This document shows positions 1 through 64,000 of a stretch of 64,000 bases of DNA, piece after piece. Within the stretch, counting starts at the first letter, position 1; the number at the start of each line of letters is the position of its first letter. This stretch comes from Phormidesmis priestleyi ULC007. Its GTDB lineage: Bacteria; Cyanobacteriota; Cyanobacteriia; Leptolyngbyales; Leptolyngbyaceae. Where the stretch lies: assembly GCF_001895925.1 (NCBI RefSeq), contig NZ_MPPI01000014.1, positions 1-64,000 on the forward strand, written 5' to 3'. The position numbers and the translations under genes were made by a program. The notes beneath the pieces were generated by a model. That model worked only from the letters and a program-made list of their open reading frames with translations, was not told the origin of the DNA and ran no database searches.

Positions 1-965
<965 letters not shown>

Positions 966-995
966 GCTTTCCTGGGTAGAATCGGTCTGACATAG

Positions 996-1026
996 AAAAG
1001 CCCTCCACTTGCGTGGAGGGCTTTTT
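996..1026 (+). terminator. Rho-independent terminator of psbA
   Basis: A perfect 13-bp stem (AAAAGCCCTCCAC at 996-1008 with its complement at 1013-1025) has a TTGC loop, and the descending arm ends in a T run. It starts about 30 bases after the psbA stop codon. The A run on the left arm means it could also stop transcripts coming from miaB on the other strand. Confidence 0.93.
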
Positions 1027-1073
1027 GAATTAGGTCGATAGTTCGGTTTTAGTCAGTTATGGTCGTCGGAGGA

Positions 1074-2426
1074 TCACAGGCAAGCTGTAACTAAGGGTTC
1101 TCCAGTGAGGCTAAACGATCGCACCTCAGTGATTTTGACTTTAACTAACTTGCCTCTTAACTGGTTGATGTCTCCTGCAAAGAAGGTCAGGCGATTGCCA
1201 CGAGTGCGTCCCATGACTTGAGTCGGATCTTTAAGATTTTGATCTTCGACTAGGATTTCTTCAACACGATCGCGATATCGCTGCGATCGCTCTGATGCTT
1301 GAGTGCTAACCAAATGATTGATTCGTTGAAGTCGATCTTTTTTCACGTCTTCAGTGAGTTGATTGTCCCAAAGTGCGGCTGGGGTTCCGGGACGAGGCGA
1401 GTAAGCGGCCGTGTTGATCAGATCGAAACCAATGTCTTCGATCAGTTTAATCGTGTTTTCAAATTGGGCTTCGGTTTCGCCAGGGAAGCCAACGATCGCG
1501 TCTGCACTAATCGAGGCATCGGGCATCAAGTCACGAATCGTGGCAATGATGCGACGATATTTTTCGTGAGTGTAGCCTCGTGCCATGGCTTTCAGGAGAT
1601 CGTTGTCACCTGACTGGAAGGGAATGTGGAAGTGTTCACAGACTTTGGGAAGTTCAGCACAGGCGCGGATCAGTCGCTCAGTGAAGTAGCGGGGATGACT
1701 GGTGGCAAAACGGATACGATCGATGCCTGCTATGTCGTGGACGTGATAGAGCAAATCTGTCAGCGTGTGTTTGTGTCGTCCTTCGGGGGTAGCTCCGGGT
1801 AAGTCTCGACCATAAGCATCAATGTTTTGTCCCAGTAAGGTAATTTCTTTATAGCCTTGCCGTCCTAATTCTTCCATTTCGGCTCGAATCGCGTCGGGGG
1901 TGCGAGATTGCTCGACTCCGCGCACGTTGGGAACCACGCAATAAGTACACCGCTCATTGCAGCCGTAGATCACATTCACCCACGCACTGACGCGGCTATC
2001 TCGCCGGGGTTTCGTGATATCTTCCACGATGTGAATGGGTTCGGTGGCGACCACTTGATTGCCGCTAAACACTTGCTCTAGTAGATCTTCTAGGCGATTG
2101 GCATGTTGCGGCCCCATCACGAGGTCGAGTTCTGGGACGCGGCGCAAAAGGGTTTCGCCTTCTTGTTGAGCGACACACCCGGCAACAATCAGGGTTAGGT
2201 TAGGATTTTCGTGCTTGCGGGCGGCTTGTCTGCCCAGGTGAGAATAAACTTTTTGTTCGGCGCTGTCTCGAATCGAGCAAGTGTTGTAGAGAACCAAATC
2301 TGCGTCGAGAGCTTCTTCTGTCCACTCGTAGCCCATGACTTCTAGAATGCCAGCCATGCGCTCTGAGTCAGCTTTGTTCATCTGACAGCCAAAGGTGGTG
2401 ATGTGGTAGCGGCGACGATCGAGCAT
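1074..2426 (-). CDS. miaB: tRNA-2-methylthio-N6-dimethylallyladenosine synthase
   Basis: Radical-SAM methylthiotransferase that adds the 2-methylthio group to i6A37 of tRNAs. The N-terminal UPF0004 domain starts [13 protein letters not shown] and carries the three expected cysteines ([21 protein letters not shown]). The radical-SAM motif is CNERCTYC, followed by the conserved [10 protein letters not shown] segment; a TRAM-like tail ends the protein. The length of 450 residues is normal for MiaB. The frame also opens with a TTG three codons upstream (2435), but the ATG at 2426 gives [15 protein letters not shown] and is the more likely start. The gene is convergent with psbA and lies just downstream of a kinase gene on the same strand. 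Confidence 0.96.
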
Positions 2427-2457
2427 GGGATTCAAAGATAACAGTCAGCGATCTATT

Positions 2458-3750
2458 CTAATCTTTTTCCCTCCGATTTTCTTTGACATACCATTGAGCA
2501 AAGAACTGACTCGCGCTCCCCATTGATAGAGCTAAAATAATCGGAATCAGATCCGCTTGCCAGTTGGGTGAGAGCATCATCAAGACAGGTGACATGATTG
2601 CCAGACTGAAACCGGTCGTGAAGATTCCGACACTCCATCGGTAAAGCCAAGCTTTTTTGAGAGGTAAGAAAAAGCGGTTGGTCAGAGCAGCCATTAACAG
2701 TCCATTCAAAAAGCCTAACCCTAAACCCATCGCTCCTCCAAAGATTGCTGTCAAAACGAGGCTCATCAGCATCGGAGAATAGCTTGTGTAATATTTTGCT
2801 GAAGCGATTAGAGCCGCAGCTGTGTATGAAGAGGCTCCGGCGATCGCCCCCACACTGCTAGTGCGCCAAACGGCATTCCAAAAGATCTGGTCTTTAGTAA
2901 CTTGAGGGACGATTCTAGTTTTTTCTTCACTCGTTGAGAGCGATCGCGATCGTCCTGCTTGCAAAACTTGCAGTGCTTCTTGAGCGGATGTTAAGCGACG
3001 ATCGAGGGCAGGTTCGGTCAGCCATTCAAGCCAGTCTGCAACCGACTCATTAAGCGCAGCGCTTGATTTGAATTGAATCTGCAAATTTGCCTGCGGCAAG
3101 TCGGCAGGATGTCTGCCCGTTGCTAGACAAATTAAAGTCGCGCCCAGACTGTAGAGATCAGAAGCGGGAGTTGCCCGTCCGCCATATTGTTCGGGGGGCA
3201 TATAGCCATAGGTGCCGACTACTGTTATGGTGCTGCCTTCGTGAGCGACCAGCGTCTGCACTGAGCCAAAATCGACGAGGTAGACCTGTCCAACTGTGTT
3301 GCCAGAGCGATCGCCTAACAAAATGTTGCTGGGCTTAAGGTCGCGATGAACGACGGGCGGCTGCTGGCTGTGGAGATAAATCAGAATTTCTAGGAGCGAT
3401 CGTCCTAATTGCTGCACGTCTGCCTCGCTAAACGATCGACCTGCTTTGAGGTGCTGTTCTAAAGATTTCGCATCAATGTAGCTTTGCACCAGAGCCACCC
3501 CTTTGTAGGTCGGAGACTCTAGCTCAAAGTAGTCGAGATAGCGCGGAATGGCGGGATGATTCAACGATTTTAAAGTTTCTGCTTCCCGCTCAAATAGTTT
3601 CAGGTCATCCCATTCAAACTCGTGATTAAATGTCAGCAGCTTGACGACGACGAGTTCTTGAGTTTGCAAGTCTCGTGCTAACAGGGTTTGTCGCCCGGCT
3701 TTCTTGCCGAGTGATTGCTCAACTTGATAGCGATCGTGCAGCAACTCCAT
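2458..3750 (-). CDS. Membrane-anchored serine/threonine protein kinase
   Basis: Hanks-type kinase domain in roughly the first 270 residues. The catalytic loop is HRDLKPSNILL, the Mg-binding segment LVDFGSVQ and the activation-segment end MPPEQYGG; the lysine of subdomain II is in VVVKLL. The glycine loop is degenerate (LGKKAGRQTLLAR instead of GxGxxG). The C-terminal 150 residues contain about four hydrophobic helices, so this half is a membrane module, and a short charged tail ends the protein. Substrate is unknown. It is upstream of miaB with only about 30 bases between them and is divergent from the amino acid uptake cluster. Confidence 0.88.
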   Translation of the reverse strand: MELLHDRYQVEQSLGKKAGRQTLLARDLQTQELVVVKLLTFNHEFEWDDLKLFEREAETLKSLNHPAIPRYLDYFELESPTYKGVALVQSYIDAKSLEQHLKAGRSFSEADVQQLGRSLLEILIYLHSQQPPVVHRDLKPSNILLGDRSGNTVGQVYLVDFGSVQTLVAHEGSTITVVGTYGYMPPEQYGGRATPASDLYSLGATLICLATGRHPADLPQANLQIQFKSSAALNESVADWLEWLTEPALDRRLTSAQEALQVLQAGRSRSLSTSEEKTRIVPQVTKDQIFWNAVWRTSSVGAIAGASSYTAAALIASAKYYTSYSPMLMSLVLTAIFGGAMGLGLGFLNGLLMAALTNRFFLPLKKAWLYRWSVGIFTTGFSLAIMSPVLMMLSPNWQADLIPIILALSMGSASQFFAQWYVKENRREKD

Positions 3751-3801
3751 AAAACAAACCTGGGGGTAGATGGGTCTAAATGTCTGGGGTTAGGAGTGAC
3801 C

Positions 3802-3816
3802 ACCACATAATGTGGT
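3802..3816. promoter_or_regulatory. Short perfect palindrome, candidate operator
   Basis: ACCACATAATGTGGT has perfect 7-bp arms around one central base. It lies about 50 bases upstream of the ABC binding-protein gene and about 50 bases upstream of the divergent kinase gene, so it could control either. No regulator is recognised; the assignment is positional only. Confidence 0.4.
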
Positions 3817-3870
3817 AAATCAACGGTATGGGTTTGGTGCCCACCTTCTTCAAACTACACGCCTAATTTT

Positions 3871-5076
3871 ATGAAACCGACTTTTTTTTGGCGAATGCCT
3901 TTATTGATGCTGTTTATGCTGCCGTCTGCTTGTAACCAATCCAGCACAACCAGTCCGTCATCTTCAACCGGAGCGGCATCGGGTGCGATTCCGATCGGAA
4001 TTGCCGTCGCTCAAACCAGTAATGTTGCTCTATTGGGACAAGAGCAAGTTGCTGGAGCAAAAATTGCTGAGAAATATTTCAACGATCAAGGTGGCGTGAA
4101 TGGAACACCGATTCGTTTAGTGTTTCAAGACACGGCTGGAGACGAGGCGGGAGCGATTAATGCGTTTCAAACCCTGATCACTAGAGATAAAGTGGTTGGA
4201 ATTGTGGGGCCGACACTTTCGCAGCAGGCATTTGGGGCAGACCCGATCGCCGATCGCTCCAAGGTTCCGGTGTTGGCTCCCTCGAATACGGCAAAGGGCA
4301 TTCCGCAAATTGGTGATTTTATTGCGCGGGTGTCGGCTCCGGTGGCGGTGGTTGCGCCCAATTCAGTCAAGGCGGCTTTAAAGATTAATCCTCAAATCAA
4401 ACGAGTGGCGGTGTTGTTTGCTCAGAATGATGCCTTTAGTAAGTCTGAGACAGAAACATTTCAGCAAACCGTGAAAGACCAAAAATTAGAGTTGGTGACG
4501 GTGCAAAAATTTCAAACCACCGATACTGATTTTCAAACGCAAGCCACCTCGACAATTAATCTTAAGCCCGATCTGGTGATCATTTCAGGGTTGGCGGCAG
4601 ATGGCGGAAACTTGGTGCGACAGTTGCGAGAGTTGGGCTACAAAGGCTTAATCATTGGCGGCAATGGCTTAAATACGTCTAACGTCTTCTCAGTCTGCAA
4701 GGCGCTCTGTGACGGGGTTTTGATTGCTCAGGCATACAGTCCAGAACATCCGGGTGCCATGAACAAAGCGTTTCGAGATGCCTATCAAGCTCAGTTTCAG
4801 AAAGAGCCGCCGCAGTTTAGCGCTCAGGCATTTACCGCCGTGCAAGTCTATGTAGAAGCGTTGAAAGCGCTGGATAAGCAGACAAAAGTCGCTCAAAAAG
4901 CGCTACCAGAATTGCGAACTGCTTTGAATCAAACGCTGCTCAAGGGGCAGTATGAAGCTCCGATCGGGGCAATCTCTTTCACACCTGAAGGCGAAATTGT
5001 TCAAAAAGAGTTTTATGTGGCTCAAATCAAAATGGATGCGAGTGGTAATAATGGCAAGTTTACGTTCTTGAAATAG
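3871..5076 (+). CDS. Branched-chain/neutral amino acid ABC transporter substrate-binding protein
   Basis: Periplasmic binding protein of the LivJ/LivK type (Peripla_BP_6 fold), comparable to NatB of the cyanobacterial N-I neutral amino acid system. The N-terminus is a signal segment ending LPSAC with Cys21; the box is slightly off consensus (Pro at -3), but a lipoprotein is likely. A Ser/Thr linker follows, then the first lobe with GIAVAQTSNVALLGQEQ and GIVGPTLSQQ, and the second lobe with RVAVLFAQND. Its length of 401 residues is typical. It heads a plus-strand cluster: an unknown membrane protein follows after 9 bases, then two permeases. The matching ATPases (LivF/LivG type) are not in the window. 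Confidence 0.9.
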   Translation: MKPTFFWRMPLLMLFMLPSACNQSSTTSPSSSTGAASGAIPIGIAVAQTSNVALLGQEQVAGAKIAEKYFNDQGGVNGTPIRLVFQDTAGDEAGAINAFQTLITRDKVVGIVGPTLSQQAFGADPIADRSKVPVLAPSNTAKGIPQIGDFIARVSAPVAVVAPNSVKAALKINPQIKRVAVLFAQNDAFSKSETETFQQTVKDQKLELVTVQKFQTTDTDFQTQATSTINLKPDLVIISGLAADGGNLVRQLRELGYKGLIIGGNGLNTSNVFSVCKALCDGVLIAQAYSPEHPGAMNKAFRDAYQAQFQKEPPQFSAQAFTAVQVYVEALKALDKQTKVAQKALPELRTALNQTLLKGQYEAPIGAISFTPEGEIVQKEFYVAQIKMDASGNNGKFTFLK

Positions 5077-5085
5077 GGAAAACCG

Positions 5086-6156
5086 ATGCGATCGCTCCGC
5101 TGGTTTCTAGTTGGAATGGGGGTATTTTTGACACTGCTGTGGGCGGCACCCGTTTATGCAAATGCACCCGCTCCTCCTGCTTATGCCTGGTTTAAGTTTG
5201 AGGGTGCTGAATCTGCATTTCAGGGTGCCCAGTTGGCCGAGTGTCGATCGCAGCAATGCACTCAACCGATTTTGCTGATGCAAAGTGGCACCTGCACCGA
5301 GGCGGGTTGTCTCAAGTCGTCTCCGATTCTCAGCGCGCCTCATCGGTTTGACTGTGCGGGCAATATTTGTTTGTTTGTAGAGCCGTCGTTTACTCAGCGA
5401 TCAACCGGTCCTTATTACAAACTGCTGGCTCAGTTTAGCGATCGCGTTCGCATTAGCAAAGCCGTTGCTTTAAATATCAAAAGCGCTTTGGCAGGTTATT
5501 CTGCTCGATATCTACGGGTCAATGTTCGAGCGGTTGATCTGGCGATCGTGCCAGACACCACTCCGATGAAACCTAGCCGATGGGAGGTGTTTGGTAAGGC
5601 TTTGGCGCTGACGCAGATCTCAGAGTTGGTGGTTGCGGCACTGTGGCTGCGGTGGCTGAAATTTGAAAAGCAGCCATTGGGTCAGGCATTGGTTGCGATC
5701 GCGTTTGTCAACTTACTAACGTTTCCAGTGGTGTGGTTTTTCTTTCCGTCGTTGCAGCCGTTTCAGTACACAACATCGCGGGTGTTTGGCATGATTATTC
5801 TTGGAATCGCCAGTCTGTTTGGTGCGCTGTTGGCAACTCGCCCGATCGTCACGCTCAAAACACTGCGAAACGTTTTTATCGGTTGGCTAGTTTCATTGCC
5901 GATAGTGTTGGTAATTGGGTTCTTTTTAGCGATCGTTTTTGGTTATGGAGAGTCACTTCCACCTGTGAATGGAGTTTCATCTCTGATTACGCTTCCTGCT
6001 TCTGAAGTGTTTGCGGTTGTTTTCGAGGGCTGGCTGATTTACTGCTTAAATAAACCGTCAATATCTCTACAGCAAGCGGGTCTATTAAGCCTAACTATGA
6101 ATGTTGTCAGTATGGCTTTAGGATTATGGTTACTTCCGGCAACTCAATTATTTTAA
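5086..6156 (+). CDS. Unrecognised membrane protein with Cys-rich extracytoplasmic domain
   Basis: I do not recognise a family. The N-terminus is a signal peptide (MRSLRWFLVGMGVFLTLLWA, cleavage probably near VYANA). An extracytoplasmic domain of about 140 residues follows with at least seven cysteines (ECRSQQCTQ, SGTCTEAGC, FDCAGNIC), suggesting disulfides. From about residue 170 there are five hydrophobic helices. The start is 9 bases after the binding-protein stop and the next permease follows after 24 bases, so it is very probably cotranscribed with the transporter. It might assist the transporter or sense substrate; that is inference from position. Confidence 0.75.
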   Translation: MRSLRWFLVGMGVFLTLLWAAPVYANAPAPPAYAWFKFEGAESAFQGAQLAECRSQQCTQPILLMQSGTCTEAGCLKSSPILSAPHRFDCAGNICLFVEPSFTQRSTGPYYKLLAQFSDRVRISKAVALNIKSALAGYSARYLRVNVRAVDLAIVPDTTPMKPSRWEVFGKALALTQISELVVAALWLRWLKFEKQPLGQALVAIAFVNLLTFPVVWFFFPSLQPFQYTTSRVFGMIILGIASLFGALLATRPIVTLKTLRNVFIGWLVSLPIVLVIGFFLAIVFGYGESLPPVNGVSSLITLPASEVFAVVFEGWLIYCLNKPSISLQQAGLLSLTMNVVSMALGLWLLPATQLF

Positions 6157-6180
6157 TTATTTATCGAGCAGTCGCTTTTT

Positions 6181-7131
6181 ATGAATCTCACTATATTTCT
6201 GCAAAGCTTTCTTAACGGTTTATCGATCGGCAGCATTTACGCAATTTTCGCATTAGGCTACACGTTAGTATTCTCAATTCTCGGAATCATTAACTTTGCT
6301 CACGGGGCAATTTTCACACTCGGCGCTTATTTCACGTATGTTTTAATGGGCAACGCATTTGGATTTAATGGATTACTGGCTAATTTAGCATTGCCGATTC
6401 GATTACCGTTTGCGTTTGCGTTGATTTTTGGCAGCGCGATCGCAGGTCTAGTTGGAGTTTTCATCGAACGAGTGGCGTTTCGTCCGCTACGTCGCAGAAA
6501 AGCCGATTCTCTGCTGACAGTGGTGTCTAGTCTGGGCGTTGCAGTTGTGATCGTGAATCTAATTCAATATTTAGTAGGTGCAGAAATTTATACCTTTCCT
6601 CCTGATACTTACGGCAATTTACCGCCTGCCATTAATTTTGGAAGTGAAGCCAATCCGATTCCGATTCGCAGTGTGCAGGTGGTGATTTTTGTCGTGTCAG
6701 GTGTGATTCTCAGCCTGCTGACTTATTTGATTAACGCCACAAAATACGGTAAGGCAATGCGAGCCGTGGCAGAAGATCCGACTACGGCGAGCTTATTGGG
6801 CATTGACCCCGATCGCTTCATCGTCCTCACGTTTTTTGTCAGTGGATTTTTAGGTGGATTAGCCGGAACGCTCGTTGGTTCTAGTGTCAGCATCGCCGGG
6901 CCCTATTTTGGCATCGGATTTGGACTCAAGGGATTAGCCGTGATCGTGTTGGGCGGATTGGGAAGCATTCCGGGTGCAGTGGTGGGAGGGTTGACGATCG
7001 GACTCGTCGAAGCCTTCGTTCCCGGTGACTATTCCGCTTATAAAGATGCCGTCGCATTCGGCATTCTGTTCATCATGCTGATGGTGCGACCGCAGGGATT
7101 ATTAGGTCGATCGCTGGTTCAAAAGGTCTAA
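6181..7131 (+). CDS. Branched-chain amino acid ABC transporter permease, LivH type
   Basis: First inner-membrane permease of the uptake cluster. MNLTIFLQSFLNGLSIGSIY and ALGYTLVFSILGIINFAHGA are the characteristic LivH opening, and the coupling segment around GKAMRAVAEDPTTASLLGID is present. It is 316 residues long with about eight hydrophobic helices. It is comparable to NatC/NatD of cyanobacterial N-I systems, but I cannot tell which orthologue. A miniature repeat begins right at its stop codon and separates it from the second permease. Confidence 0.93.
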   Translation: MNLTIFLQSFLNGLSIGSIYAIFALGYTLVFSILGIINFAHGAIFTLGAYFTYVLMGNAFGFNGLLANLALPIRLPFAFALIFGSAIAGLVGVFIERVAFRPLRRRKADSLLTVVSSLGVAVVIVNLIQYLVGAEIYTFPPDTYGNLPPAINFGSEANPIPIRSVQVVIFVVSGVILSLLTYLINATKYGKAMRAVAEDPTTASLLGIDPDRFIVLTFFVSGFLGGLAGTLVGSSVSIAGPYFGIGFGLKGLAVIVLGGLGSIPGAVVGGLTIGLVEAFVPGDYSAYKDAVAFGILFIMLMVRPQGLLGRSLVQKV

Positions 7132-7364
7132 GGATCGTGGATTAAATAACCTGTAAAAGTCCTCTGATTTGTCATCGCCGAGACTTTTGCCCCCTAAATC
7201 CCCCACGAGTGAGGGACTTTGAAACCAGAGTCTTAGCTCAAAGTCCCCCAGAATGGGGGATTTAGGGGGCTGAAGCCGACCCAAACGCAGCGACAAAGAT
7301 TGGTGTACACCGTAGCTCCTTAGGGAGATGGCGAGAAGTTACACCTTAATAAATCCACGTTCCT
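7131..7364. repeat. Palindromic miniature repeat (type A) between the two permease genes
   Basis: Imperfect 19-bp terminal inverted repeats at 7131-7149 and 7346-7364 (16 of 19 match) enclose a core hairpin. The core has perfect 16-bp arms, GCCCCCTAAATCCCCC at 7189-7204 and its complement at 7255-7270, and nested arms GGGACTTTGA (7213-7222) and its complement (7238-7247). The left end starts on the last base of the preceding stop codon; the right end stops just before the ribosome binding site of the next gene. Related cores occur at 24064-24088 and 37228-37301. No coding capacity. Confidence 0.75.
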
Positions 7365-7373
7365 AAGGATTTT

Positions 7374-8291
7374 ATGAGTGATTTTATTTCAACTTACGGC
7401 TTTCTATTCGTCTCAATGATCTTGGGCGCAATGTTGGGATTATCGCTCTATTTGCCCCTGATGGCAGGGCAGTTATCGCTAGCGAGTCCTGGGTTTTATG
7501 CGTTGGGTGGTTATATTGCCGCAATTCTATCGACAAAGGTGTTTCCAGTCACAGAGGCTTTTCCGATTTCTTTTCTGTTATTAGAGATGCTAATTGCGGG
7601 AATCGCCTGTGGTTTATTGGGCGTTGTGGTTGGCGTTCCTGCTTTGCGACTGCGAGGAATTTATTTAGCGATCGTCACGATCGCCTTTGTCGAAATTCTT
7701 CGTGTTCTCGCGCTCAATCTCGATATCACAGGCGGAGCGGTCGGCATTTTTGGGATTCCGCAGCCATTTCAGACTCCGATTGAATATCTGTGGGTGGTTT
7801 TGCCGCTGCTGCTGGTCAGCATGATATTTATCTACCGACTAGAAAAAATTCGCGTCGGACGCGCTTTGATTGCGATTCGAGAAGACGAACTCGCCGCCGA
7901 TTCGATGGGCATTAACCCGACTTACTACAAAGTTCTTGCCTTCGCGATCGGCGCAATTTTGGCAGGCGTGGTGGGTGCCATCAGTGCCCACTTTCTCAAC
8001 ACCTGGAACGCTCGACAAGGCACCTTTGACACTAGCATTATTTATCTGACGTTTGTGCTAATTGGTGGCTCAAGAACGTTTTTAGGGCCTGTTCTAGGAG
8101 GCATGGTGTTTACGGCACTACCAGAGGTTTTGAGAGCCGTTGCCGATACGCCAGGCTTACCCGTTTGGTTGGCGCAATTTCTCCGCGATGGTCGCCTGAT
8201 CATTTTTGGGCTGCTGATTGTTATTGGCACGATCTTTTTTCCCCAAGGGTTGGTAACTCCTCAGTTGTTGAAACGGCGTGCCCGATCGTAG
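7374..8291 (+). CDS. Branched-chain amino acid ABC transporter permease, LivM type
   Basis: Second inner-membrane permease (305 residues). LPLMAGQLSLASPGFYALGG is the typical LivM opening, and IREDELAADSMGINPTYYK is the conserved cytoplasmic loop that contacts the ATPase in this family. TAAGGA lies 5 bases before the ATG. The last codons (CGATCGTAG) overlap a sequence resembling the end of the miniature repeats seen at 24001 and 7131. No ATP-binding subunit follows, so those must be encoded elsewhere. Confidence 0.92.
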   Translation: MSDFISTYGFLFVSMILGAMLGLSLYLPLMAGQLSLASPGFYALGGYIAAILSTKVFPVTEAFPISFLLLEMLIAGIACGLLGVVVGVPALRLRGIYLAIVTIAFVEILRVLALNLDITGGAVGIFGIPQPFQTPIEYLWVVLPLLLVSMIFIYRLEKIRVGRALIAIREDELAADSMGINPTYYKVLAFAIGAILAGVVGAISAHFLNTWNARQGTFDTSIIYLTFVLIGGSRTFLGPVLGGMVFTALPEVLRAVADTPGLPVWLAQFLRDGRLIIFGLLIVIGTIFFPQGLVTPQLLKRRARS

Positions 8292-8446
8292 ACTAAATGA
8301 CTCACTGAGCAAATCCCGCTAGCAATATTAGAGATCTGATCAGGCTTCGACAACAGCGGAAACTGCGGATATTTCTAAACTAAAAGGCAAGATTCTAGCC
8401 GCCGTAAGCCAAAATCGTTATAGGGAAACACGCAGGTAAATTAAGC

Positions 8447-9424
8447 ATGGATATTAAAACTGGATTTGTGGGCAGCGTTGGCAACACACCCTTGATTCGG
8501 ATCAATAGCTTTAGCGATGAAACGGGATGTGAGATTCTCGGCAAGGCAGAATTTCTCAATCCGGGTGGGTCGGTGAAAGATCGGGCCGCGCTCTACATTA
8601 TTGAAGATGCCGAAAAGAAAGGCTTACTCAAACCGGGCGGCACGGTTGTAGAAGGCACCGCAGGCAACACTGGTATCGGACTTGCCCACATCTGCAACGC
8701 CAAAGGTTATAAATGCTTAATTATTATTCCTGAAACGCAATCCCAAGAAAAAATTGACCTACTGCGAACTTTAGGAGCCGAAGTTCGGACAGTTCCAGCA
8801 GTTCCCTACAAAGACCCCAATAACTACGTCAAACTGTCGGGCAGAATCGCCGCCGAAATGGAGAACGCAATCTGGGCAAACCAGTTTGAGAATTTGGCAA
8901 ACCGCATCGCCCACTACGAAACCACGGGTCCCGAAATCTGGGCACAAACTGACGGCAAGGTGGATGTCTGGGTCACTTCAACCGGGACGGGTGGCACCTA
9001 TGCCGGAGTCTCAATGTTTTTGAAAGAGAAGAACCCTGACATTAAGTGCATTCTCGCAGACCCCATGGGCAGCGGACTGTATAGCTATGTCAAAACGGGT
9101 GAGGTTCATTCAGAAGGCAGTTCAATCACGGAGGGCATTGGTAACAGCCGCGTTACCGCAAATATGGAAGGTGCCCCAGCAGATGATGCCATTCGGGTAG
9201 ATGACAAAGAAGCGGTTCGGGTGGTCTATCAGCTATTGGAGAAAGACGGATTGTTTATGGGCGGCTCAGTTGGGATTAATATCGGAGCGGCGATCGCCCT
9301 TGCCAAACAAATGGGAGCCGGACAGACGATCGTCACCATTCTCTGCGATGGCGGCAGTCGCTATCAGTCCAAATTATTTAACCGCGAGTGGTTGGCTGCT
9401 AAAGGACTTTTACCCAATCCATAA
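8447..9424 (+). CDS. cysK: Cysteine synthase (O-acetylserine thiol-lyase)
   Basis: PLP enzyme making cysteine from O-acetylserine and sulfide in the cytoplasm. The PLP lysine is Lys44 in NPGGSVKDRAA. The substrate-binding asparagine loop reads EGTAGNTGIG (Ala where many CysK have Ser), and the phosphate-binding loop is STGTGGTYAG. GNSRVTANMEG and CDGGSRYQSKLFN near the C-terminus also fit. The 325-residue length is normal and no CBS or other domain is fused. A small 2Fe-2S protein follows after 23 bases and may be cotranscribed. The upstream 155 bases show no obvious leader element. Confidence 0.93.
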   Translation: MDIKTGFVGSVGNTPLIRINSFSDETGCEILGKAEFLNPGGSVKDRAALYIIEDAEKKGLLKPGGTVVEGTAGNTGIGLAHICNAKGYKCLIIIPETQSQEKIDLLRTLGAEVRTVPAVPYKDPNNYVKLSGRIAAEMENAIWANQFENLANRIAHYETTGPEIWAQTDGKVDVWVTSTGTGGTYAGVSMFLKEKNPDIKCILADPMGSGLYSYVKTGEVHSEGSSITEGIGNSRVTANMEGAPADDAIRVDDKEAVRVVYQLLEKDGLFMGGSVGINIGAAIALAKQMGAGQTIVTILCDGGSRYQSKLFNREWLAAKGLLPNP

Positions 9425-9447
9425 AATCGATCTGCCAAGATAGAGAG

Positions 9448-9765
9448 ATGGAACTGATTAACTTATCATCTGCTACCGAATCTGTGATCGCTTCTAAGTG
9501 TGTACGGGTTTGTCAAAGCAAGTCGTGCCGCAAATTAGGAGCCGCTACTGTCTTAGCCGCATTTCAATCTCATCCGATCGCAGATGTAGAAGTGGTGGAA
9601 TGCGGTTGTCTTGGGCAGTGTGGCAATGGTCCAATGGTGGTGGTTTCGCCTGAGCAGGTTTGGTATTGCGGGGTGAGATCGGAGGAAGTGGCGGCGATCG
9701 TCACCCGTCATCTTCAAAATGGCAAACCGATCAAAGCCATGCTCTACCCAAAGTTTCACCCGTAG
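9448..9765 (+). CDS. 2Fe-2S thioredoxin-like ferredoxin domain protein
   Basis: Small protein of 105 residues. Cysteines occur as CVRVCQSKSCRKLG near the start and as ECGCLGQCGNGPMVVV later, the pattern of thioredoxin-like [2Fe-2S] ferredoxins and NuoE-type domains. The GNGPMV turn after the last cysteine is characteristic. The electron partner is unknown. It follows cysK closely, so a link with sulfur or redox metabolism is possible but inferred from position only. It is convergent with ygfZ, whose end is 3 bases away. Confidence 0.85.
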   Translation: MELINLSSATESVIASKCVRVCQSKSCRKLGAATVLAAFQSHPIADVEVVECGCLGQCGNGPMVVVSPEQVWYCGVRSEEVAAIVTRHLQNGKPIKAMLYPKFHP

Positions 9766-9767
9766 GA

Positions 9768-10754
9768 TTAGGGCTGTTTTTCTCGTGTTAAGAAGGGCAG
9801 ATCAATTAACTCAGTTTGAGTGTTGTTGATCGTCACTTGCATTCCTGCTTTAGCGTTTGCTTTTGTGCGGATATAGGCAAGCCCGATCGCGCCTTTCTCG
9901 GTTTCCAAAATGCTGGTCAGCTTACCAACCTTTTCTGCCCCAACCATGACCACAGTTCCCGGTTCTGCAAGCGCATTTAATTGCACGCCCCAAAGCTGCT
10001 GTTTGACCCCGTTGTAAGTATCTAGACGCGCGATCGTTTCTTGCCCGATATAGCAGCCTTTGTTAAACGAAATAGTGTTCCACAACCCTGCTTCTAATGG
10101 ATTGTAATCATCAGTCAATTCATGACCCGGCATCGGACGACCTTGCTCAATGCGGAGTTGTTCCCAAGTGCGATCGCTGATCGCCACCGCTCCAGCCTCT
10201 ATTAAAGATTGTTGGAGTGCGGCGGCTCGATCGACATCAGCAATCAGGGTGTAACCTGCTGTCGCTAACCCACTGCCGATCGCAACTCGCACGTCTTGTC
10301 CTGCTAAGTTGAGCAAGCGATGACTCGCATCAGGTTGACCGATCAGATCGGCTGCACCCAGCTTTTCTAACAGCGCGTGGCTCTCAGAACCGATTAAGCT
10401 GAAGGTCGCGGTTTGGGTGGTGACATCTGCTAACTTCACTTTGTCGGCGAAAAAGATGTAGCGATCGAGAAACGTGATTAATTTCTCGGTCAGATTAGGT
10501 GACACCAACAACAAAACCGAGTTTTCTAAAACGTAAGCCGTTGTCAGGTCGATCGTTCGTGCGGTCGAAGTGACAAACACCGTGTCGCACCCTTCACCCG
10601 GCTTGAGAATCTTAAAGTCATTAGTGCTTTGATTGTGCAGAAAGCGAATGCGATCGACATCAGAGACTTCAATGCGTCCCCACTGAGAGCGATCGTAAAG
10701 TGCCACGCCCGACCTTGCGGCTGCTAATGCTGCGGTGTCTTTCTCGAAGTTCAT
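9768..10754 (-). CDS. ygfZ: Folate-binding YgfZ/GcvT-like protein
   Basis: Tetrahydrofolate-binding protein of the GcvT fold that supports Fe-S cluster assembly or repair. The diagnostic YgfZ signature K-G-C-Y-x-G-Q-E is present (FNKGCYIGQETIARLDTYN). The N-terminal part (GVALYDRSQWGRIEVSDVDR) resembles GcvT. Its 328 residues match the family. Its ATG overlaps the stop of the preceding small gene by 4 bases (ATGA), indicating translational coupling. It neighbours a 2Fe-2S protein on the opposite strand. Confidence 0.93.
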   Translation of the reverse strand: MNFEKDTAALAAARSGVALYDRSQWGRIEVSDVDRIRFLHNQSTNDFKILKPGEGCDTVFVTSTARTIDLTTAYVLENSVLLLVSPNLTEKLITFLDRYIFFADKVKLADVTTQTATFSLIGSESHALLEKLGAADLIGQPDASHRLLNLAGQDVRVAIGSGLATAGYTLIADVDRAAALQQSLIEAGAVAISDRTWEQLRIEQGRPMPGHELTDDYNPLEAGLWNTISFNKGCYIGQETIARLDTYNGVKQQLWGVQLNALAEPGTVVMVGAEKVGKLTSILETEKGAIGLAYIRTKANAKAGMQVTINNTQTELIDLPFLTREKQP

Positions 10755-11242
10755 TCTATTCCACTGGGCAGGGTTGCAAATATCTGTTCGACTAGCTGTT
10801 TTGTTTTATCATCCAGCCGATTCCAGTCTACATCGCCTGTTTCATCAAACAGACTCAGATCGACTTCGACGGGTTGAGAATCGTCTTGCTGGTTAAAACA
10901 AACTTTGTAGCACAGTTCCCAGAGGTCGATCGTCACTTGGCGATCGTCTTGCTCTAAACACAGTTCATAGCCGGGGTGAGGAGATGGCAATTGAGATAAC
11001 GTTTGCTGAATTTCGGCAGCTTGGTCGGGTGGGGCGGTTTGAAGCTGTTCTTGCAGTTGAGTCACCGTTGCTTTGACTGCTTCTGGCGTGTCGTCTTTCC
11101 AAACGGGCACATCTCGATAAGTGCCCTTCCACGAAGATTGGTCTAGCTGCTTACGCAGGTTGTCAATGACTCGAATAAAAGCGGGCTGCATCAAGATTTC
11201 TGCTCGTTGCCATGCTTCAAGGGTTGCAAACTTAGGTTTCAT
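10751..11242 (-). CDS. Conserved protein of unknown function coupled to ygfZ
   Basis: No family recognised. Acidic soluble protein of 163 residues with an amphipathic N-terminal helix (MKPKFATLEAWQRAEILMQP), a Gln-rich helix (VTQLQEQLQTAPPDQAAEIQ) and a C-terminal Asp/Glu-rich segment ending in a helix (DWNRLDDKTKQLVEQIFATL). No signal peptide or membrane segment. The frame opens at a GTG (11257), but the ATG at 11242 is the likelier start. Its stop overlaps the ygfZ start by 4 bases, so the two are probably made together. Confidence 0.75.
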   Translation of the reverse strand: MKPKFATLEAWQRAEILMQPAFIRVIDNLRKQLDQSSWKGTYRDVPVWKDDTPEAVKATVTQLQEQLQTAPPDQAAEIQQTLSQLPSPHPGYELCLEQDDRQVTIDLWELCYKVCFNQQDDSQPVEVDLSLFDETGDVDWNRLDDKTKQLVEQIFATLPSGIE

Positions 11243-11263
11243 AACTCTACCCTGCACTCTTTC

Positions 11264-11986
11264 CTATCGTTGCATTTGAGGGCCTGCCCAAACGCTATTG
11301 GTCACCTGTCCGTAAGTTTGTGGTCGATCGCTCACAGCTTCTAGCGTCTCGCTCTCCAGATCCACTGTCCAAAGTTTCCAGGGAGTCTCACCTAAATTGC
11401 CTGCTCGAAAGAGAATACGATCGCCACACTTTGCACTCCAGCCCAACAAAATTGCGTTGGTATATTCGATTTTAGTGGGCGCAACGGTGCTGGAACGATT
11501 TAACGTGCGATCCCAAACTAGCGCATAGTCTGAGGCGATATCAGAACAGAAGATCGACTCAAATTCTCTTGCAAGCAGACGATCGCCTGTGGCCGACCAT
11601 GAGATCGGAATGACGATCGAGATGGTTCCTGCCAAGTCAGCGCTGTTGCTAATAAACGGATTTTCTGCAAATGGCGAAGTCGCTGTAATAGCTTGCAAAT
11701 CGCCTGTTTGCAAATTCTCTACAAACAAAACGCTGCTGACCCGGCTTTGATAAACCTCTAGCTCAGTCTGCATCTGAACCCGGCTATAAGCTTTGTAGTG
11801 ACCATCGGGTGAAGTCAGTGCATGACTGCGGTAGGAATGCTTTTTGGGTGTGCCCTCTGCTAATGTCGCCATCACCCAGCCCCACGGAATCGGATGAGGA
11901 CTGTTTAATGGATCGAGTTGAACCGATTGAGAAGTCATAGCCAGAACCCCACTTCTAGAAGTGCCTTGGGTGATGAATTGCCTCAT
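11264..11986 (-). CDS. Conserved hypothetical protein, beta-rich
   Basis: I do not recognise a named family. The 240-residue protein alternates short hydrophobic strands and polar turns (ALTSPDGHYKAYSRVQM, VLFVENLQTGDLQAIT, WSATGDRLLAREFESIF, WKLWTVDLESETLEAVSD), a pattern reminiscent of TolB/WD-type propeller blades. No signal peptide or transmembrane helix. Two in-frame ATG codons are possible (11986 and 11938); the second has a G-rich stretch upstream. It is the first gene of a minus-strand run with the 163-residue gene and ygfZ and is divergent from fmt. Confidence 0.65.
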   Translation of the reverse strand: MRQFITQGTSRSGVLAMTSQSVQLDPLNSPHPIPWGWVMATLAEGTPKKHSYRSHALTSPDGHYKAYSRVQMQTELEVYQSRVSSVLFVENLQTGDLQAITATSPFAENPFISNSADLAGTISIVIPISWSATGDRLLAREFESIFCSDIASDYALVWDRTLNRSSTVAPTKIEYTNAILLGWSAKCGDRILFRAGNLGETPWKLWTVDLESETLEAVSDRPQTYGQVTNSVWAGPQMQR

Positions 11987-12142
11987 ATTATGAACGTAAA
12001 CCCGATCGGGGTGAGGTCACTTTACAAGACTTCTTGAGTTAACAAGTTACTTTAGTCTCCCAAGACGCAAAACTGCCGCGAGACGGATTTTGGCTACAAT
12101 ACCTGTACTGAAAAATAGGGGCAGAGTTTAAGCTGCGATCGC

Positions 12143-13126
12143 ATGAAAATCGTTTTTTTTGGAACACCTCAATTTGCCGTTCCGACTCTAGAAGCTCTGC
12201 TTGCAAACCCAGCATTTGAGGTGGTAGCAGTCGTCACCCAGCCCGACAAACGCCGAGGACGCGGAAATGAATTGTCTGCCTCGCCTGTGAAATCAGTCGC
12301 GTTGGCTCACCAGATTCCGGTTTGGCAGCCCAAAAGCGTCAAGAAAGATGCCGAGACGCTAGAAAAACTACAAACCTCTCAGGCAGACGGGTTTGTAGTC
12401 GTTGCCTATGGACAGATTCTCTCTCAGGCAATTCTAGATATGCCGAAGTTGGGCTGTGTCAACGTCCACGGCTCTCTCTTACCTCACTATCGAGGGGCAG
12501 CGCCGATTCAGTGGTGTCTTTATAACGGCGAGACTGAGACGGGCATCACGACTATGCTGATGGATGCAGGTATGGATACAGGCGCGATGTTGCTGAAGGT
12601 AAGGCTGCCGATCGCCCTCCTCGACAACGCCCACGATTTAGCAGAAAAGCTCTCACCTCTAGGCGCAAACTTGCTGATCGAGACGCTTCTCAAACTTGCC
12701 AATCAAGACATTCAGCCGATCGCGCAAGAAAATAGTCAAGCCACCTATGCGCCGTTGATTAAAAAAGAGAACTATGAGTTGGATTGGTCACGCGGCGCGA
12801 TCGAGCTTCATAACCAAGTTAGAGGCTTTTATCCCAACTGCACCACTGCGTTTAGAGGCACTGCGCTTAAAATTATGGCAACTGTTCCGATCGCTCCATC
12901 AGTGGAACTGTCATCAGAATTCGCAATGCTGACTTCTTTAGCGGACGGATCTGATCAGGCTGCTGGGGAAATTGTGGTGATCGTCAAAAACCTCGGAGCC
13001 GTGATTCAAACAGGTGACGGGTTGCTGTTTTTGCGAGAAGCGCAACTAGCGGGTAAGCGCCCTCAATCTGGCTGGGATTTTGCCAACGGCAGTCGTTTAG
13101 CGATCGGAGAAAGGTTAGGCAATTAG
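12143..13126 (+). CDS. fmt: Methionyl-tRNA formyltransferase
   Basis: Formylates initiator Met-tRNA using 10-formyl-tetrahydrofolate. The N-terminal domain starts [20 protein letters not shown]; the catalytic region has [20 protein letters not shown] with the conserved Asn-His pair and the downstream [14 protein letters not shown] segment. The C-terminal domain follows (residues about 205-327; [20 protein letters not shown]). Length 327 is typical. The upstream 150 bases separate it from a divergent gene and should hold its promoter; I see no clear box. Confidence 0.96.
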
Positions 13127-13157
13127 GGATATTATAGCTACAGCCAGTCAACTTAGG

Positions 13158-13179
13158 ACAAGGGGCTTAAGCCCCTTGT
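13158..13179. terminator. Perfect GC-rich palindrome between fmt and devA ends
   Basis: A 22-base perfect palindrome with 11-base arms (ACAAGGGGCTT and its complement) sits between two convergent genes and overlaps the first base of the devA stop codon. It can form a strong hairpin on both strands and probably serves as a bidirectional terminator, although neither side has a long T run. Confidence 0.6.
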
Positions 13180-13922
13180 TACTTAGGGTGCTGAACGATC
13201 GCATCAACAGCAGAACGATTCACCAAATGTCCATCTTCCATACAAATAATTCGATCGGCAAGATCCAGAATGCGGTTGTCATGAGTGACTAGCAAGATGG
13301 TGCAACCCTGTTCTCTAGCAAGTTTCTCCATAATCTCCACCACATCTCGTCCCGATTTCTTGTCCAGTGCAGCCGTTGGCTCGTCTGCCAGAATGATTTT
13401 AGGCTGACTGACCAGGGCACGCGCGATCGCCGTCCGTTGTTTTTGTCCACCCGACAAATCGCTCGGATAGTAATTCATTCGGTCTTCTAAGCCCACTGCG
13501 GTCAAGACATTCCGAATGCGAGTATCTGCCTCTGCTGCGGTCACAGTCTGAATCTCCAACGCCATTTCAACATTCTGATAAACCGTCAGAAAGTTTAATA
13601 GATTGTGCGCTTGAAAAATATAGCCGATATCACGACGAGCCAGGGTCATCTGTTCCTTGCTGGCATTGAACAATTCATGTCCTAAGATGCTTAAGCTGCC
13701 ATCTTGGATCGATCGCAAACTTCCCATAAGCGTCAACAATGTAGTCTTGCCAGAACCTGATGGCCCTGTCATGATCAGGATTTCGCCTCGATCGATTTGC
13801 AGATTAATGTCAAACAAAACCTGTTTTCGCAGTGAGCCTTGACCATAATGATGATTCAAGTGGGTCATTGAAATAGTGGGTTCAGAAGGCGCACTAATAG
13901 GAGTTTCTGGCAGATTAGACAT
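13179..13922 (-). CDS. devA: DevA-type ABC transporter ATP-binding protein
   Basis: ATPase of a DevBCA (MacAB-like) exporter. Walker A is TGPSGSGKTTLL, the signature LSGGQKQRTAIARAL, Walker B IILADEPTAALD, and the switch histidine is in LLVTHDNRI. It is 247 residues long. In heterocyst-forming species DevBCA/HgdBCA exports envelope glycolipids with TolC; the substrate here is unknown and homologues are common in non-heterocystous cyanobacteria. A good ribosome binding site (AGGAG) precedes the ATG. It is the last gene of the order methyltransferase-devB-devC-devA. Confidence 0.88.
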   Translation of the reverse strand: MSNLPETPISAPSEPTISMTHLNHHYGQGSLRKQVLFDINLQIDRGEILIMTGPSGSGKTTLLTLMGSLRSIQDGSLSILGHELFNASKEQMTLARRDIGYIFQAHNLLNFLTVYQNVEMALEIQTVTAAEADTRIRNVLTAVGLEDRMNYYPSDLSGGQKQRTAIARALVSQPKIILADEPTAALDKKSGRDVVEIMEKLAREQGCTILLVTHDNRILDLADRIICMEDGHLVNRSAVDAIVQHPK

Positions 13923-13931
13923 CTCTAACTC

Positions 13932-15104
13932 CTAAAAAATATCGGCGGGGTCAGCGGTTTGTAATTTACGCACGGCGATCGCAGCCGAGGATGAACTCAT
14001 GATTGCAGTGAGGACAAAGACAAACACAACCCGCCCCAAATCCATCGCCATCGGCAGCATGGTTGCAATATTAGTAATGCGATAGATGCCCAAGGCGATC
14101 AGAGTCCCAGGAACAAACCCAAGGGCCGCCAAAATTAGGGATTCTTGGAACACGACGATGAGCAGATAGCGATCGCGAAACCCCATCGCTTTGAGCGTGG
14201 CATATTCGGGTAGATGATTGGTCACATCGCTATAGAGAATCTGGTAGACAATCACCGCCCCTACAATAAAGGCAATGACCACGCCCAAATCAAAGGTATA
14301 GCCTACCGGAGTGCTGGCATTCCAAAAGGCAACTTCTGCTCTAGCATAGTCATCTCTCGTCATGACTTTGACATCATTGGGCAGACGCAATCGCATCGCT
14401 GCTAAAACCGCTTGAACATCTGCACCAGGCTTAAGTTTGATGACTCCGACATCAATCAACCCACCTCGACGAAAATTAGCCATGCGTAGAAAGTTGACAT
14501 CACTCGTCACCAAGTAGGCATTGATGCCAAACGTCGGGCTGAGTTTGAACAATCCCTGAACTTGAACTTGACGTTCATTAATCTCGGTTGTGATCGATTC
14601 CCCCGACTCAAACCGTTGGGCAATTGCTCCAAATTCTCGACGAGAACCCAGATTAAACAAAACTGTATCTGGTTCGCGCAGTTTCTCGCGGTTGGCTTCT
14701 ACACCCGGAACATTCATCACCTGATGTTCTGGGTTAATGCCGATCGCATAGATATCCCAAATTTCTTTGTTTTCAGGATTGCGCCACTGAATTGCATTGA
14801 GATAGATTGGGCTGACCGATGCAACACCCGTTACGCCTGCTGCCTGATAGAGTCGGCGCTCGCTAAACCGATCCAGGGAAATCAGCGCTCGCGATCGCCC
14901 ACTCAGCATGACAAGTTCACCGTTCAGGCTATTGTGAAATTCCACTGCGCTACTAAACAATGCGCCTCGAAAGCCCATTTGCAAAAACATCAGCACATCG
15001 GCAAAGCTAATACCTGCGATCGCCACGAGCAAAAGTGCCCGTTCTTTCCGTAACTGTAACCAGGACAAAAACAGCGGTTTCTTTTTCTGAGTCATTTTAG
15101 TCAT
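13932..15104 (-). CDS. devC: DevC-type ABC exporter permease
   Basis: Membrane subunit with the FtsX/MacB-like layout: one N-terminal membrane helix (about residues 20-45), a large extracytoplasmic domain (about 45-270) and three C-terminal helices (VVIAFIVGAVIVYQILYSDV, then VVFQESLILAALGFVPGTLI, then VVFVFVLTAIMSSSSAAIAV). The length of 390 residues fits DevC. The gene lies 9 bases from both devB and devA, so they form one transcription unit. AGGA precedes the ATG. Confidence 0.88.
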   Translation of the reverse strand: MTKMTQKKKPLFLSWLQLRKERALLLVAIAGISFADVLMFLQMGFRGALFSSAVEFHNSLNGELVMLSGRSRALISLDRFSERRLYQAAGVTGVASVSPIYLNAIQWRNPENKEIWDIYAIGINPEHQVMNVPGVEANREKLREPDTVLFNLGSRREFGAIAQRFESGESITTEINERQVQVQGLFKLSPTFGINAYLVTSDVNFLRMANFRRGGLIDVGVIKLKPGADVQAVLAAMRLRLPNDVKVMTRDDYARAEVAFWNASTPVGYTFDLGVVIAFIVGAVIVYQILYSDVTNHLPEYATLKAMGFRDRYLLIVVFQESLILAALGFVPGTLIALGIYRITNIATMLPMAMDLGRVVFVFVLTAIMSSSSAAIAVRKLQTADPADIF

Positions 15105-15113
15105 GCAATTTCC

Positions 15114-16301
15114 TCAAGATTTGACATCGAGTGATACTTGAATACTCAAATTTGTTAAACCCGAAACTCTACGACTAAACGGCTCATCCAATAGCACTTT
15201 CACTTCCACCACTCGCGCATCAAACTGAGCTGCCGGATCGGTGTTGAGAACATCTTGTTTGTTAATCTCTAGTCCGACTTCGACAACCTTGCCGCGTAGC
15301 ACGTCTGGAAAGGCATTGTTCTTGCTAATCACAGTTGCAGTCTGCCCGACTCGAATGCGGCTGATATCCAATTCGTAAACTTCTGCTACTGCCACCATTC
15401 TCTGAGTTTGCCCCAGGCTAATGATGCCTTGAGTCCCAACCAACTCTCCAGGACGAGTGTGGATTTTGAGAACTTGTCCATTTTGGGGCGATCGCACCGT
15501 TGCCAAGTCCAATTCTGCCTGTGCCCGCGCTACACTCGCCTGTGCTTGAGCCACCTGCGATCGCACCACCTTCACATCGACCGGGCGCACTTCTGCAATT
15601 TGATCGAGCGTGGCTTGCGCTTCAGCGACCTGCTTCTGTCGAGATAGCTGAATTCGGCTCAGATTAGCCCGCGCCTCGTTTAGCTGTTGCCGCACCGTAT
15701 CAGCAGTCAATTGCTTCCCATCGCGCAAAGAAGCAGAGATGGCACCTTCGGTATAAAGCGCCTGATAGCGCCGATCTTCGAGTTCTGCATTGCGAAGTTC
15801 TGCTTGCAGACGGGCGATCGTGGCTTCCTGGGCAACGGTTTCAGTTTGTAATTCCACCTGTTGGCGATCAACTACTTGTGCCTGCGCTCGAATTTCTCCC
15901 GACTTCGCGCCCGCTTCCACCTGCCCTAACCGGGCTTGGGCAACCCTCAACTGCTCTTGTGCTTCTTGCAAAGCTGCCCGCCGACGCGCATAAGTATCTA
16001 GAACTGCAATCACATCTCCTTGGCGAATCCGTTGACCGTGGCTCACTTTGAGAGTTTCCACTCGCGCCCCCTCTGAGGAGGTAGGCGCAAACACTTGAAT
16101 GACTTCACCCTCTGGCTCCAATCGTCCCAGTGCAGATACTGTTTCAACCTTGGGCGCAGCAGCCACCACGATTGACGGCTGAATTGGACGACTCAACCAG
16201 GTTCGGTAAGCAATACTGCCAGCTAGCAGGAGAAAACCGATCCCAAACATCGCCACTAAGCGAGGTGATCGCCATTTAGCTCCCCAATCCATATGATCCA
16301 T
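15114..16301 (-). CDS. devB: DevB-type periplasmic adaptor (HlyD family)
   Basis: Membrane fusion protein of 395 residues: a short N-terminal cytoplasmic tail, a membrane helix (residues about 14-32), a split lipoyl domain (LGRLEPEGEVIQVFAPTSSE and ATVRSPQNGQVLKIHTRPGE), a long coiled coil of about 150 residues rich in Gln, Ala and Arg, and a beta-barrel C-terminal part. It links the DevC/DevA pump to an outer membrane channel; no tolC gene is present here. It is transcribed after the small membrane methyltransferase gene. Confidence 0.9.
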   Translation of the reverse strand: MDHMDWGAKWRSPRLVAMFGIGFLLLAGSIAYRTWLSRPIQPSIVVAAAPKVETVSALGRLEPEGEVIQVFAPTSSEGARVETLKVSHGQRIRQGDVIAVLDTYARRRAALQEAQEQLRVAQARLGQVEAGAKSGEIRAQAQVVDRQQVELQTETVAQEATIARLQAELRNAELEDRRYQALYTEGAISASLRDGKQLTADTVRQQLNEARANLSRIQLSRQKQVAEAQATLDQIAEVRPVDVKVVRSQVAQAQASVARAQAELDLATVRSPQNGQVLKIHTRPGELVGTQGIISLGQTQRMVAVAEVYELDISRIRVGQTATVISKNNAFPDVLRGKVVEVGLEINKQDVLNTDPAAQFDARVVEVKVLLDEPFSRRVSGLTNLSIQVSLDVKS

Positions 16302-16316
16302 GTTTTGCCCCCTTGG

Positions 16317-16787
16317 TCACACCCAACGCCGCACACTCGCTTTATAGCGAAGATATTCATCACCGAATTTTTGCTCTAGATAATGCTCTTCGCGCTTGAT
16401 CACGCCGTTTTGCACAACAACTATGAGCGGCAACAGAAGCAACAACGCCCAAAATGCGTTAAAAAGTAGCGCAATACCGACGTAAAGCATCGTTAAAGAT
16501 AAGTAAATCGGGTTGCGACTAAAACTGAACGCTCCGTCGGAAACGATCGCTGTCGTTGGACAAGAAGGATCAACTGCTGTCTGTGCGCGGCGCATCGCGC
16601 GAAAAGCCGAAATTGCGATCAAAGCCGCGCCGACAAGTAAAACCACGCCTGATGCGATCGCGATCCATTGCGGCAGGAAGGTAGCCGGAAAAATAAAATG
16701 AAGTAATAGTCCGATCGCGAGTGTCCCGGCAAAAAGCGCAGGCGGAAATGCAATGACTCCGGGATTATCCACTGTTTCTTCTGACAT
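16317..16787 (-). CDS. Isoprenylcysteine carboxyl methyltransferase-like membrane protein
   Basis: Small integral membrane protein of 156 residues with four or five hydrophobic helices. The C-terminal part, FSRNPIYLSLTMLYVGIALL followed by REEHYLEQKFGDEYLRYKASVRRW, is the conserved SAM-binding region of the ICMT/PEMT superfamily. The substrate is unknown. The frame opens with TTG at 16802, but the ATG at 16787 follows GAGGAA at a good distance. It is the first gene of the minus-strand unit continuing to devB, so it may modify the exported lipid or act beside the pump; that is positional inference. Confidence 0.8.
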   Translation of the reverse strand: MSEETVDNPGVIAFPPALFAGTLAIGLLLHFIFPATFLPQWIAIASGVVLLVGAALIAISAFRAMRRAQTAVDPSCPTTAIVSDGAFSFSRNPIYLSLTMLYVGIALLFNAFWALLLLLPLIVVVQNGVIKREEHYLEQKFGDEYLRYKASVRRWV

Positions 16788-16823
16788 TGAATTTTTCCTC
16801 AAAGGTTGACCTTATCTACTCTA

Positions 16824-16855
16824 ATTATTGTATTCAAAAACTTGAATACAATAAT
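16824..16855. promoter_or_regulatory. Perfect 14-bp-arm palindrome, candidate operator of the dev cluster
   Basis: The arms ATTATTGTATTCAA (16824-16837) and TTGAATACAATAAT (16842-16855) are exact complements separated by 4 bases. It lies between the methyltransferase start (16787) and the divergent PadR-type regulator start (16902). A weaker, similar dyad follows at about 16858-16877 (ATGTATAGTCAACGTATT). The placement suggests autoregulation by the PadR protein together with control of the exporter unit. Confidence 0.7.
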
Positions 16856-16901
16856 CAATGTATAGTCAACGTATTGAATTCGTCAAGTAGAGTTTTTGGT
16901 T

Positions 16902-17450
16902 ATGGCACTCAAGCACACCATCCTGGCATTCCTGTCTCGTCAGCCTTTGAGCGGCTATGACGTTGCCAAAGAGTTTGCTGAAGGGTTTGGCAGTTGCTTT
17001 TGGAAAGCAAGTCAGCAGCAAGTTTATGCCGAACTGACAAAGCTAGAGCAGCAGGGCAGCGTCACTTACGAGGCAATTCCGCAACCGGGACGACTCGATA
17101 AAAAAATCTATTCCATCACGGATCAGGGACAGCAGGAACTACTCGATTGGTTAACTCAACCCTGCGAACCCGCCGCTATTCGTGAAGATTTGGGCGTGAT
17201 GGGGTTGGCGGGCCATCTCGTTTCCTCTCAGGTAGTGATCCGCGAAATTGAACGGCGGCGACAATTACACGTTGAAATGGTGCAACACGTCAAGAAATTA
17301 GATGAGCATTTCTCTCAGCATCTCGATTCGCTAGACTTAAAGGATCTCTATATGCATTTAGTAATTCGTCGCGGCATTCGCTATCAGGAAGAGTGGGTAG
17401 CTTGGTGCGACGAAGCGCTTCAGGCGATCGGGCAAACTGTAAAACGCTAG
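16902..17450 (+). CDS. PadR-family transcriptional regulator
   Basis: DNA-binding repressor of 182 residues. The N-terminal winged helix starts MALKHTILAFLSRQPLSGYD, the classic PadR opening, and includes the wing GRLDKKIYSITDQGQQEL; a C-terminal helical dimerisation domain follows (residues about 95-182). The frame also opens at a TTG two codons earlier (16896), but the ATG is preferred. It is divergent from the methyltransferase-devBCA unit, with a perfect palindrome in the gap. The ligand is unknown; PadR proteins often sense phenolics, drugs or membrane stress. Confidence 0.88.
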   Translation: MALKHTILAFLSRQPLSGYDVAKEFAEGFGSCFWKASQQQVYAELTKLEQQGSVTYEAIPQPGRLDKKIYSITDQGQQELLDWLTQPCEPAAIREDLGVMGLAGHLVSSQVVIREIERRRQLHVEMVQHVKKLDEHFSQHLDSLDLKDLYMHLVIRRGIRYQEEWVAWCDEALQAIGQTVKR

Positions 17451-17824
17451 GTAATTGAGAGATGACCGCGACCCTCGCTCTCATAAAATCGACAGCCTGC
17501 ACAGAGTCCTTGTGGGTTGACCGCACAGCGAATTAGCTGCGATCGCGCATTAAACCCACAGGTGGCATCGCCCAAAACCCAACGACCCTCGATCAGCGAT
17601 TGTTCGATCGGGCGTTGAGCCGTCTGCACATAGAGCGCAATTTTGTGGAGGTGATAGCGTCCTGCTTTTAGCTGATAGCGGTGATGTCGCTCTAAAACCG
17701 CGTAAGTCTGTCCTTCTAAATCAAGGTAAGCGCCGGGTTGGGGTGCCCAGTCAAGACGAACACTTCCTAGAAATTGACGAGAATTGCTCAAAATCAACTC
17801 GGTAGGCAGCGATGGTTGCTCCAT
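17447..17824 (-). CDS. Conserved cyanobacterial protein, DUF6464-like
   Basis: Small protein of 125 residues. The central part has strands such as YAVLERHHRYQLKAGRYHLH; the end contains four cysteines in DATCGFNARSQLIRCAVNP and GLCAGCRFYE, likely a metal or Fe-S site. I recall the segment FNARSxLxRCAVNPxGxCxGC as typical of a cyanobacterial DUF6464 family, with moderate certainty. It overlaps the end of the convergent PadR gene by 4 bases. Confidence 0.7.
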   Translation of the reverse strand: MEQPSLPTELILSNSRQFLGSVRLDWAPQPGAYLDLEGQTYAVLERHHRYQLKAGRYHLHKIALYVQTAQRPIEQSLIEGRWVLGDATCGFNARSQLIRCAVNPQGLCAGCRFYESEGRGHLSIT

Positions 17825-17927
17825 GAGAAACGTGTTCTAGAGTACACAGTGCCTTTTGATGGTATCGCGATCGTAACCCGTCACCCCCACAGTTTAGATT
17901 CTGCACAGATTTTGGGTTTACTTAAGT

Positions 17928-18093
17928 CTTGCACCTCTCGCAACAACCGCCGGAAATTAATTTCCCGGCTCATAGCTCAACCCCATGGAAATGGGTTGAA
18001 ACCTTTGCTCAGTCCTCTTCAGAGGACTTTAGCGATTAGCCCGAATTTTAATTCAGGTGGGTGATCGGGAACTCGTTGAGACGGGTGCAAGAT
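17928..18093. repeat. Multi-hairpin repeat element
   Basis: About 165 non-coding bases bounded by imperfect inverted ends (CTTGCACC near 17928 and GGTGCAAG near 18084). Inside are consecutive hairpins: near 17950-17968 (CCGGAAATT and AATTTCCCGG), near 17978-17999 (CAACCC and GGGTTG), a perfect 8-bp stem AGTCCTCT/AGAGGACT at 18011-18028, and near 18040-18058 (CCCGAATT and AATTCAGG). It looks like a palindromic mobile miniature element or a structured transcript; no protein is encoded. Confidence 0.6.
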
Positions 18094-18103
18094 CTGAGTT
18101 TAC

Positions 18104-19585
18104 CTAACGCCGCCCAAACCACGGATTGACCTGCAAAACGCCACTGGGCTTAAAGACGACCTTAAAGGAAGCCAAAGACTCTTGAGGAGTCGCGTTCGGG
18201 TCAGCAGGTTTGCCTAGCTGGGAGAGCGGAGTCGATTGGGAAAACTCACTGGCTGCCGCGTTTCCAGGCTCATAGTCAGCGATCGTGCCGTCCGACTTGA
18301 CTCGGACTCGAAAGATCAATTCCTTATTAAAAGGAGGACTGCCTTTCCAGTTTTGGTCAATCTGGTCATAAAGCTTTGGCTGTAAAGCTTCTAGCTGCGA
18401 CTTCTCGGTGATCTCTGCGGGAGCGGTAGACGACCCACTGAGAGAAGCGGTTGGGCTAGGAGTTGCCGACGCTGCGGGGCTAGGAGACTCTGACGCTGAT
18501 GGATTAGGTGACGGAGATGAAGTTTCCCAGGGGCTAACTTCGAGGCTGCCTTGCGACGTAAAAGTAACTTTAAATTGCCCGATCGGTTCCTGAGAAGGCG
18601 TACTGCCAACGGCTGGAATGTAGAGCAGATTGAGTAGAGGCGTTTGTTTTACATTTTCGAGCGCCCCCGGACTTTCGGGTTTATAGCCGACGATCGCGCC
18701 ATCTTTGCCCACGCCGACGCGATAAACCAGATCTTGAGTTGGGTTGGTTTGCGGCTTCCATTTGTCATTCACTTGGTCATAAAGCCGTTGCCGGAGTCGA
18801 TCGAGTTCTTGCGGGTCGGTGATCGCGGGAGTCGTATTCAGCGTGTTTTCGAGTTGTGCTAAATCGGGTTCAGCCAGTTGGCTCGGACTCGGTGAAGCCG
18901 ATGCCTGCGAACTCGGTGACACTGAAGGACTCAGAGAAGGACTGCCTGTGGGTTTAGGAGACGCAGCCGAAGTCGGACATTCTCCAGCCGCGAGACAAGC
19001 GGGTTTATTGACTTTTGGCATCGGCAGCATAAAAAAGGCGATCGCTGCCAGTGCTAACCCCGAAACTCCGATCGCCGCCGGAACTGCCTGTTTTGCCAAC
19101 GGTTCGCGCGCAAACGCATATCGCTTGGGCACGGGCGCTAGATTTAATGACCAAAAGGGCAGAGTCTGCGTGTCGGCAACAAACTGATCGATCGCTTCCA
19201 CTAAATCAAATAGCTGCACCGTGCTGAGATCAACTTTCTGAGCGGCTGTTGTGGTGTGATCAGCGCTCGGCTCGATCGTCAGACGGTGATAAATGCGATC
19301 GAGCCGCTCTAACTTCACAAACGAAGGCTTATCGCTGTAGGTGTGGCGCGGCAGATGAATTCCACTCAAAAACTCTTGAGCATACAAACTGACGGCGGTT
19401 ACTAAACTCTCAAAAAATTCCCGTCCGCCAGCGAGGGGCTTTTCTTGCCCTGCTAGGTAGCACTCGGCATTGATCAGCAGTGCCATAACGGGACGCATCT
19501 CAGCTTGGGAGGTTGCGATCGGGTCTGCTAACCCCTCTAAAACCAGGGTGCAGTTGGGCAAACTATATTGGCGTTGGATGGTCAT
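18104..19585 (-). CDS. DUF4335-type cyanobacterial protein with duplicated C-terminal domain
   Basis: Protein of 493 residues. The N-terminal domain (residues 1-165) starts MTIQRQYSLPNCTLVLEGL. One membrane helix follows (about 170-195), then a Ser/Pro linker and two copies of a domain of about 90 residues. The copies share LYDQ(V/I)xxxWK, then a strand of the form (V/F)RVxVxxDGxI and a closing block FKVxFxxxGxLxVxPW, and a second Ser/Pro linker joins them. The repeats are TonB-C-like in pattern. It follows the DUF3038-type gene with a 4-base ATGA overlap; I know this pair as a conserved cyanobacterial neighbourhood. Function unknown. Confidence 0.8.
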   Translation of the reverse strand: MTIQRQYSLPNCTLVLEGLADPIATSQAEMRPVMALLINAECYLAGQEKPLAGGREFFESLVTAVSLYAQEFLSGIHLPRHTYSDKPSFVKLERLDRIYHRLTIEPSADHTTTAAQKVDLSTVQLFDLVEAIDQFVADTQTLPFWSLNLAPVPKRYAFAREPLAKQAVPAAIGVSGLALAAIAFFMLPMPKVNKPACLAAGECPTSAASPKPTGSPSLSPSVSPSSQASASPSPSQLAEPDLAQLENTLNTTPAITDPQELDRLRQRLYDQVNDKWKPQTNPTQDLVYRVGVGKDGAIVGYKPESPGALENVKQTPLLNLLYIPAVGSTPSQEPIGQFKVTFTSQGSLEVSPWETSSPSPNPSASESPSPAASATPSPTASLSGSSTAPAEITEKSQLEALQPKLYDQIDQNWKGSPPFNKELIFRVRVKSDGTIADYEPGNAAASEFSQSTPLSQLGKPADPNATPQESLASFKVVFKPSGVLQVNPWFGRR

Positions 19586-20208
19586 CCCACTTCTCCATCA
19601 AACAAACTAATCCACAATCGCTGCATTCCTGATGTTCCGGTGCAAAAAAGCAACTGAGCCAGCAGATCAAGCGCCAGTTCGTTCAGCTTCTCGTCAGAAC
19701 TGTAAGCCATCACTCCCGCACGGCGAGCATTCATCCGGCTGCGAAAATGGGCGCGAAATCGCTCCAAATATTCTGACAATCGAAAGTGATGCTCAGTCGA
19801 TAGCTGCTTTTCGGTAAGCTGCTGATACGCCAAAAGCAACTGCCGCACCAGCACCGTCAAGCGACGTGCCAGATAGCAGGTAATCACGACGAGAGCTTTT
19901 GCTTCTAAAAGCGTCAGAGGGCGACGCTGACTATAGCGCCTAAACGGATTAGTGCTGCGTAAGCGCCAGAGAACCACCCGATTTTGAATAATTCCCCGCA
20001 GGTCAAGATCGTTGGCAGTTGACAAGATTGCTTCTGAGCCGCCCAAGTCGAGGGCTTCGATCGCTAACAGCAACAAGTCAATTTGCAATCGCGCCCGTCG
20101 TGGGCAAACGCCTTCAGAAACGGGAGGATCGGGCAAACCGTCTAAAATCAAGGGGATGGTCGGGGCAGGTAGGCTATTTAACTGCATTACGCTCACAGAA
20201 ACACTCAT
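19582..20208 (-). CDS. DUF3038-type cyanobacterial protein
   Basis: Basic helical protein of 208 residues (YRxxRRPLTLLEAKALVVITCYLA, given here as pattern; then VRQLLLAYQQLTEKQL). No signal peptide; one weakly hydrophobic helix in the middle. I recall this as the DUF3038 family that accompanies DUF4335 proteins in cyanobacteria. Its stop overlaps the start of the DUF4335-type gene by 4 bases, so the two are translationally coupled. Function unknown. Confidence 0.78.
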   Translation of the reverse strand: MSVSVSVMQLNSLPAPTIPLILDGLPDPPVSEGVCPRRARLQIDLLLLAIEALDLGGSEAILSTANDLDLRGIIQNRVVLWRLRSTNPFRRYSQRRPLTLLEAKALVVITCYLARRLTVLVRQLLLAYQQLTEKQLSTEHHFRLSEYLERFRAHFRSRMNARRAGVMAYSSDEKLNELALDLLAQLLFCTGTSGMQRLWISLFDGEVG

Positions 20209-20619
20209 TCCAATTGCGGGGTGTGGTCGATTAACGATGATCTGATGAATCGGGTGGGCATTTTCCTAAAATTCATCGTTGGCTCTTTGCCAATGTAGCA
20301 ACAGAAATAACCGAAGTTTTAAAACGATTCTGATAATCTGTCTTAGAGTGCCTCAGTTACTAGATTCCATACCAGGGCGGTTAGGGCGTAATTTCCCCAC
20401 CTTAGCTTAGAACCACTAGCAACATTTCAGTCTATCCGACTTTCAGCAAATCAGCCCAGTCTTAGAGTCTCCGATTTTTTAACCTATTGAAATCTTAAAG
20501 GTCTAAATGCTATCCAACATTTACTGATCCAAAGAAATGGGACAATTAACAGTTGAGTTCACTAGGGAAGTTAGAGACTTTGCTCTGCTCTCAGCCGAAT
20601 TGATAGGAATATTAGAGAA
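20209..20619. other. 411-base intergenic region, no gene seen
   Basis: This gap lies between the divergent starts of the DUF3038-type gene and the CyanoP gene and should hold both promoters. I see no open frame with good coding character, no strong palindrome and no tRNA. Confidence 0.5.
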
Positions 20620-21165
20620 ATGCTCAAACGATTTGTCGTACTAGTGTTGGTGGTTTTTAGTCTGAGTTTGCAGGGCTGTGTGTCGGGGGTCGGTGGCTTA
20701 AAAAGCTACGCCGATAGCACCGATGGTTATCGGTTTCTCTACCCCAATGGCTGGACAGAAGTGCAGGTGGCTAACGGCCCTGATGTGGTTTTTCACGACA
20801 TTATCAAGCCGACTGAAAACGTCAGTGTGGTGATTAACCCAACCCAGGGGCAAAAAACGCTTAGCGATCTAGGAACGCCAAGCGAGGTCGGCTATAAGTT
20901 GGGCAAAAGCGCGATCGCGCCGCCTAACTCAGGTCGCACCGCAGAACTGGTCAACGCCGAAGCGCGCGAACTGGGTGATCAAACCTATTATCTGCTGGAA
21001 TATCTAGTCAAGCTGCCCGGAAACCAGGAGCGGCACAACATCGCCAGCGCGATCGTCTATCGGGGCAAGCTCTACACGTTTAACGCCTCCACCTCAGAAG
21101 AGCGGTGGGGCAAGATGAAAGACCTGTTGACAACTGCTGCGAAGTCTTTCTCGATCGACGGATAA
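20620..21165 (+). CDS. CyanoP, PsbP-like photosystem II lipoprotein
   Basis: Lumenal lipoprotein of 181 residues. The signal sequence ends with lipobox LQGC (Cys20). The PsbP domain starts [19 protein letters not shown] and carries the [17 protein letters not shown] segment typical of the family, ending with [18 protein letters not shown]. CyanoP binds photosystem II during assembly. AGGA is present upstream of the ATG. maf follows after 10 bases and may be cotranscribed. Confidence 0.93.
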
Positions 21166-21175
21166 ACTCGACTCT

Positions 21176-21856
21176 ATGACTCCTTTTGTTCTGGCTTCTG
21201 CGTCTCCGGCTCGAAAACGGCTGCTTCAGCAAGCGGGCATTGACCCGATCGTGCATCCCAGCGATTTTGACGAATCTCAAATTCAACTAATCGAGCCTGC
21301 TGAGTTAGTAAATGTCCTGGCAGAACAAAAAGCCCTAGCAACGATGCGATCGCTCTGGGAACACCGAGGCAATCTGCAACTCGTGGGCTATGGTCGGTTG
21401 TTTTCACGCACACCAGGGCTGATTTTGGGATGCGATTCAGTTTTGTCTCTCAAAGGCGAGATTTACGGCAAGCCTGCTGATGCGGCAGACGCGATCGGGC
21501 GCTGGAAACAAATGCGTGGTCAGGTGGGCGAACTCTATACGGGGCACGCTTTACTGGTTCCCTATTCAGAACAAGGGATGCTCATTCCTTCTACAACGCT
21601 GGTACGTGCTCAAATGACGCGAGTCTTTTTTGCAGAAGTTAGCGATCGTCAGATCGAAGCCTATGTTGCCACTGGCGAACCGCTCGTCTGTGCGGGCTGT
21701 TTTGCCCTAGAAGGTCGAGGTAGTTTGTTTGTCGAGAAGATAGAAGGCTGTCATACCAACGTGATCGGGTTGAGCATGCCTCTGTTGAGACGGATGCTGG
21801 CTGAGGTGGAGGTTGACGTTACAGATTTTTGGCAGAAACATAGCAATCCCGAATAA
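21176..21856 (+). CDS. maf: Maf-family nucleoside triphosphate pyrophosphatase
   Basis: House-cleaning enzyme hydrolysing non-canonical or pyrimidine nucleoside triphosphates. The opening [20 protein letters not shown] is the Maf signature, followed by EQKA and the catalytic-region segment [39 protein letters not shown] is the conserved later block. Length 226. The last residues (SNPE) and the stop codon lie inside the left arm of a palindromic repeat at 21840-21930, so the natural C-terminus appears to have been extended or replaced by repeat DNA. Confidence 0.93.
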
Positions 21857-21930
21857 TTTGTGGGATCGGCATCCTGCCTGTACAGGCTAGAAGCCTGTTC
21901 CACTCTTGACAACTGAAATGGGATTGCTAT
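21840..21930. repeat. Miniature repeat with 11-bp perfect inverted ends
   Basis: ATAGCAATCCC (21840-21850) and GGGATTGCTAT (21920-21930) are exact complements enclosing about 70 bases that contain a further hairpin around 21876-21897 (CTGTACAGG and flanks). The left arm overlaps the end of maf. It resembles the short palindromic repeats scattered in cyanobacterial genomes. No coding capacity. Confidence 0.65.
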
Positions 21931-22034
21931 AACCATTTGCAAAAGGCAAAAAACCAACTCTAAAGATTTCCCCAGAGTGTCGGAATACTTCTTAGACTGG
22001 AGCAACCGGAGTTCCTCGTGCTTGATTGACCGCA

Positions 22035-23123
22035 ATGGATTGTTTGCCCAAGAATCTCGCTAATTTTCGCTCTGACATTCTGGATCAAACCTACTTGGGG
22101 CAAATTTGCGGCTCCAAACAGCTATTTACAGATCGCTACGAAATTCGCAAATTGCTAGGTCGCGGCGGCTTTGGGGTGACGTTTTTGGCGCGCGATCGCG
22201 GGTTGCCTAGCAGCCCTCTCTGCGTCATCAAGCAACTGTGTCCTAAAGTTCAAGATGCGGCGGCTCTGCAAAAAGCCCGTCAACGGTTTGAGCAAGAAGC
22301 AAAAGCCCTGAGTCGGCTCGGCAGTCATTCTCAAATTCCTCAACTGCTCAACTATTTTGAAACGAACGGTGAATTTTATCTAATCCAGGAATATGTTTGT
22401 GGCAATACCTTAAATAAAGAAGTGAGGCAATCAGGTGCCTTTTCTGAAGAGAAGGTCAAAGCGTTTTTGCAAGAATTTCTGCCTCTGTTACGCTACGTTC
22501 ACAAAAATCGAGTCATTCATCGCGATATCAAGCCGCCTAATCTTCTACGCTGCAAAGATGACGGGCGACTGGTGCTGATCGATTTTGGAGCCGTCAAAGA
22601 ACGAATTGCCACGGTCGAACACTCTAGCATTCGCACCTCGACGCAGTTTGTGGGCACGATCGGGTTTGCCCCACCAGAGCAGCTTTCGTTACGTCCGGTC
22701 TATGCCAGCGATATCTATGCAGTGGGTGCCACCTGTCTCTATTTGTTAACTGGAAAAGCGCCGATCGAGTTTGAGTATGAACCGAAGACGGGTGATATCA
22801 AGTGGCGCGACATGGTGCAGGTCAGCGATCATTTTGGACGAGTTTTAGGCAAAATGTTAAGGGTGTCTGCCTGCGATCGCTACCAGTCTGCCGAAGCGGT
22901 GCTGCGAGCGCTAGAGTTAGAACCCCATTTAGATGATTTGCTGCCGTGTATGAACAATCAACCGCCTGCAACCTCAGCGATCTCACCCAGAATACCGAGT
23001 CACTCACGAGAATTTATTTCTCCCCTGGTTAGGACGGCGATCGCGATTCGAGAGTGGCAAGCCCGCCTGCAAGAACGACGCGATAGTCAAGACGCTTCGG
23101 ATCAATTGTTGTCTGAGGATTGA
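22035..23123 (+). CDS. Serine/threonine protein kinase
   Basis: Hanks-type kinase of 362 residues. The domain spans about residues 30-290: glycine loop LGRGGFGVTFLARD, lysine in CVIKQL, catalytic loop VIHRDIKPPNLLR, Mg segment VLIDFGAVKER, then FAPPEQ and ASDIYAVGATCLYLLTGKAP. The C-terminal 70 residues are basic and polar with no membrane helix, so it is probably cytoplasmic. The frame opens with TTG at 22026; the ATG at 22035 is preferred. Substrates are unknown. mazG follows after 33 bases. Confidence 0.93.
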   Translation: MDCLPKNLANFRSDILDQTYLGQICGSKQLFTDRYEIRKLLGRGGFGVTFLARDRGLPSSPLCVIKQLCPKVQDAAALQKARQRFEQEAKALSRLGSHSQIPQLLNYFETNGEFYLIQEYVCGNTLNKEVRQSGAFSEEKVKAFLQEFLPLLRYVHKNRVIHRDIKPPNLLRCKDDGRLVLIDFGAVKERIATVEHSSIRTSTQFVGTIGFAPPEQLSLRPVYASDIYAVGATCLYLLTGKAPIEFEYEPKTGDIKWRDMVQVSDHFGRVLGKMLRVSACDRYQSAEAVLRALELEPHLDDLLPCMNNQPPATSAISPRIPSHSREFISPLVRTAIAIREWQARLQERRDSQDASDQLLSED

Positions 23124-23156
23124 TACTAGCAGAGTAGATTTTTCAAAGGGCTTAAC

Positions 23157-23999
23157 ATGACTGCTCTACCTAACCAAACCGCGATTTTGACGGCGCTGCA
23201 ACATCTGATTGAAGTCGTCGCCAAGCTGCGATCGCCCGATGGGGGGTGCCCGTGGGATTTAGCCCAAACTCGCGAGACGCTGATTCCTTATGTGATTGAA
23301 GAAGCCTACGAAGTGGTTGATGCGATTCGCAGTGGAGATCATGACGCGATCGCCGAAGAGTTGGGAGATTTGCTGCTGCAAGTGGTGCTGCAAGCTCAAG
23401 TCGCCAGCGATCAAGGGCAGTTTGATCTGTCGCGGGTCGCTGAGAAAATTACTGAGAAACTGATTCGCAGACATCCTCATGTGTTTACTGATTTAGCGGT
23501 TGAGAATATCGATGAGATTCACCGCAACTGGGAGCAAATCAAAGCCGCTGAAAAAGGGCAAGACTTCTCAGAAACCCAACGCCTGACTTATCAGCTAAAG
23601 CGGGCTGCCCGATCGCTGCCTCCTTTGATGGCAGCCCTGAAGATTTCTCAAAAAGCGGCGATCGCAGGCTTTGAATGGGAGACGATCGAGGATGTTTGGG
23701 CAAAGTTTGAAGAGGAGTTGGCAGAATTTCAGCACGCGTTGGCACACGAAAGTAAAGCTGCACAGCAGGCAGAATTAGGCGATCTGTTCTTCACCCTGAT
23801 CAATCTCGCTCGCTGGCACGATCTTGATCCATCAGTAGCCGTGCAGGGGACTAATGAACGATTTATTCAACGATTAGCCCAGATCGAAGCGGTGGTCGAT
23901 CGTCCGCTTTCAGATTACAGCTTGGAAGAGTTAGAAGCGTTTTGGCAGCAGGCAAAAGCCAAGTTAGCCAAAGAACGAGCCACAAACCCAGAGCATTAG
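23157..23999 (+). CDS. mazG: Nucleoside triphosphate pyrophosphohydrolase MazG
   Basis: All-alpha NTP pyrophosphatase with two MazG domains in 280 residues. The first has the metal-binding pattern EEAYEVVDAI ... EELGDLLLQVVL; the second has EEELAEFQ ... ELGDLFFTLINLARW. The DGGCPWDLAQTRETLIPYVI opening is diagnostic. It cleans the nucleotide pool of aberrant NTPs. A composite miniature repeat starts 2 bases after its stop codon. Confidence 0.95.
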   Translation: MTALPNQTAILTALQHLIEVVAKLRSPDGGCPWDLAQTRETLIPYVIEEAYEVVDAIRSGDHDAIAEELGDLLLQVVLQAQVASDQGQFDLSRVAEKITEKLIRRHPHVFTDLAVENIDEIHRNWEQIKAAEKGQDFSETQRLTYQLKRAARSLPPLMAALKISQKAAIAGFEWETIEDVWAKFEEELAEFQHALAHESKAAQQAELGDLFFTLINLARWHDLDPSVAVQGTNERFIQRLAQIEAVVDRPLSDYSLEELEAFWQQAKAKLAKERATNPEH

Positions 24000-24000
24000 C

Positions 24001-24184
24001 GATCGTAGATTAAATAAACGTGAATTCGATGAGGCTTTTCGCTACGGTTGCAAGTCCGGGCTACCCCCTAAATCCCCCATTTTGGGGGCTGAAGCCGCTC
24101 AAAACGAAGCGAAAGAACTCATCGAACTGCCGTTAAATAATATCAGTGACTTGCAACGCTAACAGGCACGGCAGTGCTATGCCC
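24001..24184. repeat. Composite miniature repeat downstream of mazG
   Basis: The left end, GATCGTAGATTAAATAA (24001-24017), resembles the ends of the repeats at 7131 and 51078. The middle (24064-24110) repeats the CCCCCTAAATCCCCCA core and the GGGGGCTGAAGCCG block seen at 7190-7290. The right part (24133-24184) matches, on the opposite strand, the element at 51112-51163, including its hairpin. It therefore looks like one element type joined to or inserted in another. Together with the leader of the next gene it fills the 329-base gap to 24328. Confidence 0.65.
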
Positions 24185-24328
24185 TTACAGCGCTTTACTG
24201 AGTAGGTAAAAATACTTATTGGATTGTCTACCGAAAATTTACTGAATTTATTTTTCAATCCACAACTTGAATGTTAGGATAAACACCTAAATTCACCGAT
24301 CGCTCCTTACTACCCAGGGTTTCCTACA

Positions 24329-24574
24329 ATGTCTGTGCTGCCGTTTGAGATTATTGAGCAATATCAACTAGAAGAGGGTGAGCGAGGGCTTAACCGCCAA
24401 AACGCCCACCTAATCCATTTTCTGCAAGAAGAGCTTTGTCTTGCCCCATCCGCGATCGCGATGGCAATTCGCTATGCCAAGCAAGAGAATGGGCCTTTGC
24501 CGATGGTGCTTTGGCACTACGGGTTAGTTTCGTTAGAGCAACTCAATCAGATTTTAGACTGGTTAGAAAACTAG
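24329..24574 (+). CDS. DUF2949-type small cyanobacterial protein
   Basis: Small helical protein of 81 residues: HLIHFLQEELCLAPSAIAMA then LPMVLWHYGLVSLEQLNQIL. I recall this pattern as the DUF2949 family found in cyanobacteria. No signal peptide or membrane helix; function unknown. The upstream region contains the composite repeat and about 140 bases of AT-rich DNA. It is convergent with the DUF3611-type gene, 4 bases away. Confidence 0.8.
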   Translation: MSVLPFEIIEQYQLEEGERGLNRQNAHLIHFLQEELCLAPSAIAMAIRYAKQENGPLPMVLWHYGLVSLEQLNQILDWLEN

Positions 24575-24578
24575 CTGT

Positions 24579-25142
24579 TTACTGCCGACTCATTTTGTTT
24601 AACAGCCAAAGTGACGTGGCGATCGCCACAAAATGCGCCAAAATTACGTTGATACTCGCTTGCACGACCAAAATATCAAGTGGTTTAATAAACTTTGATT
24701 GGTCGGTGTTGATAAACCCGGCTGCACCTTGACTAAGGGCTTTGCCAAACAGCAAACCGATAATCGCTTCGGCTCCTAGCACTGCTAGCAAAATTCCGCC
24801 CAGGCTGGCGATTAATCCGATTCTCAAGACTTGAATCGCTTCTGCTTTTTTAGGACGAGTGGCGGCGGCACCCTGCAATCGACGACCGATCGGAATGTAG
24901 CGAAACAGTGCCCAATACATATTAAAGCCCAGCATCGCAATGCCCAAGACGGTTAAAATCACGCCGACATTCGTCCCCGGATTGTTGGCTGAATCAACCC
25001 CTCGACTTGCGATCGGGGCAAACAGCAAAATCGCACTCGACACGATCGCCAAAACAAGCTGCGACCAAAAACTGATCCAGCCTGTGAGTCGAAAGGTGCT
25101 GGCAATTTGCTTGAGCGTGGGTGAAGAATCAGATTGCGTCAT
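24579..25142 (-). CDS. DUF3611-type membrane protein
   Basis: Integral membrane protein of 187 residues with four hydrophobic helices, of which SFWSQLVLAIVSSAILLF and GVILTVLGIAMLGFNMYWAL are the first two. It starts with a short cytoplasmic segment TLKQIASTFRLTGWI. I recall the DUF3611 family, shared by cyanobacteria and plastids, as the match. Function unknown. Divergent from recQ. Confidence 0.8.
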   Translation of the reverse strand: MTQSDSSPTLKQIASTFRLTGWISFWSQLVLAIVSSAILLFAPIASRGVDSANNPGTNVGVILTVLGIAMLGFNMYWALFRYIPIGRRLQGAAATRPKKAEAIQVLRIGLIASLGGILLAVLGAEAIIGLLFGKALSQGAAGFINTDQSKFIKPLDILVVQASINVILAHFVAIATSLWLLNKMSRQ

Positions 25143-25259
25143 GTCCGAAGGGTTAGAGATGCGATTCTAGCAGTCTCGCATATTTGGCGATCGACCGCAC
25201 TTCGATTCTAGTTGACGAGGGAGAACGGGCACTCTACTGAAAGCGCTTTTCAGAAGTTT

Positions 25260-26696
25260 ATGAATCTTCCCCGTCCGAGTTCTAAGACCGATCTGCGATC
25301 GCGCTTCAAGCAAATTTGGGGCTATGACGACTTTCGATCGCCCCAGGGTGAAATTGTTGAGACGTTGCTGTCACAAAAGGATGCTCTAATTATCATGCCA
25401 ACAGGCGGCGGCAAATCGATTTGCTTTCAGCTTCCAGCGTTGATGCAAACCGGATTGACGCTAGTGGTTTCGCCGCTGGTTGCCTTAATGGAAAATCAGG
25501 TGCAAGAGTTGCGGCAGCGTCGGTTGCCTGCGGCGTTGTTGCACAGCGAACTATCTGCCCCACAGCGCAAACAAGTGCTTTGGGCGATCGAGGCTCAACA
25601 ACTTCGGCTGCTTTATCTCTCGCCAGAAACGCTGTTGAGCGCGTCGGTTTGGCAACGGCTGTGGGATCCGCGCTTGCAAATCAACGGCATCATTCTAGAT
25701 GAAGCGCATTGTTTAGCTCAGTGGGGAGACACTTTTCGACCTGCTTATTATCGATTAGGGGCGGTGCGATCGGCGCTATTGCAGCACAAACCCGCCGGGA
25801 CTCGGATCGCGATCGCTGCCTTTACCGCGACTGCCGATCCTCAGACTCAACAGACGATCGAACGAGTTCTGCAATTGCAAGATCCGCAAGTTTTTCGACT
25901 CAATCCCTATCGCAGCAATCTCAGCCTCACGGTGCAAACAGTGCAAACTCCGAGAGGGCGACGAGATCAATTACTTAAATTGATTCAATCTCAACTTAAA
26001 CAGTCCGGTTTAGTCTATGTGCGAACGCGGCGAGATAGTGAAGAACTATCAGAATGGCTGAGGCAACGAGGTTATAAAACGGCGGCTTATCATGCAGGAT
26101 TGGGAGCCAGCGATCGCCGCCGCATCGAACAAGCCTGGTTAACCGATGCCCTCCAGTTTGTGGTGTGTACGTGCGCCTTTGGGATGGGGGTAAACAAGGC
26201 GAATGTCAGATGGATTGTTCACTTCCATGCACCGTTTCTGCTGAGTGAGTATGTGCAAGAAATTGGACGCGCGGGACGAGATGGCAAACCAGCAAAGGCG
26301 CTAATGCTAGTGAGTGGATGGCTCGATTCGGACGATCAACAGCGCTGGAAATTTTTTGAAACGCAAGCACGATCGCAACAGCAAACAGCCCAGAAACTTA
26401 TCAAAAAACTTCCGCAGCAAGGAAACGTGAATGAAGTAGCTAAACAGTTTAAAGAGAGTACGATCGCGCTTTCGTTATTGCAAAGTCTCGGACGGTTAAC
26501 CTGGTCTGACCCGTTTCACTACACGATTCACGCGACTGACTCTGCTCAGACTGCAAACTCGTCTAATTCTACGCAACCGATGCGAGACTATCTTAAAACG
26601 CGCGAGTGTCGTTGGGGCTTTTTGCTGCGGGCATTTGGGTTTGAGAATGAGGCGATGAGCTTCAAATGTGGGCGGTGCGATCGCTGTCGCGTCTGA
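25260..26696 (+). CDS. recQ: RecQ-family ATP-dependent DNA helicase
   Basis: Superfamily 2 helicase of 478 residues. The N-terminal RecQ motif 0 (GYDDFRSPQGEIVETLL) is followed by Walker A MPTGGGKSICFQLPA, motif II ILDEAHC, motif III AFTATAD, motif V AFGMGVNKANVRWIVH and motif VI QEIGRAGRDG. The C-terminus is short, with an abbreviated zinc-binding end FKCGRCDRCRV and no HRDC domain, so it is a short RecQ. The frame opens at TTG 25212; the ATG at 25260 (MNLPRPSS) is the probable start. Confidence 0.92.
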   Translation: MNLPRPSSKTDLRSRFKQIWGYDDFRSPQGEIVETLLSQKDALIIMPTGGGKSICFQLPALMQTGLTLVVSPLVALMENQVQELRQRRLPAALLHSELSAPQRKQVLWAIEAQQLRLLYLSPETLLSASVWQRLWDPRLQINGIILDEAHCLAQWGDTFRPAYYRLGAVRSALLQHKPAGTRIAIAAFTATADPQTQQTIERVLQLQDPQVFRLNPYRSNLSLTVQTVQTPRGRRDQLLKLIQSQLKQSGLVYVRTRRDSEELSEWLRQRGYKTAAYHAGLGASDRRRIEQAWLTDALQFVVCTCAFGMGVNKANVRWIVHFHAPFLLSEYVQEIGRAGRDGKPAKALMLVSGWLDSDDQQRWKFFETQARSQQQTAQKLIKKLPQQGNVNEVAKQFKESTIALSLLQSLGRLTWSDPFHYTIHATDSAQTANSSNSTQPMRDYLKTRECRWGFLLRAFGFENEAMSFKCGRCDRCRV

Positions 26697-26712
26697 AAGA
26701 GTTCCAGTCACG

Positions 26713-27705
26713 TTAATCTTGTTCAAACACTTTGCCTAATGCGGCAGGTGGTGTGCTGCGAATCATTTCTGATGCGGTGCGATCGAGCGGTGAGGGTAAT
26801 AACTTTAACAATCGTTCTATCCACTCACTAGATGTCAACACGAGTAATAGAATCATTAACATGAAAGGAGCCACATTAAACACTTGACTAGGAACAGCAG
26901 GAATTGTACTTTGAGCAACGCTGGCTAAAGATTGCAGGATGCCAAATAAATAACAACTTAACGCGACTCGAAGCGGATTCCACCCACCAAAGATGACGAT
27001 CGCTAATGCAATCCAGCCATAGCCAGCCGTGTGCATGTGACTCCAACCTGCCTTAAAGTCAAGCGAAAAAGCGGCTCCAGCGATTCCCATCATTGCTCCC
27101 CCAATCAGCGTGTAGATGTAGCGCATCTTGACTACATTGGTTCCTCTTGCAAAAGCTGCATTGGGTTGTTCTCCGATCGCTCTTAACATCAGTCCTGCAC
27201 GAGTCCGATAAAAGTAGACCCAAACTAGGGCGATCGCGGCATAGCTGAAATACACCAGCAAATCACTTTGAAACAAAAGATTTCCTAAAAAGGGAATATT
27301 CTGCAAACCGGGAATCTTAAAACTGGGCACTGTCGGGCCGGGAATTCTTACAAAGGAGTTGCCCAGAAACGACGATAAATTTGCGCCTAATAACGCCAAC
27401 ACAAACCCGATCGCGACTTGTGATTGTTTGAGCGTCAACGTTCCTAACGCGACGATCAGCGCGATCGCGGCTCCGACTAAGGCGGCTCCGGCAAATCCGG
27501 CTAATAAACTTGGTACTGTTCCCGATCCTTCGAGGGTTTTGGCGATCGCAAAGCTCGTCATGGCTCCGAGCAAAATTGTGCCCTCGGCGGAGAGGTTGAT
27601 TACCCCAGCGCGTTCGGTGATGGTTTCGCCAAGACAGGCAAACACGAGGGGCGTAGAAGTCGCGATCGCAGTCGCCAAAATGGACACAAATTGAGCAATA
27701 TCCAT
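26713..27705 (-). CDS. ABC transporter permease, nucleoside/BMP type
   Basis: Inner-membrane permease of the BPD_transp_2 family (330 residues). ACLGETITERAGVINLSAEG is the signature of permeases that work with Bmp-type lipoproteins for nucleosides or purines (YufQ/NupQ-like). About eight to nine hydrophobic helices. ATG codons at 27714 and 27705 are both possible. The partner permease, ATPase and binding protein are not in the window, so the gene stands alone at the edge of the restriction-modification island. Confidence 0.87.
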   Translation of the reverse strand: MDIAQFVSILATAIATSTPLVFACLGETITERAGVINLSAEGTILLGAMTSFAIAKTLEGSGTVPSLLAGFAGAALVGAAIALIVALGTLTLKQSQVAIGFVLALLGANLSSFLGNSFVRIPGPTVPSFKIPGLQNIPFLGNLLFQSDLLVYFSYAAIALVWVYFYRTRAGLMLRAIGEQPNAAFARGTNVVKMRYIYTLIGGAMMGIAGAAFSLDFKAGWSHMHTAGYGWIALAIVIFGGWNPLRVALSCYLFGILQSLASVAQSTIPAVPSQVFNVAPFMLMILLLVLTSSEWIERLLKLLPSPLDRTASEMIRSTPPAALGKVFEQD

Positions 27706-27949
27706 AGATCGCATGATTCAGGTGAATTGATTTTAACAGCCTGATTTTGAAGGATTTAAGGAGTTTTGTCAGTTTGTCCGATCGTCAACGTTACGATGTG
27801 AAAAGATGCCTGTAGTGAAAACGTAGACAAGATCAAATTTTCTGGCAAGGAGAGACTGATTGCCCCTCTGCAAACATCTGAAGAAATACCACCTGATACG
27901 GTCAAACAAAGAGATTTGCCTGTAGCCTAGAGTCTTGCAGACGTTCTCT

Positions 27950-29602
27950 ATGGCTATGGCAACGATCCACTTCAAAGGCAAGTCCTACGTTCAAAATCAC
28001 CACCTCACCCTCAAGTACCATCATTTGGTGCCCAATCCTGTTGCCAGCCTGACGGATAAAATCAGCCTCCACGATAACCTGATTATCCACGGTGACAACC
28101 TGCTCGCTCTTAAAGCCCTGTTGCCGACTTATGCGGGCAAAGTGAAGTGTGTTTATATTGACCCGCCCTACAACACGGGCAACGAAGGCTGGATCTATAA
28201 CGATAATGTCAACTCGCCGATGATGCAGGAGTGGCTAAAAGCCAACCAACCGATCGACAAAGAAGACCTAGCACGACATGAAAAATGGCTCTGCATGATG
28301 ATGCCTCGCCTGAAGTTACTCAGAGAGCTTTTGCGAGATGATGGTGTAATTTTTATCTCAATTGATAATAACGAAGTTCATCGTTTGAGAATGCTGATGG
28401 ATGAGATTTTTGATGAAAACAATTTTATAGCAACTATTATTTGGCAGAAAAAACAATCACCTCAGAATGATGCAACTTATCTTTCTGATATGCACGATTA
28501 TGTTTTAATTTATGCCAAGAAGGCTAAAGAAACAAAGAATGATCCTGATGGTTGGGAACGGAATTTATTACCGAGAAGCCAAGAACAGGAGGAACGGTAT
28601 TCTAACCCTGATAATGATCCAAGGGGGACTTGGACATCTGTAGACTACACTTGTAACAAGTCAGTTGATGAACGCCCTAATTTGTATTATCCAATTCTAA
28701 ATCCCGTCATAGGGAAAGAAGTTTATCCATCACGCTCAAATGTATGGCGATTTGACACAAATAGACATCTGAAGAATGAACAAGAAAACCGAGTATGGTG
28801 GAGTGGCGGAATTCCAAGGCTAAAAAGATTTAGATCTGAAGTTAGAGAGGGTGTAGTTCCTTCTACATGGTGGGATCGAAAATTTGCTGGAGATAACCAA
28901 AAAGCGCGAAGAGAGATTAAGAAACTTTTTGAAGAGTTAGATAATCCTTTTGACTCGCCTAAACCTGTGAGTCTGCTTAAACTTATTTTTAAGATTGCAA
29001 CTGAAGATGACTCTATTATTTTAGATTCCTTCGCAGGTTCAGGAACGACGGCTCATGCTGTTTCATCACTTAATCAGGAGGACGGGGGTAATCGTCAGTT
29101 TATTCTGGTTGAAATGGAAAACTACGCTGACTCGCTGACGGCAGAGCGAGTACGGCGAGTAATTCAAGGAGTTCCTAATGCAAAAGATAAAACTCTGAAA
29201 GATGGTTTGGGCGGCAGTTTTTCGTTTTTTGAATTGGGTGATCCGATCGAGATGCAGGCAATTTTGGAAGGGAATAGTTTGCCTGCTTACGAAGACTTAG
29301 CACGGTATGTTTTTTACACTGCGACAGGTGATGAGTTTGACCTAACGAAAGTTGAGGTTGATCGATATTTTATTGGCGAAAGCAACGACTTTGAAGTTTA
29401 TCTACTTTATCAACCTGATTTGAATTATTTACGCTCCACTGCCCTTGATTTAGGTAAAGCAGAAAAGCTAGGACTGCCGAAACCTAACTCCAAGAAACGG
29501 CTGTTTTTCGCACCTATGAAATATCTCGATATCGATACGTTAGAACGATATCGCATTGAATACTGTCAGCTTCCCTTTGAGATTTACAAGTTCAAAGAGT
29601 AG
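27950..29602 (+). CDS. mod: Type III restriction-modification methyltransferase (Mod)
   Basis: Adenine-N6 DNA methyltransferase of the beta class, 550 residues. The catalytic motif IV is CVYIDPPYNTGNEGWIYND near residue 75, and the SAM-binding motif I follows later as ILDSFAGSGTTAHAV near residue 350; this order (IV before I) is that of type III Mod subunits. The region between them should hold target recognition. The frame opens at TTG 27935, but the ATG at 27950 is preferred. A hicAB pair and a frameshifted res follow on the same strand. From about 28,350 the DNA is visibly richer in A and T than the flanking genes, which fits horizontal acquisition. Confidence 0.92.
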   Translation: MAMATIHFKGKSYVQNHHLTLKYHHLVPNPVASLTDKISLHDNLIIHGDNLLALKALLPTYAGKVKCVYIDPPYNTGNEGWIYNDNVNSPMMQEWLKANQPIDKEDLARHEKWLCMMMPRLKLLRELLRDDGVIFISIDNNEVHRLRMLMDEIFDENNFIATIIWQKKQSPQNDATYLSDMHDYVLIYAKKAKETKNDPDGWERNLLPRSQEQEERYSNPDNDPRGTWTSVDYTCNKSVDERPNLYYPILNPVIGKEVYPSRSNVWRFDTNRHLKNEQENRVWWSGGIPRLKRFRSEVREGVVPSTWWDRKFAGDNQKARREIKKLFEELDNPFDSPKPVSLLKLIFKIATEDDSIILDSFAGSGTTAHAVSSLNQEDGGNRQFILVEMENYADSLTAERVRRVIQGVPNAKDKTLKDGLGGSFSFFELGDPIEMQAILEGNSLPAYEDLARYVFYTATGDEFDLTKVEVDRYFIGESNDFEVYLLYQPDLNYLRSTALDLGKAEKLGLPKPNSKKRLFFAPMKYLDIDTLERYRIEYCQLPFEIYKFKE

Positions 29603-29619
29603 CTAGAGGTCTCTACGAT

Positions 29620-29871
29620 ATGAGCAGGCGAGAAAAACTCCGTTCAAGATTAAAAAACAACCCAAACAATGCAATATTTTCAGATATTTGGAAGCTTTTA
29701 GAACAGGAAGGGTTTGTACTCGATCGAATTACAGGAAGTCATCATATTTTCACAAAGGATGAAATAACGTTCGTCGTTCCAGTCCACAACAACAAAGTCA
29801 AAACGATTTATGTGAAGCGAGTGATCGAATTGATTGACCAGACGGAAGTTCAAGAAAATGAAGAGGAGTAA
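29620..29871 (+). CDS. hicA: HicA-type mRNA interferase toxin
   Basis: Small basic protein of 83 residues. The dsRBD-like HicA fold is indicated by DIWKLLEQEGFVLDRITGSH and the catalytic histidine region GSHHIF, followed by VVPVHNNKVKTIYVKRVIE. HicA toxins cleave mRNA when free of HicB. It starts 17 bases after mod, and hicB follows 2 bases after its stop. The N-terminus (MSRREKLRSRLKNNPNNAI) is slightly longer than in minimal HicA proteins. Confidence 0.9.
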   Translation: MSRREKLRSRLKNNPNNAIFSDIWKLLEQEGFVLDRITGSHHIFTKDEITFVVPVHNNKVKTIYVKRVIELIDQTEVQENEEE

Positions 29872-29873
29872 GC

Positions 29874-30104
29874 ATGAATTATCCCATTGTGATTTATCCC
29901 TGCGATGAGGGTGGCTATGTTGCAGAAGTTCCAGCCCTTAGAGGATGTTTAGCTCAGGGTGAAACCTTACCTGAAACACTAGAAGAACTAGAAATTGTCA
30001 CAAAGCTGTGGATTGAAACGGCGCAAAAACATGGGCAATCTTTGCCTGATGTTGATACTGCAATTGAGAAGGCTAAAACTTTGAGCTACAGCGGTTCCTG
30101 TTGA
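29874..30104 (+). CDS. hicB: HicB-type antitoxin
   Basis: Partner of hicA, 76 residues. The opening MNYPIVIYPCDEGGYVAEVP and the block LRGCLAQGETLPETLEELEI are the RNase H-like HicB fold. It is the short form without a recognisable C-terminal DNA-binding domain. GAGGAG stands 5 bases before the ATG, giving a strong ribosome binding site, as expected when antitoxin must exceed toxin. A second copy of its first 30 bases (28 of 30 identical) occurs at 32811-32840 beyond res. Confidence 0.9.
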   Translation: MNYPIVIYPCDEGGYVAEVPALRGCLAQGETLPETLEELEIVTKLWIETAQKHGQSLPDVDTAIEKAKTLSYSGSC

Positions 30105-30170
30105 GGGCGAGGATCTAGAATGACAAGGCTAAACCCAGTACAGCTTACGCGGCGCGATCGATAAACAATC

Positions 30171-32689
30171 ATGGAACTCAAGGACTACCAAAAACACTGT
30201 ATTAACGAGGTCAAGGTCTACCTTGAGCGTTTGGCAAAGTCCAAAGCGAAGTACGACAGAGACGTTGCTGAAGATCCTGACGATGCCTTTAATTTTCCTC
30301 AGCAAGCCTGGGAGAAAGCAAAAGGAGGCACAACGTTTCAAGGGGCTATTCACCATGACAAGAAAAATGGTCTGAGTGAACCGTTGCCCAATTTTTGTAT
30401 CAAAGTGCCGACTGGGGGCGGGAAAACCCTCTTAGCGACTCATGCGATCGGCTTAATTAACCGCCATTATCTAAAACGGCAAACAGGATTAGTGCTATGG
30501 ATTGTGCCAACGAACCAGATTTATCGGCAAACCCTGAAGGCACTCCGTACCCGCGAACATCCCTATCGTCAAGTGTTGGATCTCAATAGCGGTGGTCGTA
30601 CTAAAATCGTCGAAAAAACCGAACGCTTTACACCTTCTGACATTCAAGAAAGTCTCGTCGTTTTGCTGCTGATGCTGCCGTCTGCCAATCGGCAAAACAA
30701 GGAAACTCTGAAAATTTTCCAGGATCATGCAGGCTTTGATCAGTTCTTTCCACCCGACGATCGCCTCCCTGATCACCAAGAATTACTGGGGCAATTCCCT
30801 AATTTAAACTGTTTTTCTGAACAGCATTCCTTCTTTGGTAACAGATTAAAACCTCGCTGGGCAACACCCTCCGCATCCTTCAGCCCATTATCGTGATTGA
30901 TGAGGGACACAAAGCTTACAGCAAAAATGCTCAAGACACGATCTGTAACTTTAATCCATCCATCATGGTCGAACTATCGGCCACGCCACCATCTAACAGC
31001 AACATCCTGATCAACGTGAGTGGGCAGGAACTCAACCGAGAGGAAATGATCAAGCTCGACATTCATCTTACAAACAAAGCCAGCTATGACTGGAAAGACT
31101 GCTTACGTGATAGTGTTGCCAAGCGCGAAGAACTCCACAGACAAGCGTTGGAGTATCAAGCGAGAACTGGAACCTACATTCGCCCGATTTGCTTGATTCA
31201 GGTTGAGCGGACTGGAAAAGACCAACAGACCGATACTCACTACATTCACGCTGAAGATGCTAAGAACTTTTTGATCAGAGATTGCAGCATAAGCTCAGAT
31301 GCGATCGCTATAAAATCTAGCGAAACCGATGATATCGAAGGGCTTGACCTATTCAGTAAAGAATGTTCTATCTGCTATGTCATCACTAAGCAAGCTCTAC
31401 AAGAAGGCTGGGATTGCTCCTTTGCCTACGTGTTGACAGTCCTCACCAACCCCAGTTCAAAGAATGCTATCACCCAATTAATCGGGCGCATTCTCCGACA
31501 ACCGTTTGCTCGAAAGACCAAAGTTCAAGCATTAGATGAATGCTATGTTTTTTGCTTCAAGCAGAAAGCGCAAGGCTTGATCAGCAGTATTCGTATAGGC
31601 TTACAGAATGAAGGTTTAGGCGACATTGCAGGAAACATCGTTCAAGATACAGTTAATGACGACAAAGTAGAAGTCGGCTATCGAGAGCAATTCAAGAAAT
31701 TTGAAGGCAAGCTTTATCTACCCCGGTTTGTTATTCAACAGTCCCAAGGTTGGCGCGAACTCAGTTATGAAATGGATATACTCAGCCAAATTAACTGGGG
31801 ACTCGTAAATCTGGACGAAATTAAAAAATTGCCTCTCACAAAGACAGAAAGCAAAGACGAAACATCAGCAATTGGGCTTAGTCAATATGAACGAGAAGTC
31901 ATTGAAAAAAGAGAGAGCCAGATTCAAAAAGCAAGTGTAAAGCTCGATTTAGTCTACGTCACTCGTCAAATTTTAGATGTAGTTCCCAATCCTTGGATCG
32001 CCTATCAAATTGCAGAAGAGGTGTTTTCATCCTTATCCAATCTGTCAAGCAATACCGAAGAGATTATCGCAACCAACATGGTTTTCATCATCGAGGAATT
32101 GCGTAAGGAATTGAGCAAAGAGCGCGATCGTTTAGCAGAAGGTATATTTCGGCATTTGCTAGATACACAACAACTTTGCTTCTTTTTAGTTGTTGATAGA
32201 AGCCCAGATATTCCGACTCGAATAAATGTCCATAAAAAGGCACATAGACTAACAAGAGAGAATAATGATCCTATCCAGCGCAGTTTGTTTGATTATGTAC
32301 TAGAAGAAGATTTTAACGATATGGAGAAAGCGATCGCCATTTATCTAGATGAGCAAGAAAAACTCCTCTTCTGGTACAGAAATGTTTCTAGAAAAGATTA
32401 CTACATTCAAGGTTGGAAGAAAGGAAAAATTTATCCTGATTTTATTGCGCCCGAAGCAGATTTACAGAAACCGGACGATTGTTCCACTGTATATGTGGTT
32501 GAAAGTAAAGGTTTACATTTGAAAAATGAAGACACTCAGTATAAACAAACCATTTTTGAAATTTGCAATGAGCTTGGTCAAAAAATGCAGTGGAGTGAAC
32601 TAAAGCAAGAGTTCTTTGGCTCTCGCGTTGAGTTCAAGCTAATTTTTGAAGATGAATGGAAACGTAAAATCAATGAGATTCTTTTGTAA
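30171..32689 (+). pseudogene. res: Type III restriction endonuclease/helicase (Res), frameshifted
   Basis: Two overlapping frames together make one Res protein of about 840 residues. The first (30171-30896) has Walker A KVPTGGGKTLLATHAIG. The second is open as far back as 30842 and continues to 32689, with motif II IVIDEGHKAY, motif III VELSATPPSN, motif VI region TQLIGRILRQPFA, and a C-terminal PD-(D/E)xK nuclease site (YPDFIAPE ... VYVVESKGLHL). The frame changes near 30831-30842. The second frame gives QIKTSLGNTLRILQPIIVID, which fits the family, while the first gives a nonsense tail. One missing base, for example one C at 30842, explains it. Either the restriction subunit is inactive or this is a sequencing error. 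Confidence 0.85.
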
Positions 32690-33046
32690 ATTATTCAAGT
32701 CACAGTAGTAAATTTGACGACAAAATGCCCATTCCACAATTTACTTAGGATCGCTATATTCATCCCTGTCGATGTTACGCTTTAATTGCTTGATCGCTTC
32801 TTACAGGGAATAAGCATGAACTATCTCATTGTGATTTATCTTTCCATATTTGGAAAGATATTTGCACGTTCTGTAAACCACGGGCAAAGCCAATTTCTTC
32901 GACACCGTAATGTAGGGCATCTGTCTCTCCTCTTTGTCAGCTTTTAACTCTGTCCAAAACGCTTGCTTTAATAAGTAGACAGATTCACCGTTAGCTAATC
33001 AGACCCGATCGCCAAAGTTAAGTTTTAGATGCTGTTGCCCTGTTCG
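32690..33046. other. Decayed DNA with hicB 5' fragment and hairpin
   Basis: No intact gene. 32811-32840 repeats the hicB start (28 of 30 bases). It runs into a perfect hairpin, TATCTTTCC and GGAAAGATA at 32837-32860. On the minus strand, 33020-32860 reads as protein-like fragments in two frames (LANGESVYLLKQAFWTELKA, then ALHYGVEEIGFARGLQNVQ), suggesting the tail of a decayed gene I cannot identify. This is likely the right edge of the accessory island. Confidence 0.55.
32837..32860. repeat. Perfect hairpin in decayed region
   Basis: Nine-base arms TATCTTTCC and GGAAAGATA are separated by ATATTT. It adjoins the hicB-like fragment downstream of res and could be a terminator remnant or the end of a former mobile segment. 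Confidence 0.5.
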
Positions 33047-33529
33047 CTAGATTCGTCTTCCGAGAATCACTAGATCTTGTTCCCCTCTGTCAAACTTGGC
33101 GACCCTGGGCAGATAGCCCCACTGCTCAAATTCAAATTGCTGAAATAACTTAAGGCTGGGATGATTATCGGCAAAAATGAAACCTAGCAAAGTGGCTATC
33201 TTGAGAGCAGGAGCCATCTCGATCGCTCGCCCCAAAAGTTTCCGCCCAATCCCCATTCGCTGACAATCAGGGTGAACATAAAGACTCAACTCAGCTGTGC
33301 TTTGATAGGCGGGTCTACCATAAAATGACCGAAACCCTAGCCATCCTGCAACGGTGCCGTTAATCTCCATCACCCAAAGGGGACGATCGTGGGTATGAGC
33401 GAGAAACCAATCAAGACGACTTTCGATCGTCACAGGCGCAAAATCTGCGGTGACAATTTGGCAAGGAATCGTAGCGTTGTAAATGGTGACGATCGTAGGC
33501 AAATCAGCTTCAACAGCGTCGCGGATCAT
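33047..33529 (-). CDS. GNAT acetyltransferase, phosphinothricin N-acetyltransferase type
   Basis: GNAT fold of 160 residues. MIRDAVEADLPTIVTIYNAT and the acetyl-CoA site CQRMGIGRKLLGRAIE fit the Pat/Bar-like subgroup, as do FRSFYGRPAYQSTAELSLYV and the ending FDRGEQDLVILGRR. The real substrate is unknown. The frame extends to 33595, but homologues of this group begin at the MIRDA methionine, so the start is set at 33529. The next minus-strand gene upstream is cutA. Confidence 0.87.
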   Translation of the reverse strand: MIRDAVEADLPTIVTIYNATIPCQIVTADFAPVTIESRLDWFLAHTHDRPLWVMEINGTVAGWLGFRSFYGRPAYQSTAELSLYVHPDCQRMGIGRKLLGRAIEMAPALKIATLLGFIFADNHPSLKLFQQFEFEQWGYLPRVAKFDRGEQDLVILGRRI

Positions 33530-33601
33530 AGGTTTAGTTAACGGTGGATCAATTGCGAATAAGCTTAATCTAGAATCGCAAATCTTAAAGTGCAAAATCG
33601 G

Positions 33602-33931
33602 TTATTCCTGGACTTGGCTAGAAATCCACTGTAAGTAGGGCTGCGATCCGGCGACGATCGGCAACATAATAATCTCTGGTACTTCATAAGAATGGATTTC
33701 TCGAATTTTGGCTTCTAGTTCGTCAAATCGCGATCGTTCAGATTTGATCAACAGTTGCCACTCTTCGTCGTGATGAACCGTTCCTTGCCAGGTGTAAATT
33801 GAGAACACTGGCAGCAAATTCACACAAGCCGCGAGTTTTGCTTGAATCAGAGACTCTGCGATCGCATCTGCCTCTTGCCGCGAACTCGCTGTCACCAACA
33901 TGATTCCATAGCGTCCTGTCTCTTCGGTCAT
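33602..33931 (-). CDS. cutA: Divalent cation tolerance protein CutA
   Basis: Small trimeric PII-like protein of 109 residues. MLVTASSRQEADAIAESLIQ, the block KLAACVNLLPVFSIYTWQG, then EEWQLLIKSERSRFDELEAK and HSYEVPEIIMLPI are all typical CutA segments. Its role in metal tolerance is uncertain outside E. coli. Divergent from a membrane protein gene at 33973. Confidence 0.96.
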   Translation of the reverse strand: MTEETGRYGIMLVTASSRQEADAIAESLIQAKLAACVNLLPVFSIYTWQGTVHHDEEWQLLIKSERSRFDELEAKIREIHSYEVPEIIMLPIVAGSQPYLQWISSQVQE

Positions 33932-33972
33932 AAGGCTTACACTATAATCACTCTCTATTATTTTCGATCCTC

Positions 33973-34650
33973 ATGTTCAAAAAAATCGCCCTCACCCTGA
34001 TTTGGGTTGGATTTGTCAGCTATGCCTTTTTGCTTGCGCCGCCCGACAGTCCCGATACGATCGACCTAATTAAAAATCTGTCTACCGGACAAATTCAAGG
34101 CGTTAACCCCTTAATCGTGGCACTGTTCAACATTATGGGCGTGTTTCCCCTGATCTACAGTTGTGTGATGTATCTCGACGGCAAAGGACAAAAACTTCCG
34201 GCGTGGCTGTTCTCAACGGCATCGTTTGCAGTAGGTGCGTTCGCGATTTTGCCCTACCTGATTTTTCGCAAACCTAATCCGACGTTTCCAGGGCAGAAAA
34301 ACTGGTTTCTCAAACTATTAGACTCTCGCTGGACAGGTGCATTGCTTGGGTTGGCGGCGATCGCGTTAGTTGTTTACGGCGTGACTCAAGGCAATTGGAA
34401 TGACTTTGTGCAACAGTGGCAAACCAGCCGATTTATTCACGTCATGAGTTTAGATTTTTGTTTATTGTGTCTACTATTTCCGACATTGTTGGGCGATGAC
34501 ATGGCGCGGAGAGGATTGACCAACAAACGAATTTTTTGGGCGGTTTCATTGGTGCCTTTGTTTGGCGTGATCGCTTATCTCGCATTGCGTCCCCCGGTGA
34601 TTGAGCAGTCTAAAACAGAAGCGATTCGTCAACAACCTGCATCGGTCTAA
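33973..34650 (+). CDS. Conserved membrane protein of unknown function
   Basis: Integral membrane protein of 225 residues with about six hydrophobic helices, including MFKKIALTLIWVGFVSYAFL and PLIVALFNIMGVFPLIYSCV. A loop rich in Pro, Phe and Lys (FRKPNPTFPGQKNWFLKLLD) lies in the middle. I recall similar proteins in cyanobacteria and plastids but cannot name the family. A phosphopantetheinyl transferase gene starts 2 bases after its stop, so the two are likely cotranscribed. Confidence 0.72.
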   Translation: MFKKIALTLIWVGFVSYAFLLAPPDSPDTIDLIKNLSTGQIQGVNPLIVALFNIMGVFPLIYSCVMYLDGKGQKLPAWLFSTASFAVGAFAILPYLIFRKPNPTFPGQKNWFLKLLDSRWTGALLGLAAIALVVYGVTQGNWNDFVQQWQTSRFIHVMSLDFCLLCLLFPTLLGDDMARRGLTNKRIFWAVSLVPLFGVIAYLALRPPVIEQSKTEAIRQQPASV

Positions 34651-34652
34651 GC

Positions 34653-35369
34653 ATGAACAATCAAGGCGATTGGCGGCATCCCCCGGCTGATTTGAGGCTG
34701 CAAAATGCTCAGGTTCATGTGTGGCGATCGCCGCTTGATTTGCCTACAGAACGCATCGAACTGTTTGCAAAAATTCTGTCATCAGATGAACAAATTCGCG
34801 CTGATCGTTTTCGATTTGCTCAACACCGTCAGCGCTTTATTGCTGGAAGAGGTATCTTACGATCGCTCCTTGGTCGCTATCTGCAAATCGCACCCGATCA
34901 AGTGCAGTTTATCTATAGCGAAAAAGGAAAACCATCTCTCGCAAATCAACGATTGCAGTTTAATGTCGCGCATTCGCAAGGATTAGCACTCTATGCAGTT
35001 GCGCTCGATCGTCCAGTAGGCGTTGACTTAGAACAGGTTAGAGCGATCGCAGATTTAGACTCCTTGACTCAGCGCTTTTTCTCACCCAACGAACATGCCG
35101 CGATCTCCGCTCTGCCTGCCTGCCAACAGTCTCAAGCCTTTTTTCGTTACTGGGTTTGCAAAGAAGCCTATCTCAAAGCGACAGGCGACGGACTCGCAAA
35201 ACTACAAGCATTAGAAATGTCTTTAGAGTCAAACCAAGCTTATTTGACCAAGATTCCTCAAGGAAACATTGCAGATTGGCACCTTCGAGAATTAGCTCCC
35301 GCAGCAAATTTTGTAGGCGCGATCGTCAGTTCTAGTCAAAATTGCAATCTCACCTGCTGGCAACTCTAA
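34653..35369 (+). CDS. 4'-phosphopantetheinyl transferase
   Basis: Sfp/HetI-type enzyme (238 residues) that converts apo acyl or peptidyl carrier proteins to holo form using CoA. The Mg/CoA motifs are seen in order: FNVAHSQGLALYAV, VGVDLEQVR (with the metal-binding Asp and Glu) and FRYWVCKEAYLKATGDGL. It probably serves fatty acid synthase ACP and any polyketide or peptide synthases in the genome; none of those is in the window. Cotranscribed with the preceding membrane protein gene. Confidence 0.93.
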   Translation: MNNQGDWRHPPADLRLQNAQVHVWRSPLDLPTERIELFAKILSSDEQIRADRFRFAQHRQRFIAGRGILRSLLGRYLQIAPDQVQFIYSEKGKPSLANQRLQFNVAHSQGLALYAVALDRPVGVDLEQVRAIADLDSLTQRFFSPNEHAAISALPACQQSQAFFRYWVCKEAYLKATGDGLAKLQALEMSLESNQAYLTKIPQGNIADWHLRELAPAANFVGAIVSSSQNCNLTCWQL

Positions 35370-35514
35370 CGAAAGATCTATTCCGCAAGAGATAAAGCGA
35401 AAGAGACGAGAAGAAAACTATCCCACGAGAGCAAGATGTGTTGATCTCAACGATCGTTAGACAATACACACAATTCGCTTTGAGCGTAGGTAAATCTTTA
35501 CTCTTGGGAGTTAT

Positions 35515-37173
35515 ATGACAAGTCCTATAGAATTTAATTTATTTGCCCCCTATAACAAGGGAGTTTCATTAGTTGGCTCTTTTTCTGATTGGAAAGAAAT
35601 CCCCATGCAGAAAGGGGAAGACGGCTATTTTAGAGTCAACGTTGACTTAAAAGATGGGACTTATCAGTACAAATTTCGAGTGCAGTCAAAAAGCTGGTTT
35701 TTTGAGCCAGATCAATGGGTAGATGTCACTGATCCCTACGCCACTGATGTCGATGGCAAGAGCGCTTCTGAGAATGCGATCGCTCACATCAAAGATGGAC
35801 AACGCATCGTTGATACCTATGTTTGGCAACATGATGATCAGCCGCTTCCCGCCGATCGTGAGCTAGTGATTTATGAACTGCACATTGCTGATTTTTCAGG
35901 TGGTGAAGCTAATCATGATGGGCATGGCACTTATCAAGACGCGATCGCCAAGCTCGATTATCTTAGCGATTTGGGCGTGAATGCGATCGAGCTAATGCCC
36001 GTCAAAGAATATCCCGGTGACTATAGCTGGGGCTACAATCCGCGTCACTTCTTCGCCCCCGAATCGAGCTATGGCGAAACCGCACAACTCAAGCAATTGA
36101 TCGACGAGTGCCACGGTCGCGGAATGCGCGTGATCATGGACGGGATTTATAACCACTCTGAAGCGTCTGCCCCTCTGACTCAAATCGATCACGACTATTG
36201 GTATCACCACCAACCCCGCGACCCTGACAACAACTGGGGCCCAGAATTCAACTACGAAAAATACGACGAAAATTTACAAACCTATCCGGCTCGTCGCTTT
36301 ATTGGCGAAGTGGTTCGCTATTGGGTTCGCGAATTTCACATCGACGGCATTCGCTATGATGCAGCGCGACAAATTGCTAACTACGACTTCATGCGCTGGA
36401 TCGTGCAAGAAGCCAAAGGAACGGCTGGGGGAAAACCGTTTTACAACGTGGCTGAACACATTCCTGAAACCACGAGCATCACGAATGTTGATGGCCCGAT
36501 GGATGGCTGTTGGCATGACAGTTTTTATCACTGCATTTTAGAACATATCACAGGCGACACCTTTGACTTAGAGCGGCTTAAAGACGTGCTTGACTGCAAG
36601 CGTCAGGGCTTTATGGGCGCAACCAATGTTGTCAACTATTTGACCAATCACGACCACAATCATGTGATGGCAGAATTGGGCGATCGGGACATTCTCGGTG
36701 AAGAAGCTTTTCGTCGGGTCAAACTTGGTGTCTCGCTGTTAATGACGGCGGTTGGCATCCCAATGCTGTGGATGGGTGAAGAATTTGGCGAATATCACTA
36801 TAAAACCCAAGATCAATCCAAGATTGACTGGACATTGTTGATTGGCGACTTGAATCAAAATCTTCGCGGTTATTACAAAGGTTTGATTGCTCTGCGCGAA
36901 CATAATCACGCGCTTTACACCGAGAAAATTGCATTCTTCCACGAAAACCCTGACTCAAAAGTGTTGGCATACACTCGCTGGAACGGTGAAGGGGCGCGTG
37001 TCGTCGTCGTTGCCAATTTCTCAGATCAGTTTCTGGGAGGCTACAGCGTTCCTGATTTCCCTGAAGATGGCACTTGGCACGAATGGACAGGCAACTATGA
37101 CGTGCAAGTGGGCGATCGTCACCTGACCACCGATATAGGCCCGCACGAAGCCAAAGTTTTCGTGTGGCAATAG
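35515..37173 (+). CDS. GH13 alpha-amylase-family hydrolase with N-terminal E-set domain (copy 1)
   Basis: Glycoside hydrolase of 552 residues acting on alpha-glucans, cytoplasmic since no signal peptide is seen. Residues 1-85 form a CBM48/isoamylase-N-like domain (VSLVGSFSDWKEIPM, TYQYKFRV). The GH13 barrel has region I MDGIYNHSEAS, region II DGIRYDAARQI with the nucleophile Asp, region III FYNVAEHIPE with the acid Glu, and region IV NYLTNHDHNHV. The layout resembles glycogen branching or trehalohydrolase-like enzymes; exact specificity is not readable. A paralogue follows 200 bases downstream. GGGAG precedes the ATG. Confidence 0.9.
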   Translation: MTSPIEFNLFAPYNKGVSLVGSFSDWKEIPMQKGEDGYFRVNVDLKDGTYQYKFRVQSKSWFFEPDQWVDVTDPYATDVDGKSASENAIAHIKDGQRIVDTYVWQHDDQPLPADRELVIYELHIADFSGGEANHDGHGTYQDAIAKLDYLSDLGVNAIELMPVKEYPGDYSWGYNPRHFFAPESSYGETAQLKQLIDECHGRGMRVIMDGIYNHSEASAPLTQIDHDYWYHHQPRDPDNNWGPEFNYEKYDENLQTYPARRFIGEVVRYWVREFHIDGIRYDAARQIANYDFMRWIVQEAKGTAGGKPFYNVAEHIPETTSITNVDGPMDGCWHDSFYHCILEHITGDTFDLERLKDVLDCKRQGFMGATNVVNYLTNHDHNHVMAELGDRDILGEEAFRRVKLGVSLLMTAVGIPMLWMGEEFGEYHYKTQDQSKIDWTLLIGDLNQNLRGYYKGLIALREHNHALYTEKIAFFHENPDSKVLAYTRWNGEGARVVVVANFSDQFLGGYSVPDFPEDGTWHEWTGNYDVQVGDRHLTTDIGPHEAKVFVWQ

Positions 37174-37227
37174 AGCGAATGTGATCCAGAAGTACTATTT
37201 TTGGCGTTACTGAATGGTGGCATGAAT

Positions 37228-37301
37228 CGCCCCCCTAGCCACCAATTTTGAGGGAAACCGGAATCTCAAAGTCCCCCAATTTTGGGGGATTTAGGGGGCG
37301 A
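37228..37301. repeat. CCCCCTA-type palindromic repeat between the two GH13 genes
   Basis: An outer pair GCCCCCCTA (from 37229) and TTAGGGGGC (to 37299) encloses an inner stem CCCCCAA/TTGGGGG at 37273-37288. It is the same motif class as the core at 7189-7270 and the middle of 24001-24184. It fills part of the 197-base gap between the tandem genes and could act as a transcript-stabilising or terminating hairpin. Confidence 0.65.
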
Positions 37302-37370
37302 GAGAATTTACAGCTTTGACAGATTTATACTTCGGTTCAGCAACACTACATTTTTTAATCACAAGCAACT

Positions 37371-39032
37371 ATGACAAGTCCGATCGAGTTCAAACTTTTT
37401 GCTCCTAACAATCAAGCGGTTTCTCTAATAGGCTCTTTTTCTGGCTGGACAGAGATATCGATGCAGAAAGGAAATGACGGTTACTTCCGCACTCACGTTG
37501 ACCTCGAAGATGGCTCTTATCAATACAAGTTTCGAGTTCAATCTAATACTCCGGCGCTCAAAGATCAGTGGGTGGACATCAACGATCCTTACATGACCGC
37601 AATGGATCGCAAAACTGAAAACGGGATTGTTCGGGTCAAGTCAGGAGAACGACTGATTGATACCTATGTTTGGCAACATGACGATCGTTCTCTACCTATC
37701 AATCAGGATTTGGTGATCTATGAACTGCACATCACTGATTTTTGTGGTGACAGCAATTTAAATGAGCCGGATAAATTTAAACGAGCGATCGCTAAACTCG
37801 ATCACTTAACAGAGTTGGGTGTGAATACGATCGCCCTGATGCCAATCACCGAATATGCTGGAAACTATCGCTGGGGCTACATGGTGCGCTACTATTTCGC
37901 TCCCGAATCGAGCTATGGCAAACCCGAAGATCTCAAGCAGTTGATCGATGAATGTCATGCACGAGGCATTCGGGTAATTTTGGATGGCATTTATAATCAC
38001 ACCGATGATCAAAATCCGTTATTGATGCTTGATCGAGACTATTGGTATTATCACGATCGTCACTATCCTGATGACGATGCAAACTATTGGGGCCCTGAAT
38101 TTAATTACACTCACTATGACGACAAGCTAGACATTCGCCCTGCGTGGAGTTTTGTAGGCGATGTCGTGAGATTTTGGATTCAGGAATATCATATCGATGG
38201 TATTCGTTATGATGCGGTTCGGCAGTTAGCAGATTATGAGTTTTGCGGTTGGCTGATGGAGCAAGCCAAACAAGCCGCAGGCGATAAGCCGTTTTATAAC
38301 ATTGCAGAACACATACCTGATACGAGCGAAATTGTTCAACCAAAAGGCGTGTTTGACGGTTGCTGGCACGAAAGTTTCCGCTACTTTCTCAAAGACATCA
38401 TCACGGGTGGAGATTCTAGCCTTGAAGAACTGAAATCCGCGATCGATGCCCGTCAACAGGGTTACTCAATGACCACGAATGTGATTAATTATCTAGCCAG
38501 TCACGATCGTGAACACATGCTTGTTGAATTAGCAGACGTTGACATTACCGGAGAAGCGGCCTTTCAACGGGTCAAACTCGCCGCAGTTTTGCAGCTCACT
38601 GCCCCCGGCATTCCGATGCTGTGGATGGGGGATGAGTTTGGGCAACCCACTCGCAAAGCTGAAGTAACATCAACACCCAATCCGCTCGATTGGTCGCTGC
38701 TTGAACAAGACTTGAACCACGATTTATTCGAGTTTTACAAGCGTTTGATTGCCCTGCGACACAATAATCCTGCTTTGCGAACTGAAAATATTGAGTTCTT
38801 TTATACTCATTCCGATCACAAAGTGTTGGCGTTTGTGCGCTGGACTGAGACGGGCGATCGGCTCGTCGTCATTCTCAATTTTTCAGCGCAATCTTATGAG
38901 CAATACTCAATTTCTGCTTTTCCAGCAGATGGAGTATGGCGATCGTGGACAGGTGAAAAATTTGAAGCAAAAGATAATCAGTTAGCGATCGATCTTCCTA
39001 GTTTTGGGGCGTTAATTTTGATTCATGAATAG
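37371..39032 (+). CDS. GH13 alpha-amylase-family hydrolase with N-terminal E-set domain (copy 2)
   Basis: Paralogue of the preceding gene, 553 residues, with the same opening MTSPIEFxLFAPxN and domain order. All catalytic regions are kept: LDGIYNHTDDQ, DGIRYDAVRQLA with the nucleophile Asp, FYNIAEHIPD with the acid Glu, and NYLASHDREHM. Differences cluster in loops: a Met replaces Asn-Pro in YRWGYMVRYYFAPE, and the region IV Asn of copy 1 (TNHD) is Ser (ASHD). This points to a tandem duplication followed by divergence of substrate preference, with both copies apparently functional. Confidence 0.9.
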   Translation: MTSPIEFKLFAPNNQAVSLIGSFSGWTEISMQKGNDGYFRTHVDLEDGSYQYKFRVQSNTPALKDQWVDINDPYMTAMDRKTENGIVRVKSGERLIDTYVWQHDDRSLPINQDLVIYELHITDFCGDSNLNEPDKFKRAIAKLDHLTELGVNTIALMPITEYAGNYRWGYMVRYYFAPESSYGKPEDLKQLIDECHARGIRVILDGIYNHTDDQNPLLMLDRDYWYYHDRHYPDDDANYWGPEFNYTHYDDKLDIRPAWSFVGDVVRFWIQEYHIDGIRYDAVRQLADYEFCGWLMEQAKQAAGDKPFYNIAEHIPDTSEIVQPKGVFDGCWHESFRYFLKDIITGGDSSLEELKSAIDARQQGYSMTTNVINYLASHDREHMLVELADVDITGEAAFQRVKLAAVLQLTAPGIPMLWMGDEFGQPTRKAEVTSTPNPLDWSLLEQDLNHDLFEFYKRLIALRHNNPALRTENIEFFYTHSDHKVLAFVRWTETGDRLVVILNFSAQSYEQYSISAFPADGVWRSWTGEKFEAKDNQLAIDLPSFGALILIHE

Positions 39033-39117
39033 TCGGCGATCGATGGGCAAGTCTCCTCAGAGCAAACGCATCCAAAACTCAACTTTGGCTTTTGGGTCTG
39101 ACGAGCTAACGTTCCCC

Positions 39118-39543
39118 TTAAGTGACAAACCACTCGGAAGGCCATTGATCAAGAGGACTGAAAAGGAGCCATAAAGCTGTGGGGTTCTTAGGTAAAAACC
39201 ATGCATCTAGACTGTCATAAGAGCGAGCGATACCGCCGTCAGGAAGATCAATTTGCCTCTGTGCACCATAAAGCAGGAAGGTTGCAAAGTGCCCTGGCGA
39301 CCCTGTTGCCCAATTGCAGAACTCATCTACCGTCGTAATACTCCTGATTTCATCCGATTGAACATAATTTGCTGCCAGCAAAATTAATTCTTGAGAATCT
39401 TCATCTACCGAAATGCCACCTACTGGTACTATCTCAACTTCTTCGATTCGCTGTCCCTCAACTGTCCGAGCGGCTAGCCAGATCGGAATCTCTTTATCTA
39501 GAATCAGGGGTTCGATATCTCTAAGAAGGTCTATTAAAGTCAT
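39118..39543 (-). CDS. Hypothetical protein
   Basis: I do not recognise this acidic soluble protein of 141 residues. It starts with a helix (MTLIDLLRDIEPLILDKEIP); strands follow (IWLAARTVEGQRIEEVEIVP), and the end is aromatic (ALWLLFSPLDQWPSEWFV). No signal peptide or membrane helix. It stands alone between the second GH13 gene and the heptose kinase-like gene; the 250 bases upstream of it (39544-39795) contain nothing I can identify except promoter space. Confidence 0.6.
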   Translation of the reverse strand: MTLIDLLRDIEPLILDKEIPIWLAARTVEGQRIEEVEIVPVGGISVDEDSQELILLAANYVQSDEIRSITTVDEFCNWATGSPGHFATFLLYGAQRQIDLPDGGIARSYDSLDAWFLPKNPTALWLLFSPLDQWPSEWFVT

Positions 39544-39795
39544 TGTTATTCATACTTTTGCTAGTCTCAGCCAATTGCTTGCTGATGTTTTTATACATAA
39601 TCAAGGATACCAAATTACGGAGTGCAAAGACTTTGTACGGAGCCAGCTAACTATAAAGTAGTGGGCAGAAACGTTCCGCACATTTCTAGATTTAGTTTAG
39701 CTACCAGCGATCGCCCTGCAAGCCTCCTCAATTTTTGGGTCGATCGATCCCGTGTTGAGCGACAATAGAACGTCGATCGCTGCAAATCATGTCTT

Positions 39796-40824
39796 ATGTC
39801 CCTAGATGCCACATTTACCGCTCAACTTCGGCAATCTGCCGATCGGTTGTTTGATCTCATGGATCAGTTTTCTCAAGCAAAGATTCTGATTGTGGGCGAT
39901 CTGACCCTCGACGAATTTATGACCGGACAGGTTGAGCGAGTTTCTCGTGAAGCTCCAGTGCTGATTTTGCGCCACGAGACGACACGACAAGTGCCGGGAG
40001 GCGGGGCGAATGCGGTCTATAACTTTGCTCGACTGGGCGCGACGGTGAAGGCAGTTGGGCTATTGGGCAAAGACTTTCAAGGGCAAGCTATTCAGCAGAT
40101 CTTTCTAGACGCAGGCATCGACACCCATGGCATTTTTCTCGACCCCGATCGTCCCACTATCACCAAAACCCGCATCTCTGGACACGCTCGTCAATCGGTG
40201 ACTCAGCAAATTGTGAGAATCGATCGCAAGTCCGACGAGCTTCCCGCTCCCAACCTTCAACAGCAGCTTGCAAACTATATTCATCAACACGTTGGCACGG
40301 TGGATGCGATCGTCTGTTCTGACTATGGCGACGGCACCCTGACCCAGCCTGTGATTGATGCCGTGCTTACTCATCCTCGTGCCATTGTTGACGCTCAAAT
40401 TGGACTCGATCGCTACCAAAAAGCCAGTCTCTTCACGCCCAATCTACCCGAAGCAGAACTCGCTGTCGGCTACAAGATCACCAACGCGGCAACCCTCTCT
40501 CAAGCGGGACAGGACTTATTAAATTTGACCCAGGCACAGCAATTTTTGATCACGCGAGGCGATCAGGGAATGACCTTGTTCGAGCGCGATGGAACCGAAC
40601 AATCGATTCCCGCTTTTAATCGCACTGATGTGTTTGATGTCACAGGTGCAGGCGATACCGTCGTCGCCGCTCTTACCCTCAGTCTCGCTGCTGGGGCGAC
40701 TTTCTGGGAAGCAGCCGTCTTAGGCAACCTCGCTGCGAGCATTGTCGTCCGTCAATTTGGTACAACCACCACCCATCCTTCTGAGATGAAGGCAGCTCTA
40801 GAGGCGTTGTTAGATGAATGTTAA
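39796..40824 (+). CDS. PfkB-family sugar kinase, heptose 7-phosphate kinase type
   Basis: Ribokinase-fold kinase of 342 residues, closest in pattern to the kinase half of HldE/RfaE (D-glycero-beta-D-manno-heptose 7-phosphate kinase). Seen: ILIVGDLTLDEFMTGQVERV, then VPGGGANAVYNFARLGATVK, and the PfkB catalytic signature DVTGAGDTVVAALTLSLAAG. There is no C-terminal cytidylyltransferase domain, so it would be a monofunctional kinase. It would feed ADP-heptose synthesis for envelope polysaccharide; other sugar kinases cannot be excluded. Confidence 0.83.
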   Translation: MSLDATFTAQLRQSADRLFDLMDQFSQAKILIVGDLTLDEFMTGQVERVSREAPVLILRHETTRQVPGGGANAVYNFARLGATVKAVGLLGKDFQGQAIQQIFLDAGIDTHGIFLDPDRPTITKTRISGHARQSVTQQIVRIDRKSDELPAPNLQQQLANYIHQHVGTVDAIVCSDYGDGTLTQPVIDAVLTHPRAIVDAQIGLDRYQKASLFTPNLPEAELAVGYKITNAATLSQAGQDLLNLTQAQQFLITRGDQGMTLFERDGTEQSIPAFNRTDVFDVTGAGDTVVAALTLSLAAGATFWEAAVLGNLAASIVVRQFGTTTTHPSEMKAALEALLDEC

Positions 40825-40911
40825 CCTGAAAATCTAAATCTAGCGCCTGAGTAGTTACGACCGATCGCTTTCAAATTATTCTATCAAGTGGCAGTTTTAA
40901 CGGTGGAGACA

Positions 40912-41640
40912 ATGACCAAAATTGTAGAAGTTTTGCCAGATTTAGAAGCCCTAATCGATCGCGCCCTAGCAATTGTGTTAGACAAACTCAACGCTGCCGT
41001 CACAGAAAGAGGAATCGGGACGATCGCATTAGCAGGGGGCAGCACACCTAAGCCTCTTTATGAAAAACTCGCAGCACAATCCCTACCGTGGGACAAAATT
41101 CACGTTTTTTGGGGCGATGAACGCTATGTCCCGGCTGATCACCCTGACAGCAACCAGCGCATGGCAAGACTCGCATGGCTCGATCGCGTGGAAATTCCTG
41201 CCAGCAATGTTCACCCGATGGCGACGAATGAAGCCGATCCTGCGATCGCGGCGCAAACCCACGCAGCCGAACTGCAAGCCTTTTTTCAGGTCAAAGCCAC
41301 CGAGTTTCCAGCGTTTGACGTGATTTTGTTAGGCATTGGGGATGATGCTCATACGGCTTCGCTGTTTCCTCATACCGATGCGTTGCGGGTGGACGATCGG
41401 CTAGTCACCGTTGGCAGCAAAGATGGACAACCGCGCATTACCTTCACAGTTCCGTTGATTAATCACGCTCAGACGGTGATTTTTATGGTGGCAGGTGCCA
41501 GCAAACAAAGCGCTCTTGCCCAAATTTTTGCCCCGGTTGCCGACGACATGACCTATCCGTCTCGTCTGATTGCTCCCCAAGGCGACTTGTGGTGGTTGCT
41601 CGATCAATCAGCCGGACAGAACTTCAAAAACGAGGGATAA
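40912..41640 (+). CDS. pgl: 6-phosphogluconolactonase
   Basis: Second enzyme of the oxidative pentose phosphate pathway, 242 residues. IALAGGSTPKPLYEKLA, then KIHVFWGDERYVPADHPDSN with the catalytic-region GDERxVP, and DVILLGIGDDAHTASLFPHT are the conserved SugarP_isomerase-type motifs. The frame opens with GTG at 40888; the ATG at 40912 (MTKIVEVLPD) is the more likely start. It follows the sugar kinase by about 90 bases. Confidence 0.95.
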   Translation: MTKIVEVLPDLEALIDRALAIVLDKLNAAVTERGIGTIALAGGSTPKPLYEKLAAQSLPWDKIHVFWGDERYVPADHPDSNQRMARLAWLDRVEIPASNVHPMATNEADPAIAAQTHAAELQAFFQVKATEFPAFDVILLGIGDDAHTASLFPHTDALRVDDRLVTVGSKDGQPRITFTVPLINHAQTVIFMVAGASKQSALAQIFAPVADDMTYPSRLIAPQGDLWWLLDQSAGQNFKNEG

Positions 41641-41719
41641 GTTTTACGCTCAACCAGAACTTAAACCTCAAACTTAGAACTCTTCACTTATCATAGATTT
41701 GGTGAATGGGGAAACTTTC

Positions 41720-42433
41720 ATGATTGTCTGTCCCAATTGCAACCATCAGAATCCTGATGGGGCGGTGCAGTGCGAGGCTTGCTATACGCCTCTTCCAGCG
41801 ACAACTCAATGCCCTAACTGTGGGACGACCGTGCAAGCTGATGCCAGTTTTTGCGGTCAGTGTGGCTTTAACTTAAAAACTCCAGAGCCTGAAAGTCAAG
41901 TCGCGACCGCAGTTTCGTCACCCGTGAGCGAATCTGACCCCGATCGCTTACCAGATTTGCTCACGATCGATCCGCTAGTCTCGCCCGATCCGTTAGTCGA
42001 GCCGCCTCCACCCACTTCGCCTGAACCAGTAGCTGAACCGATGTTACTGCCGCCTGTGCCGATCGCTGAGTCTACTCCAGTTAGCTCAGCCACCCAATTG
42101 CAAAATCAGTCGGGCAGACTGCTGCATTTGCAAACCAATGTGGTGATTGAGCTACCGCAGGGGCTGCCTGTGGTGCATATTGGCAAGCCCAACGATCGCA
42201 TTCCGCCTGATATTGATGTCTCTGGCTTTCCCAACTCAGAAATTGTCTCTCGCATTCACGCTGATATTCGGGCTGATGGTGATGCTTATTACATTGAAGA
42301 TGTCGGCAGCTCAAATGGCACTTATATCAATAACGTGCCGTTGCTGTTAGGCAATCGTCATCGGCTGCGTCCGGGCGATCGGATTGCCTTGGGCAAAGGT
42401 GATAAAGTTTCCTTCTTATTTCAGATGTCGTGA
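41720..42433 (+). CDS. Zinc-ribbon and FHA-domain protein
   Basis: Protein of 237 residues. The N-terminus holds two short zinc ribbons, CPNCNHQNPDGAVQCEAC and CPNCGTTVQADASFCGQC. A Pro/Glu/Ser-rich linker of about 80 residues follows. The C-terminal FHA domain (residues about 140-237) has the phosphothreonine-binding features SRIHADIRADGDAYYIEDVG and SSNGTYINN. FHA domains bind phosphothreonine, so this is a likely partner of a Ser/Thr kinase; an FHA-kinase fusion follows directly. The frame opens earlier (41699), but MIVCPNC at 41720 is the natural start. Confidence 0.9.
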   Translation: MIVCPNCNHQNPDGAVQCEACYTPLPATTQCPNCGTTVQADASFCGQCGFNLKTPEPESQVATAVSSPVSESDPDRLPDLLTIDPLVSPDPLVEPPPPTSPEPVAEPMLLPPVPIAESTPVSSATQLQNQSGRLLHLQTNVVIELPQGLPVVHIGKPNDRIPPDIDVSGFPNSEIVSRIHADIRADGDAYYIEDVGSSNGTYINNVPLLLGNRHRLRPGDRIALGKGDKVSFLFQMS

Positions 42434-42603
42434 CGAGTATCGTTTTTGACTTTAAAGAAGCTGTTCAGAAGAATTTAATCTAAGTTAGAGTGGTGACGTT
42501 CCGCATCTTGACCGCTTTTCTTAAAGCAGAGTTAAGCTGCAAGCCATTTAAACACAAGCAGTCTTCTCATCCTGTCTGCGTATTCAGACTCGGCAGCGCT
42601 AAT

Positions 42604-43953
42604 GTGATTACTCTGACCCTTCTGCACCCTGTCCAATTAAAGCCCGTTCAATGTTGGACGTTTGACGATGAATCGGTGATTCGCATTGGGCGATCGCCCG
42701 ATAATCAGGTCATTCTCTATAGTGCTGTGGTCTCTCGACATCATGTAGAACTGCGGCGGATCAATTCTGTCTGGGAAGTCGAAAGTTTGGGCGCAAACGG
42801 CACTTATCTAGACGGCAAACGCATCGCTCAGGTGCCTGTTAGAAATGGCATGATCATCCGACTGGCACGATCAGGCCCTAACATTCAAATTCACGTTGGG
42901 GTTTCAGCCAGCCATGAGGCAGACAAACTAGCGGGTGAGCGCACATTGTCGCAGCGCGCCCAGTCTAAGCAGAACTCGGCGACTTCAGACATAGAGGCAG
43001 ACACCACACAACCTCTGCCCGCGATGGAAGTGCTTGAAAGTCAAATTCCTGAGCGATCGACGGCAATGGAACCACCCGGCGAAAAGCTCAGTTTAGCGGG
43101 CAGCATCACCTGTGATCACCTTCGCAAGACCCCCGATTTTCGGTTTTGCATTGATTGCGGTGCGCCTTTGAGCGTGCAGCAGACGATCGGCGATTATCAA
43201 ATAGTGAAGCTTTTAGGTGAAGGTGAAGTGGGCTTCACCTATCTGGTTTGGCGACAGGGAAAGCATCGGGTTCTCAAAACCTTAAACTCGGAGTGGGTCA
43301 AGCACCCCAAAGCACTCAATTTATTTGAACGAGAAGCGAAGGCTCTCAGTCAACTGAGTCATCCCAGCCTTCCTCAAGTTCTGGATTTTTTCACGATCGA
43401 GCAGCCTTATCTCGTAGTGGAATTGATTTATGGTCGATCGCTCTTTCAACAAGTCACAAAATGGGGAGCCATTCCTCAAAAGCAGGCGATCGGCTGGATG
43501 CTAGAACTGTGCGAAGTTTTAGAGTATCTGCATCAGCAGTCGCCTCCAGTTTTACACCAAGATATCAGACCTCATAATTTAATTCGACGATCGACCCCCA
43601 CTGCCTTTCGCGAAATCTCTTTGGTTGATTTTGGGGCAGTTAGAGGGTTAGGGCTAGAAGCTAAAAACCGCACTAGCGCGATCGGCTACAGTGCCCCAGA
43701 GCAGTACGCGGGCAAAGCAAGTCCTGCTTCAGATTTATATTCTCTAGGGACAACGCTGGCATTTTTGCTATCAGGTCAAGACCCTGGCGAGTTTTATCGC
43801 TATCGAGAACAAGGCTATCGCTTTTATGCTGAATATGTGCCTGGGTTGAGTGCCGAAATCGTGCAGGTAATTCGTAAATTGACCCATCCTGAAGTTAGAG
43901 ATCGTTACACTTCAGCCCAAGAAGTCGCAGAAGCGCTAAAGCAAATCGTTTAG
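42604..43953 (+). CDS. FHA-domain serine/threonine kinase with altered catalytic loop
   Basis: Fusion of about 449 residues if the GTG at 42604 is used (the frame is open from 42490 at another GTG; the true start is uncertain). Domain order: FHA (IRIGRSPDNQVILYSAVVSR, LGANGTYLDG), linker, a half zinc ribbon (CDH ... FCIDCGAPL), then a Hanks kinase with glycine loop LGEGEVGFTYL and lysine in RVLKTL. The catalytic loop is VLHQDIRPHNLIRR: Gln replaces Arg of HRD and Arg replaces the usual Lys, while Asp and Asn remain. LVDFGAVR is intact. It may be a slow or non-canonical kinase. It lacks membrane helices. Confidence 0.85.
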   Translation: MITLTLLHPVQLKPVQCWTFDDESVIRIGRSPDNQVILYSAVVSRHHVELRRINSVWEVESLGANGTYLDGKRIAQVPVRNGMIIRLARSGPNIQIHVGVSASHEADKLAGERTLSQRAQSKQNSATSDIEADTTQPLPAMEVLESQIPERSTAMEPPGEKLSLAGSITCDHLRKTPDFRFCIDCGAPLSVQQTIGDYQIVKLLGEGEVGFTYLVWRQGKHRVLKTLNSEWVKHPKALNLFEREAKALSQLSHPSLPQVLDFFTIEQPYLVVELIYGRSLFQQVTKWGAIPQKQAIGWMLELCEVLEYLHQQSPPVLHQDIRPHNLIRRSTPTAFREISLVDFGAVRGLGLEAKNRTSAIGYSAPEQYAGKASPASDLYSLGTTLAFLLSGQDPGEFYRYREQGYRFYAEYVPGLSAEIVQVIRKLTHPEVRDRYTSAQEVAEALKQIV

Positions 43954-44112
43954 AGAACGAGACGCTAAAGCTCAGAAGTCCTATTGACAGAAGGAGCAAA
44001 GCAACCGTAGCTCCGCTATCTTCACAAAGCGCTCAAGATGATAACGGATCTGGGAAAATGACAGTTGTTTGCATTATTGTAGTGGATAGCGATTAATCTC
44101 TGAGGTACACAC

Positions 44113-44496
44113 ATGGCAGACAAATCGAACGTTACGCTGACGATCGCCTTCAATGATCCTGATCTGGATAGCGAAGAACTAGAAGAGCAAGCCCAAAACC
44201 TGCTGGCTCAAATGAAAGACTTGGACGAAATTGAAACCGTCGATCGGGTGCTTGATCCAAATCCACCGGAAGGGAACAAGGCAGTGGGCGCAATTTTGGT
44301 CGGAATTCTGACGGCTCAGGTAAATAAAGAGAACGCCCAAAAGGTAATGGGATTTCTGTTCGATCGCATTGGTCCTAAGCCTATTGAACTGGAAGTGGAA
44401 GTGGAAGCCAATGGCAAAAAGCTAAAGGTGAAAGCCAGCAGTCAGGCAGAGTTAATGGCAGCGATCGAAGCGGCACAGAAATTTGTAGCAGCATAG
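44113..44496 (+). CDS. Small EACC1-like effector-associated protein
   Basis: Acidic protein of 127 residues: a strand (NVTLTIAF), a helix (SEELEEQAQNLLAQMKDL), a strand (ETVDRVL), a Pro-containing turn, a hydrophobic helix (GNKAVGAILVGILTAQV), a strand pair (IELEVEVEANGKKLKVKA) and a final helix. This order matches my recollection of EACC1 (effector-associated constant component 1), a small partner encoded beside caspases and other peptidases in bacterial conflict systems. The caspase-like gene follows after only 9 bases, supporting the call. The similarity is by pattern, not by alignment. Confidence 0.7.
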   Translation: MADKSNVTLTIAFNDPDLDSEELEEQAQNLLAQMKDLDEIETVDRVLDPNPPEGNKAVGAILVGILTAQVNKENAQKVMGFLFDRIGPKPIELEVEVEANGKKLKVKASSQAELMAAIEAAQKFVAA

Positions 44497-44505
44497 GATA
44501 TTGAC

Positions 44506-46278
44506 ATGGCAAAGGTCGCATTGTTAATTGGCGTTAGTGAGTATGAGCCTGGATTAAATCCCCTCCCTAGTGCTGCAAAAGATATTAAAGCGATGCAGCA
44601 GGTTTTGCAGCATCCAGAGATGGGTAACTTCACTGCATCAGATATTAGAGTCCTAGAGAATCCTGATTGCCAAGCAATGGAAGAGGCGATCGAAACGCTG
44701 TTTGCTAGCCGTAAAAAAGATGACTTGGTATTACTCTTTTTTTCGGGTCATGGCATTAAAGATGACCAAGGTAGACTTTACCTATCCAATGCTAAAACTC
44801 GTACGAATCAAGAAGGGCTTGTTCGCTCAACAGCAGTGCCCGCCAGTATCGTGCAGGAAAGTATGACTAGAAGCCGCTCTAAACGGCAGGTTGTCATTCT
44901 AGATTGTTGTTTCAGTGGCGCATTTGCTGAGGGAATGTTGGCGAAAGATGATGGTTCTGTTGATATTAACTCCCAGCTAGGCGGTGAAGGTCGGGCAATT
45001 CTTACCTCTTCCACGTCAACCCAATATTCTTTTGAGCAACAGGGTTCAGACCTATCTGTCTACACCCGCTATCTGATCGAAGGAATTGAAACAGGAGCCG
45101 CTGATCAGGATAACGATGGTTCCATTTCAATCGATGAGCTACACGAATATGCTAAACGCAAGGTGCAAGAAACGGCTCCAGCAATGAAGCCAGAAATCTA
45201 CGCTGTTAAAGAAGGCTTCAAAATTCTGCTTGCTAAAGCGTCTCTTGGTGATCCAAAACTCAGATACCGTAAAGATGTTGAGCATTTTGCCAGTCGGGGT
45301 GAAATTTCAGAAATCGCCCGAATGGGCTTGGAAGCCAAAAGAGCAAAATTAGGCTTATTACCAGAGGAAGGGGCTGCAATCGAAGCCGAGGTTGTTAAGC
45401 CTTACCAGGAATATAAGCAAAGCTTGCGGCAATATGAACAAGAGTTCAATAATGCAGTTAAACGTCAATTTCCTTTCAGTAGCGAGACTCGCAGTGATTT
45501 GAAGTATTTTCAACAGGCTTTAGGGCTTAGAGATGAGGACGTTGCACCAATTGAGGCGAAACTTAATCCAATTGTAAAACCTGAGCCAGTTCCCAATCCC
45601 TCAAACTCAAAGCCTTCTTCCAAACGCGGTGGTTGGCTGGTCGGATTGAGCCTAATTAGCACTTTGACTGTGGCAACCGGAGCATTCTTTTGGACACAGT
45701 TGCTGCTAAGACCAAAAGTCTCCATTACGCCACCCCAAAAAACAGCAGTCATCACTCCGCCAGATGTACCAAAGATCCCAGTAGTCACTACTCCACTAGA
45801 TGTACCCAAAAACCCAGTAGTCACCACTCCGCCAGATGTACTAAAGACCCCAGTAGTCCGCATTACGCCAGATGTACCAAAGACCATTGATTGCAAAGAA
45901 CAACTAGCAAGTAAGCTTGGTCGTTATGAAGGAAAAGCTATAATCCAAAACTCTTCACCACCTGGAAAGTCAGGGAGATTTATCATAGACATCGACATCA
46001 AGCCCGATAGTAAGAATTTATGTAAGTGGATAGCTGAAGTTCAAGAGTTTTATCCCCTTAAAGGGGGAGGTATTCTTAGCAGTCCGGTTGACCCTAAATC
46101 GAAGCAGCCAGTAATTTTGACGGGAAGCTTAGGTGACCCAGGTGAACGTAAAGCTTGGAATGTTGTAATGAAGATTAGTATCGACGGAAATCGTATTAGT
46201 GGTTCCTCAGTGTGGACACCACCGAGCGGCGTAGGAGGCATAACATACGAAGAAAAATTTGAAGCAACAAAATCTTAA
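44506..46278 (+). CDS. Membrane-spanning caspase-like (C14) protease
   Basis: Protein of 590 residues. The N-terminal caspase domain (1-235) has the catalytic His in LLFFSGHGIKDD and Cys in VVILDCCFSGAF. An EF-hand-like loop, DQDNDGSISIDEL, fits the calcium-binding pattern exactly. Next is a helical module (about 245-355) with two copies of LGLxxE(E/D)xxxIExxV. A membrane helix follows (about 373-395). Then come four tandem 12-residue repeats based on PVVTTPxDVPKx, and a C-terminal beta-rich domain of about 125 residues, presumably on the other side of the membrane. It is likely translated with the EACC1-like gene. A death or defence effector controlled by signal input is the natural guess. 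Confidence 0.88.
   Translation: MAKVALLIGVSEYEPGLNPLPSAAKDIKAMQQVLQHPEMGNFTASDIRVLENPDCQAMEEAIETLFASRKKDDLVLLFFSGHGIKDDQGRLYLSNAKTRTNQEGLVRSTAVPASIVQESMTRSRSKRQVVILDCCFSGAFAEGMLAKDDGSVDINSQLGGEGRAILTSSTSTQYSFEQQGSDLSVYTRYLIEGIETGAADQDNDGSISIDELHEYAKRKVQETAPAMKPEIYAVKEGFKILLAKASLGDPKLRYRKDVEHFASRGEISEIARMGLEAKRAKLGLLPEEGAAIEAEVVKPYQEYKQSLRQYEQEFNNAVKRQFPFSSETRSDLKYFQQALGLRDEDVAPIEAKLNPIVKPEPVPNPSNSKPSSKRGGWLVGLSLISTLTVATGAFFWTQLLLRPKVSITPPQKTAVITPPDVPKIPVVTTPLDVPKNPVVTTPPDVLKTPVVRITPDVPKTIDCKEQLASKLGRYEGKAIIQNSSPPGKSGRFIIDIDIKPDSKNLCKWIAEVQEFYPLKGGGILSSPVDPKSKQPVILTGSLGDPGERKAWNVVMKISIDGNRISGSSVWTPPSGVGGITYEEKFEATKS
45742..45885 (+). repeat. Four 36-bp tandem repeats inside the caspase-like gene
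   Basis: Units start at 45742, 45778, 45814 and 45850, each encoding 12 residues of the form xVxTPxDVPKx. They form a Pro/Val linker between the membrane helix and the C-terminal domain. The number of units could vary between strains. Confidence 0.8.
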
Positions 46279-46293
46279 CCAAATCTTTTCAAC

Positions 46294-46346
46294 GCGATCG
46301 CACTTGAGCCAATTATGCAGGAGCGATCGTCGTTGGCAGAGAAGGG
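46294..46346. repeat. Direct repeat, left copy, flanking xisI-xisH
   Basis: The 32 bases at 46315-46346 match 47272-47303 at 31 positions, and weaker similarity extends to the left (a shared GCGATCGCACT) and into the following 30 bases. The two copies enclose xisI and the xisH remnant, suggesting movement or duplication of this cassette. Confidence 0.75.
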
Positions 46347-46366
46347 GCAATGCTTCCAAGCAGAGG

Positions 46367-46702
46367 CTACACCACTGCATATCCTGTCTGTGATCGAATC
46401 TCAGGGGAGTGAAAAGCCAGCACAATGCGGTCTTTGGGAATGCTTGCAGCTACGAGGTCTTCGGTGATGCCGCGATCGATGCCATCATGATGTATCCAAA
46501 GTTTGCCACTGCGAATTTCGGCATGGAAAACCAAACTATGGATTCGTCTCTTACCCTCCCAGCCTTCATTGATCACCATAAAATGATTGCGGTCTTCGCT
46601 CACGATCACGGTGCTAGTGATGCGATCGGGCTTGTTCATCAGCAGAGCCTGTTCTGACAATGATTTATACAAGATATCACGGTATTTATCTATCCTATCC
46701 AT
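46367..46702 (-). CDS. xisI: XisI, fdxN-element excision controlling factor
   Basis: Protein of 111 residues, the usual XisI length. MDRIDKYRDILYKSLSEQAL opens it, then VINEGWEGKRRIHSLVFHAE and LWIHHDGIDRGITEDLVAAS, and the ending IVLAFHSPEIRSQTGYAV is the family's conserved C-terminus. XisH and XisI were first described as needed for excision of the fdxN element in Anabaena, but homologues are abundant in cyanobacteria without that element. Its start codon overlaps the end of the xisH remnant, which is damaged. Confidence 0.92.
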   Translation of the reverse strand: MDRIDKYRDILYKSLSEQALLMNKPDRITSTVIVSEDRNHFMVINEGWEGKRRIHSLVFHAEIRSGKLWIHHDGIDRGITEDLVAASIPKDRIVLAFHSPEIRSQTGYAVV

Positions 46703-47105
46703 TGAGTAATGACCTCCCGAACTTCATCAAAAATCAAAACTTTGATGTGACGTTTTCTGAGCGGAATTTGCACAATTGGCTCAGAAAAAAGGTGAGATAA
46801 ATTCCCTCTCAAACCGCTAAGTAAAGAACGCGCTCTGGATACTCCTCAGCAATGATATCTTCGTAGAGAATGTACTGCCCAAGGGCATTTTCTACATCCT
46901 TGACTGGCGATGAGCTGATGAAGCTCTTCACCCCTACAGCGATTTTTTGGTTACCACGATCGGCAATCAACAGTTTTTCAGCACCCAAATCAACATAGAG
47001 ATCCCGTTCACCGATTGCCAAAGTCAGGGGATCGTCAGTAATCGTCCAGCCATCTTTGATCAGGGCAGTTTTAACGGTGTCGTGATAGAGGTCTTTAGCG
47101 GGCAT
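46690..47105 (-). pseudogene. xisH: XisH, broken by a stop codon and a frameshift
   Basis: The N-terminal part reads MPAKDLYHDTVKTALIKDGW, then LYVDLGAEKLLIADRGNQKI and GQYILYEDIIAEEYPERVLY, typical of XisH. The frame then ends at TGA (46806-46808) directly after LAV. The C-terminus is still present in another frame as IPLRKRHIKVLIFDEVREVI ending TQWIG at 46690, overlapping the xisI start. One base missing from a T run (six T, 46785-46790) restores the frame, and TGA is one substitution from a serine codon. Two independent lesions make a sequencing error unlikely, so the xisHI pair is decaying. Confidence 0.85.
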
Positions 47106-47252
47106 AGAGCAGAACTGAGTCATTCCTTCTACTGTAAATCATGGCTCTATCTTGGGGATAATTGAGAGTACAAGTACTCTCAGGAAAACTCTGGAAGAGT
47201 ATGAAACTTTCTCGATTTTGACATCATTACCCCATGCTCTTGATGCCACCAT

Positions 47253-47303
47253 GCGATCGCACTCGCAAGTCATGCAAGAGCGATCGTCGTTGGCAGAGAA
47301 GGG
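47253..47303. repeat. Direct repeat, right copy, flanking xisI-xisH
   Basis: Partner of 46294-46346; the core 47272-47303 differs at one base of 32. It lies between the xisH start and xth. The surrounding 300 bases (47106-47406) hold no other gene that I can support. Confidence 0.75.
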
Positions 47304-47406
47304 AGCGATCGCTTACGGTGAAGCTACTCACTCGTTCAAATGCTAATAGAGATTTAGAGCTTTTTCCAGTACGCTAGTCCCTATTGCTGCTGGACTTAAG
47401 GGCACT

Positions 47407-48201
47407 ATGAAAATTGCTACGTGGAATGTTAACTCGGTGAGAACTCGACTAGAACAAGTTGTGGGATGGTTGCAAGACAATCCGATCGATGTGTTGTGTC
47501 TTCAAGAAACCAAAGTTGTCGATGAGAGTTTTCCGCGATCGGCGTTCACCGACCTCAACTATCAGGTTTATGCGTTTGGGCAAAAAAGCTATAACGGCGT
47601 GGCGTTGATTAGCCGATCGCCGCTTTCGGATGTCAATGTGGGTTTTGGAGCGGTCTTACCAGAAAGCGTTGTCGGTGATTTAGATGAACAAAAACGGGTG
47701 ATTACTGGAGTTTTAGACGGCGTTCGAGTGGTTAATCTCTATGTCCCGAATGGGTCATCGGTTGGCAGCGATAAATACCTTTATAAGCTTCACTGGCTTA
47801 AGGTTTTGCGAGAATATTTAGAGGTTTTGCTGCAACAGTCGCAGAATTTGTTGGTGTGTGGTGACTTCAATGTTGCGCTGGAAGACTTGGATATTCACGA
47901 TCCTAAAGGGCGCGAAAAGCAGGTGATGGCGACCGACGCTGAACGAGCAGCCCTGCGTCACGTTCTCGATTTGGGCTTGTCGGATGTGTTTCGCAAATTC
48001 AATCAAGAAGGCGGACAGTTTAGCTGGTGGGATTATCGAACCGGGGCGTTTCGTCGCAATGCGGGCTGGCGAATTGACCATCACTACGCCACGCCTGATT
48101 TATATGAACGATCGATCGCCTGCACGATCGATACGGCTCCTCGCAAGCTGACTCAACCGAGCGATCATACGCCAGTGATCGTCGAACTTTCGCTAAGTTA
48201 G
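47407..48201 (+). CDS. xth: Exodeoxyribonuclease III
   Basis: AP endonuclease/3'-5' exonuclease of base excision repair, 264 residues. MKIATWNVNSVRTRLEQVVG, then VLCLQETKVVDESFP with the metal-binding Glu, LLVCGDFNVALEDLDIHDP, and FSWWDYRTGAFRRNAGWRID with the final SDHTPVIVEL are all conserved EEP-fold motifs. An SDR gene follows after 26 bases on the same strand. Confidence 0.96.
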   Translation: MKIATWNVNSVRTRLEQVVGWLQDNPIDVLCLQETKVVDESFPRSAFTDLNYQVYAFGQKSYNGVALISRSPLSDVNVGFGAVLPESVVGDLDEQKRVITGVLDGVRVVNLYVPNGSSVGSDKYLYKLHWLKVLREYLEVLLQQSQNLLVCGDFNVALEDLDIHDPKGREKQVMATDAERAALRHVLDLGLSDVFRKFNQEGGQFSWWDYRTGAFRRNAGWRIDHHYATPDLYERSIACTIDTAPRKLTQPSDHTPVIVELSLS

Positions 48202-48227
48202 TTAAGGAAGTATCGCGGTTCAAATCT

Positions 48228-49097
48228 ATGTATTTAGTGACTGGGGCAACGGGTGGGTTAGGTCGTCGGATTGTCAGACTTCTACGAGAGCGAGAGTTGT
48301 CGGTGCGATCGTTGGTGCGGCTGATGTCAAACTACGCCGAGCTTGAGCATCGCGGCTCTGAGGTTTTTATTGGGGATTTGTCTCGTGAACGGGATGTCCA
48401 GAAAGCCGTGCAAGGTGTGCAGTATGTGATTAGCGCTCATGGCGGTGAGGCTGAAGCGATTAACTATCGTGCCAATATTGACCTGATCGATCACGCAAAG
48501 GCGGCAGGCGTTGCTCATTTTGTATTTATTTCAGTGTTGGGAGTTGATCGCGGCTATGAAGATGCGCCTGTCTTTAAAGCAAAACGCGAGGTCGAAAAAT
48601 ATCTACAGACCAGTGGGTTGAATTACACGATTCTGCGCCCTTCAGGATTTGCCTCTAACTTATTGCCGTTAGCAGAGCAGTTTCGACGCACCGGAATTTA
48701 TCTATTGATTGGCGATCCTCAGAGTCGCACCTCGATTGTCAGCACTGATGACTTGGCAAAAATTGCGATCGAGTCCGTCTCTCTAGAAGCCGCGCGTAAT
48801 CAAATTCTGTCGGTGGGCGGGGCAGAAATATTGCAACGTCAAGAGATTCCTCGCATCTTTGGGCGAATTTTTAATCGAGAACCCACTATCATTAATCCGC
48901 CTCTACTCGCCTTTGATGCGACTCGGAGTTTGGTCGGTTTGCTCAATCCTAAAGGTCAAGAATCATTGGGGACTTTAAGAGCACTCCTCGCCAACGAGTT
49001 TTTCTGCACACCTGCTGAAACTGAGCGCATTGAATCGCTCTTTAACCTGAAGCTAGAAACGCTAGAAAGCTTTTTGAGACGATATTTGAGCGTTTAA
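48228..49097 (+). CDS. Atypical SDR, NmrA-like NAD(P)-binding protein
   Basis: Rossmann-fold protein of 289 residues. The dinucleotide site is LVTGATGGLGRRIVRLLRER at the start; VAHFVFISVLGVDRGYEDAP and LNYTILRPSGFASNLLPLAE fit the atypical SDR/NmrA group related to Ycf39-type proteins. The usual catalytic YxxxK is replaced by FKAKREVEKYL, so it may bind without catalysis. Substrate unknown. A related YcfA39-like role in photosystem assembly is possible but unproven. Confidence 0.83.
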   Translation: MYLVTGATGGLGRRIVRLLRERELSVRSLVRLMSNYAELEHRGSEVFIGDLSRERDVQKAVQGVQYVISAHGGEAEAINYRANIDLIDHAKAAGVAHFVFISVLGVDRGYEDAPVFKAKREVEKYLQTSGLNYTILRPSGFASNLLPLAEQFRRTGIYLLIGDPQSRTSIVSTDDLAKIAIESVSLEAARNQILSVGGAEILQRQEIPRIFGRIFNREPTIINPPLLAFDATRSLVGLLNPKGQESLGTLRALLANEFFCTPAETERIESLFNLKLETLESFLRRYLSV

Positions 49098-49099
49098 TT

Positions 49100-49861
49100 C
49101 TAGATTCCGATCGCCCATCCTAAACTCATTGCGACGATCGCGCCAATCAGCGTATTGAAGACATTCACGACTTCGTTCGTCATCCAATCAAAATCTGATT
49201 GTAATGTTGCGCCGATGACGCTTTCTAGATTCGTCGCGATGAACGCTGCCACGATGCACAGCCCAATCCCGATCGGGCTAATCATTCCGACTGCCCACGC
49301 GACGACTGCGATGGCGATCGAGGCCACAATTCCTGCTAGGGTGCCTTCTAAGCTAACCGCTCCTTCCGTTCCGCTGAGCACGGGTTTTAGAGTCGTGATC
49401 AAAAAAGTCCGTTTGCCGTAAGCTTTGCCGACCTCACTGGCGCAGGTGTCTGAAAGTTTTGTGCAGAAGCTTGCCACATATCCCAACAACAGCAAAGGAA
49501 TAAATTTCTCGCCTTGACCGACGAGTGAAATGAGCAGAACGCCTAACGCGCAGACGGTGGCGATCAGTGCCGATCCCCAAACGTTTTCCGGCCCGCGTGC
49601 GCCCGATCGTTTCTCGGCAATGCCCATCGCTTCTTTTTGCGCTTTGCCGACAAAGGTGATGCCCGACCCCACTAAGAAGTAGAACCCGACCACGAGATAA
49701 CCTTGCCATCCCAGACTGCCCCAGACAATCACACCCAAAATCCAGGCGTGAAAGATGCCTGCCGGAGTCAGGAGTTTTTTAGGAGCAAGCCACACGATCG
49801 CCAGCAAAACGGTGTTGAGTCCGATCGCAACTAACCAAGGAATTAGGGAGGGTGACAGCAT
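49100..49861 (-). CDS. DUF92/TIGR00297 membrane protein, phytyl-phosphate kinase (VTE6)-like
   Basis: Integral membrane protein of 253 residues with about seven helices. LTPAGIFHAWILGVIVWGSL, then KRSGARGPENVWGSALIATV and KLSDTCASEVGKAYGKRTFL are the conserved loops of the family. The cyanobacterial and plant homologue VTE6 is a phytyl-phosphate kinase that recycles phytol from chlorophyll to tocopherol. The frame opens with TTG at 49867; the ATG at 49861 is preferred. Convergent with the SDR gene, 2 bases apart. Confidence 0.87.
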   Translation of the reverse strand: MLSPSLIPWLVAIGLNTVLLAIVWLAPKKLLTPAGIFHAWILGVIVWGSLGWQGYLVVGFYFLVGSGITFVGKAQKEAMGIAEKRSGARGPENVWGSALIATVCALGVLLISLVGQGEKFIPLLLLGYVASFCTKLSDTCASEVGKAYGKRTFLITTLKPVLSGTEGAVSLEGTLAGIVASIAIAVVAWAVGMISPIGIGLCIVAAFIATNLESVIGATLQSDFDWMTNEVVNVFNTLIGAIVAMSLGWAIGI

Positions 49862-49916
49862 CAGCAAGCCCAGAAATTCGCCATAATTTATTCTGACACC
49901 TAACCTTCCTAATCCT

Positions 49917-50348
49917 ATGTCTCCTACCCTTTTTCACCTCACCTTTCCCATCACAGATATTGCTCAGACAAAGGAATTTTATGTGAATGGATTGGGGTGC
50001 CAATTAGGTCGAGAAAATTCTCAGGCTGTGATTCTCGATCTGTATGGTCATCAACTGGTTGCCCACATGACCGATGAGCCATTAACACCCCAAAAGGGTA
50101 TCTACCCCAGACATTTTGGGCTAGTTTTTACTGATGAAACAGACTGGAAAGCTTTGTTAGAGAGGGTGCAGAGCAAGCAACTGGCACTTTATCAGCAGCC
50201 AAAACAGCGCTTTGTTGGAACGCCGTTAGAACATCGAACTTTCTTTCTATCTGATCCGTTCGATAACTTGATGGAGTTCAAATTTTATGCTCATCAATCG
50301 GCTATTTTTGGCGATCGTGACTATGCCCAAATCGGCGATCGCGTCTGA
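49917..50348 (+). CDS. VOC-family (glyoxalase/dioxygenase fold) protein
   Basis: Protein of 143 residues with paired beta-alpha-beta-beta-beta modules. FHLTFPITDIAQTKEFYVNG opens it, with the first metal-position His in that strand; then HQLVAHMTDEP, HFGLVFTDETDW and FFLSDPFDNLMEFKFY with a final Glu. The pattern of possible metal ligands (His, His, Glu) is kept. Substrate unknown. Divergent from the VTE6-like gene. Confidence 0.88.
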   Translation: MSPTLFHLTFPITDIAQTKEFYVNGLGCQLGRENSQAVILDLYGHQLVAHMTDEPLTPQKGIYPRHFGLVFTDETDWKALLERVQSKQLALYQQPKQRFVGTPLEHRTFFLSDPFDNLMEFKFYAHQSAIFGDRDYAQIGDRV

Positions 50349-50369
50349 GAAACACATCCTTCAGCTTTT

Positions 50370-50966
50370 TTACACAGGTTCTCGCAGTGCATTTGCCACA
50401 GTTTGCAGTCCTCTAGGGTCTTGCACCATCCAGGCGTGAAGCGGCACGTTGACTTGAATGTCTCGCCCCACCTGCAATTGAGAACTGGTTGCTGGCACAA
50501 TCATCAAATCCATCGGTGTCCAAATCGAAGTGAAGTTTAGTTTCTCTAACATCAGGACATCTCGATTGAGATCGTTTAAAAAAGAACTGTTAGGACGCAT
50601 TTGTATACAGCCCGGACGTTGAGATAGGTGAGCGGTCAACGTGCCGTTGTGAGGCGAGGAAATTGTAATGAAACGCTGGACGCGATCGAGTCCTCCTAAT
50701 CGCTGCACATAATAGCGGCTAACGATCCCACCCATGCTGAAGCCAATCAGATCAAAGGGCTGCTGGTTAGGCAAAGTTAACTCAATATAGGTCTCAAGCT
50801 GCTGGGCGAGACGATCGAGTTCATAATCTCCGTTTGAGGGAATGAGATCAAGGCTATGCACCACCCAACCATGCTTTTGCAAATAAGTGGTCATGGGTTT
50901 AAAGATGGCGTTGGTGTCGGTCAGCCCATGCACCAACACAACAGGATTAAGCTGTGAGGAATTCAT
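50370..50966 (-). CDS. Lipase-like alpha/beta hydrolase
   Basis: Protein of 198 residues. The oxyanion region PVVLVHGLTDTNAIFKPMTT and the nucleophile elbow LIGFSMGGIVSRYYVQRLGG (GxSxG) match the triacylglycerol lipase/EstA-type group. A catalytic His candidate is in NVPLHAWMVQDPRG. No signal peptide, so probably cytoplasmic. Substrate unknown. It stands alone and is convergent with the VOC gene. Confidence 0.87.
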   Translation of the reverse strand: MNSSQLNPVVLVHGLTDTNAIFKPMTTYLQKHGWVVHSLDLIPSNGDYELDRLAQQLETYIELTLPNQQPFDLIGFSMGGIVSRYYVQRLGGLDRVQRFITISSPHNGTLTAHLSQRPGCIQMRPNSSFLNDLNRDVLMLEKLNFTSIWTPMDLMIVPATSSQLQVGRDIQVNVPLHAWMVQDPRGLQTVANALREPV

Positions 50967-51077
50967 TCGTTAAAAAGAACTGCGGATCTCTAGCTTAACG
51001 GGGCACGATCGCGGCTGGATGTCGATCGAGGACAGACTGTGAAACGTCTCTCAAACCGCTGATCGGCTTTTCTAAAA

Positions 51078-51171
51078 ATCGTGAATTAAATTAAGACCAG
51101 AATCTGCGTACGGGCATGGCACTGCCGTGCCCATTAACCTTGCAATTAACCGATATTATTTAATTCACGAT
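51078..51171. repeat. Miniature repeat (type B) with perfect 14-bp terminal inverted repeats
   Basis: ATCGTGAATTAAAT (51078-51091) and ATTTAATTCACGAT (51158-51171) are exact complements. The interior has a near-perfect hairpin at 51112-51132 (GGGCATGGCA and TGCCGTGCCC around one C). Its right end is 2 bases from the TPR gene's stop codon. The interior is repeated, on the other strand, at 24133-24184. A non-autonomous mobile element is the simplest reading. Confidence 0.75.
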
Positions 51172-51173
51172 CC

Positions 51174-52127
51174 TTAGTTTTTCTCGCTTTTCTCCATCTC
51201 ACTCTTATCCGCAGGGGCAGCACTCGGAGCCGGACTTGCCTCTGACTTCGGAGCCGAAAAAGGAGGCGGACTTTCTGCGCTAGAGCTACTCGGCGCACTC
51301 GAAGGCGCAGTTGCCGTACCCGGTGGAGCAACACTTGCCGCTTTCTGAATCTGGTCTTTATATTGAGCGGGTGCTAGAGAAACCGCCGTATCGAATAGGG
51401 GTTTTGCCTCATCTGTTTTGCCCTGTGCTTTGAGCACCAATGCCTTACCAAACACAGGCTGAAAGTCTTGCTTGTTGCCCTTAATCGCTTCGTCAAAAAC
51501 ACTAACTGCCTCGCTGTAACGCTTTTGAGATGCAAACACCCGACCCAGCAAAACTTGAACTGCCGTCACATCGACGCTACCAGCTTGATTCTGATTGGCT
51601 TTAGGCGCAGTTTTGAGGGTATCTTGCAACATACCGATCGCCGCTTCGGGTCGTTGCTGCTCAATTAGCAACCCGGCTAACCCTTGCAAGGCATTCAGGT
51701 CGCCCGGTCTTGCATTTAAAATATTGCGATAGGCTTGGGCGGCTCCCTCTTTATCTCCAGTTTGCTGCTTTGCTTGGGCAAGCAACACCGCATACTCGCT
51801 TTGATTAGGGTTGAGCTTTGCCAGCTTTTCGAGCGGCTCGATCGCGCCTTTAATGTCTGTTAGCCTCAGCCGTGCTTCTAGCAACCCTCGTAGAGCAGTC
51901 TGGTTTTCTGGCTCTCGCTTGAGCACTTCTTCATAGCCTCTCGCCTGAGCCTCAATATCTGCCTTTTTCGCTTCGACTGACTGCGTGGGGCTAGGAGTCG
52001 CAGCCGCGTTTTTTTGAGGGGTGAACGTCGCACTGATTAGAGGAATAATTGAGACCCCTAACAGACCGATCGTTGCAATGATCAACACCACGTTCAACAG
52101 CCAACGATTCTTCCGCTTTTCAGTCAC
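51174..52127 (-). CDS. Membrane-anchored tetratricopeptide-repeat protein
   Basis: Protein of 317 residues. An N-terminal membrane helix (about 10-30, LNVVLIIATIGLLGVSIIPL) anchors it; about five TPR-like helix pairs follow (residues 50-245, for example AQARGYEEVLKREPENQTAL and EGAAQAYRNILNARPGDLNA). The C-terminal 65 residues are rich in Pro, Ser and Ala with a charged end. It probably scaffolds a complex at the membrane; partner unknown. The start is GTG (52125-52127), preceded by GAGG. A miniature repeat touches its 3' end. Confidence 0.85.
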   Translation of the reverse strand: MTEKRKNRWLLNVVLIIATIGLLGVSIIPLISATFTPQKNAAATPSPTQSVEAKKADIEAQARGYEEVLKREPENQTALRGLLEARLRLTDIKGAIEPLEKLAKLNPNQSEYAVLLAQAKQQTGDKEGAAQAYRNILNARPGDLNALQGLAGLLIEQQRPEAAIGMLQDTLKTAPKANQNQAGSVDVTAVQVLLGRVFASQKRYSEAVSVFDEAIKGNKQDFQPVFGKALVLKAQGKTDEAKPLFDTAVSLAPAQYKDQIQKAASVAPPGTATAPSSAPSSSSAESPPPFSAPKSEASPAPSAAPADKSEMEKSEKN

Positions 52128-52187
52128 AAGATTGCCTCGAATTCTACAGCGTATTTAATATAGTCTGTCAGACTGGCGATCGACGAT

Positions 52188-52226
52188 AAAAAACGGGCAA
52201 TAGACAAACATTTCTCTACTACCCGT
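52188..52226 (-). terminator. Rho-independent terminator of the 104-residue membrane protein gene
   Basis: Read on the minus strand, ACGGGTAGTAG (52226-52216) pairs with CTATTGCCCGT (52203-52193) across a 12-base loop, and six T follow. It lies about 25 bases after the stop codon at 52251. Confidence 0.88.
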
Positions 52227-52250
52227 CGGGAATGCACGATCGTTGCTTGG

Positions 52251-52565
52251 CTAACTCACTGCTTGAGGAGATTGCTGACTAGTCGATGCCGCAGACATCG
52301 CAGCTTGCGGTTTTTCAGCAGGGTCTACTTGTGACAACTCAATGTGGTTGAGCAGCGTCGTCACAAACGAGAATAGTAAGAATGGTAAAGACAGCACCAA
52401 CACAAGCCCAACTGTTGCGAGTGCATAGACCGGACGACTCGCGCCCATCATTGCCATTGCTGCCGCCAAACTGATAAAAATTACAATCAGCCAAACCATG
52501 ATCTGACCGTAAACATCCCCAAATGAGAGGGTGCACACAACTCGATATTTTTGCAGGTTATTCAT
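52251..52565 (-). CDS. Small membrane protein of unknown function
   Basis: Protein of 104 residues with two hydrophobic helices (MVWLIVIFISLAAAMAMMGA and LATVGLVLVLSLPFLLFSFV) and a polar Ala/Ser/Gln-rich tail. No family recognised. The frame is open to 52625, but the ATG at 52565 (MNNLQKYRVV) is the natural start. A clear terminator follows it, so it is a separate transcription unit from the downstream TPR gene. Confidence 0.7.
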   Translation of the reverse strand: MNNLQKYRVVCTLSFGDVYGQIMVWLIVIFISLAAAMAMMGASRPVYALATVGLVLVLSLPFLLFSFVTTLLNHIELSQVDPAEKPQAAMSAASTSQQSPQAVS

Positions 52566-52813
52566 AGGGTTGCCTCGCAATGGCGGTCTAAGTCTGAAAC
52601 TTTTTGCAACAAGGGATTTGTACAAAAAGCTTTGTAAACCTCCACAATAAAGCTGAGATTGAGTACTTTCTCAGTTTTGACATCTAAATGCAGAAATTTT
52701 TACATCACTTCACGATCGTCCTAATGCAAAGGCTGATATAGACGGAAAAAGCAACACCCCTTAATGTACAAGAACAAACCTTAATCCTTAATCCCAGCGA
52801 CTTTTTTCTACCC

Positions 52814-53350
52814 ATGCCTCTAGAAGAAATTGAAATTCTCTCATCTAAAGAAATTCGTCGAACTCTAACTCGTTTAGCGTCTCAAATCGTTGAAAAATCA
52901 GGGGATTTGTCCAAACTCGTTCTGTTGGGAATTTATACTAGAGGAGTTCCTCTAGCTGAAAAATTAGCAGAGCAGATTGAAGTGTTAGAAGGGGTAAACG
53001 TGGCGATCGGGGCGCTTGATATCACCTTTTATCGAGATGATTTTGACACGATCGGGCTTCGCACCCCGGCTAAAACCAATATCCCGTTTGATCTCTCAGG
53101 AAAAACTGTGGTGCTAGTCGATGATGTGATTTATAAGGGGCGAACGATTCGAGCCGCATTGGATGCCGTGATTGATCATGGAAGACCCGAAGTGATTCGA
53201 TTGGCGGTGTTGGTCGATCGTGGTCATCGCGAGGTGCCGATTCATCCCGACTTTACGGGCAAAAAGCTGCCGACTGCCAAAGAAGAAAGGGTCAAAGTCT
53301 ATCTACAAGATATTGATGGACGAGATGGCGTGGAATTAATTAAAGGTTGA
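52814..53350 (+). CDS. pyrR: PyrR, bifunctional pyr regulator/uracil phosphoribosyltransferase
   Basis: Type I phosphoribosyltransferase of 178 residues. The PRPP-binding loop is [20 protein letters not shown]; the N-terminal [20 protein letters not shown] and [20 protein letters not shown] segments are also typical. In Gram-positives PyrR attenuates the pyr operon; in cyanobacteria the regulatory role is less clear and the UPRT activity may dominate. No pyr biosynthesis gene is adjacent and I see no obvious attenuator. fni follows after 18 bases. Confidence 0.95.
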
Positions 53351-53368
53351 TCAGCTAGGTTAATATTT

Positions 53369-54403
53369 ATGGATTCTTTTGCAGAAACCCAAACTCGCAA
53401 AGCCGATCATCTTCGCATTTGTTTAGATGAAGATGTGCAGTGTCGAGACGTGACGAATGGATTAGAGCGCTATCGATTTACTCACAATTGTCTACCAGAC
53501 CTGAATCTCAGCGACATTAATCTCACCACAACGTTTTTAGGCAAACCTTTAGGCGCACCGATTCTGATCTCCTCAATGACCGGGGGAACAGAGTTTGCAA
53601 AGCTGATTAATTGCCGTTTAGCAGAAATCGCTCAACATTACAAGTTTGCGATGGGCGTAGGTTCGCAGAGAGTGGCAGTCGAAAATCCTTTAGTGGCAGA
53701 CACATTTGCGATTCGATCGATCGCGCCAAACGCCGTTTTATTTGCCAATTTAGGTGCAGTTCAGCTTAACTATCGCTACGGAATTGACGAATGTCAGCGA
53801 GTCGTGGAGTTGCTCGAAGCAGACGCACTGATTTTGCATCTCAATCCGTTACAAGAGTGTGTGCAGACGAAGGGCGACACCAATTTTCGCGGTCTGCTAG
53901 AAAAAATTGCGGTGCTTTGTGACAAGCTTTCTGTCCCAGTAGTGGTCAAGGAAGTGGGAAATGGTATTTCAGGCGCGATCGCTCAGAAACTGATTGCGGC
54001 AGGTGTGGCAGCGATCGACGTGGCTGGCGCGGGTGGCACCTCTTGGGCAAAAGTCGAGAGCGAACGGGCGCAAGATGATAAACAGCGCCGACTGGGGGCA
54101 ACCTTCGCCGATTGGGGTATTCCGACTGCTGAGTGCATCACGGCGGTACGAGCCATTTCACCGGATATTCCCCTCATTGCCTCTGGGGGGTTGCGAAATG
54201 GCTTAGAGATTGCCAAGACGATCGCCCTCGGTGCCGACCTCGCAGGGTTAGCATTTCCTTTTTTACAAGCGGCTAGTGAGTCTGAAGCAGCACTTCATGC
54301 GTTAGCCGATGTGTTGATCTCAGAAATCACAACCGTGCTTTTTTGCACTGGCAACGCAACGCTGACCGCCTTGAAACGATCGGGTTCCCTGCTCAACTGT
54401 TAA
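53369..54403 (+). CDS. fni: Type 2 isopentenyl-diphosphate isomerase (FMN-dependent)
   Basis: Interconverts IPP and DMAPP for carotenoid and chlorophyll side-chain synthesis. 344 residues in a TIM-barrel fold. R-K-x-D-H motif at the start ([20 protein letters not shown]), then [40 protein letters not shown], and the FMN phosphate loop [20 protein letters not shown]. Its stop overlaps, by 4 bases, the end of the convergent carotenoid oxygenase gene. Confidence 0.95.
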
Positions 54404-55980
54404 GACTCAAAGTAGTGGGGCGTAAAGCTCCCGTGTAACCCGTAGGGGACGTGGTGCTTGAGATGGAGTCGGGCGATCGCGCCTTTTTCTAAATCTTTGG
54501 CATCTAGAATCACAACATCGGTGCGATCGTGCTGACTGTCATAGACCATAGTCAATAGCCAACCGTCATCTTCATCGCCCTCGACTTGGGTATAAAGTCC
54601 TGATGCTCCAGGCAACTCACGAGGCACAAATACAGGCTCACCGACATAACCGTCTGGTGCAGCGCTCCAAATTTGACGATGCTCTGATTTCAGATCGACT
54701 TTTAGAATCGCTTGAAGCGGGGCATTTCCTTGGGCAGTGTGAGCGGCTCCTAGATAGACATAGCGGTGTTCGCGTCCCGCCTTGGCAGGATGAATAAACG
54801 GAAACTCACAGCAGCGAGGCTCGACCAATTGACGATCGACCGCTTTGGTTTCTAAATTCATGCGAAATCGCCATAGCTGACCCGGCGCAAGGGCAGCAAA
54901 ATCAGTCTCGCGATAGTCAGCGCCCACTTTGACAGCAGGCAAATTCTCATAGCAAATTGAGTCAATCACAATCTCACCCTCTTGCTCATAAGCGTTGGCG
55001 TGGTGAAAGACAAATCCCGATTGAGTTTCCAGAATAATCGGCTTGGGTCGTGACGCAACATCGCGAGGAATCACAATCACCCGCGTCGGCTTGTTGGGTT
55101 GAAATTTAATACACTCACCCGGCGATCGTGTGCCCATTAAAAACGGCACCGGATTAAAGGCAACCGGATTCTGAAAAAAGATGCAGTAGTTGGGTGTAAT
55201 TGCAAAATCATGAATGAAGGCAAACCCTGGCACCGGATGATTGTGCTGACGAACGATCGCTCCTTTCAGATCTAATTCATAAATATTGATCGTAAAAGAC
55301 AAGCCCGCTTTGATGGCGAAGTTGACTAAGCACGGGGCACCTGCGTCAAACTGAGAAGCCGGATCAATCCAGGGATGGGCTGCAAAAGGTGCGCTAGGTT
55401 GTAAGGCTCCGTCAAAATATTCTTGCCCCAAAGTTTCCAATGTGCGCGGATCGAGGCGATAAGGTTCTGCGGCTTCCCAAAGGGCAAGCAGTTTCCCACC
55501 CCAGTAAAGGATTTGGGTATTGGCGATATTTTTGATCTTGGTATCAAAAGCGTTTGCAAGCCAGCCTCCTGGTTTTTGAGTCCCAAACACACCGCGATAG
55601 AGAATGCGTCCCGCTTGCTGTTCGGCAACATATCCTTCAGTGCGAACAAAGCGATTGCGAAAGTGGGCGCGGCCGTCTTTAATTGCGATCGCACAAACCA
55701 TTCCATCTCCATCAAAAGGATGTTGAATGCGTTGTCCATTTACGTCTAAACGCCCAGGCCCATTACGAAACAACGTGCCATTTAACTCAGGCGGAATTTG
55801 TCCCTCTATCTCGTCAATCCAGTAATCATATTCTTGATCGAGAGAGCGATATCCTTTCTGCCACTCCTGAGTATTGTAGGAAGTAATCGGAACCGTAGAC
55901 GCGTGTTCACCAAGCTGAAAACTTTGCATAGTCACTTGTGTTTCGGAGCGTTCAATTTCTAGCTGTCCATAAGAATTCAT
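54400..55980 (-). CDS. Carotenoid cleavage oxygenase
   Basis: Iron-dependent dioxygenase of the RPE65/apocarotenoid oxygenase family, 526 residues. [20 protein letters not shown] is the conserved early motif. The four iron-ligand histidines are likely in [31 protein letters not shown] and the C-terminal [11 protein letters not shown]. No signal peptide. It cleaves or oxidises carotenoids; the exact bond cannot be read. An internal ATG (MQSFQLGEH) 16 codons in is an alternative start. Convergent with fni, whose product feeds the same pathway. Confidence 0.92.
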
Positions 55981-56050
55981 AACAGATGACTTCGTTCTTT
56001 AATCGACAAGACTAAAAATATCAATCACCTATTATTAGTTTGCTGTCGCA

Positions 56051-57469
56051 CTAATCAACTGGCTTCTCAACGATCGCTTCTCGTCTTCGAGGAGGCACCA
56101 ACTCTGAAACTAAATCTGGCAACTCTAAACTGGAGAACGATTGAGCTTCAGAAACAGTCTGTAGTTCTTCATCGGCTCCGGGTAGCCAGCCCAAAAATAT
56201 GAGAGGCAATAATGTGCTGAGATTGGTGATCAACACGAGCAGCCACAGCTTATCAAAATTGGTTTCGTTGATTCCTAGCCAATGGGTCAGCACTGCCCCA
56301 AACTCATAAGATACCAATCCAGCCAGGTTAACAACTGACATTAACAGTGCAAACAGCGTCGCTTCAACTCCGAGTGGGCACAGTCTAGCAGCCAGTACCA
56401 AAACGGGCATGAAAGCAATTTGCCCCATCATCGTCAGCACCAAGCTATCACCCAAACTAAACCAGCGATCGTCGATTCCGATCGCTCGATTGGCGTGAGT
56501 GACGAGCAGCAACATTGTCATGCCTAATGCGGATGAAGCGACGATCGACCATCCACAAATCACCCGAAACGGCACAGACTTGAGAAATCGTTGATAAATC
56601 CAAATGCCAACGAGTGCCGCGATGCTAGTGACTAATCGCACTCGCCCCAAAAATTCAGGCTCAAACCCTAGCTCATTGGTCGAGAAGTAGAAAAATGCAG
56701 ATTCTGCGGTGGGCGTTGCTTGCCAAAGAAACAAAAACGCAGTAGGCATCCAGATTGATTTCTGAGTGATGGCTTGTTTGAGTTGCCCTAACTGAGTTCG
56801 CACGATCGACCAGTCCGACCGTTCGATCACTGGAGACTCAGCAATCCACCAGGCGACAGCAGACACAATCAATGGAAAGAATGCCGTAATTGCAAACACC
56901 GTTCGAGTATCAAACTGTGACAGCAGCCAGCCACTTAAATAAGCAGTCACCAATCCACCAACCGCAGACGCGCCCCAGCAGAGCGCTTGCAGTGACCCTG
57001 CGCCACTGACGGATTCTGACCGGGCCCGCTCAACTACCAGCGAATCGACAATCACATCGCTAACAGCAACGGACAACGACCCTAGGGCGATCGTTAAGGT
57101 TGCTGCCCAAGGGCTATGCACGATCGTGGCCAGAGCGACCCAAGATAGCGCTCCTAAAAACCCTGATAGCACTAAATAGGGTCGTCGCCGATAGCCGAAG
57201 ATCGGTAGCCCGTCAGAAACAAAACCAAACAATGGCTTGATCATCCAGGGTAGGGCCACAATGCCCAGCAGCGCAGATACCTCTGCGGGACTCAGCCCTA
57301 ACTCATCTTTCAAGAAAAAGCTGACGGCTAGACGCGCTAATCCTAAAACTCCTTGCACAAAGTAGACCAGCAAGATTGCGATCAACTCTGCCGAGGGTTC
57401 TTGACCAAAAAATATCTTCTTGGTCAGCGACTCTTTAAATTTTGATAAACCAGTTCGGGAAACAATCAT
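56051..57469 (-). CDS. Folate/biopterin transporter (BT1-family MFS)
   Basis: Integral membrane protein of 472 residues with about twelve helices. VYFVQGVLGLARLAVSFFLK, DELGLSPAEVSALLGIVALP and WMIKPLFGFVSDGLPIFGYR are the signature opening of the FBT family; SVSGAGSLQALCWGASAVGG and the later TNELGFEPEFLGRVRLVTS also fit. The cyanobacterial homologue slr0642 transports folates. Long cytoplasmic N- and C-termini are present. It shares the upstream region with the divergent hli gene. Confidence 0.92.
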   Translation of the reverse strand: MIVSRTGLSKFKESLTKKIFFGQEPSAELIAILLVYFVQGVLGLARLAVSFFLKDELGLSPAEVSALLGIVALPWMIKPLFGFVSDGLPIFGYRRRPYLVLSGFLGALSWVALATIVHSPWAATLTIALGSLSVAVSDVIVDSLVVERARSESVSGAGSLQALCWGASAVGGLVTAYLSGWLLSQFDTRTVFAITAFFPLIVSAVAWWIAESPVIERSDWSIVRTQLGQLKQAITQKSIWMPTAFLFLWQATPTAESAFFYFSTNELGFEPEFLGRVRLVTSIAALVGIWIYQRFLKSVPFRVICGWSIVASSALGMTMLLLVTHANRAIGIDDRWFSLGDSLVLTMMGQIAFMPVLVLAARLCPLGVEATLFALLMSVVNLAGLVSYEFGAVLTHWLGINETNFDKLWLLVLITNLSTLLPLIFLGWLPGADEELQTVSEAQSFSSLELPDLVSELVPPRRREAIVEKPVD

Positions 57470-57670
57470 TGATAATTTTTAACAAATATCAATCAATAGT
57501 TCCCATCATAGTCCCATATTTTAGGCATGTGACTCCATGTCAGTGGCTCAACCTAGATTCAATCAGCAAATCTTATGGGAAAGAAAGTCTGTACTATCCT
57601 TAATAATTTGACATCAAACGTAATATTGAGTTACATTACGAACAGCTAATGCACGTCAGAGTACCCAACC

Positions 57671-57853
57671 ATGCAAGACACACAAAAAGTAACGGCTACG
57701 ATCGCTTCTGAAGACCGCAACGCTTGGAAGTTTGGTTTTACCCCTCAAGCTGAACTGTGGAATGGCCGCTTTGCCATGATTGGCTTTGTTGCCGCACTCG
57801 CGACCGAATATTTCTCAGGCGAAGGCACACTGCGCTTTCTCGGTCTACTGTAA
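57671..57853 (+). CDS. hli: High light-inducible protein (Hlip/Scp)
   Basis: One-helix protein of 60 residues with the chlorophyll a/b-binding motif AELWNGRFAMIGFVAALATE (Glu, Asn and Arg in ExxNGRxAMIG). Hlips bind chlorophyll and carotenoid and quench energy during photosystem II assembly and under stress. The upstream 200 bases contain AT-rich promoter DNA shared with the divergent transporter gene. A good terminator follows. Light-stress induction is expected from the family, not seen here. Confidence 0.95.
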   Translation: MQDTQKVTATIASEDRNAWKFGFTPQAELWNGRFAMIGFVAALATEYFSGEGTLRFLGLL

Positions 57854-57899
57854 TTATTTCTTCTTTAGATTTCTGGTCAACCTTAAAGGATAGTTTAAC

Positions 57900-57930
57900 G
57901 GACACTTCATTTGAAGTGTCCATATTTTTG
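57900..57930 (+). terminator. Rho-independent terminator of hli
   Basis: Perfect 9-bp stem GGACACTTC (57900-57908) and GAAGTGTCC (57913-57921) with an ATTT loop, followed by ATATTTTTG. It lies 46 bases after the hli stop. Confidence 0.93.
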
Positions 57931-57951
57931 TCTGTTTTTGATGACTTACAC

Positions 57952-57983
57952 AAAAGACCCAGAAGAGTTACTCCTGAGTCTTT
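57952..57983 (-). terminator. Terminator of sigA
   Basis: On the minus strand AAAGACTCAG (from 57983) pairs with CTGGGTCTTT (to 57952), leaving an interrupted inner stem around the loop and ending in a short T run. It is about 55 bases beyond the sigA stop codon. Confidence 0.8.
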
Positions 57984-58037
57984 GTAAATCTATCTCAGGG
58001 ACGTATTGCTTACGCCCCGCTTGTCAGACAATTCAGC

Positions 58038-59168
58038 TTATCGGATGTATTCTTTTAAGACACTGTTGCGATTGGGATGGCGCAACTTACGGAGAGCCTT
58101 TGCTTCGATTTGGCGAATCCGTTCACGAGTGACGTTAAAGATCTGTCCAATCTCTTCCAGGGTCTTCATTCGACCGTCATCTAAGCCGTAGCGGAGTCTC
58201 AACACGTCTTTCTCACGAGGGCTGAGAGTTGCTAAAACGCCTTCAAGATCTTCTCGAAGCAGGTTTTTAGAAACCTGATCTTCGGGGGTTTCACCATCTG
58301 ACTCAATAAAGTCACCCAGACGAGAATCTTCTTCCTTTCCGATCGGCGTTTCTAACGAGATCGGCAACTGAGCAGACTTGGCGATAAAGCGAAGTTTCTC
58401 GATCGTCATTTCCATCCGAGTTGCAATCTCCTCTTCAGTGGGCTTTCGACCCATTTCTTGAGAGAGTAACTTGGTGGTTTTTTTGATTCGAGAAATGGTT
58501 TCATAAAGGTGAACCGGGAGGCGAATCGTCCGCGATTGGTCGGCGATCGCTCTGGTGATTGCTTGACGAATCCACCAGGTGGCATAGGTTGAGAACTTGT
58601 AGCCCTTTTCGTGGTCAAACTTCTCAGCCGCCCGAATCAGACCTAAGCTGCCTTCCTGAATTAGGTCTTGGAAAGAAAGACCCCGGTTCATGTATTTTTT
58701 GGCGATCGACACCACGAGACGCAGGTTAGACTGCACCATCTTGTCTTTGGCACGGCGACCTAAATGCAATCGATGCCGAAACGCCGTCAGCGGCATGTTG
58801 ACTTCGGTTGCCCACTCTTTATCTTGAGGCTCACGGCTCAACTTTTCTGTCAGCCTGACCCGAATTCGCTCTAGCTCTAGCAAGTCTGCGATTTTCCGCG
58901 CTAGTTCGATTTCTTCATCGGCTCTCAGCAGACGAATTCGACCGATCTCTTGCAGATACAGCCGAATCGAGTCTTCGGTGTAGTGCTTTTTCTTGGCTTG
59001 TGCTCGACGGCGGGCAGCGCGAGCCTTGCCTGTTTTGGTGTCATCATCTGCCGGAGAATCCGGCTCGTCCTGGTCATCTTCGTCATAAAGCTCGACTTCG
59101 GTGTCGAGGGGTTCATCAGAAGGACTGCCAAGACTGAGTGCTTCGAGTACGTTGTTGGCCTGGGTCAT
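58038..59168 (-). CDS. sigA: Group 1 RNA polymerase sigma factor
   Basis: Primary sigma-70 factor of 376 residues. An acidic N-terminal segment is followed by a basic stretch and region 1.2 ([20 protein letters not shown]), region 2 ([40 protein letters not shown]), region 3 ([16 protein letters not shown]) and region 4.2 ([20 protein letters not shown]). This completeness and the [15 protein letters not shown] segment indicate the essential SigA rather than a group 2 factor. The frame runs on to 59324, but the ATG at 59168 follows GAGGAA at the right distance. Confidence 0.94.
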
Positions 59169-59994
59169 GCCGCGTTCCTCATGCTCCTTAAGGGGTGAAA
59201 GTAGAAAATTTAAGCGCCGGAGAACGGTAATTCGTTCAATCTGGTTGCAAGATGCAGTCACTGGCTCTTTGTCATTAGCGCTTGTGCCTCGCTTGAAAGA
59301 TGGCTCTCTCAATCGAGGAGTCACTAATAATCACTGAAAAATCAAGGTATGCTGCATTCCCTCGAAAATAGGGCGGGGTAGAGATACCAACGCAAAAGTC
59401 ACTATTGCTGAATGTCTTAATGTCTCCCCAATTGTAGCTTTTCTCACAAAAGTTGCACCTTATTTATCTGTCTTAATCTGCAAAGTTAGAAAACCAAGAC
59501 AAAATCTGTCTATATGGCGCTTGGCTCATGAAGCAGTGAAAAGCTTTTGTGACTACAAGGATTAACGTCAGCACAGTTTGTAACTCAATCCAAAGTCATC
59601 CAATAAATGGTTGCTTCTAACGTTCAGCCGTGGAGATAGCTGCGATGAGGCAACGCTAAATCCCGTTCAAATACCACCTCCAAATCGCACTTAAAGGTTA
59701 GACAGCTAGATACGTCTCTATGATGTTACGTTAGCCCAAATTCAAGAACTTGGGTCTAGACTCTATATTAAGTTAGATGATATTTTCATTCATTTAAGTC
59801 TGGTATGTAAGCAGTTTAGGGGTATTTTTTAGACTGATTGTGGCTATTTCAAATGAATGAAACGGTTATGTATCAATCTTTTTGGCGATAGCAAGCTGCT
59901 AGTGCTGCTATTGTGAAGATATTAAAAAGTTTGATGACTCAAGCCTTAATTGATTGAAAGATTTGGGCTAATCAACTTGCAAGACAGACGATCG
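59169..59994. other. Long leader/intergenic region upstream of sigA, no gene seen
   Basis: About 830 bases lie between the sigA start and the end of the polysaccharide deacetylase gene. The first 156 remain open in the sigA frame without coding character. The rest is AT-rich, with no long open frame, tRNA or clear palindrome. It should contain the sigA promoter(s); a small RNA is possible but I have no direct sign of one. Confidence 0.5.
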
Positions 59995-60672
59995 TCAGCC
60001 ATCTATCACATCTGCCCATAACTGATTGACCGTCACAAATTCATACCCTCGATCGAGTAGTGCCGGGATGAGCCGATCAACGGTCTCTGCCACATCCTGT
60101 CCGCCATAATATCCATCGTGCAGGACAATAATCGAGCCATTTTGGACGCAATCTAAAACTCGTTGCACTACGATCGCCACACCAGGTTGCACCCAATCTT
60201 CAGGAATCACGCTCCACATCACAGGGCGATAGCCCCACTGATTGAGCAGACCTAACGTTTTGGCAGTAAACAGTCCGTTTGGAGGGCGAACATCTATTAA
60301 TGTTAGAGATGGACTCTGACAAGCGTTGACGATCGCGGTTTTTGTCTGCTCTAGATCTTGCTTGAGTTTGCTGAGAGACATCGTGGCAAATGAGTGATGA
60401 TCATAGCCGTGCAGGCCCAGCCAATATCCTTTTTGGTAAATCGCTTGAGCGAGCGTGGGAGTTCGATCCACGCAAATTCCGAGCCAAAAGAAGCTGGCGG
60501 GAATCTTATGGCGATCGAGCACGTCTATCAGAGAAGACGTGTAGGGAGGATAAGGGCCGTCATCAAAGGTAAGTGCAATTTTAGGAACTTGCTGATTACC
60601 CGACCACAGGCAGTTAGGGAAGTTTGGCTTAAGAAAGCGATGGAGGATTGGATAGAAGGGAGCAAATTGCAT
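59995..60672 (-). CDS. Polysaccharide deacetylase (NodB homology)
   Basis: Carbohydrate esterase family 4 protein of 225 residues. Motif 1 KIALTFDDGPYPPYTSSLID carries the catalytic and metal Asp pair, and motif 2 GLHGYDHHSFATMS supplies the metal His residues (HxxxH). Motif 3 VRPPNGLFTAKTLGLL has Pro-Asn where the classical motif has Tyr, and SIIVLHDGYYGGQDV provides the last His. No signal peptide is evident. It probably deacetylates peptidoglycan or an exopolysaccharide. Confidence 0.9.
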   Translation of the reverse strand: MQFAPFYPILHRFLKPNFPNCLWSGNQQVPKIALTFDDGPYPPYTSSLIDVLDRHKIPASFFWLGICVDRTPTLAQAIYQKGYWLGLHGYDHHSFATMSLSKLKQDLEQTKTAIVNACQSPSLTLIDVRPPNGLFTAKTLGLLNQWGYRPVMWSVIPEDWVQPGVAIVVQRVLDCVQNGSIIVLHDGYYGGQDVAETVDRLIPALLDRGYEFVTVNQLWADVIDG

Positions 60673-60774
60673 AAAACAAGGAGCTTAAACTTCAGGTTCA
60701 GCTTATAGAAACCGATGGTCTGCGGGAAGGAGGTTCTCTCTACGAACCCTCTATTTAATTTTAGAGAAGAGTTT

Positions 60775-61170
60775 TTAGTTAGCAGCGCGACAAAGCTGCC
60801 GTGCGGAAGCAGACTGAATAAGAGAAAAAAGTACATCAGAACTGAGAGGGCTGACCAAGAAGCCGTCAAAACCCGGATTTTCGTCTTGGTGAAGCCAGCT
60901 TGGGGCATGAGCATCCGTTAATGCGACCAGCGTAATGTTATCAGCATCGGCGATCGCCCTGAGTGTGGGAACGAGCTTTTTTGACCAGAGTCTATAGTTG
61001 CCTTGCACAATTACCAAGCACGGCGGATTTCGATGGACGCGATCGACTGCCTGATCGGGTGTGGTAACAATTTCTAGGGCACACCTTAAACGTCCCAGAA
61101 GAAATTCTAACCCGTGCAAATCTTCAGTTTGCTGCGTTAAGAGTAAAACGTGACTCGCTGCGAGTTTCAT
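60775..61170 (-). CDS. Degenerate receiver-domain (pseudo-receiver) protein
   Basis: Protein of 131 residues with the alternating pattern of a CheY-like fold: LAASHVLLLTQQTEDLHGLE, CLVIVQGNYRLW, NITLVALTDAH, GFDGFLVSPLSSDVLFSLI. The phosphoacceptor Asp position reads IVQGNY (no Asp), the acidic pair after strand 1 is TQQTE, and the Lys of strand 5 is Ser in LVSPLS, so ordinary phosphorylation is not expected. It may bind another ligand or partner. The frame extends to 61209, but the ATG at 61170 (MKLAASHVLLL) is the likely start. Confidence 0.7.
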   Translation of the reverse strand: MKLAASHVLLLTQQTEDLHGLEFLLGRLRCALEIVTTPDQAVDRVHRNPPCLVIVQGNYRLWSKKLVPTLRAIADADNITLVALTDAHAPSWLHQDENPGFDGFLVSPLSSDVLFSLIQSASARQLCRAAN

Positions 61171-61699
61171 GACGAAATATACCAAGCTATTTGTCACTAT
61201 AGCGGTCACAAAAACTCGTTTTTTCAGGAATTAAATGATAGAAACCTTTCAGACGTTGCTTTTTAAGCTTTAGTTTTCGATAAGTTGCTTCCATTTTTCT
61301 TAGTTTTTGCTGCTTATCAATCGTTAACTTAAATTTTTTATTTCAATTAACGGGGCAATAGAATATTGACGTTTTAGCTTAGAAAAGCTTAAATAACCAT
61401 TCAATTTGATCTCTGTTTCTTTACTAAAAGCTTTCATATCTCTAGCTTTCGAGCTTTGTATGCAGAATATAGAAAGCCAAATTCAAATAACATTCTAAAG
61501 ATTTCTATAACAATTCGGCCTGCTTACAGAACACTCTTAAGCACTTGAGGTTTGTACACTTTAAGAAGGTTTCGCGAAAAGATTAAGAATTCATTTAGTT
61601 TACTGTTTGTTGCCAGCAAATTTTGAGTAATTACTCTTACGATCGCTTCATATTCGGCGTGATTTCTTAACAATTAATCCCTGCGATTACAAATCTTTC
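61171..61699. other. 529-base AT-rich intergenic region, no gene seen
   Basis: Between the pseudo-receiver start and the queC end. Strikingly AT-rich with several AGCTTT/AAAGCT strings (61265-61460), no open frame with coding character and no clear hairpin. It should hold the promoter of the pseudo-receiver gene. Confidence 0.5.
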
Positions 61700-62389
61700 T
61701 CATTGATCAAAAGCTTGTCCTGCTGGAGTTGCCAAATCTGCTCTACCCGCTTCGATCAAGGCACGATCGCGAATTCGGCAAGAATCGCAGACTCCGCAAG
61801 GTCGATCGCCCCCTTGATAGCAAGACCAGGTAAGCGAGATCGGCACCTCTAACTGCAAGGCACGATGCACGATATCGACTTTTGAGTCGGTTACTAAAGG
61901 TGCAACCAATCTTGGAGCTTTTCCTTCCAATCCGGCTTTTGAAGAGAGGGTTGCAAGGTGTTGAAACGCCTCTAAATATTCAGGACGACAATCTGGATAG
62001 CCGGAATAATCAACGGCGTTAATGCCCAGATAAACCGCTTCTGCATTTTTTGCCTCTGCAAGCGAAAGCGCGATTGCGATAAACACCGTGTTTCGTCCGG
62101 GGACATAAGTAATAGGAATCACGTCAGACTGAGCGCCATTAGTAGGGACGGCGATCGCGGGATCGGTCAAAGCAGAACCGCCCCACTGCGCCAAATTCAC
62201 CTGCATCACAAAATGGTCTTGAATCTTTAAGTGAGCAGCAACCTGGTTTGCAGCGAGTAGCTCTCGATCGTGTCGTTGACCATAATTTAATGACAGAGCA
62301 ATCACGTCATAGCCATCGGCGATCGCTTGAGCGGCTGATGTTGCAGAATCTAACCCACCAGAGAGGAGGACGACGGCTTTAGGTTTCAT
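61700..62389 (-). CDS. queC: 7-cyano-7-deazaguanine synthase
   Basis: ATP-dependent enzyme making preQ0 for queuosine (or deazapurine) synthesis, 229 residues. The PP-loop is [40 protein letters not shown] and [20 protein letters not shown] are conserved; zinc cysteines are in [20 protein letters not shown]. The frame opens at 62470, overlapping the upstream hydroxylase gene, but [12 protein letters not shown] at 62389 is the natural start. No preQ1 riboswitch is evident in the 67-base gap. Confidence 0.96.
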
Positions 62390-62456
62390 GTTGACTTTTT
62401 TAAGATCAGGGCGAGAAAAATTTAGGCGGTTTAGCGATCGTTTCCAAATCCCATTG

Positions 62457-63689
62457 TCATCTTTGAGCAAGTTTAGGAACGCGCCCCGTTAACCCGGTCA
62501 TAAGTTTGAGCGCAAATGATTTGACTGGTAACACAGTTTGAAGAACCCATAAACCTGAGCGACGTAAAAGGATGATCGGAAGAATATTATTAGAAAAAGT
62601 GCGATCGAGCAGATCGGTAAAGCCCAAAATAATCAGATTTTCCCACTTGCGCCAGCGTTCATAGCGTTTGAGAACTTTGAGGGTTGCAATGTCTTCGCCC
62701 TGTTGGTGTGCGGTTTGCAAAACTTGCGCCAAAGCCGCCGCATCTCGAATTCCCATATTGATGCCCTGCCCGCCTACAGGGTGACAACAATGCGCCGCGT
62801 CTCCAATTAGCGCTAATCGAGGCAACACATAACGAGTGCTATGCATTAGCTGAACCGGAAACACATAGCGATCGCCTTCAAGCGTGAGTTTGCCCATCTG
62901 ATCGCCATAGCGACGGGTGAGTTCTTTTAAAAACTGATCATCGTCTAGAGCCACGATCGCCGCTGCCTCAGCGCGAGGAGCCGTCCAAACAATTCGACAT
63001 CGATGACTCGGCAAAGGCAGAATGGCAAACGGCCCGCTTGCCCAAAATCGCTCATAGGCTGTGTGATCGTGGGATTTTTCGGGCTTGATGGTGGCGACGA
63101 TGCAAGACTGCCAATATTGCCAGCCGTGAGTGCGAATTTTGGCTTGTTGACGGAGGGGCGATCGCGCTCCATCTGCGGCAACGATTAACCGAGTGCGAAT
63201 TGATTGAACTTTTCCGTTCACTAATACTTCTAGCGTTGCCTCGTCGGGTTGGCGATCGGTCTTCACTACCTTTGCAGGACACAGCCAAGTAATATGAGGA
63301 TTCTGCCGCAAAGAGTCTTGAAGTGCAGCGATTAAAACCTGATGCTCGGCAACATATCCCAAGGTTTGGGCACCTAAATCTTGAGGCGAAAACTGCACCA
63401 CATTGGGATAGTCGGCATCTGAGAGACGAATTTTAGTATAAGTTTCAAGCTGGAGGCGGATCTGGTTCCAAACGCCGATGCCATCAAGAATGCGGCTAGA
63501 GAGCGGAGAAATATTGTAGGCTTGCCCTCTGGCGCTTGCGATCGATTTTGCTTCGGCTTCGATCAACACCACGCTTAACCCGGAATCTTTTAAAGCACAG
63601 GCAAGGGTTGCCCCCACGACACCCCCGCCGACGATCGCCAAATCATAGTCATAGGTTGAGGAACTGAGTTGGGGTGTCGCGCTCGTCAT
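62457..63689 (-). CDS. UbiH/COQ6-type FAD-dependent hydroxylase
   Basis: Flavoprotein monooxygenase of 410 residues. The N-terminal FAD site is [20 protein letters not shown], the middle DG motif [13 protein letters not shown] and the third FAD motif [20 protein letters not shown]. It is comparable to the UbiH-like protein of Synechocystis (slr1300). Cyanobacteria lack ubiquinone, so the substrate is unknown; quinone or carotenoid hydroxylation has been considered. It precedes queC on the same strand. Confidence 0.9.
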
Positions 63690-63759
63690 CTTAGAAAACT
63701 GATAGGATACGAAACTTTACATCTATTGTTACAGAAAAAGACGGGAGACTGAAGAACCA

Positions 63760-64000
63760 CTAAAACACAGTTAGTAAACAAAGCAATAGGGCTTCTGTCC
63801 ATTCGACGATCGCTCCGTAAGTGTCTCCGGTCTGTCCGCCTAGTTTATGGTTAAACCACGCCCCGGTGAGAATTGCGATCGTGCTTCCTCCCACAATCAC
63901 TCCTGCTGCTAGAGAAGGACGATCGTGCCAAAAAGAGATTTCCAATCCAACCAACAGCAAAAGAGTGGGCAGCGCTTCCCAAAGAGATTGAATCGATGCT
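63760..64000 (-). CDS. cobS: Adenosylcobinamide-GDP ribazoletransferase, 5' end outside window
   Basis: Last step of the cobalamin nucleotide loop. Only the C-terminal 79 residues are visible; the frame stays open to base 64000. The ending AWFNHKLGGQTGDTYGAIVE then WTEALLLCLLTV is the conserved CobS C-terminus. Hydrophobic helices fit the integral membrane enzyme. The 70-base gap to the hydroxylase gene is unremarkable. Confidence 0.93.
   Translation of the reverse strand, partial: ASIQSLWEALPTLLLLVGLEISFWHDRPSLAAGVIVGGSTIAILTGAWFNHKLGGQTGDTYGAIVEWTEALLLCLLTVF

Follow-up and report, generated by a model that had tools for sequence, protein, structure and literature searches.

The window, by which we mean the whole 64-kb stretch of DNA that was analysed, carries a padR gene on the plus strand (16902..17450) that faces a minus-strand operon in the order methyltransferase (16317..16787), devB (15114..16301), devC (13932..15104) and devA (13179..13922), with gaps of 15, 9 and 9 bases between successive genes. 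The membrane fusion protein DevB (TIGR02971, 346 bits against 129), the permease DevC (TIGR01185, 465 against 290) and the ATPase DevA (TIGR02982, 355 against 296) all pass their curated NCBIfam cut-offs within this single operon and thus form a DevBCA-type exporter. Pfam and NCBIfam profiles agree with the naming of these genes as PadR, methyltransferase and DevBCA in an earlier note on this DNA, with one nuance: the 156-residue methyltransferase, called ICMT-like there, belongs to the PEMT family (PF04191, 60.3 bits for a cut-off of 25) and stays below the ICMT cut-off (PF04140, 23.8 against 24; NF040696, 32 against 160). Since PF04191 is passed and the ICMT model is missed by so little, "PEMT/ICMT-like" is a fair label. 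The protein also resembles LmtA weakly in a profile match, and its predicted structure is poor (pLDDT 60.4). RNP(I/L)Y and REE, which we take to reflect the RNPxY and EE motifs of PEMT-fold membrane methyltransferases, are present in all four methyltransferases found at such loci and place them in this fold. Downstream, devA and fmt are convergent, and between them, at the end of devA, lies a GC-rich dyad with 11-bp arms (13158..13179) that may act as a terminator; a terminator scan did not return it. Elsewhere in the window, another perfect dyad with 13-bp arms (996-1025, AAAAGCCCTCCACTTGCGTGGAGGGCTTTT) is likely a bidirectional terminator.

The PadR protein (182 residues) combines an N-terminal winged helix (PF03551, 50.5 bits) with a C-terminal Vir_act_alpha_C domain (PF10400, 61.2 bits), the two domains of the AphA-like subfamily 1. 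Its structure model is confident (pLDDT 91.5) and matches PadR-family structures best, among them Rv1176c with a TM-score of 0.88; operator-bound PadR and AphA are also matched, though with whole-chain TM-scores that are low and an rmsd that is high, which suggests that the orientation of the domains differs. Among solved structures, AphA is the best match in sequence (E 1e-29), and the recognition helices are near-identical (FWKASQQQVYAEL / FWKASHQQVYREL). The PadR of Bacillus subtilis is a phenolic-acid regulator. It has fold and family in common with the window's protein (PDB 5x11, with operator), at 27-29% identity.

Pairing of a perfect dyad with padR

The divergent gap of 114 bp that separates the starts of the methyltransferase gene (16787) and of padR (16902) holds a perfect dyad, O1 (16824..16855), our main predicted PadR operator. 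Its 14-bp arms (ATTATTGTATTCAA / TTGAATACAATAAT) match exactly on either side of a 4-nt spacer, AAAC, so that 28 bases are paired in a span of 32 bp; the conserved core (16828-16851) reads TTGTATTCAA-N4-TTGAATACAA. O1 is the longest perfect dyad of the window for spacers of up to 20 nt. Dinucleotide shuffles of the gap produced 12-bp arms in 0 of 2,000 cases and 11-bp arms in 1 of 2,000, and when the entire window was shuffled 12 times, arms of 13 bp never arose. The exact 28-base dyad described previously as central in the gap is hence real and beyond chance, its centre (16839.5) lying 5 bp from the middle.

We compared 37 loci whose padR is close to that of the window (at least 70% identity), namely 8 from a genome search and 29 of 40 named loci; L060, L061 and L070, where the padR start is missing, are outside these counts. 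The earlier note had proposed to look for the palindrome upstream of orthologous clusters, and there it is, at no more than 3 mismatches in 20, in 36 of the 37 loci, L052 being the sole miss. Symmetry of the left arm is lost in L003 and L032. The non-redundant set of 31 loci leaves out L003, L004, L006, L007 and L050, whose upstream DNA is near-identical to that of L032, L035, L041, L045 and L047, as well as L009 (55% identity) and L052 (no operator). In these 31 loci, the core is exact in 14 and has one mismatch in 11, when shuffled upstream regions (n = 620) mostly gave 8-10 mismatches, with one at 3 and one at 5. CAA/TTG (core positions 8-10 of each arm) is invariant in 31/31 loci, and the four central spacer bases vary. 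On the left flank of the dyad, A(C/T)TC (16818-16821) is kept in most loci at 7-10 bases from the core and, taken with the left arm, resembles an overlapping third half-site, 14 bp away from O1.

The site also has the form of a PadR-family operator, with an ATTCAA-N4-TTGAAT core (6-bp half-sites, 4 apart) inside the 24-bp pattern. The palindrome derived from ChIP-seq of AphA in Vibrio cholerae, ATGCAA-N4-TTGCAT, for which excerpts of the source report a 25-bp footprint at one site, shares this geometry and the CAA-N4-TTG centre (PMC6855506). The canonical PadR repeat, ATGT/ACAT with 8-10 apart in the excerpted description (PMC3506622), falls in the same register as ATTC-N8-GAAT here.

A scan of 388 genomes from the class found the core at no more than one mismatch in 25 and a close padR in 29 (30 matched padR at the cut-off, of which G009, at 56%, was left out). 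Both occur together in 24 genomes (hypergeometric 3e-32, a figure that ignores relatedness), with the site 40-88 bp ahead of the matched padR; in the 25th genome bearing the site, G298, the padR beside it is frameshifted. Five genomes have padR and lack a site at this threshold (G001, G130, G176, G266 and G285), and a backwards control pattern had 0 matches in the 388 genomes. Among 58 relatives, every site with at most one mismatch adjoins a close padR; such a padR exists in 8 of them, 7 having the site at this threshold and G001 at 3 mismatches. From this genome-by-genome tracking, as from the sequence conservation, the dyad would very probably be the operator of the adjacent PadR, which is what the earlier note had supposed.

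A genome-wide regulon of near-exact sites was considered and rejected, with one site at no more than one mismatch per genome, bar G053, which has two, one each on two contigs. At the looser level of 3 mismatches, a copy of the operator pattern (L095:3433-3456, or G000:C109:37432-37455) precedes a sigma-factor-like gene by 48 bp, and the same-genus genome G001 has a 3-mismatch copy at the equivalent place (L096:3577-3600). Judging from the protein sequences, we take this gene to be group-2 sigma-factor-like and to stand behind ppk. The regulon may accordingly extend beyond the padR locus.

Two other roles for the dyad have to be weighed against these data. It might act mainly as RNA, a 5' stem-loop that stabilises or controls the exporter mRNA, with PadR binding incidental: the stem would have 15 pairs, the 72-nt leader folds at -17.7 kcal/mol (z -3.98), and outside the 10-bp core the outer positions 1, 2 and 4 are complementary beyond shuffled expectation (P about 0.006 each, eight positions tested). 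Good folding is however expected of any perfect dyad, the outer complementarity is partial and may have arisen through quasi-palindrome correction or through protein contacts that reach further out, and the central CAA/TTG is fixed in sequence beyond what mere pairing demands; as the pattern moreover tracks the presence of padR across genomes, we hold this role to be quite improbable. Still harder to credit is that O1 serves another, global regulator and sits here by chance. Operators in divergent gaps can indeed serve other regulators, and the weak copy upstream of the sigma factor gene could be read in this way, but near-exact sites are confined to genomes with this PadR and, within them, to padR.

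Predicted promoter architecture and a putative second operator

The exporter promoter of the window is predicted on the minus strand as TTGACG-N16-TATACA, from 16886 to 16859 (-35 at 16881..16886, -10 at 16859..16864), with a transcription start that the spacing would place near 16852. In 28 of the 31 loci, whichever gene comes first in the operon, a predicted promoter of the TTGAC-N15..18-TA type lies ahead of the O1 core and ends 4-7 bp from it; given this position, O1 would span roughly +1 to +24 of the exporter transcript. As a plain promoter scan gave no excess over chance (5 against 4.5), the claim of a promoter rests on its conserved position. The 31-locus comparison revealed no conserved padR promoter, so that it is from position that padR autoregulation is proposed.

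The promoter spacer is itself filled by a degenerate and presumably weaker putative second operator, O2 (16864..16879, AGTCAA-N4-TTGAAT), which agrees with the core at 11 of 12 positions and sits 32 bp, or about three helical turns, from O1. Over the loci, the offset +32 scores a mean of 7.61 matches in 12 against 3.65 across offsets, and, among those scored from -60 to +60, is surpassed by O1 and by the offset -14; that -14 and +14 stand out is partly due to each arm being near-palindromic. Excerpts of the AphA work describe that AphA can occupy adjacent sites cooperatively (PMC6855506). In more distant PadRs (about 39-55% identity), the core falls within the spacer of a TTGAC/TA promoter in 19 of 25 loci, a placement reached by 0 of 5,000 shuffles, and these sequence comparisons suggest that the operator in the spacer came first and that O1 was added in the close branch.

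The two branches also differ within the protein. An inserted Gly30 is found in 31/31 close PadRs against 0/24 distant ones, and position 43 is Ala in 29/31 close and Arg in 23/24 distant PadRs. Cys169 is kept in 55/55 PadRs and Cys32, two residues ahead of a Trp that is conserved in the recognition region, in 47/55 (close 31/31, distant 16/24), whereas AphA has equivalents of neither. Two conserved cysteines make it possible that PadR is a thiol sensor, with a thiol switch, but they could also be structural.

Cargo genes, spread and likely function

The pairing of PadR with DevBCA recurs, DevB being present in 21 of the 31 divergent operons (7 that extend far enough lack it, and in 3 it cannot be read), but the methyltransferase does not define the unit. 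By a count made by hand, as was that of DevB, the first divergent gene encodes an SDR in 14 loci, DevB in 11, a methyltransferase in 4 and an NmrA-like protein in 2. With 4 of 31 operons led by it, we rejected the methyltransferase as a core component; its link to the window's locus is real, though it is optional cargo there. An FeS/SCP2 protein follows the SDR in 4 loci, a MAPEG-like gene lies near 4 non-redundant loci (one checked by Pfam), and single loci carry a GST and an MFS pump in addition. In Synechocystis salina (L042:2948-6540), two padR genes of the family (49% and 80% identical to that of the window) flank one SDR, with an HlyD gene adjoining. The genes that distant PadRs face encode HlyD-RND pumps, DevBCA, RPE65-type carotenoid oxygenases and a Monooxy_af470-like protein, as named from the loci with Pfam run on examples. 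The distant AphA-like padR genes divergent to RPE65-type carotenoid oxygenase genes are those of L097, L098, L109 and L112, the oxygenases of L098 and L112 being confirmed by Pfam, and the PadRs of all four lack Cys32.

The identity of PadR does not track kinship. It is 91% in the same genus, where that of Fmt is 81%, 91-92% in two genomes of family f24 (Fmt 67-68%) and 90% in two of family f26 (Fmt 58-61%), when further f24 and f26 genomes have PadRs at 77% and 79%. This mismatch, together with the presence of padR in 29 of 388 genomes, suggests that the padR switch was transferred horizontally, although strong constraint on PadR may also explain its high identity. A tree inferred by a quick method, leaving out L059 (frameshifted) and L069, has at least 8 changes of the first gene within the close branch, a minimum on an uncertain tree since 9 of its 52 branches are starred.

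What the operon is for can be read from this cargo. The earlier note had suggested that it may be a stress- or drug-induced system for envelope lipid export. On that reading, the same switch would control a methyltransferase that modifies a lipid and a DevBCA that exports it. According to the excerpted source, the founding DevBCA does export heterocyst glycolipids (PMC8277102), and the methyltransferase fits the PEMT phospholipid methyltransferase family and, weakly, LmtA. It is however missing from most loci, where an SDR, DevB or NmrA-like gene takes its place and where a GST, MAPEG or MFS pump is sometimes added, and drug resistance and the efflux of ethidium depend on some of the DevBCA paralogues (PMC8277102, in excerpts). 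We therefore consider lipid export unlikely as the function; detoxification and efflux, to which the SDR and NmrA-like first genes and the added GST, MAPEG and MFS pump point, are the more likely role, and the exporter unit may be induced by drugs or stress.

Overall, we are fairly confident in a scheme in which O1 is a high-affinity operator from which PadR blocks the exporter operon until an inducer releases it, within a mobile switch with exchangeable cargo. PadR dimers would occupy O2 and O1 and hold up RNA polymerase where the methyltransferase-devBCA operon has its promoter and start site, and they would dampen padR as well. Once an inducer freed PadR from the DNA, the efflux pump would be turned on with its local modifying enzyme, here the membrane methyltransferase. 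Switch and pump would move horizontally, and the cargo enzyme would be swappable. More tentatively, and as a conjecture that we think rather doubtful, the cyanobacterial AphA-like PadR branch might be a thiol sensor of electrophiles or lipid-derived carbonyls and a mobile cassette that captures detoxification enzymes (methyltransferase, SDR, NmrA-like, GST) beside DevBCA or an RND pump, a perfect start-site operator having joined the ancestral promoter-spacer operator in the close branch.

From a comparative perspective, the best reading is that the PadR-DevBCA unit is new in detail and LmrR-LmrCD-like in kind. In Lactococcus lactis, excerpts of three sources describe LmrR as likewise an autoregulated PadR-family repressor of a multidrug ABC pump with an inverted-repeat operator (PMC5428041, PMC4534193, PMC3506622). 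LmrR is nevertheless a small subfamily-2 PadR, when that of the window is AphA-like with a C-terminal domain, and LmrCD is a heterodimeric exporter, unlike the tripartite-type DevBCA with its divergent genes and added enzyme. AphA, for its part, is described in the excerpted material as a genome-wide quorum-sensing regulator, whereas near-exact sites of the window's PadR lie only at padR. The Anabaena DevBCA-HgdD system and its drug-efflux paralogues Alr4280-4282 and Alr3647-3649 belong to the same exporter families as here, but control by a PadR, as proposed for the window's unit, is not mentioned in the excerpts of that source (PMC8277102). Our literature search found no publication on PadR together with DevBCA, and, among the titles listed for PadR with Synechocystis, heterocysts or cyanobacterial efflux, none on this system; excerpts on Phormidesmis priestleyi BC1401, from which L032 comes, mention a DevBCA-like cluster without a PadR (PMC4971617), and Npun_R1304 of Nostoc punctiforme is, in the excerpt concerned, another PadR (PMC7660261).

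For a class of DevBCA exporters that tends to be considered in terms of heterocyst lipids, the locus offers a regulator, an operator and a promoter that can be tested, and its tight pairing of one site with one regulator could serve as a clean inducible promoter, given an inducer. It also suggests that cyanobacteria hold a small family of PadR switches for chemical defence, facing DevBCA, RND pumps and carotenoid oxygenases.

Follow-up and report, generated by a model that had tools for sequence, protein, structure and literature searches.

A 64,000-nucleotide stretch of the Phormidesmis priestleyi ULC007 genome (here called the window) contains a pair of near-identical direct repeats with xisI and the remnant of xisH between them. 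A sequence-only reading of the window took this arrangement for the footprint of an inserted or duplicated cassette and suggested that it might explain how xisHI pairs spread in cyanobacteria. The locus thus raises the question of what these repeats delimit, how the enclosed genes came to lie here, and whether the repeats have a part in the movement of xisHI.

Direct repeats around xisI and a decayed xisH

The two direct 32-mers, at positions 46315-46346 and 47272-47303, differ by a single mismatch, just as had been described from the sequence. When extended to 39 nt (46308-46346 and 47265-47303), the copies are 90% identical and spaced 957 bp apart, with a perfect core of 26 bp common to both. 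The clean excision of about 950 bases that had been proposed is geometrically possible with this spacing and core, but it was not observed. The weaker similarity remarked on at the flanks is also present: the upstream match of both copies runs, with a 2-nt gap, to a shared GCGATCGC (HIP1) at 46294/47253. HIP1 is a palindrome with no settled function that is abundant in cyanobacteria. In full, the copies form a direct, ~60-bp repeat enclosing xisI and the decayed xisH. Copy A, which is HIP1-bounded, lies at 46294-46351 on the forward strand (59.5 bits, E = 9e-17 with repeat profile R2, see below) and begins 15 bp past the stop of a caspase gene; copy B lies at 47253-47312, also on the forward strand (46.9 bits, E = 7e-13). 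Dinucleotide shuffles yielded 0 matches in 100, and a search of the 5.68-Mb genome at ≤3 mismatches returned the two window copies only; together, these results exclude chance for the repeat pair. The profile search of the same genome added one partial copy, beside a HepT-like gene (G000:C54:11413-11451). With only two to three copies in this genome, on contigs C106 and C54, and with clustered copies in other genomes, the repeat was rejected as a common dispersed sequence.

The genes between the repeats belong to the XisHI families PF08814/PF08869, as do the fdxN-element excision factors XisH and XisI of Nostoc PCC 7120, and their products have solved relatives (2INB/2OKF and 2NLV/2NVM). Unlike in the fdxN element, xisH is here a pseudogene, and repeats of this kind enclose many other module types besides this pair. 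The intact xisI (46367-46702, reverse strand) encodes 111 amino acids (PF08869, E = 7e-33). The xisH pseudogene (46690-47123, reverse strand) matches PF08814 over profile positions 1-98 of 134 and, compared with the intact xisH of Lyngbya sp. HA4199-MV5 (G004) and 10 further homologues, carries three lesions: a TGA stop at 46809-46811; a 1-base deletion in a homopolymer run near 46785-46792; and an E58G substitution at the nearly invariant, catalytic-type Glu of the ExK motif (codon at about 46932-46934). With this stop, frameshift, and substitution, the window does not encode an intact XisH with the conserved D39 and E58-x-K60. Relative to G004, dN/dS is 0.09 for xisI and 0.035 for the aligned part of xisH, at a silent divergence of about 0.64-0.75; the low ratios indicate that strong selection acted on the pair for the greater part of its history, and the lesions in xisH are probably recent. 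The predicted fold of the intact G004 XisH matches the known XisH fold (2OKF, 2INB); its nuclease-like structural neighbors, such as the nickase N.BspD6I, were weaker and not significant alone. From the motif and general knowledge, we infer that XisH is a PD-(D/E)XK-type nuclease, and this putative nuclease partner has since been inactivated in the window lineage.

Repeat-bounded arrays of toxin-antitoxin-type modules

A profile of the repeat (R1, refined as R2) was searched against 42 genomes of the family at a cut-off of E ≤ 1e-4, with 10 positive genomes and the other 32 below this standard. Arrays occur in Tildeniella nuda (G032), Stenomitos frigidus (G035), Leptolyngbya sp. ES-bin-22 (G039), G018, G001, and others; the data are draft and metagenome assemblies, and array-bearing genomes are few. 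A degenerate 27-base core, scanned over 84,980 genomes, was found only in Leptolyngbya, Stenomitos, Tildeniella, “Lyngbya” HA4199, and Leptolyngbyaceae MAG records, and viral contigs contained no match to the repeat core. As far as searched, the array organization is confined to Leptolyngbyaceae-like cyanobacteria. The ~60-bp repeat consensus, GCGATCGCCCTTGAGCCAATCATGCAGGAGCGATCGCGCTTGTnAAGAGAAGGGGCGATCGC, is composed of three HIP1 palindromes linked by two conserved linkers. Most strong matches in a genome fall into one or two arrays, each a few kilobases long. Copies in an array are usually separated by 0.4-1.5 kb, some form tandem pairs, and in each of 8 arrays all strong copies have the same orientation (orientations and module counts come from a manual reading of tables). 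Some copies are of half length only, and 5 of 11 truncated copies stop at model positions 37-41, which mark the edge of the central HIP1. Separately, a tandem HIP1-linked run resembling the 3′ half of the repeat was seen in G018 (C356, L184:2333-2708), just upstream of a putative MazF-type toxin-antitoxin pair, so named on sequence appearance.

Most spacers between repeat copies hold one toxin-antitoxin-like module each, drawn from XisHI, Uma2, BrnT/CopG, Phd-PIN, AF2212-like-PIN, DUF2281-PIN, ParDE, PemK/MazF, HepT/nucleotidyltransferase, HicB-like, and DUF2442. BrnT/CopG is followed by Phd-PIN, by PemK/MazF, or (past a short ORF) by Uma2, depending on the array. Most modules are co-oriented with the repeat; xisHI and HicB, each seen in two genomes, are opposed to it in both. 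Caspase or TIR genes are frequent at the array edge, where a caspase gene (window, G032, and G027) or an LRR-Roc-COR-TIR gene (G020) ends at most about 20 bp from a repeat. As in the window, the repeat stands directly 3′ of a homologous caspase gene in G032 and G027, and beyond this junction lie xisHI in the window genome (G000), an AF2212-like ORF in G032, and a short stretch resembling part of a nucleotidyltransferase cassette in G027.

In an all-against-all alignment of array loci, 53 of 116 block ends fell within 60 bp of a repeat, whereas 5000 random placements gave 14.8 such ends on average and 30 at most. Because this count takes in blocks of caspase and flanking genes, which are not cassettes, the figure is conservative. 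Junctions vary between genomes and are near-unique, and the arrays sit at different chromosomal places. Modules and single-orientation repeats alternate and are exchanged as repeat-bounded units, a modularity that is well supported.

These breakpoints bear on the possibility that the repeat is an ordinary HIP1-rich small repeat that collects in permissive islands alongside toxin-antitoxin genes and has no role in their movement. In its favor, cyanobacterial genomes are rich in HIP1, which serves as an insertion site for small repeats (PMC4390886); in G018, tandem runs of HIP1 similar to the repeat's 3′ half lie near other genes; and a few solo copies stand without a nearby toxin-antitoxin gene, such as the one between rnhA and glyS in G035 (C39). 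However, the copies are clustered in one or two arrays with one direction per array, and homology breaks at the repeats, which independent insertion does not predict; we regard such passive accumulation as quite improbable. The repeat does resemble cyanobacterial SDRs and HIP1-associated repeats in being small, HIP1-containing (three sites in the consensus), lineage-specific, and intergenic, but it differs from them in being low copy, clustered, directly oriented, and placed so as to delimit toxin-antitoxin-type modules. Dispersal over many sites was not found.

Arrival of the xisHI cassette at the window locus

The xisHI pair nearest to that of the window belongs to G004, where it lies at an unrelated locus in another genus (XisI identity, 86%). 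The order there is repeat, xisIH, repeat, Uma2, repeat, with all repeats direct, and nucleotide homology with the window (82% over 966 bp) extends from repeat to repeat and ends there. The sequence-only reading was therefore right that the repeats delimit a cassette, as the same xisHI lies between repeats of the same family at both loci. It erred on the extent of the insertion: a 3.4-kb block that includes the caspase gene and a small ORF was inserted, rather than the 950-bp repeat-xisHI-repeat unit. Its broader proposal, that such repeats explain the spread of xisHI, failed. Outside the window, good repeat matches beside xisH/xisI were found at G004 only, with no or weak matches at the 28 other xisI-bearing loci, and most repeat-bounded cassettes carry modules of other types; the repeat is therefore not an xisHI device and does not explain the spread of xisHI across cyanobacteria at large. 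A plasmid search returned distant xisHI relatives only.

The block absent from relatives (43954-47358) consists of the small ORF, the caspase gene, repeat A, xisIH, and repeat B; it has an FHA/kinase gene on one side and an exodeoxyribonuclease III-type gene (xthA) on the other. The small ORF (44113-44496, forward strand) encodes a conserved 127-amino-acid partner of the caspase with no Pfam match. The caspase-family (Peptidase_C14) gene that follows, a conflict-type gene (44506-46278, forward strand), is recognized by both PF00656 (5e-24) and the PADLOC caspase model (1.5e-18). A homologue of the small ORF is found directly upstream of the caspase gene in G027 (L106), and a 5′ remnant of it in G032. 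The ORF and caspase gene (44113-46278) travel as a unit in several genomes, seen in the window and at L106, with a remnant at L101.

In the sister species (G001), the sequences matching window positions 42072-43953 and 47359-51051 are neighbors, separated by a diverged spacer of 30 bp, and in G003 and G021 an FHA or FHA-kinase gene lies 36-104 bp from xthA. The flanking sequences or genes are adjacent in all three, and the block is therefore derived in the window lineage, that is, inserted there. Relatives also have no array at the positions of those at the trmB, AGE, and rhomboid loci. An empty site keeping one repeat, as might have been looked for under the sequence-only reading, was not found among the relatives examined, and the sister species has no repeat there; nor was a same-site pair of arrays with and without one cassette caught among the genomes compared. 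The solo repeat after rnhA in G035 is missing from five relatives, but these differ in the DNA beyond it and so carry no information on an empty site. As regards a composite transposon or MITE, the window repeats are direct rather than inverted, the intergenic DNA at the block edges has diverged too far for a target-site duplication to be called, and the annotated genes of the block include no transposase. Since the left edge of the block has no repeat, recombination between repeats does not explain the arrival of the whole block. We infer that blocks arrive by horizontal transfer; in the window lineage, the caspase unit, xisHI, and the two repeats would have been acquired together between the kinase gene and xthA.

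Integrons and other routes of module exchange

In layout, the array family resembles the cassette arrays of integrons, but it has no integron attachment sites. As in integron cassette arrays (including CALIN), a short repeat alternates with single small genes or gene pairs, and the arrays are uniform in orientation, rich in toxin-antitoxin genes, and shuffled in order. Unlike in integrons, the repeat has HIP1 palindromes and no R″/R′ core, it lies away from intI, and modules opposed to the repeat must have their own promoter. Moreover, a separate integron with other attC-like sites is present in the same genome, which encodes two full-length integron integrases (TIGR02249, 428 and 458 bits) at G000:C38:7026-7961 (L159) and G000:C58:2180-3118 (L158), with two 97-nt attC-like repeats, 2.1 kb apart, upstream of the C38 intI. 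These integrases are on C58 and C38, whereas the HIP1-bounded repeats are on C106 and C54, and the first 18-20 kb of the two integrase contigs contain no R2 match in this draft assembly. The attC core pair (R″ RYYYAAC, R′ GTTRRRY) was found in 0 of 18 repeat copies on either strand, a strict test that would also miss the attC-like repeats of this genome (R″ present, R′ divergent); the HIP1-bounded repeats carry neither box. An automated attC scan (exact R″/R′ complement) gave no match even beside intI and is hence uninformative alone. IntI scored above the cut-off in 9 of 11 repeat-bearing genomes and in 20 of 32 family genomes without the repeat. We rejected an integron attC or CALIN identity, given that IntI is frequent without the repeat, the resident integron uses other repeats, and the attC core is absent. 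On account of the distinct attC-like repeats and the missing core, the arrays are not classed as an integron, though they are organized like one.

A dedicated site-specific recombinase could also act on the repeat, with crossover at HIP1 or in the linkers, and would make the modules true mobile cassettes in the manner of an integron. The presence of one module per interval, the uniform repeat orientation, the co-orientation of most modules, the near-unique junctions, the truncations at the central HIP1 edge, and the genuine IntI in most repeat-bearing genomes are all in line with such an enzyme; in addition, reported links between HIP1 and site-specific recombination, and the insertion of SDR5 repeats into HIP1, have been reviewed (PMC4390886). 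However, no recombinase gene was found in or beside the arrays, the attC core is lacking, IntI occurs in many genomes without the repeat, and the C38 intI locus has its different 97-nt repeats. Nor are the repeats faithful companions of a given cassette: repeats at corresponding ends of homologous cassettes were not significantly more similar than other pairs, although few pairs were available. We consider a dedicated recombinase of this kind unlikely.

Repeat similarity was 0.79 within arrays and 0.73 between arrays, a difference partly confounded by shared genome background. Such within-array likeness with no cassette-specific signature is expected if copies recombine with each other, and, with no recombinase linked to the arrays, it favors homologous or HIP1-assisted exchange. 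Our best explanation, which we hold to be reasonably probable, is that the window xisHI is one cassette of an integrase-less, attC-less array of toxin-antitoxin-type and conflict modules shuffled by recombination between repeats. Each module boundary would be a ~60-bp HIP1-bounded repeat. Since the copies of an array all share one direction, any two of them could recombine in a RecA-type (or HIP1-assisted) process that would delete, duplicate, or swap whole modules and leave genes undamaged. Addictive or self-protecting modules would survive in such spacers. Several observations weigh against this explanation: repeat identity, often 65-85%, is low if diverged copies are to be exchanged by RecA; some copies are half-length or solo; the left edge of the window block has no repeat; and neither a single-repeat empty site nor a same-site pair of arrays differing by one cassette was found. 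An undescribed Leptolyngbyaceae cassette system, separate from integrons and using the ~60-bp HIP1-bounded repeat as exchange site for an undiscovered recombinase or a HIP1-directed process, is possible, if rather doubtful.

The position of the repeats between transcription units and their hairpin-forming first half would also suit a role as transcription terminators or as RNA-processing insulators that were copied together with the genes. Yet no terminator-like site was found in the region, four of five copies have modest folding z-scores of about -1.8 to -2.0, the loop is about as conserved as the stem, and most homologous xisHI pairs have no such repeats, which makes this role highly improbable. 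Searches for terminator and known-RNA identities of the repeat gave no support.

The arrays share with defense islands and toxin-antitoxin clusters the co-localization of conflict genes (caspase, TIR, toxin-antitoxin, and Uma2), but differ from them in that their modules are set apart by a defined repeat, at which homology breaks. No description of such repeat-bounded arrays was found in the literature searched. They offer a concrete physical unit for gathering and reshuffling toxin-antitoxin-type genes outside integrons and prophages, and they tie module reshuffling to HIP1, so that the claim of HIP1-type recombination becomes testable at defined loci. The list of modules may also be longer than that given above: in G039, the same small ORF (“MSADPEEEDVLL...”) stands beside a repeat at two places, L186 (C531) and L115 (C212), at one of them between genes that resemble Uma2 and DUF2442 in sequence, and it is possibly a further cassette type.
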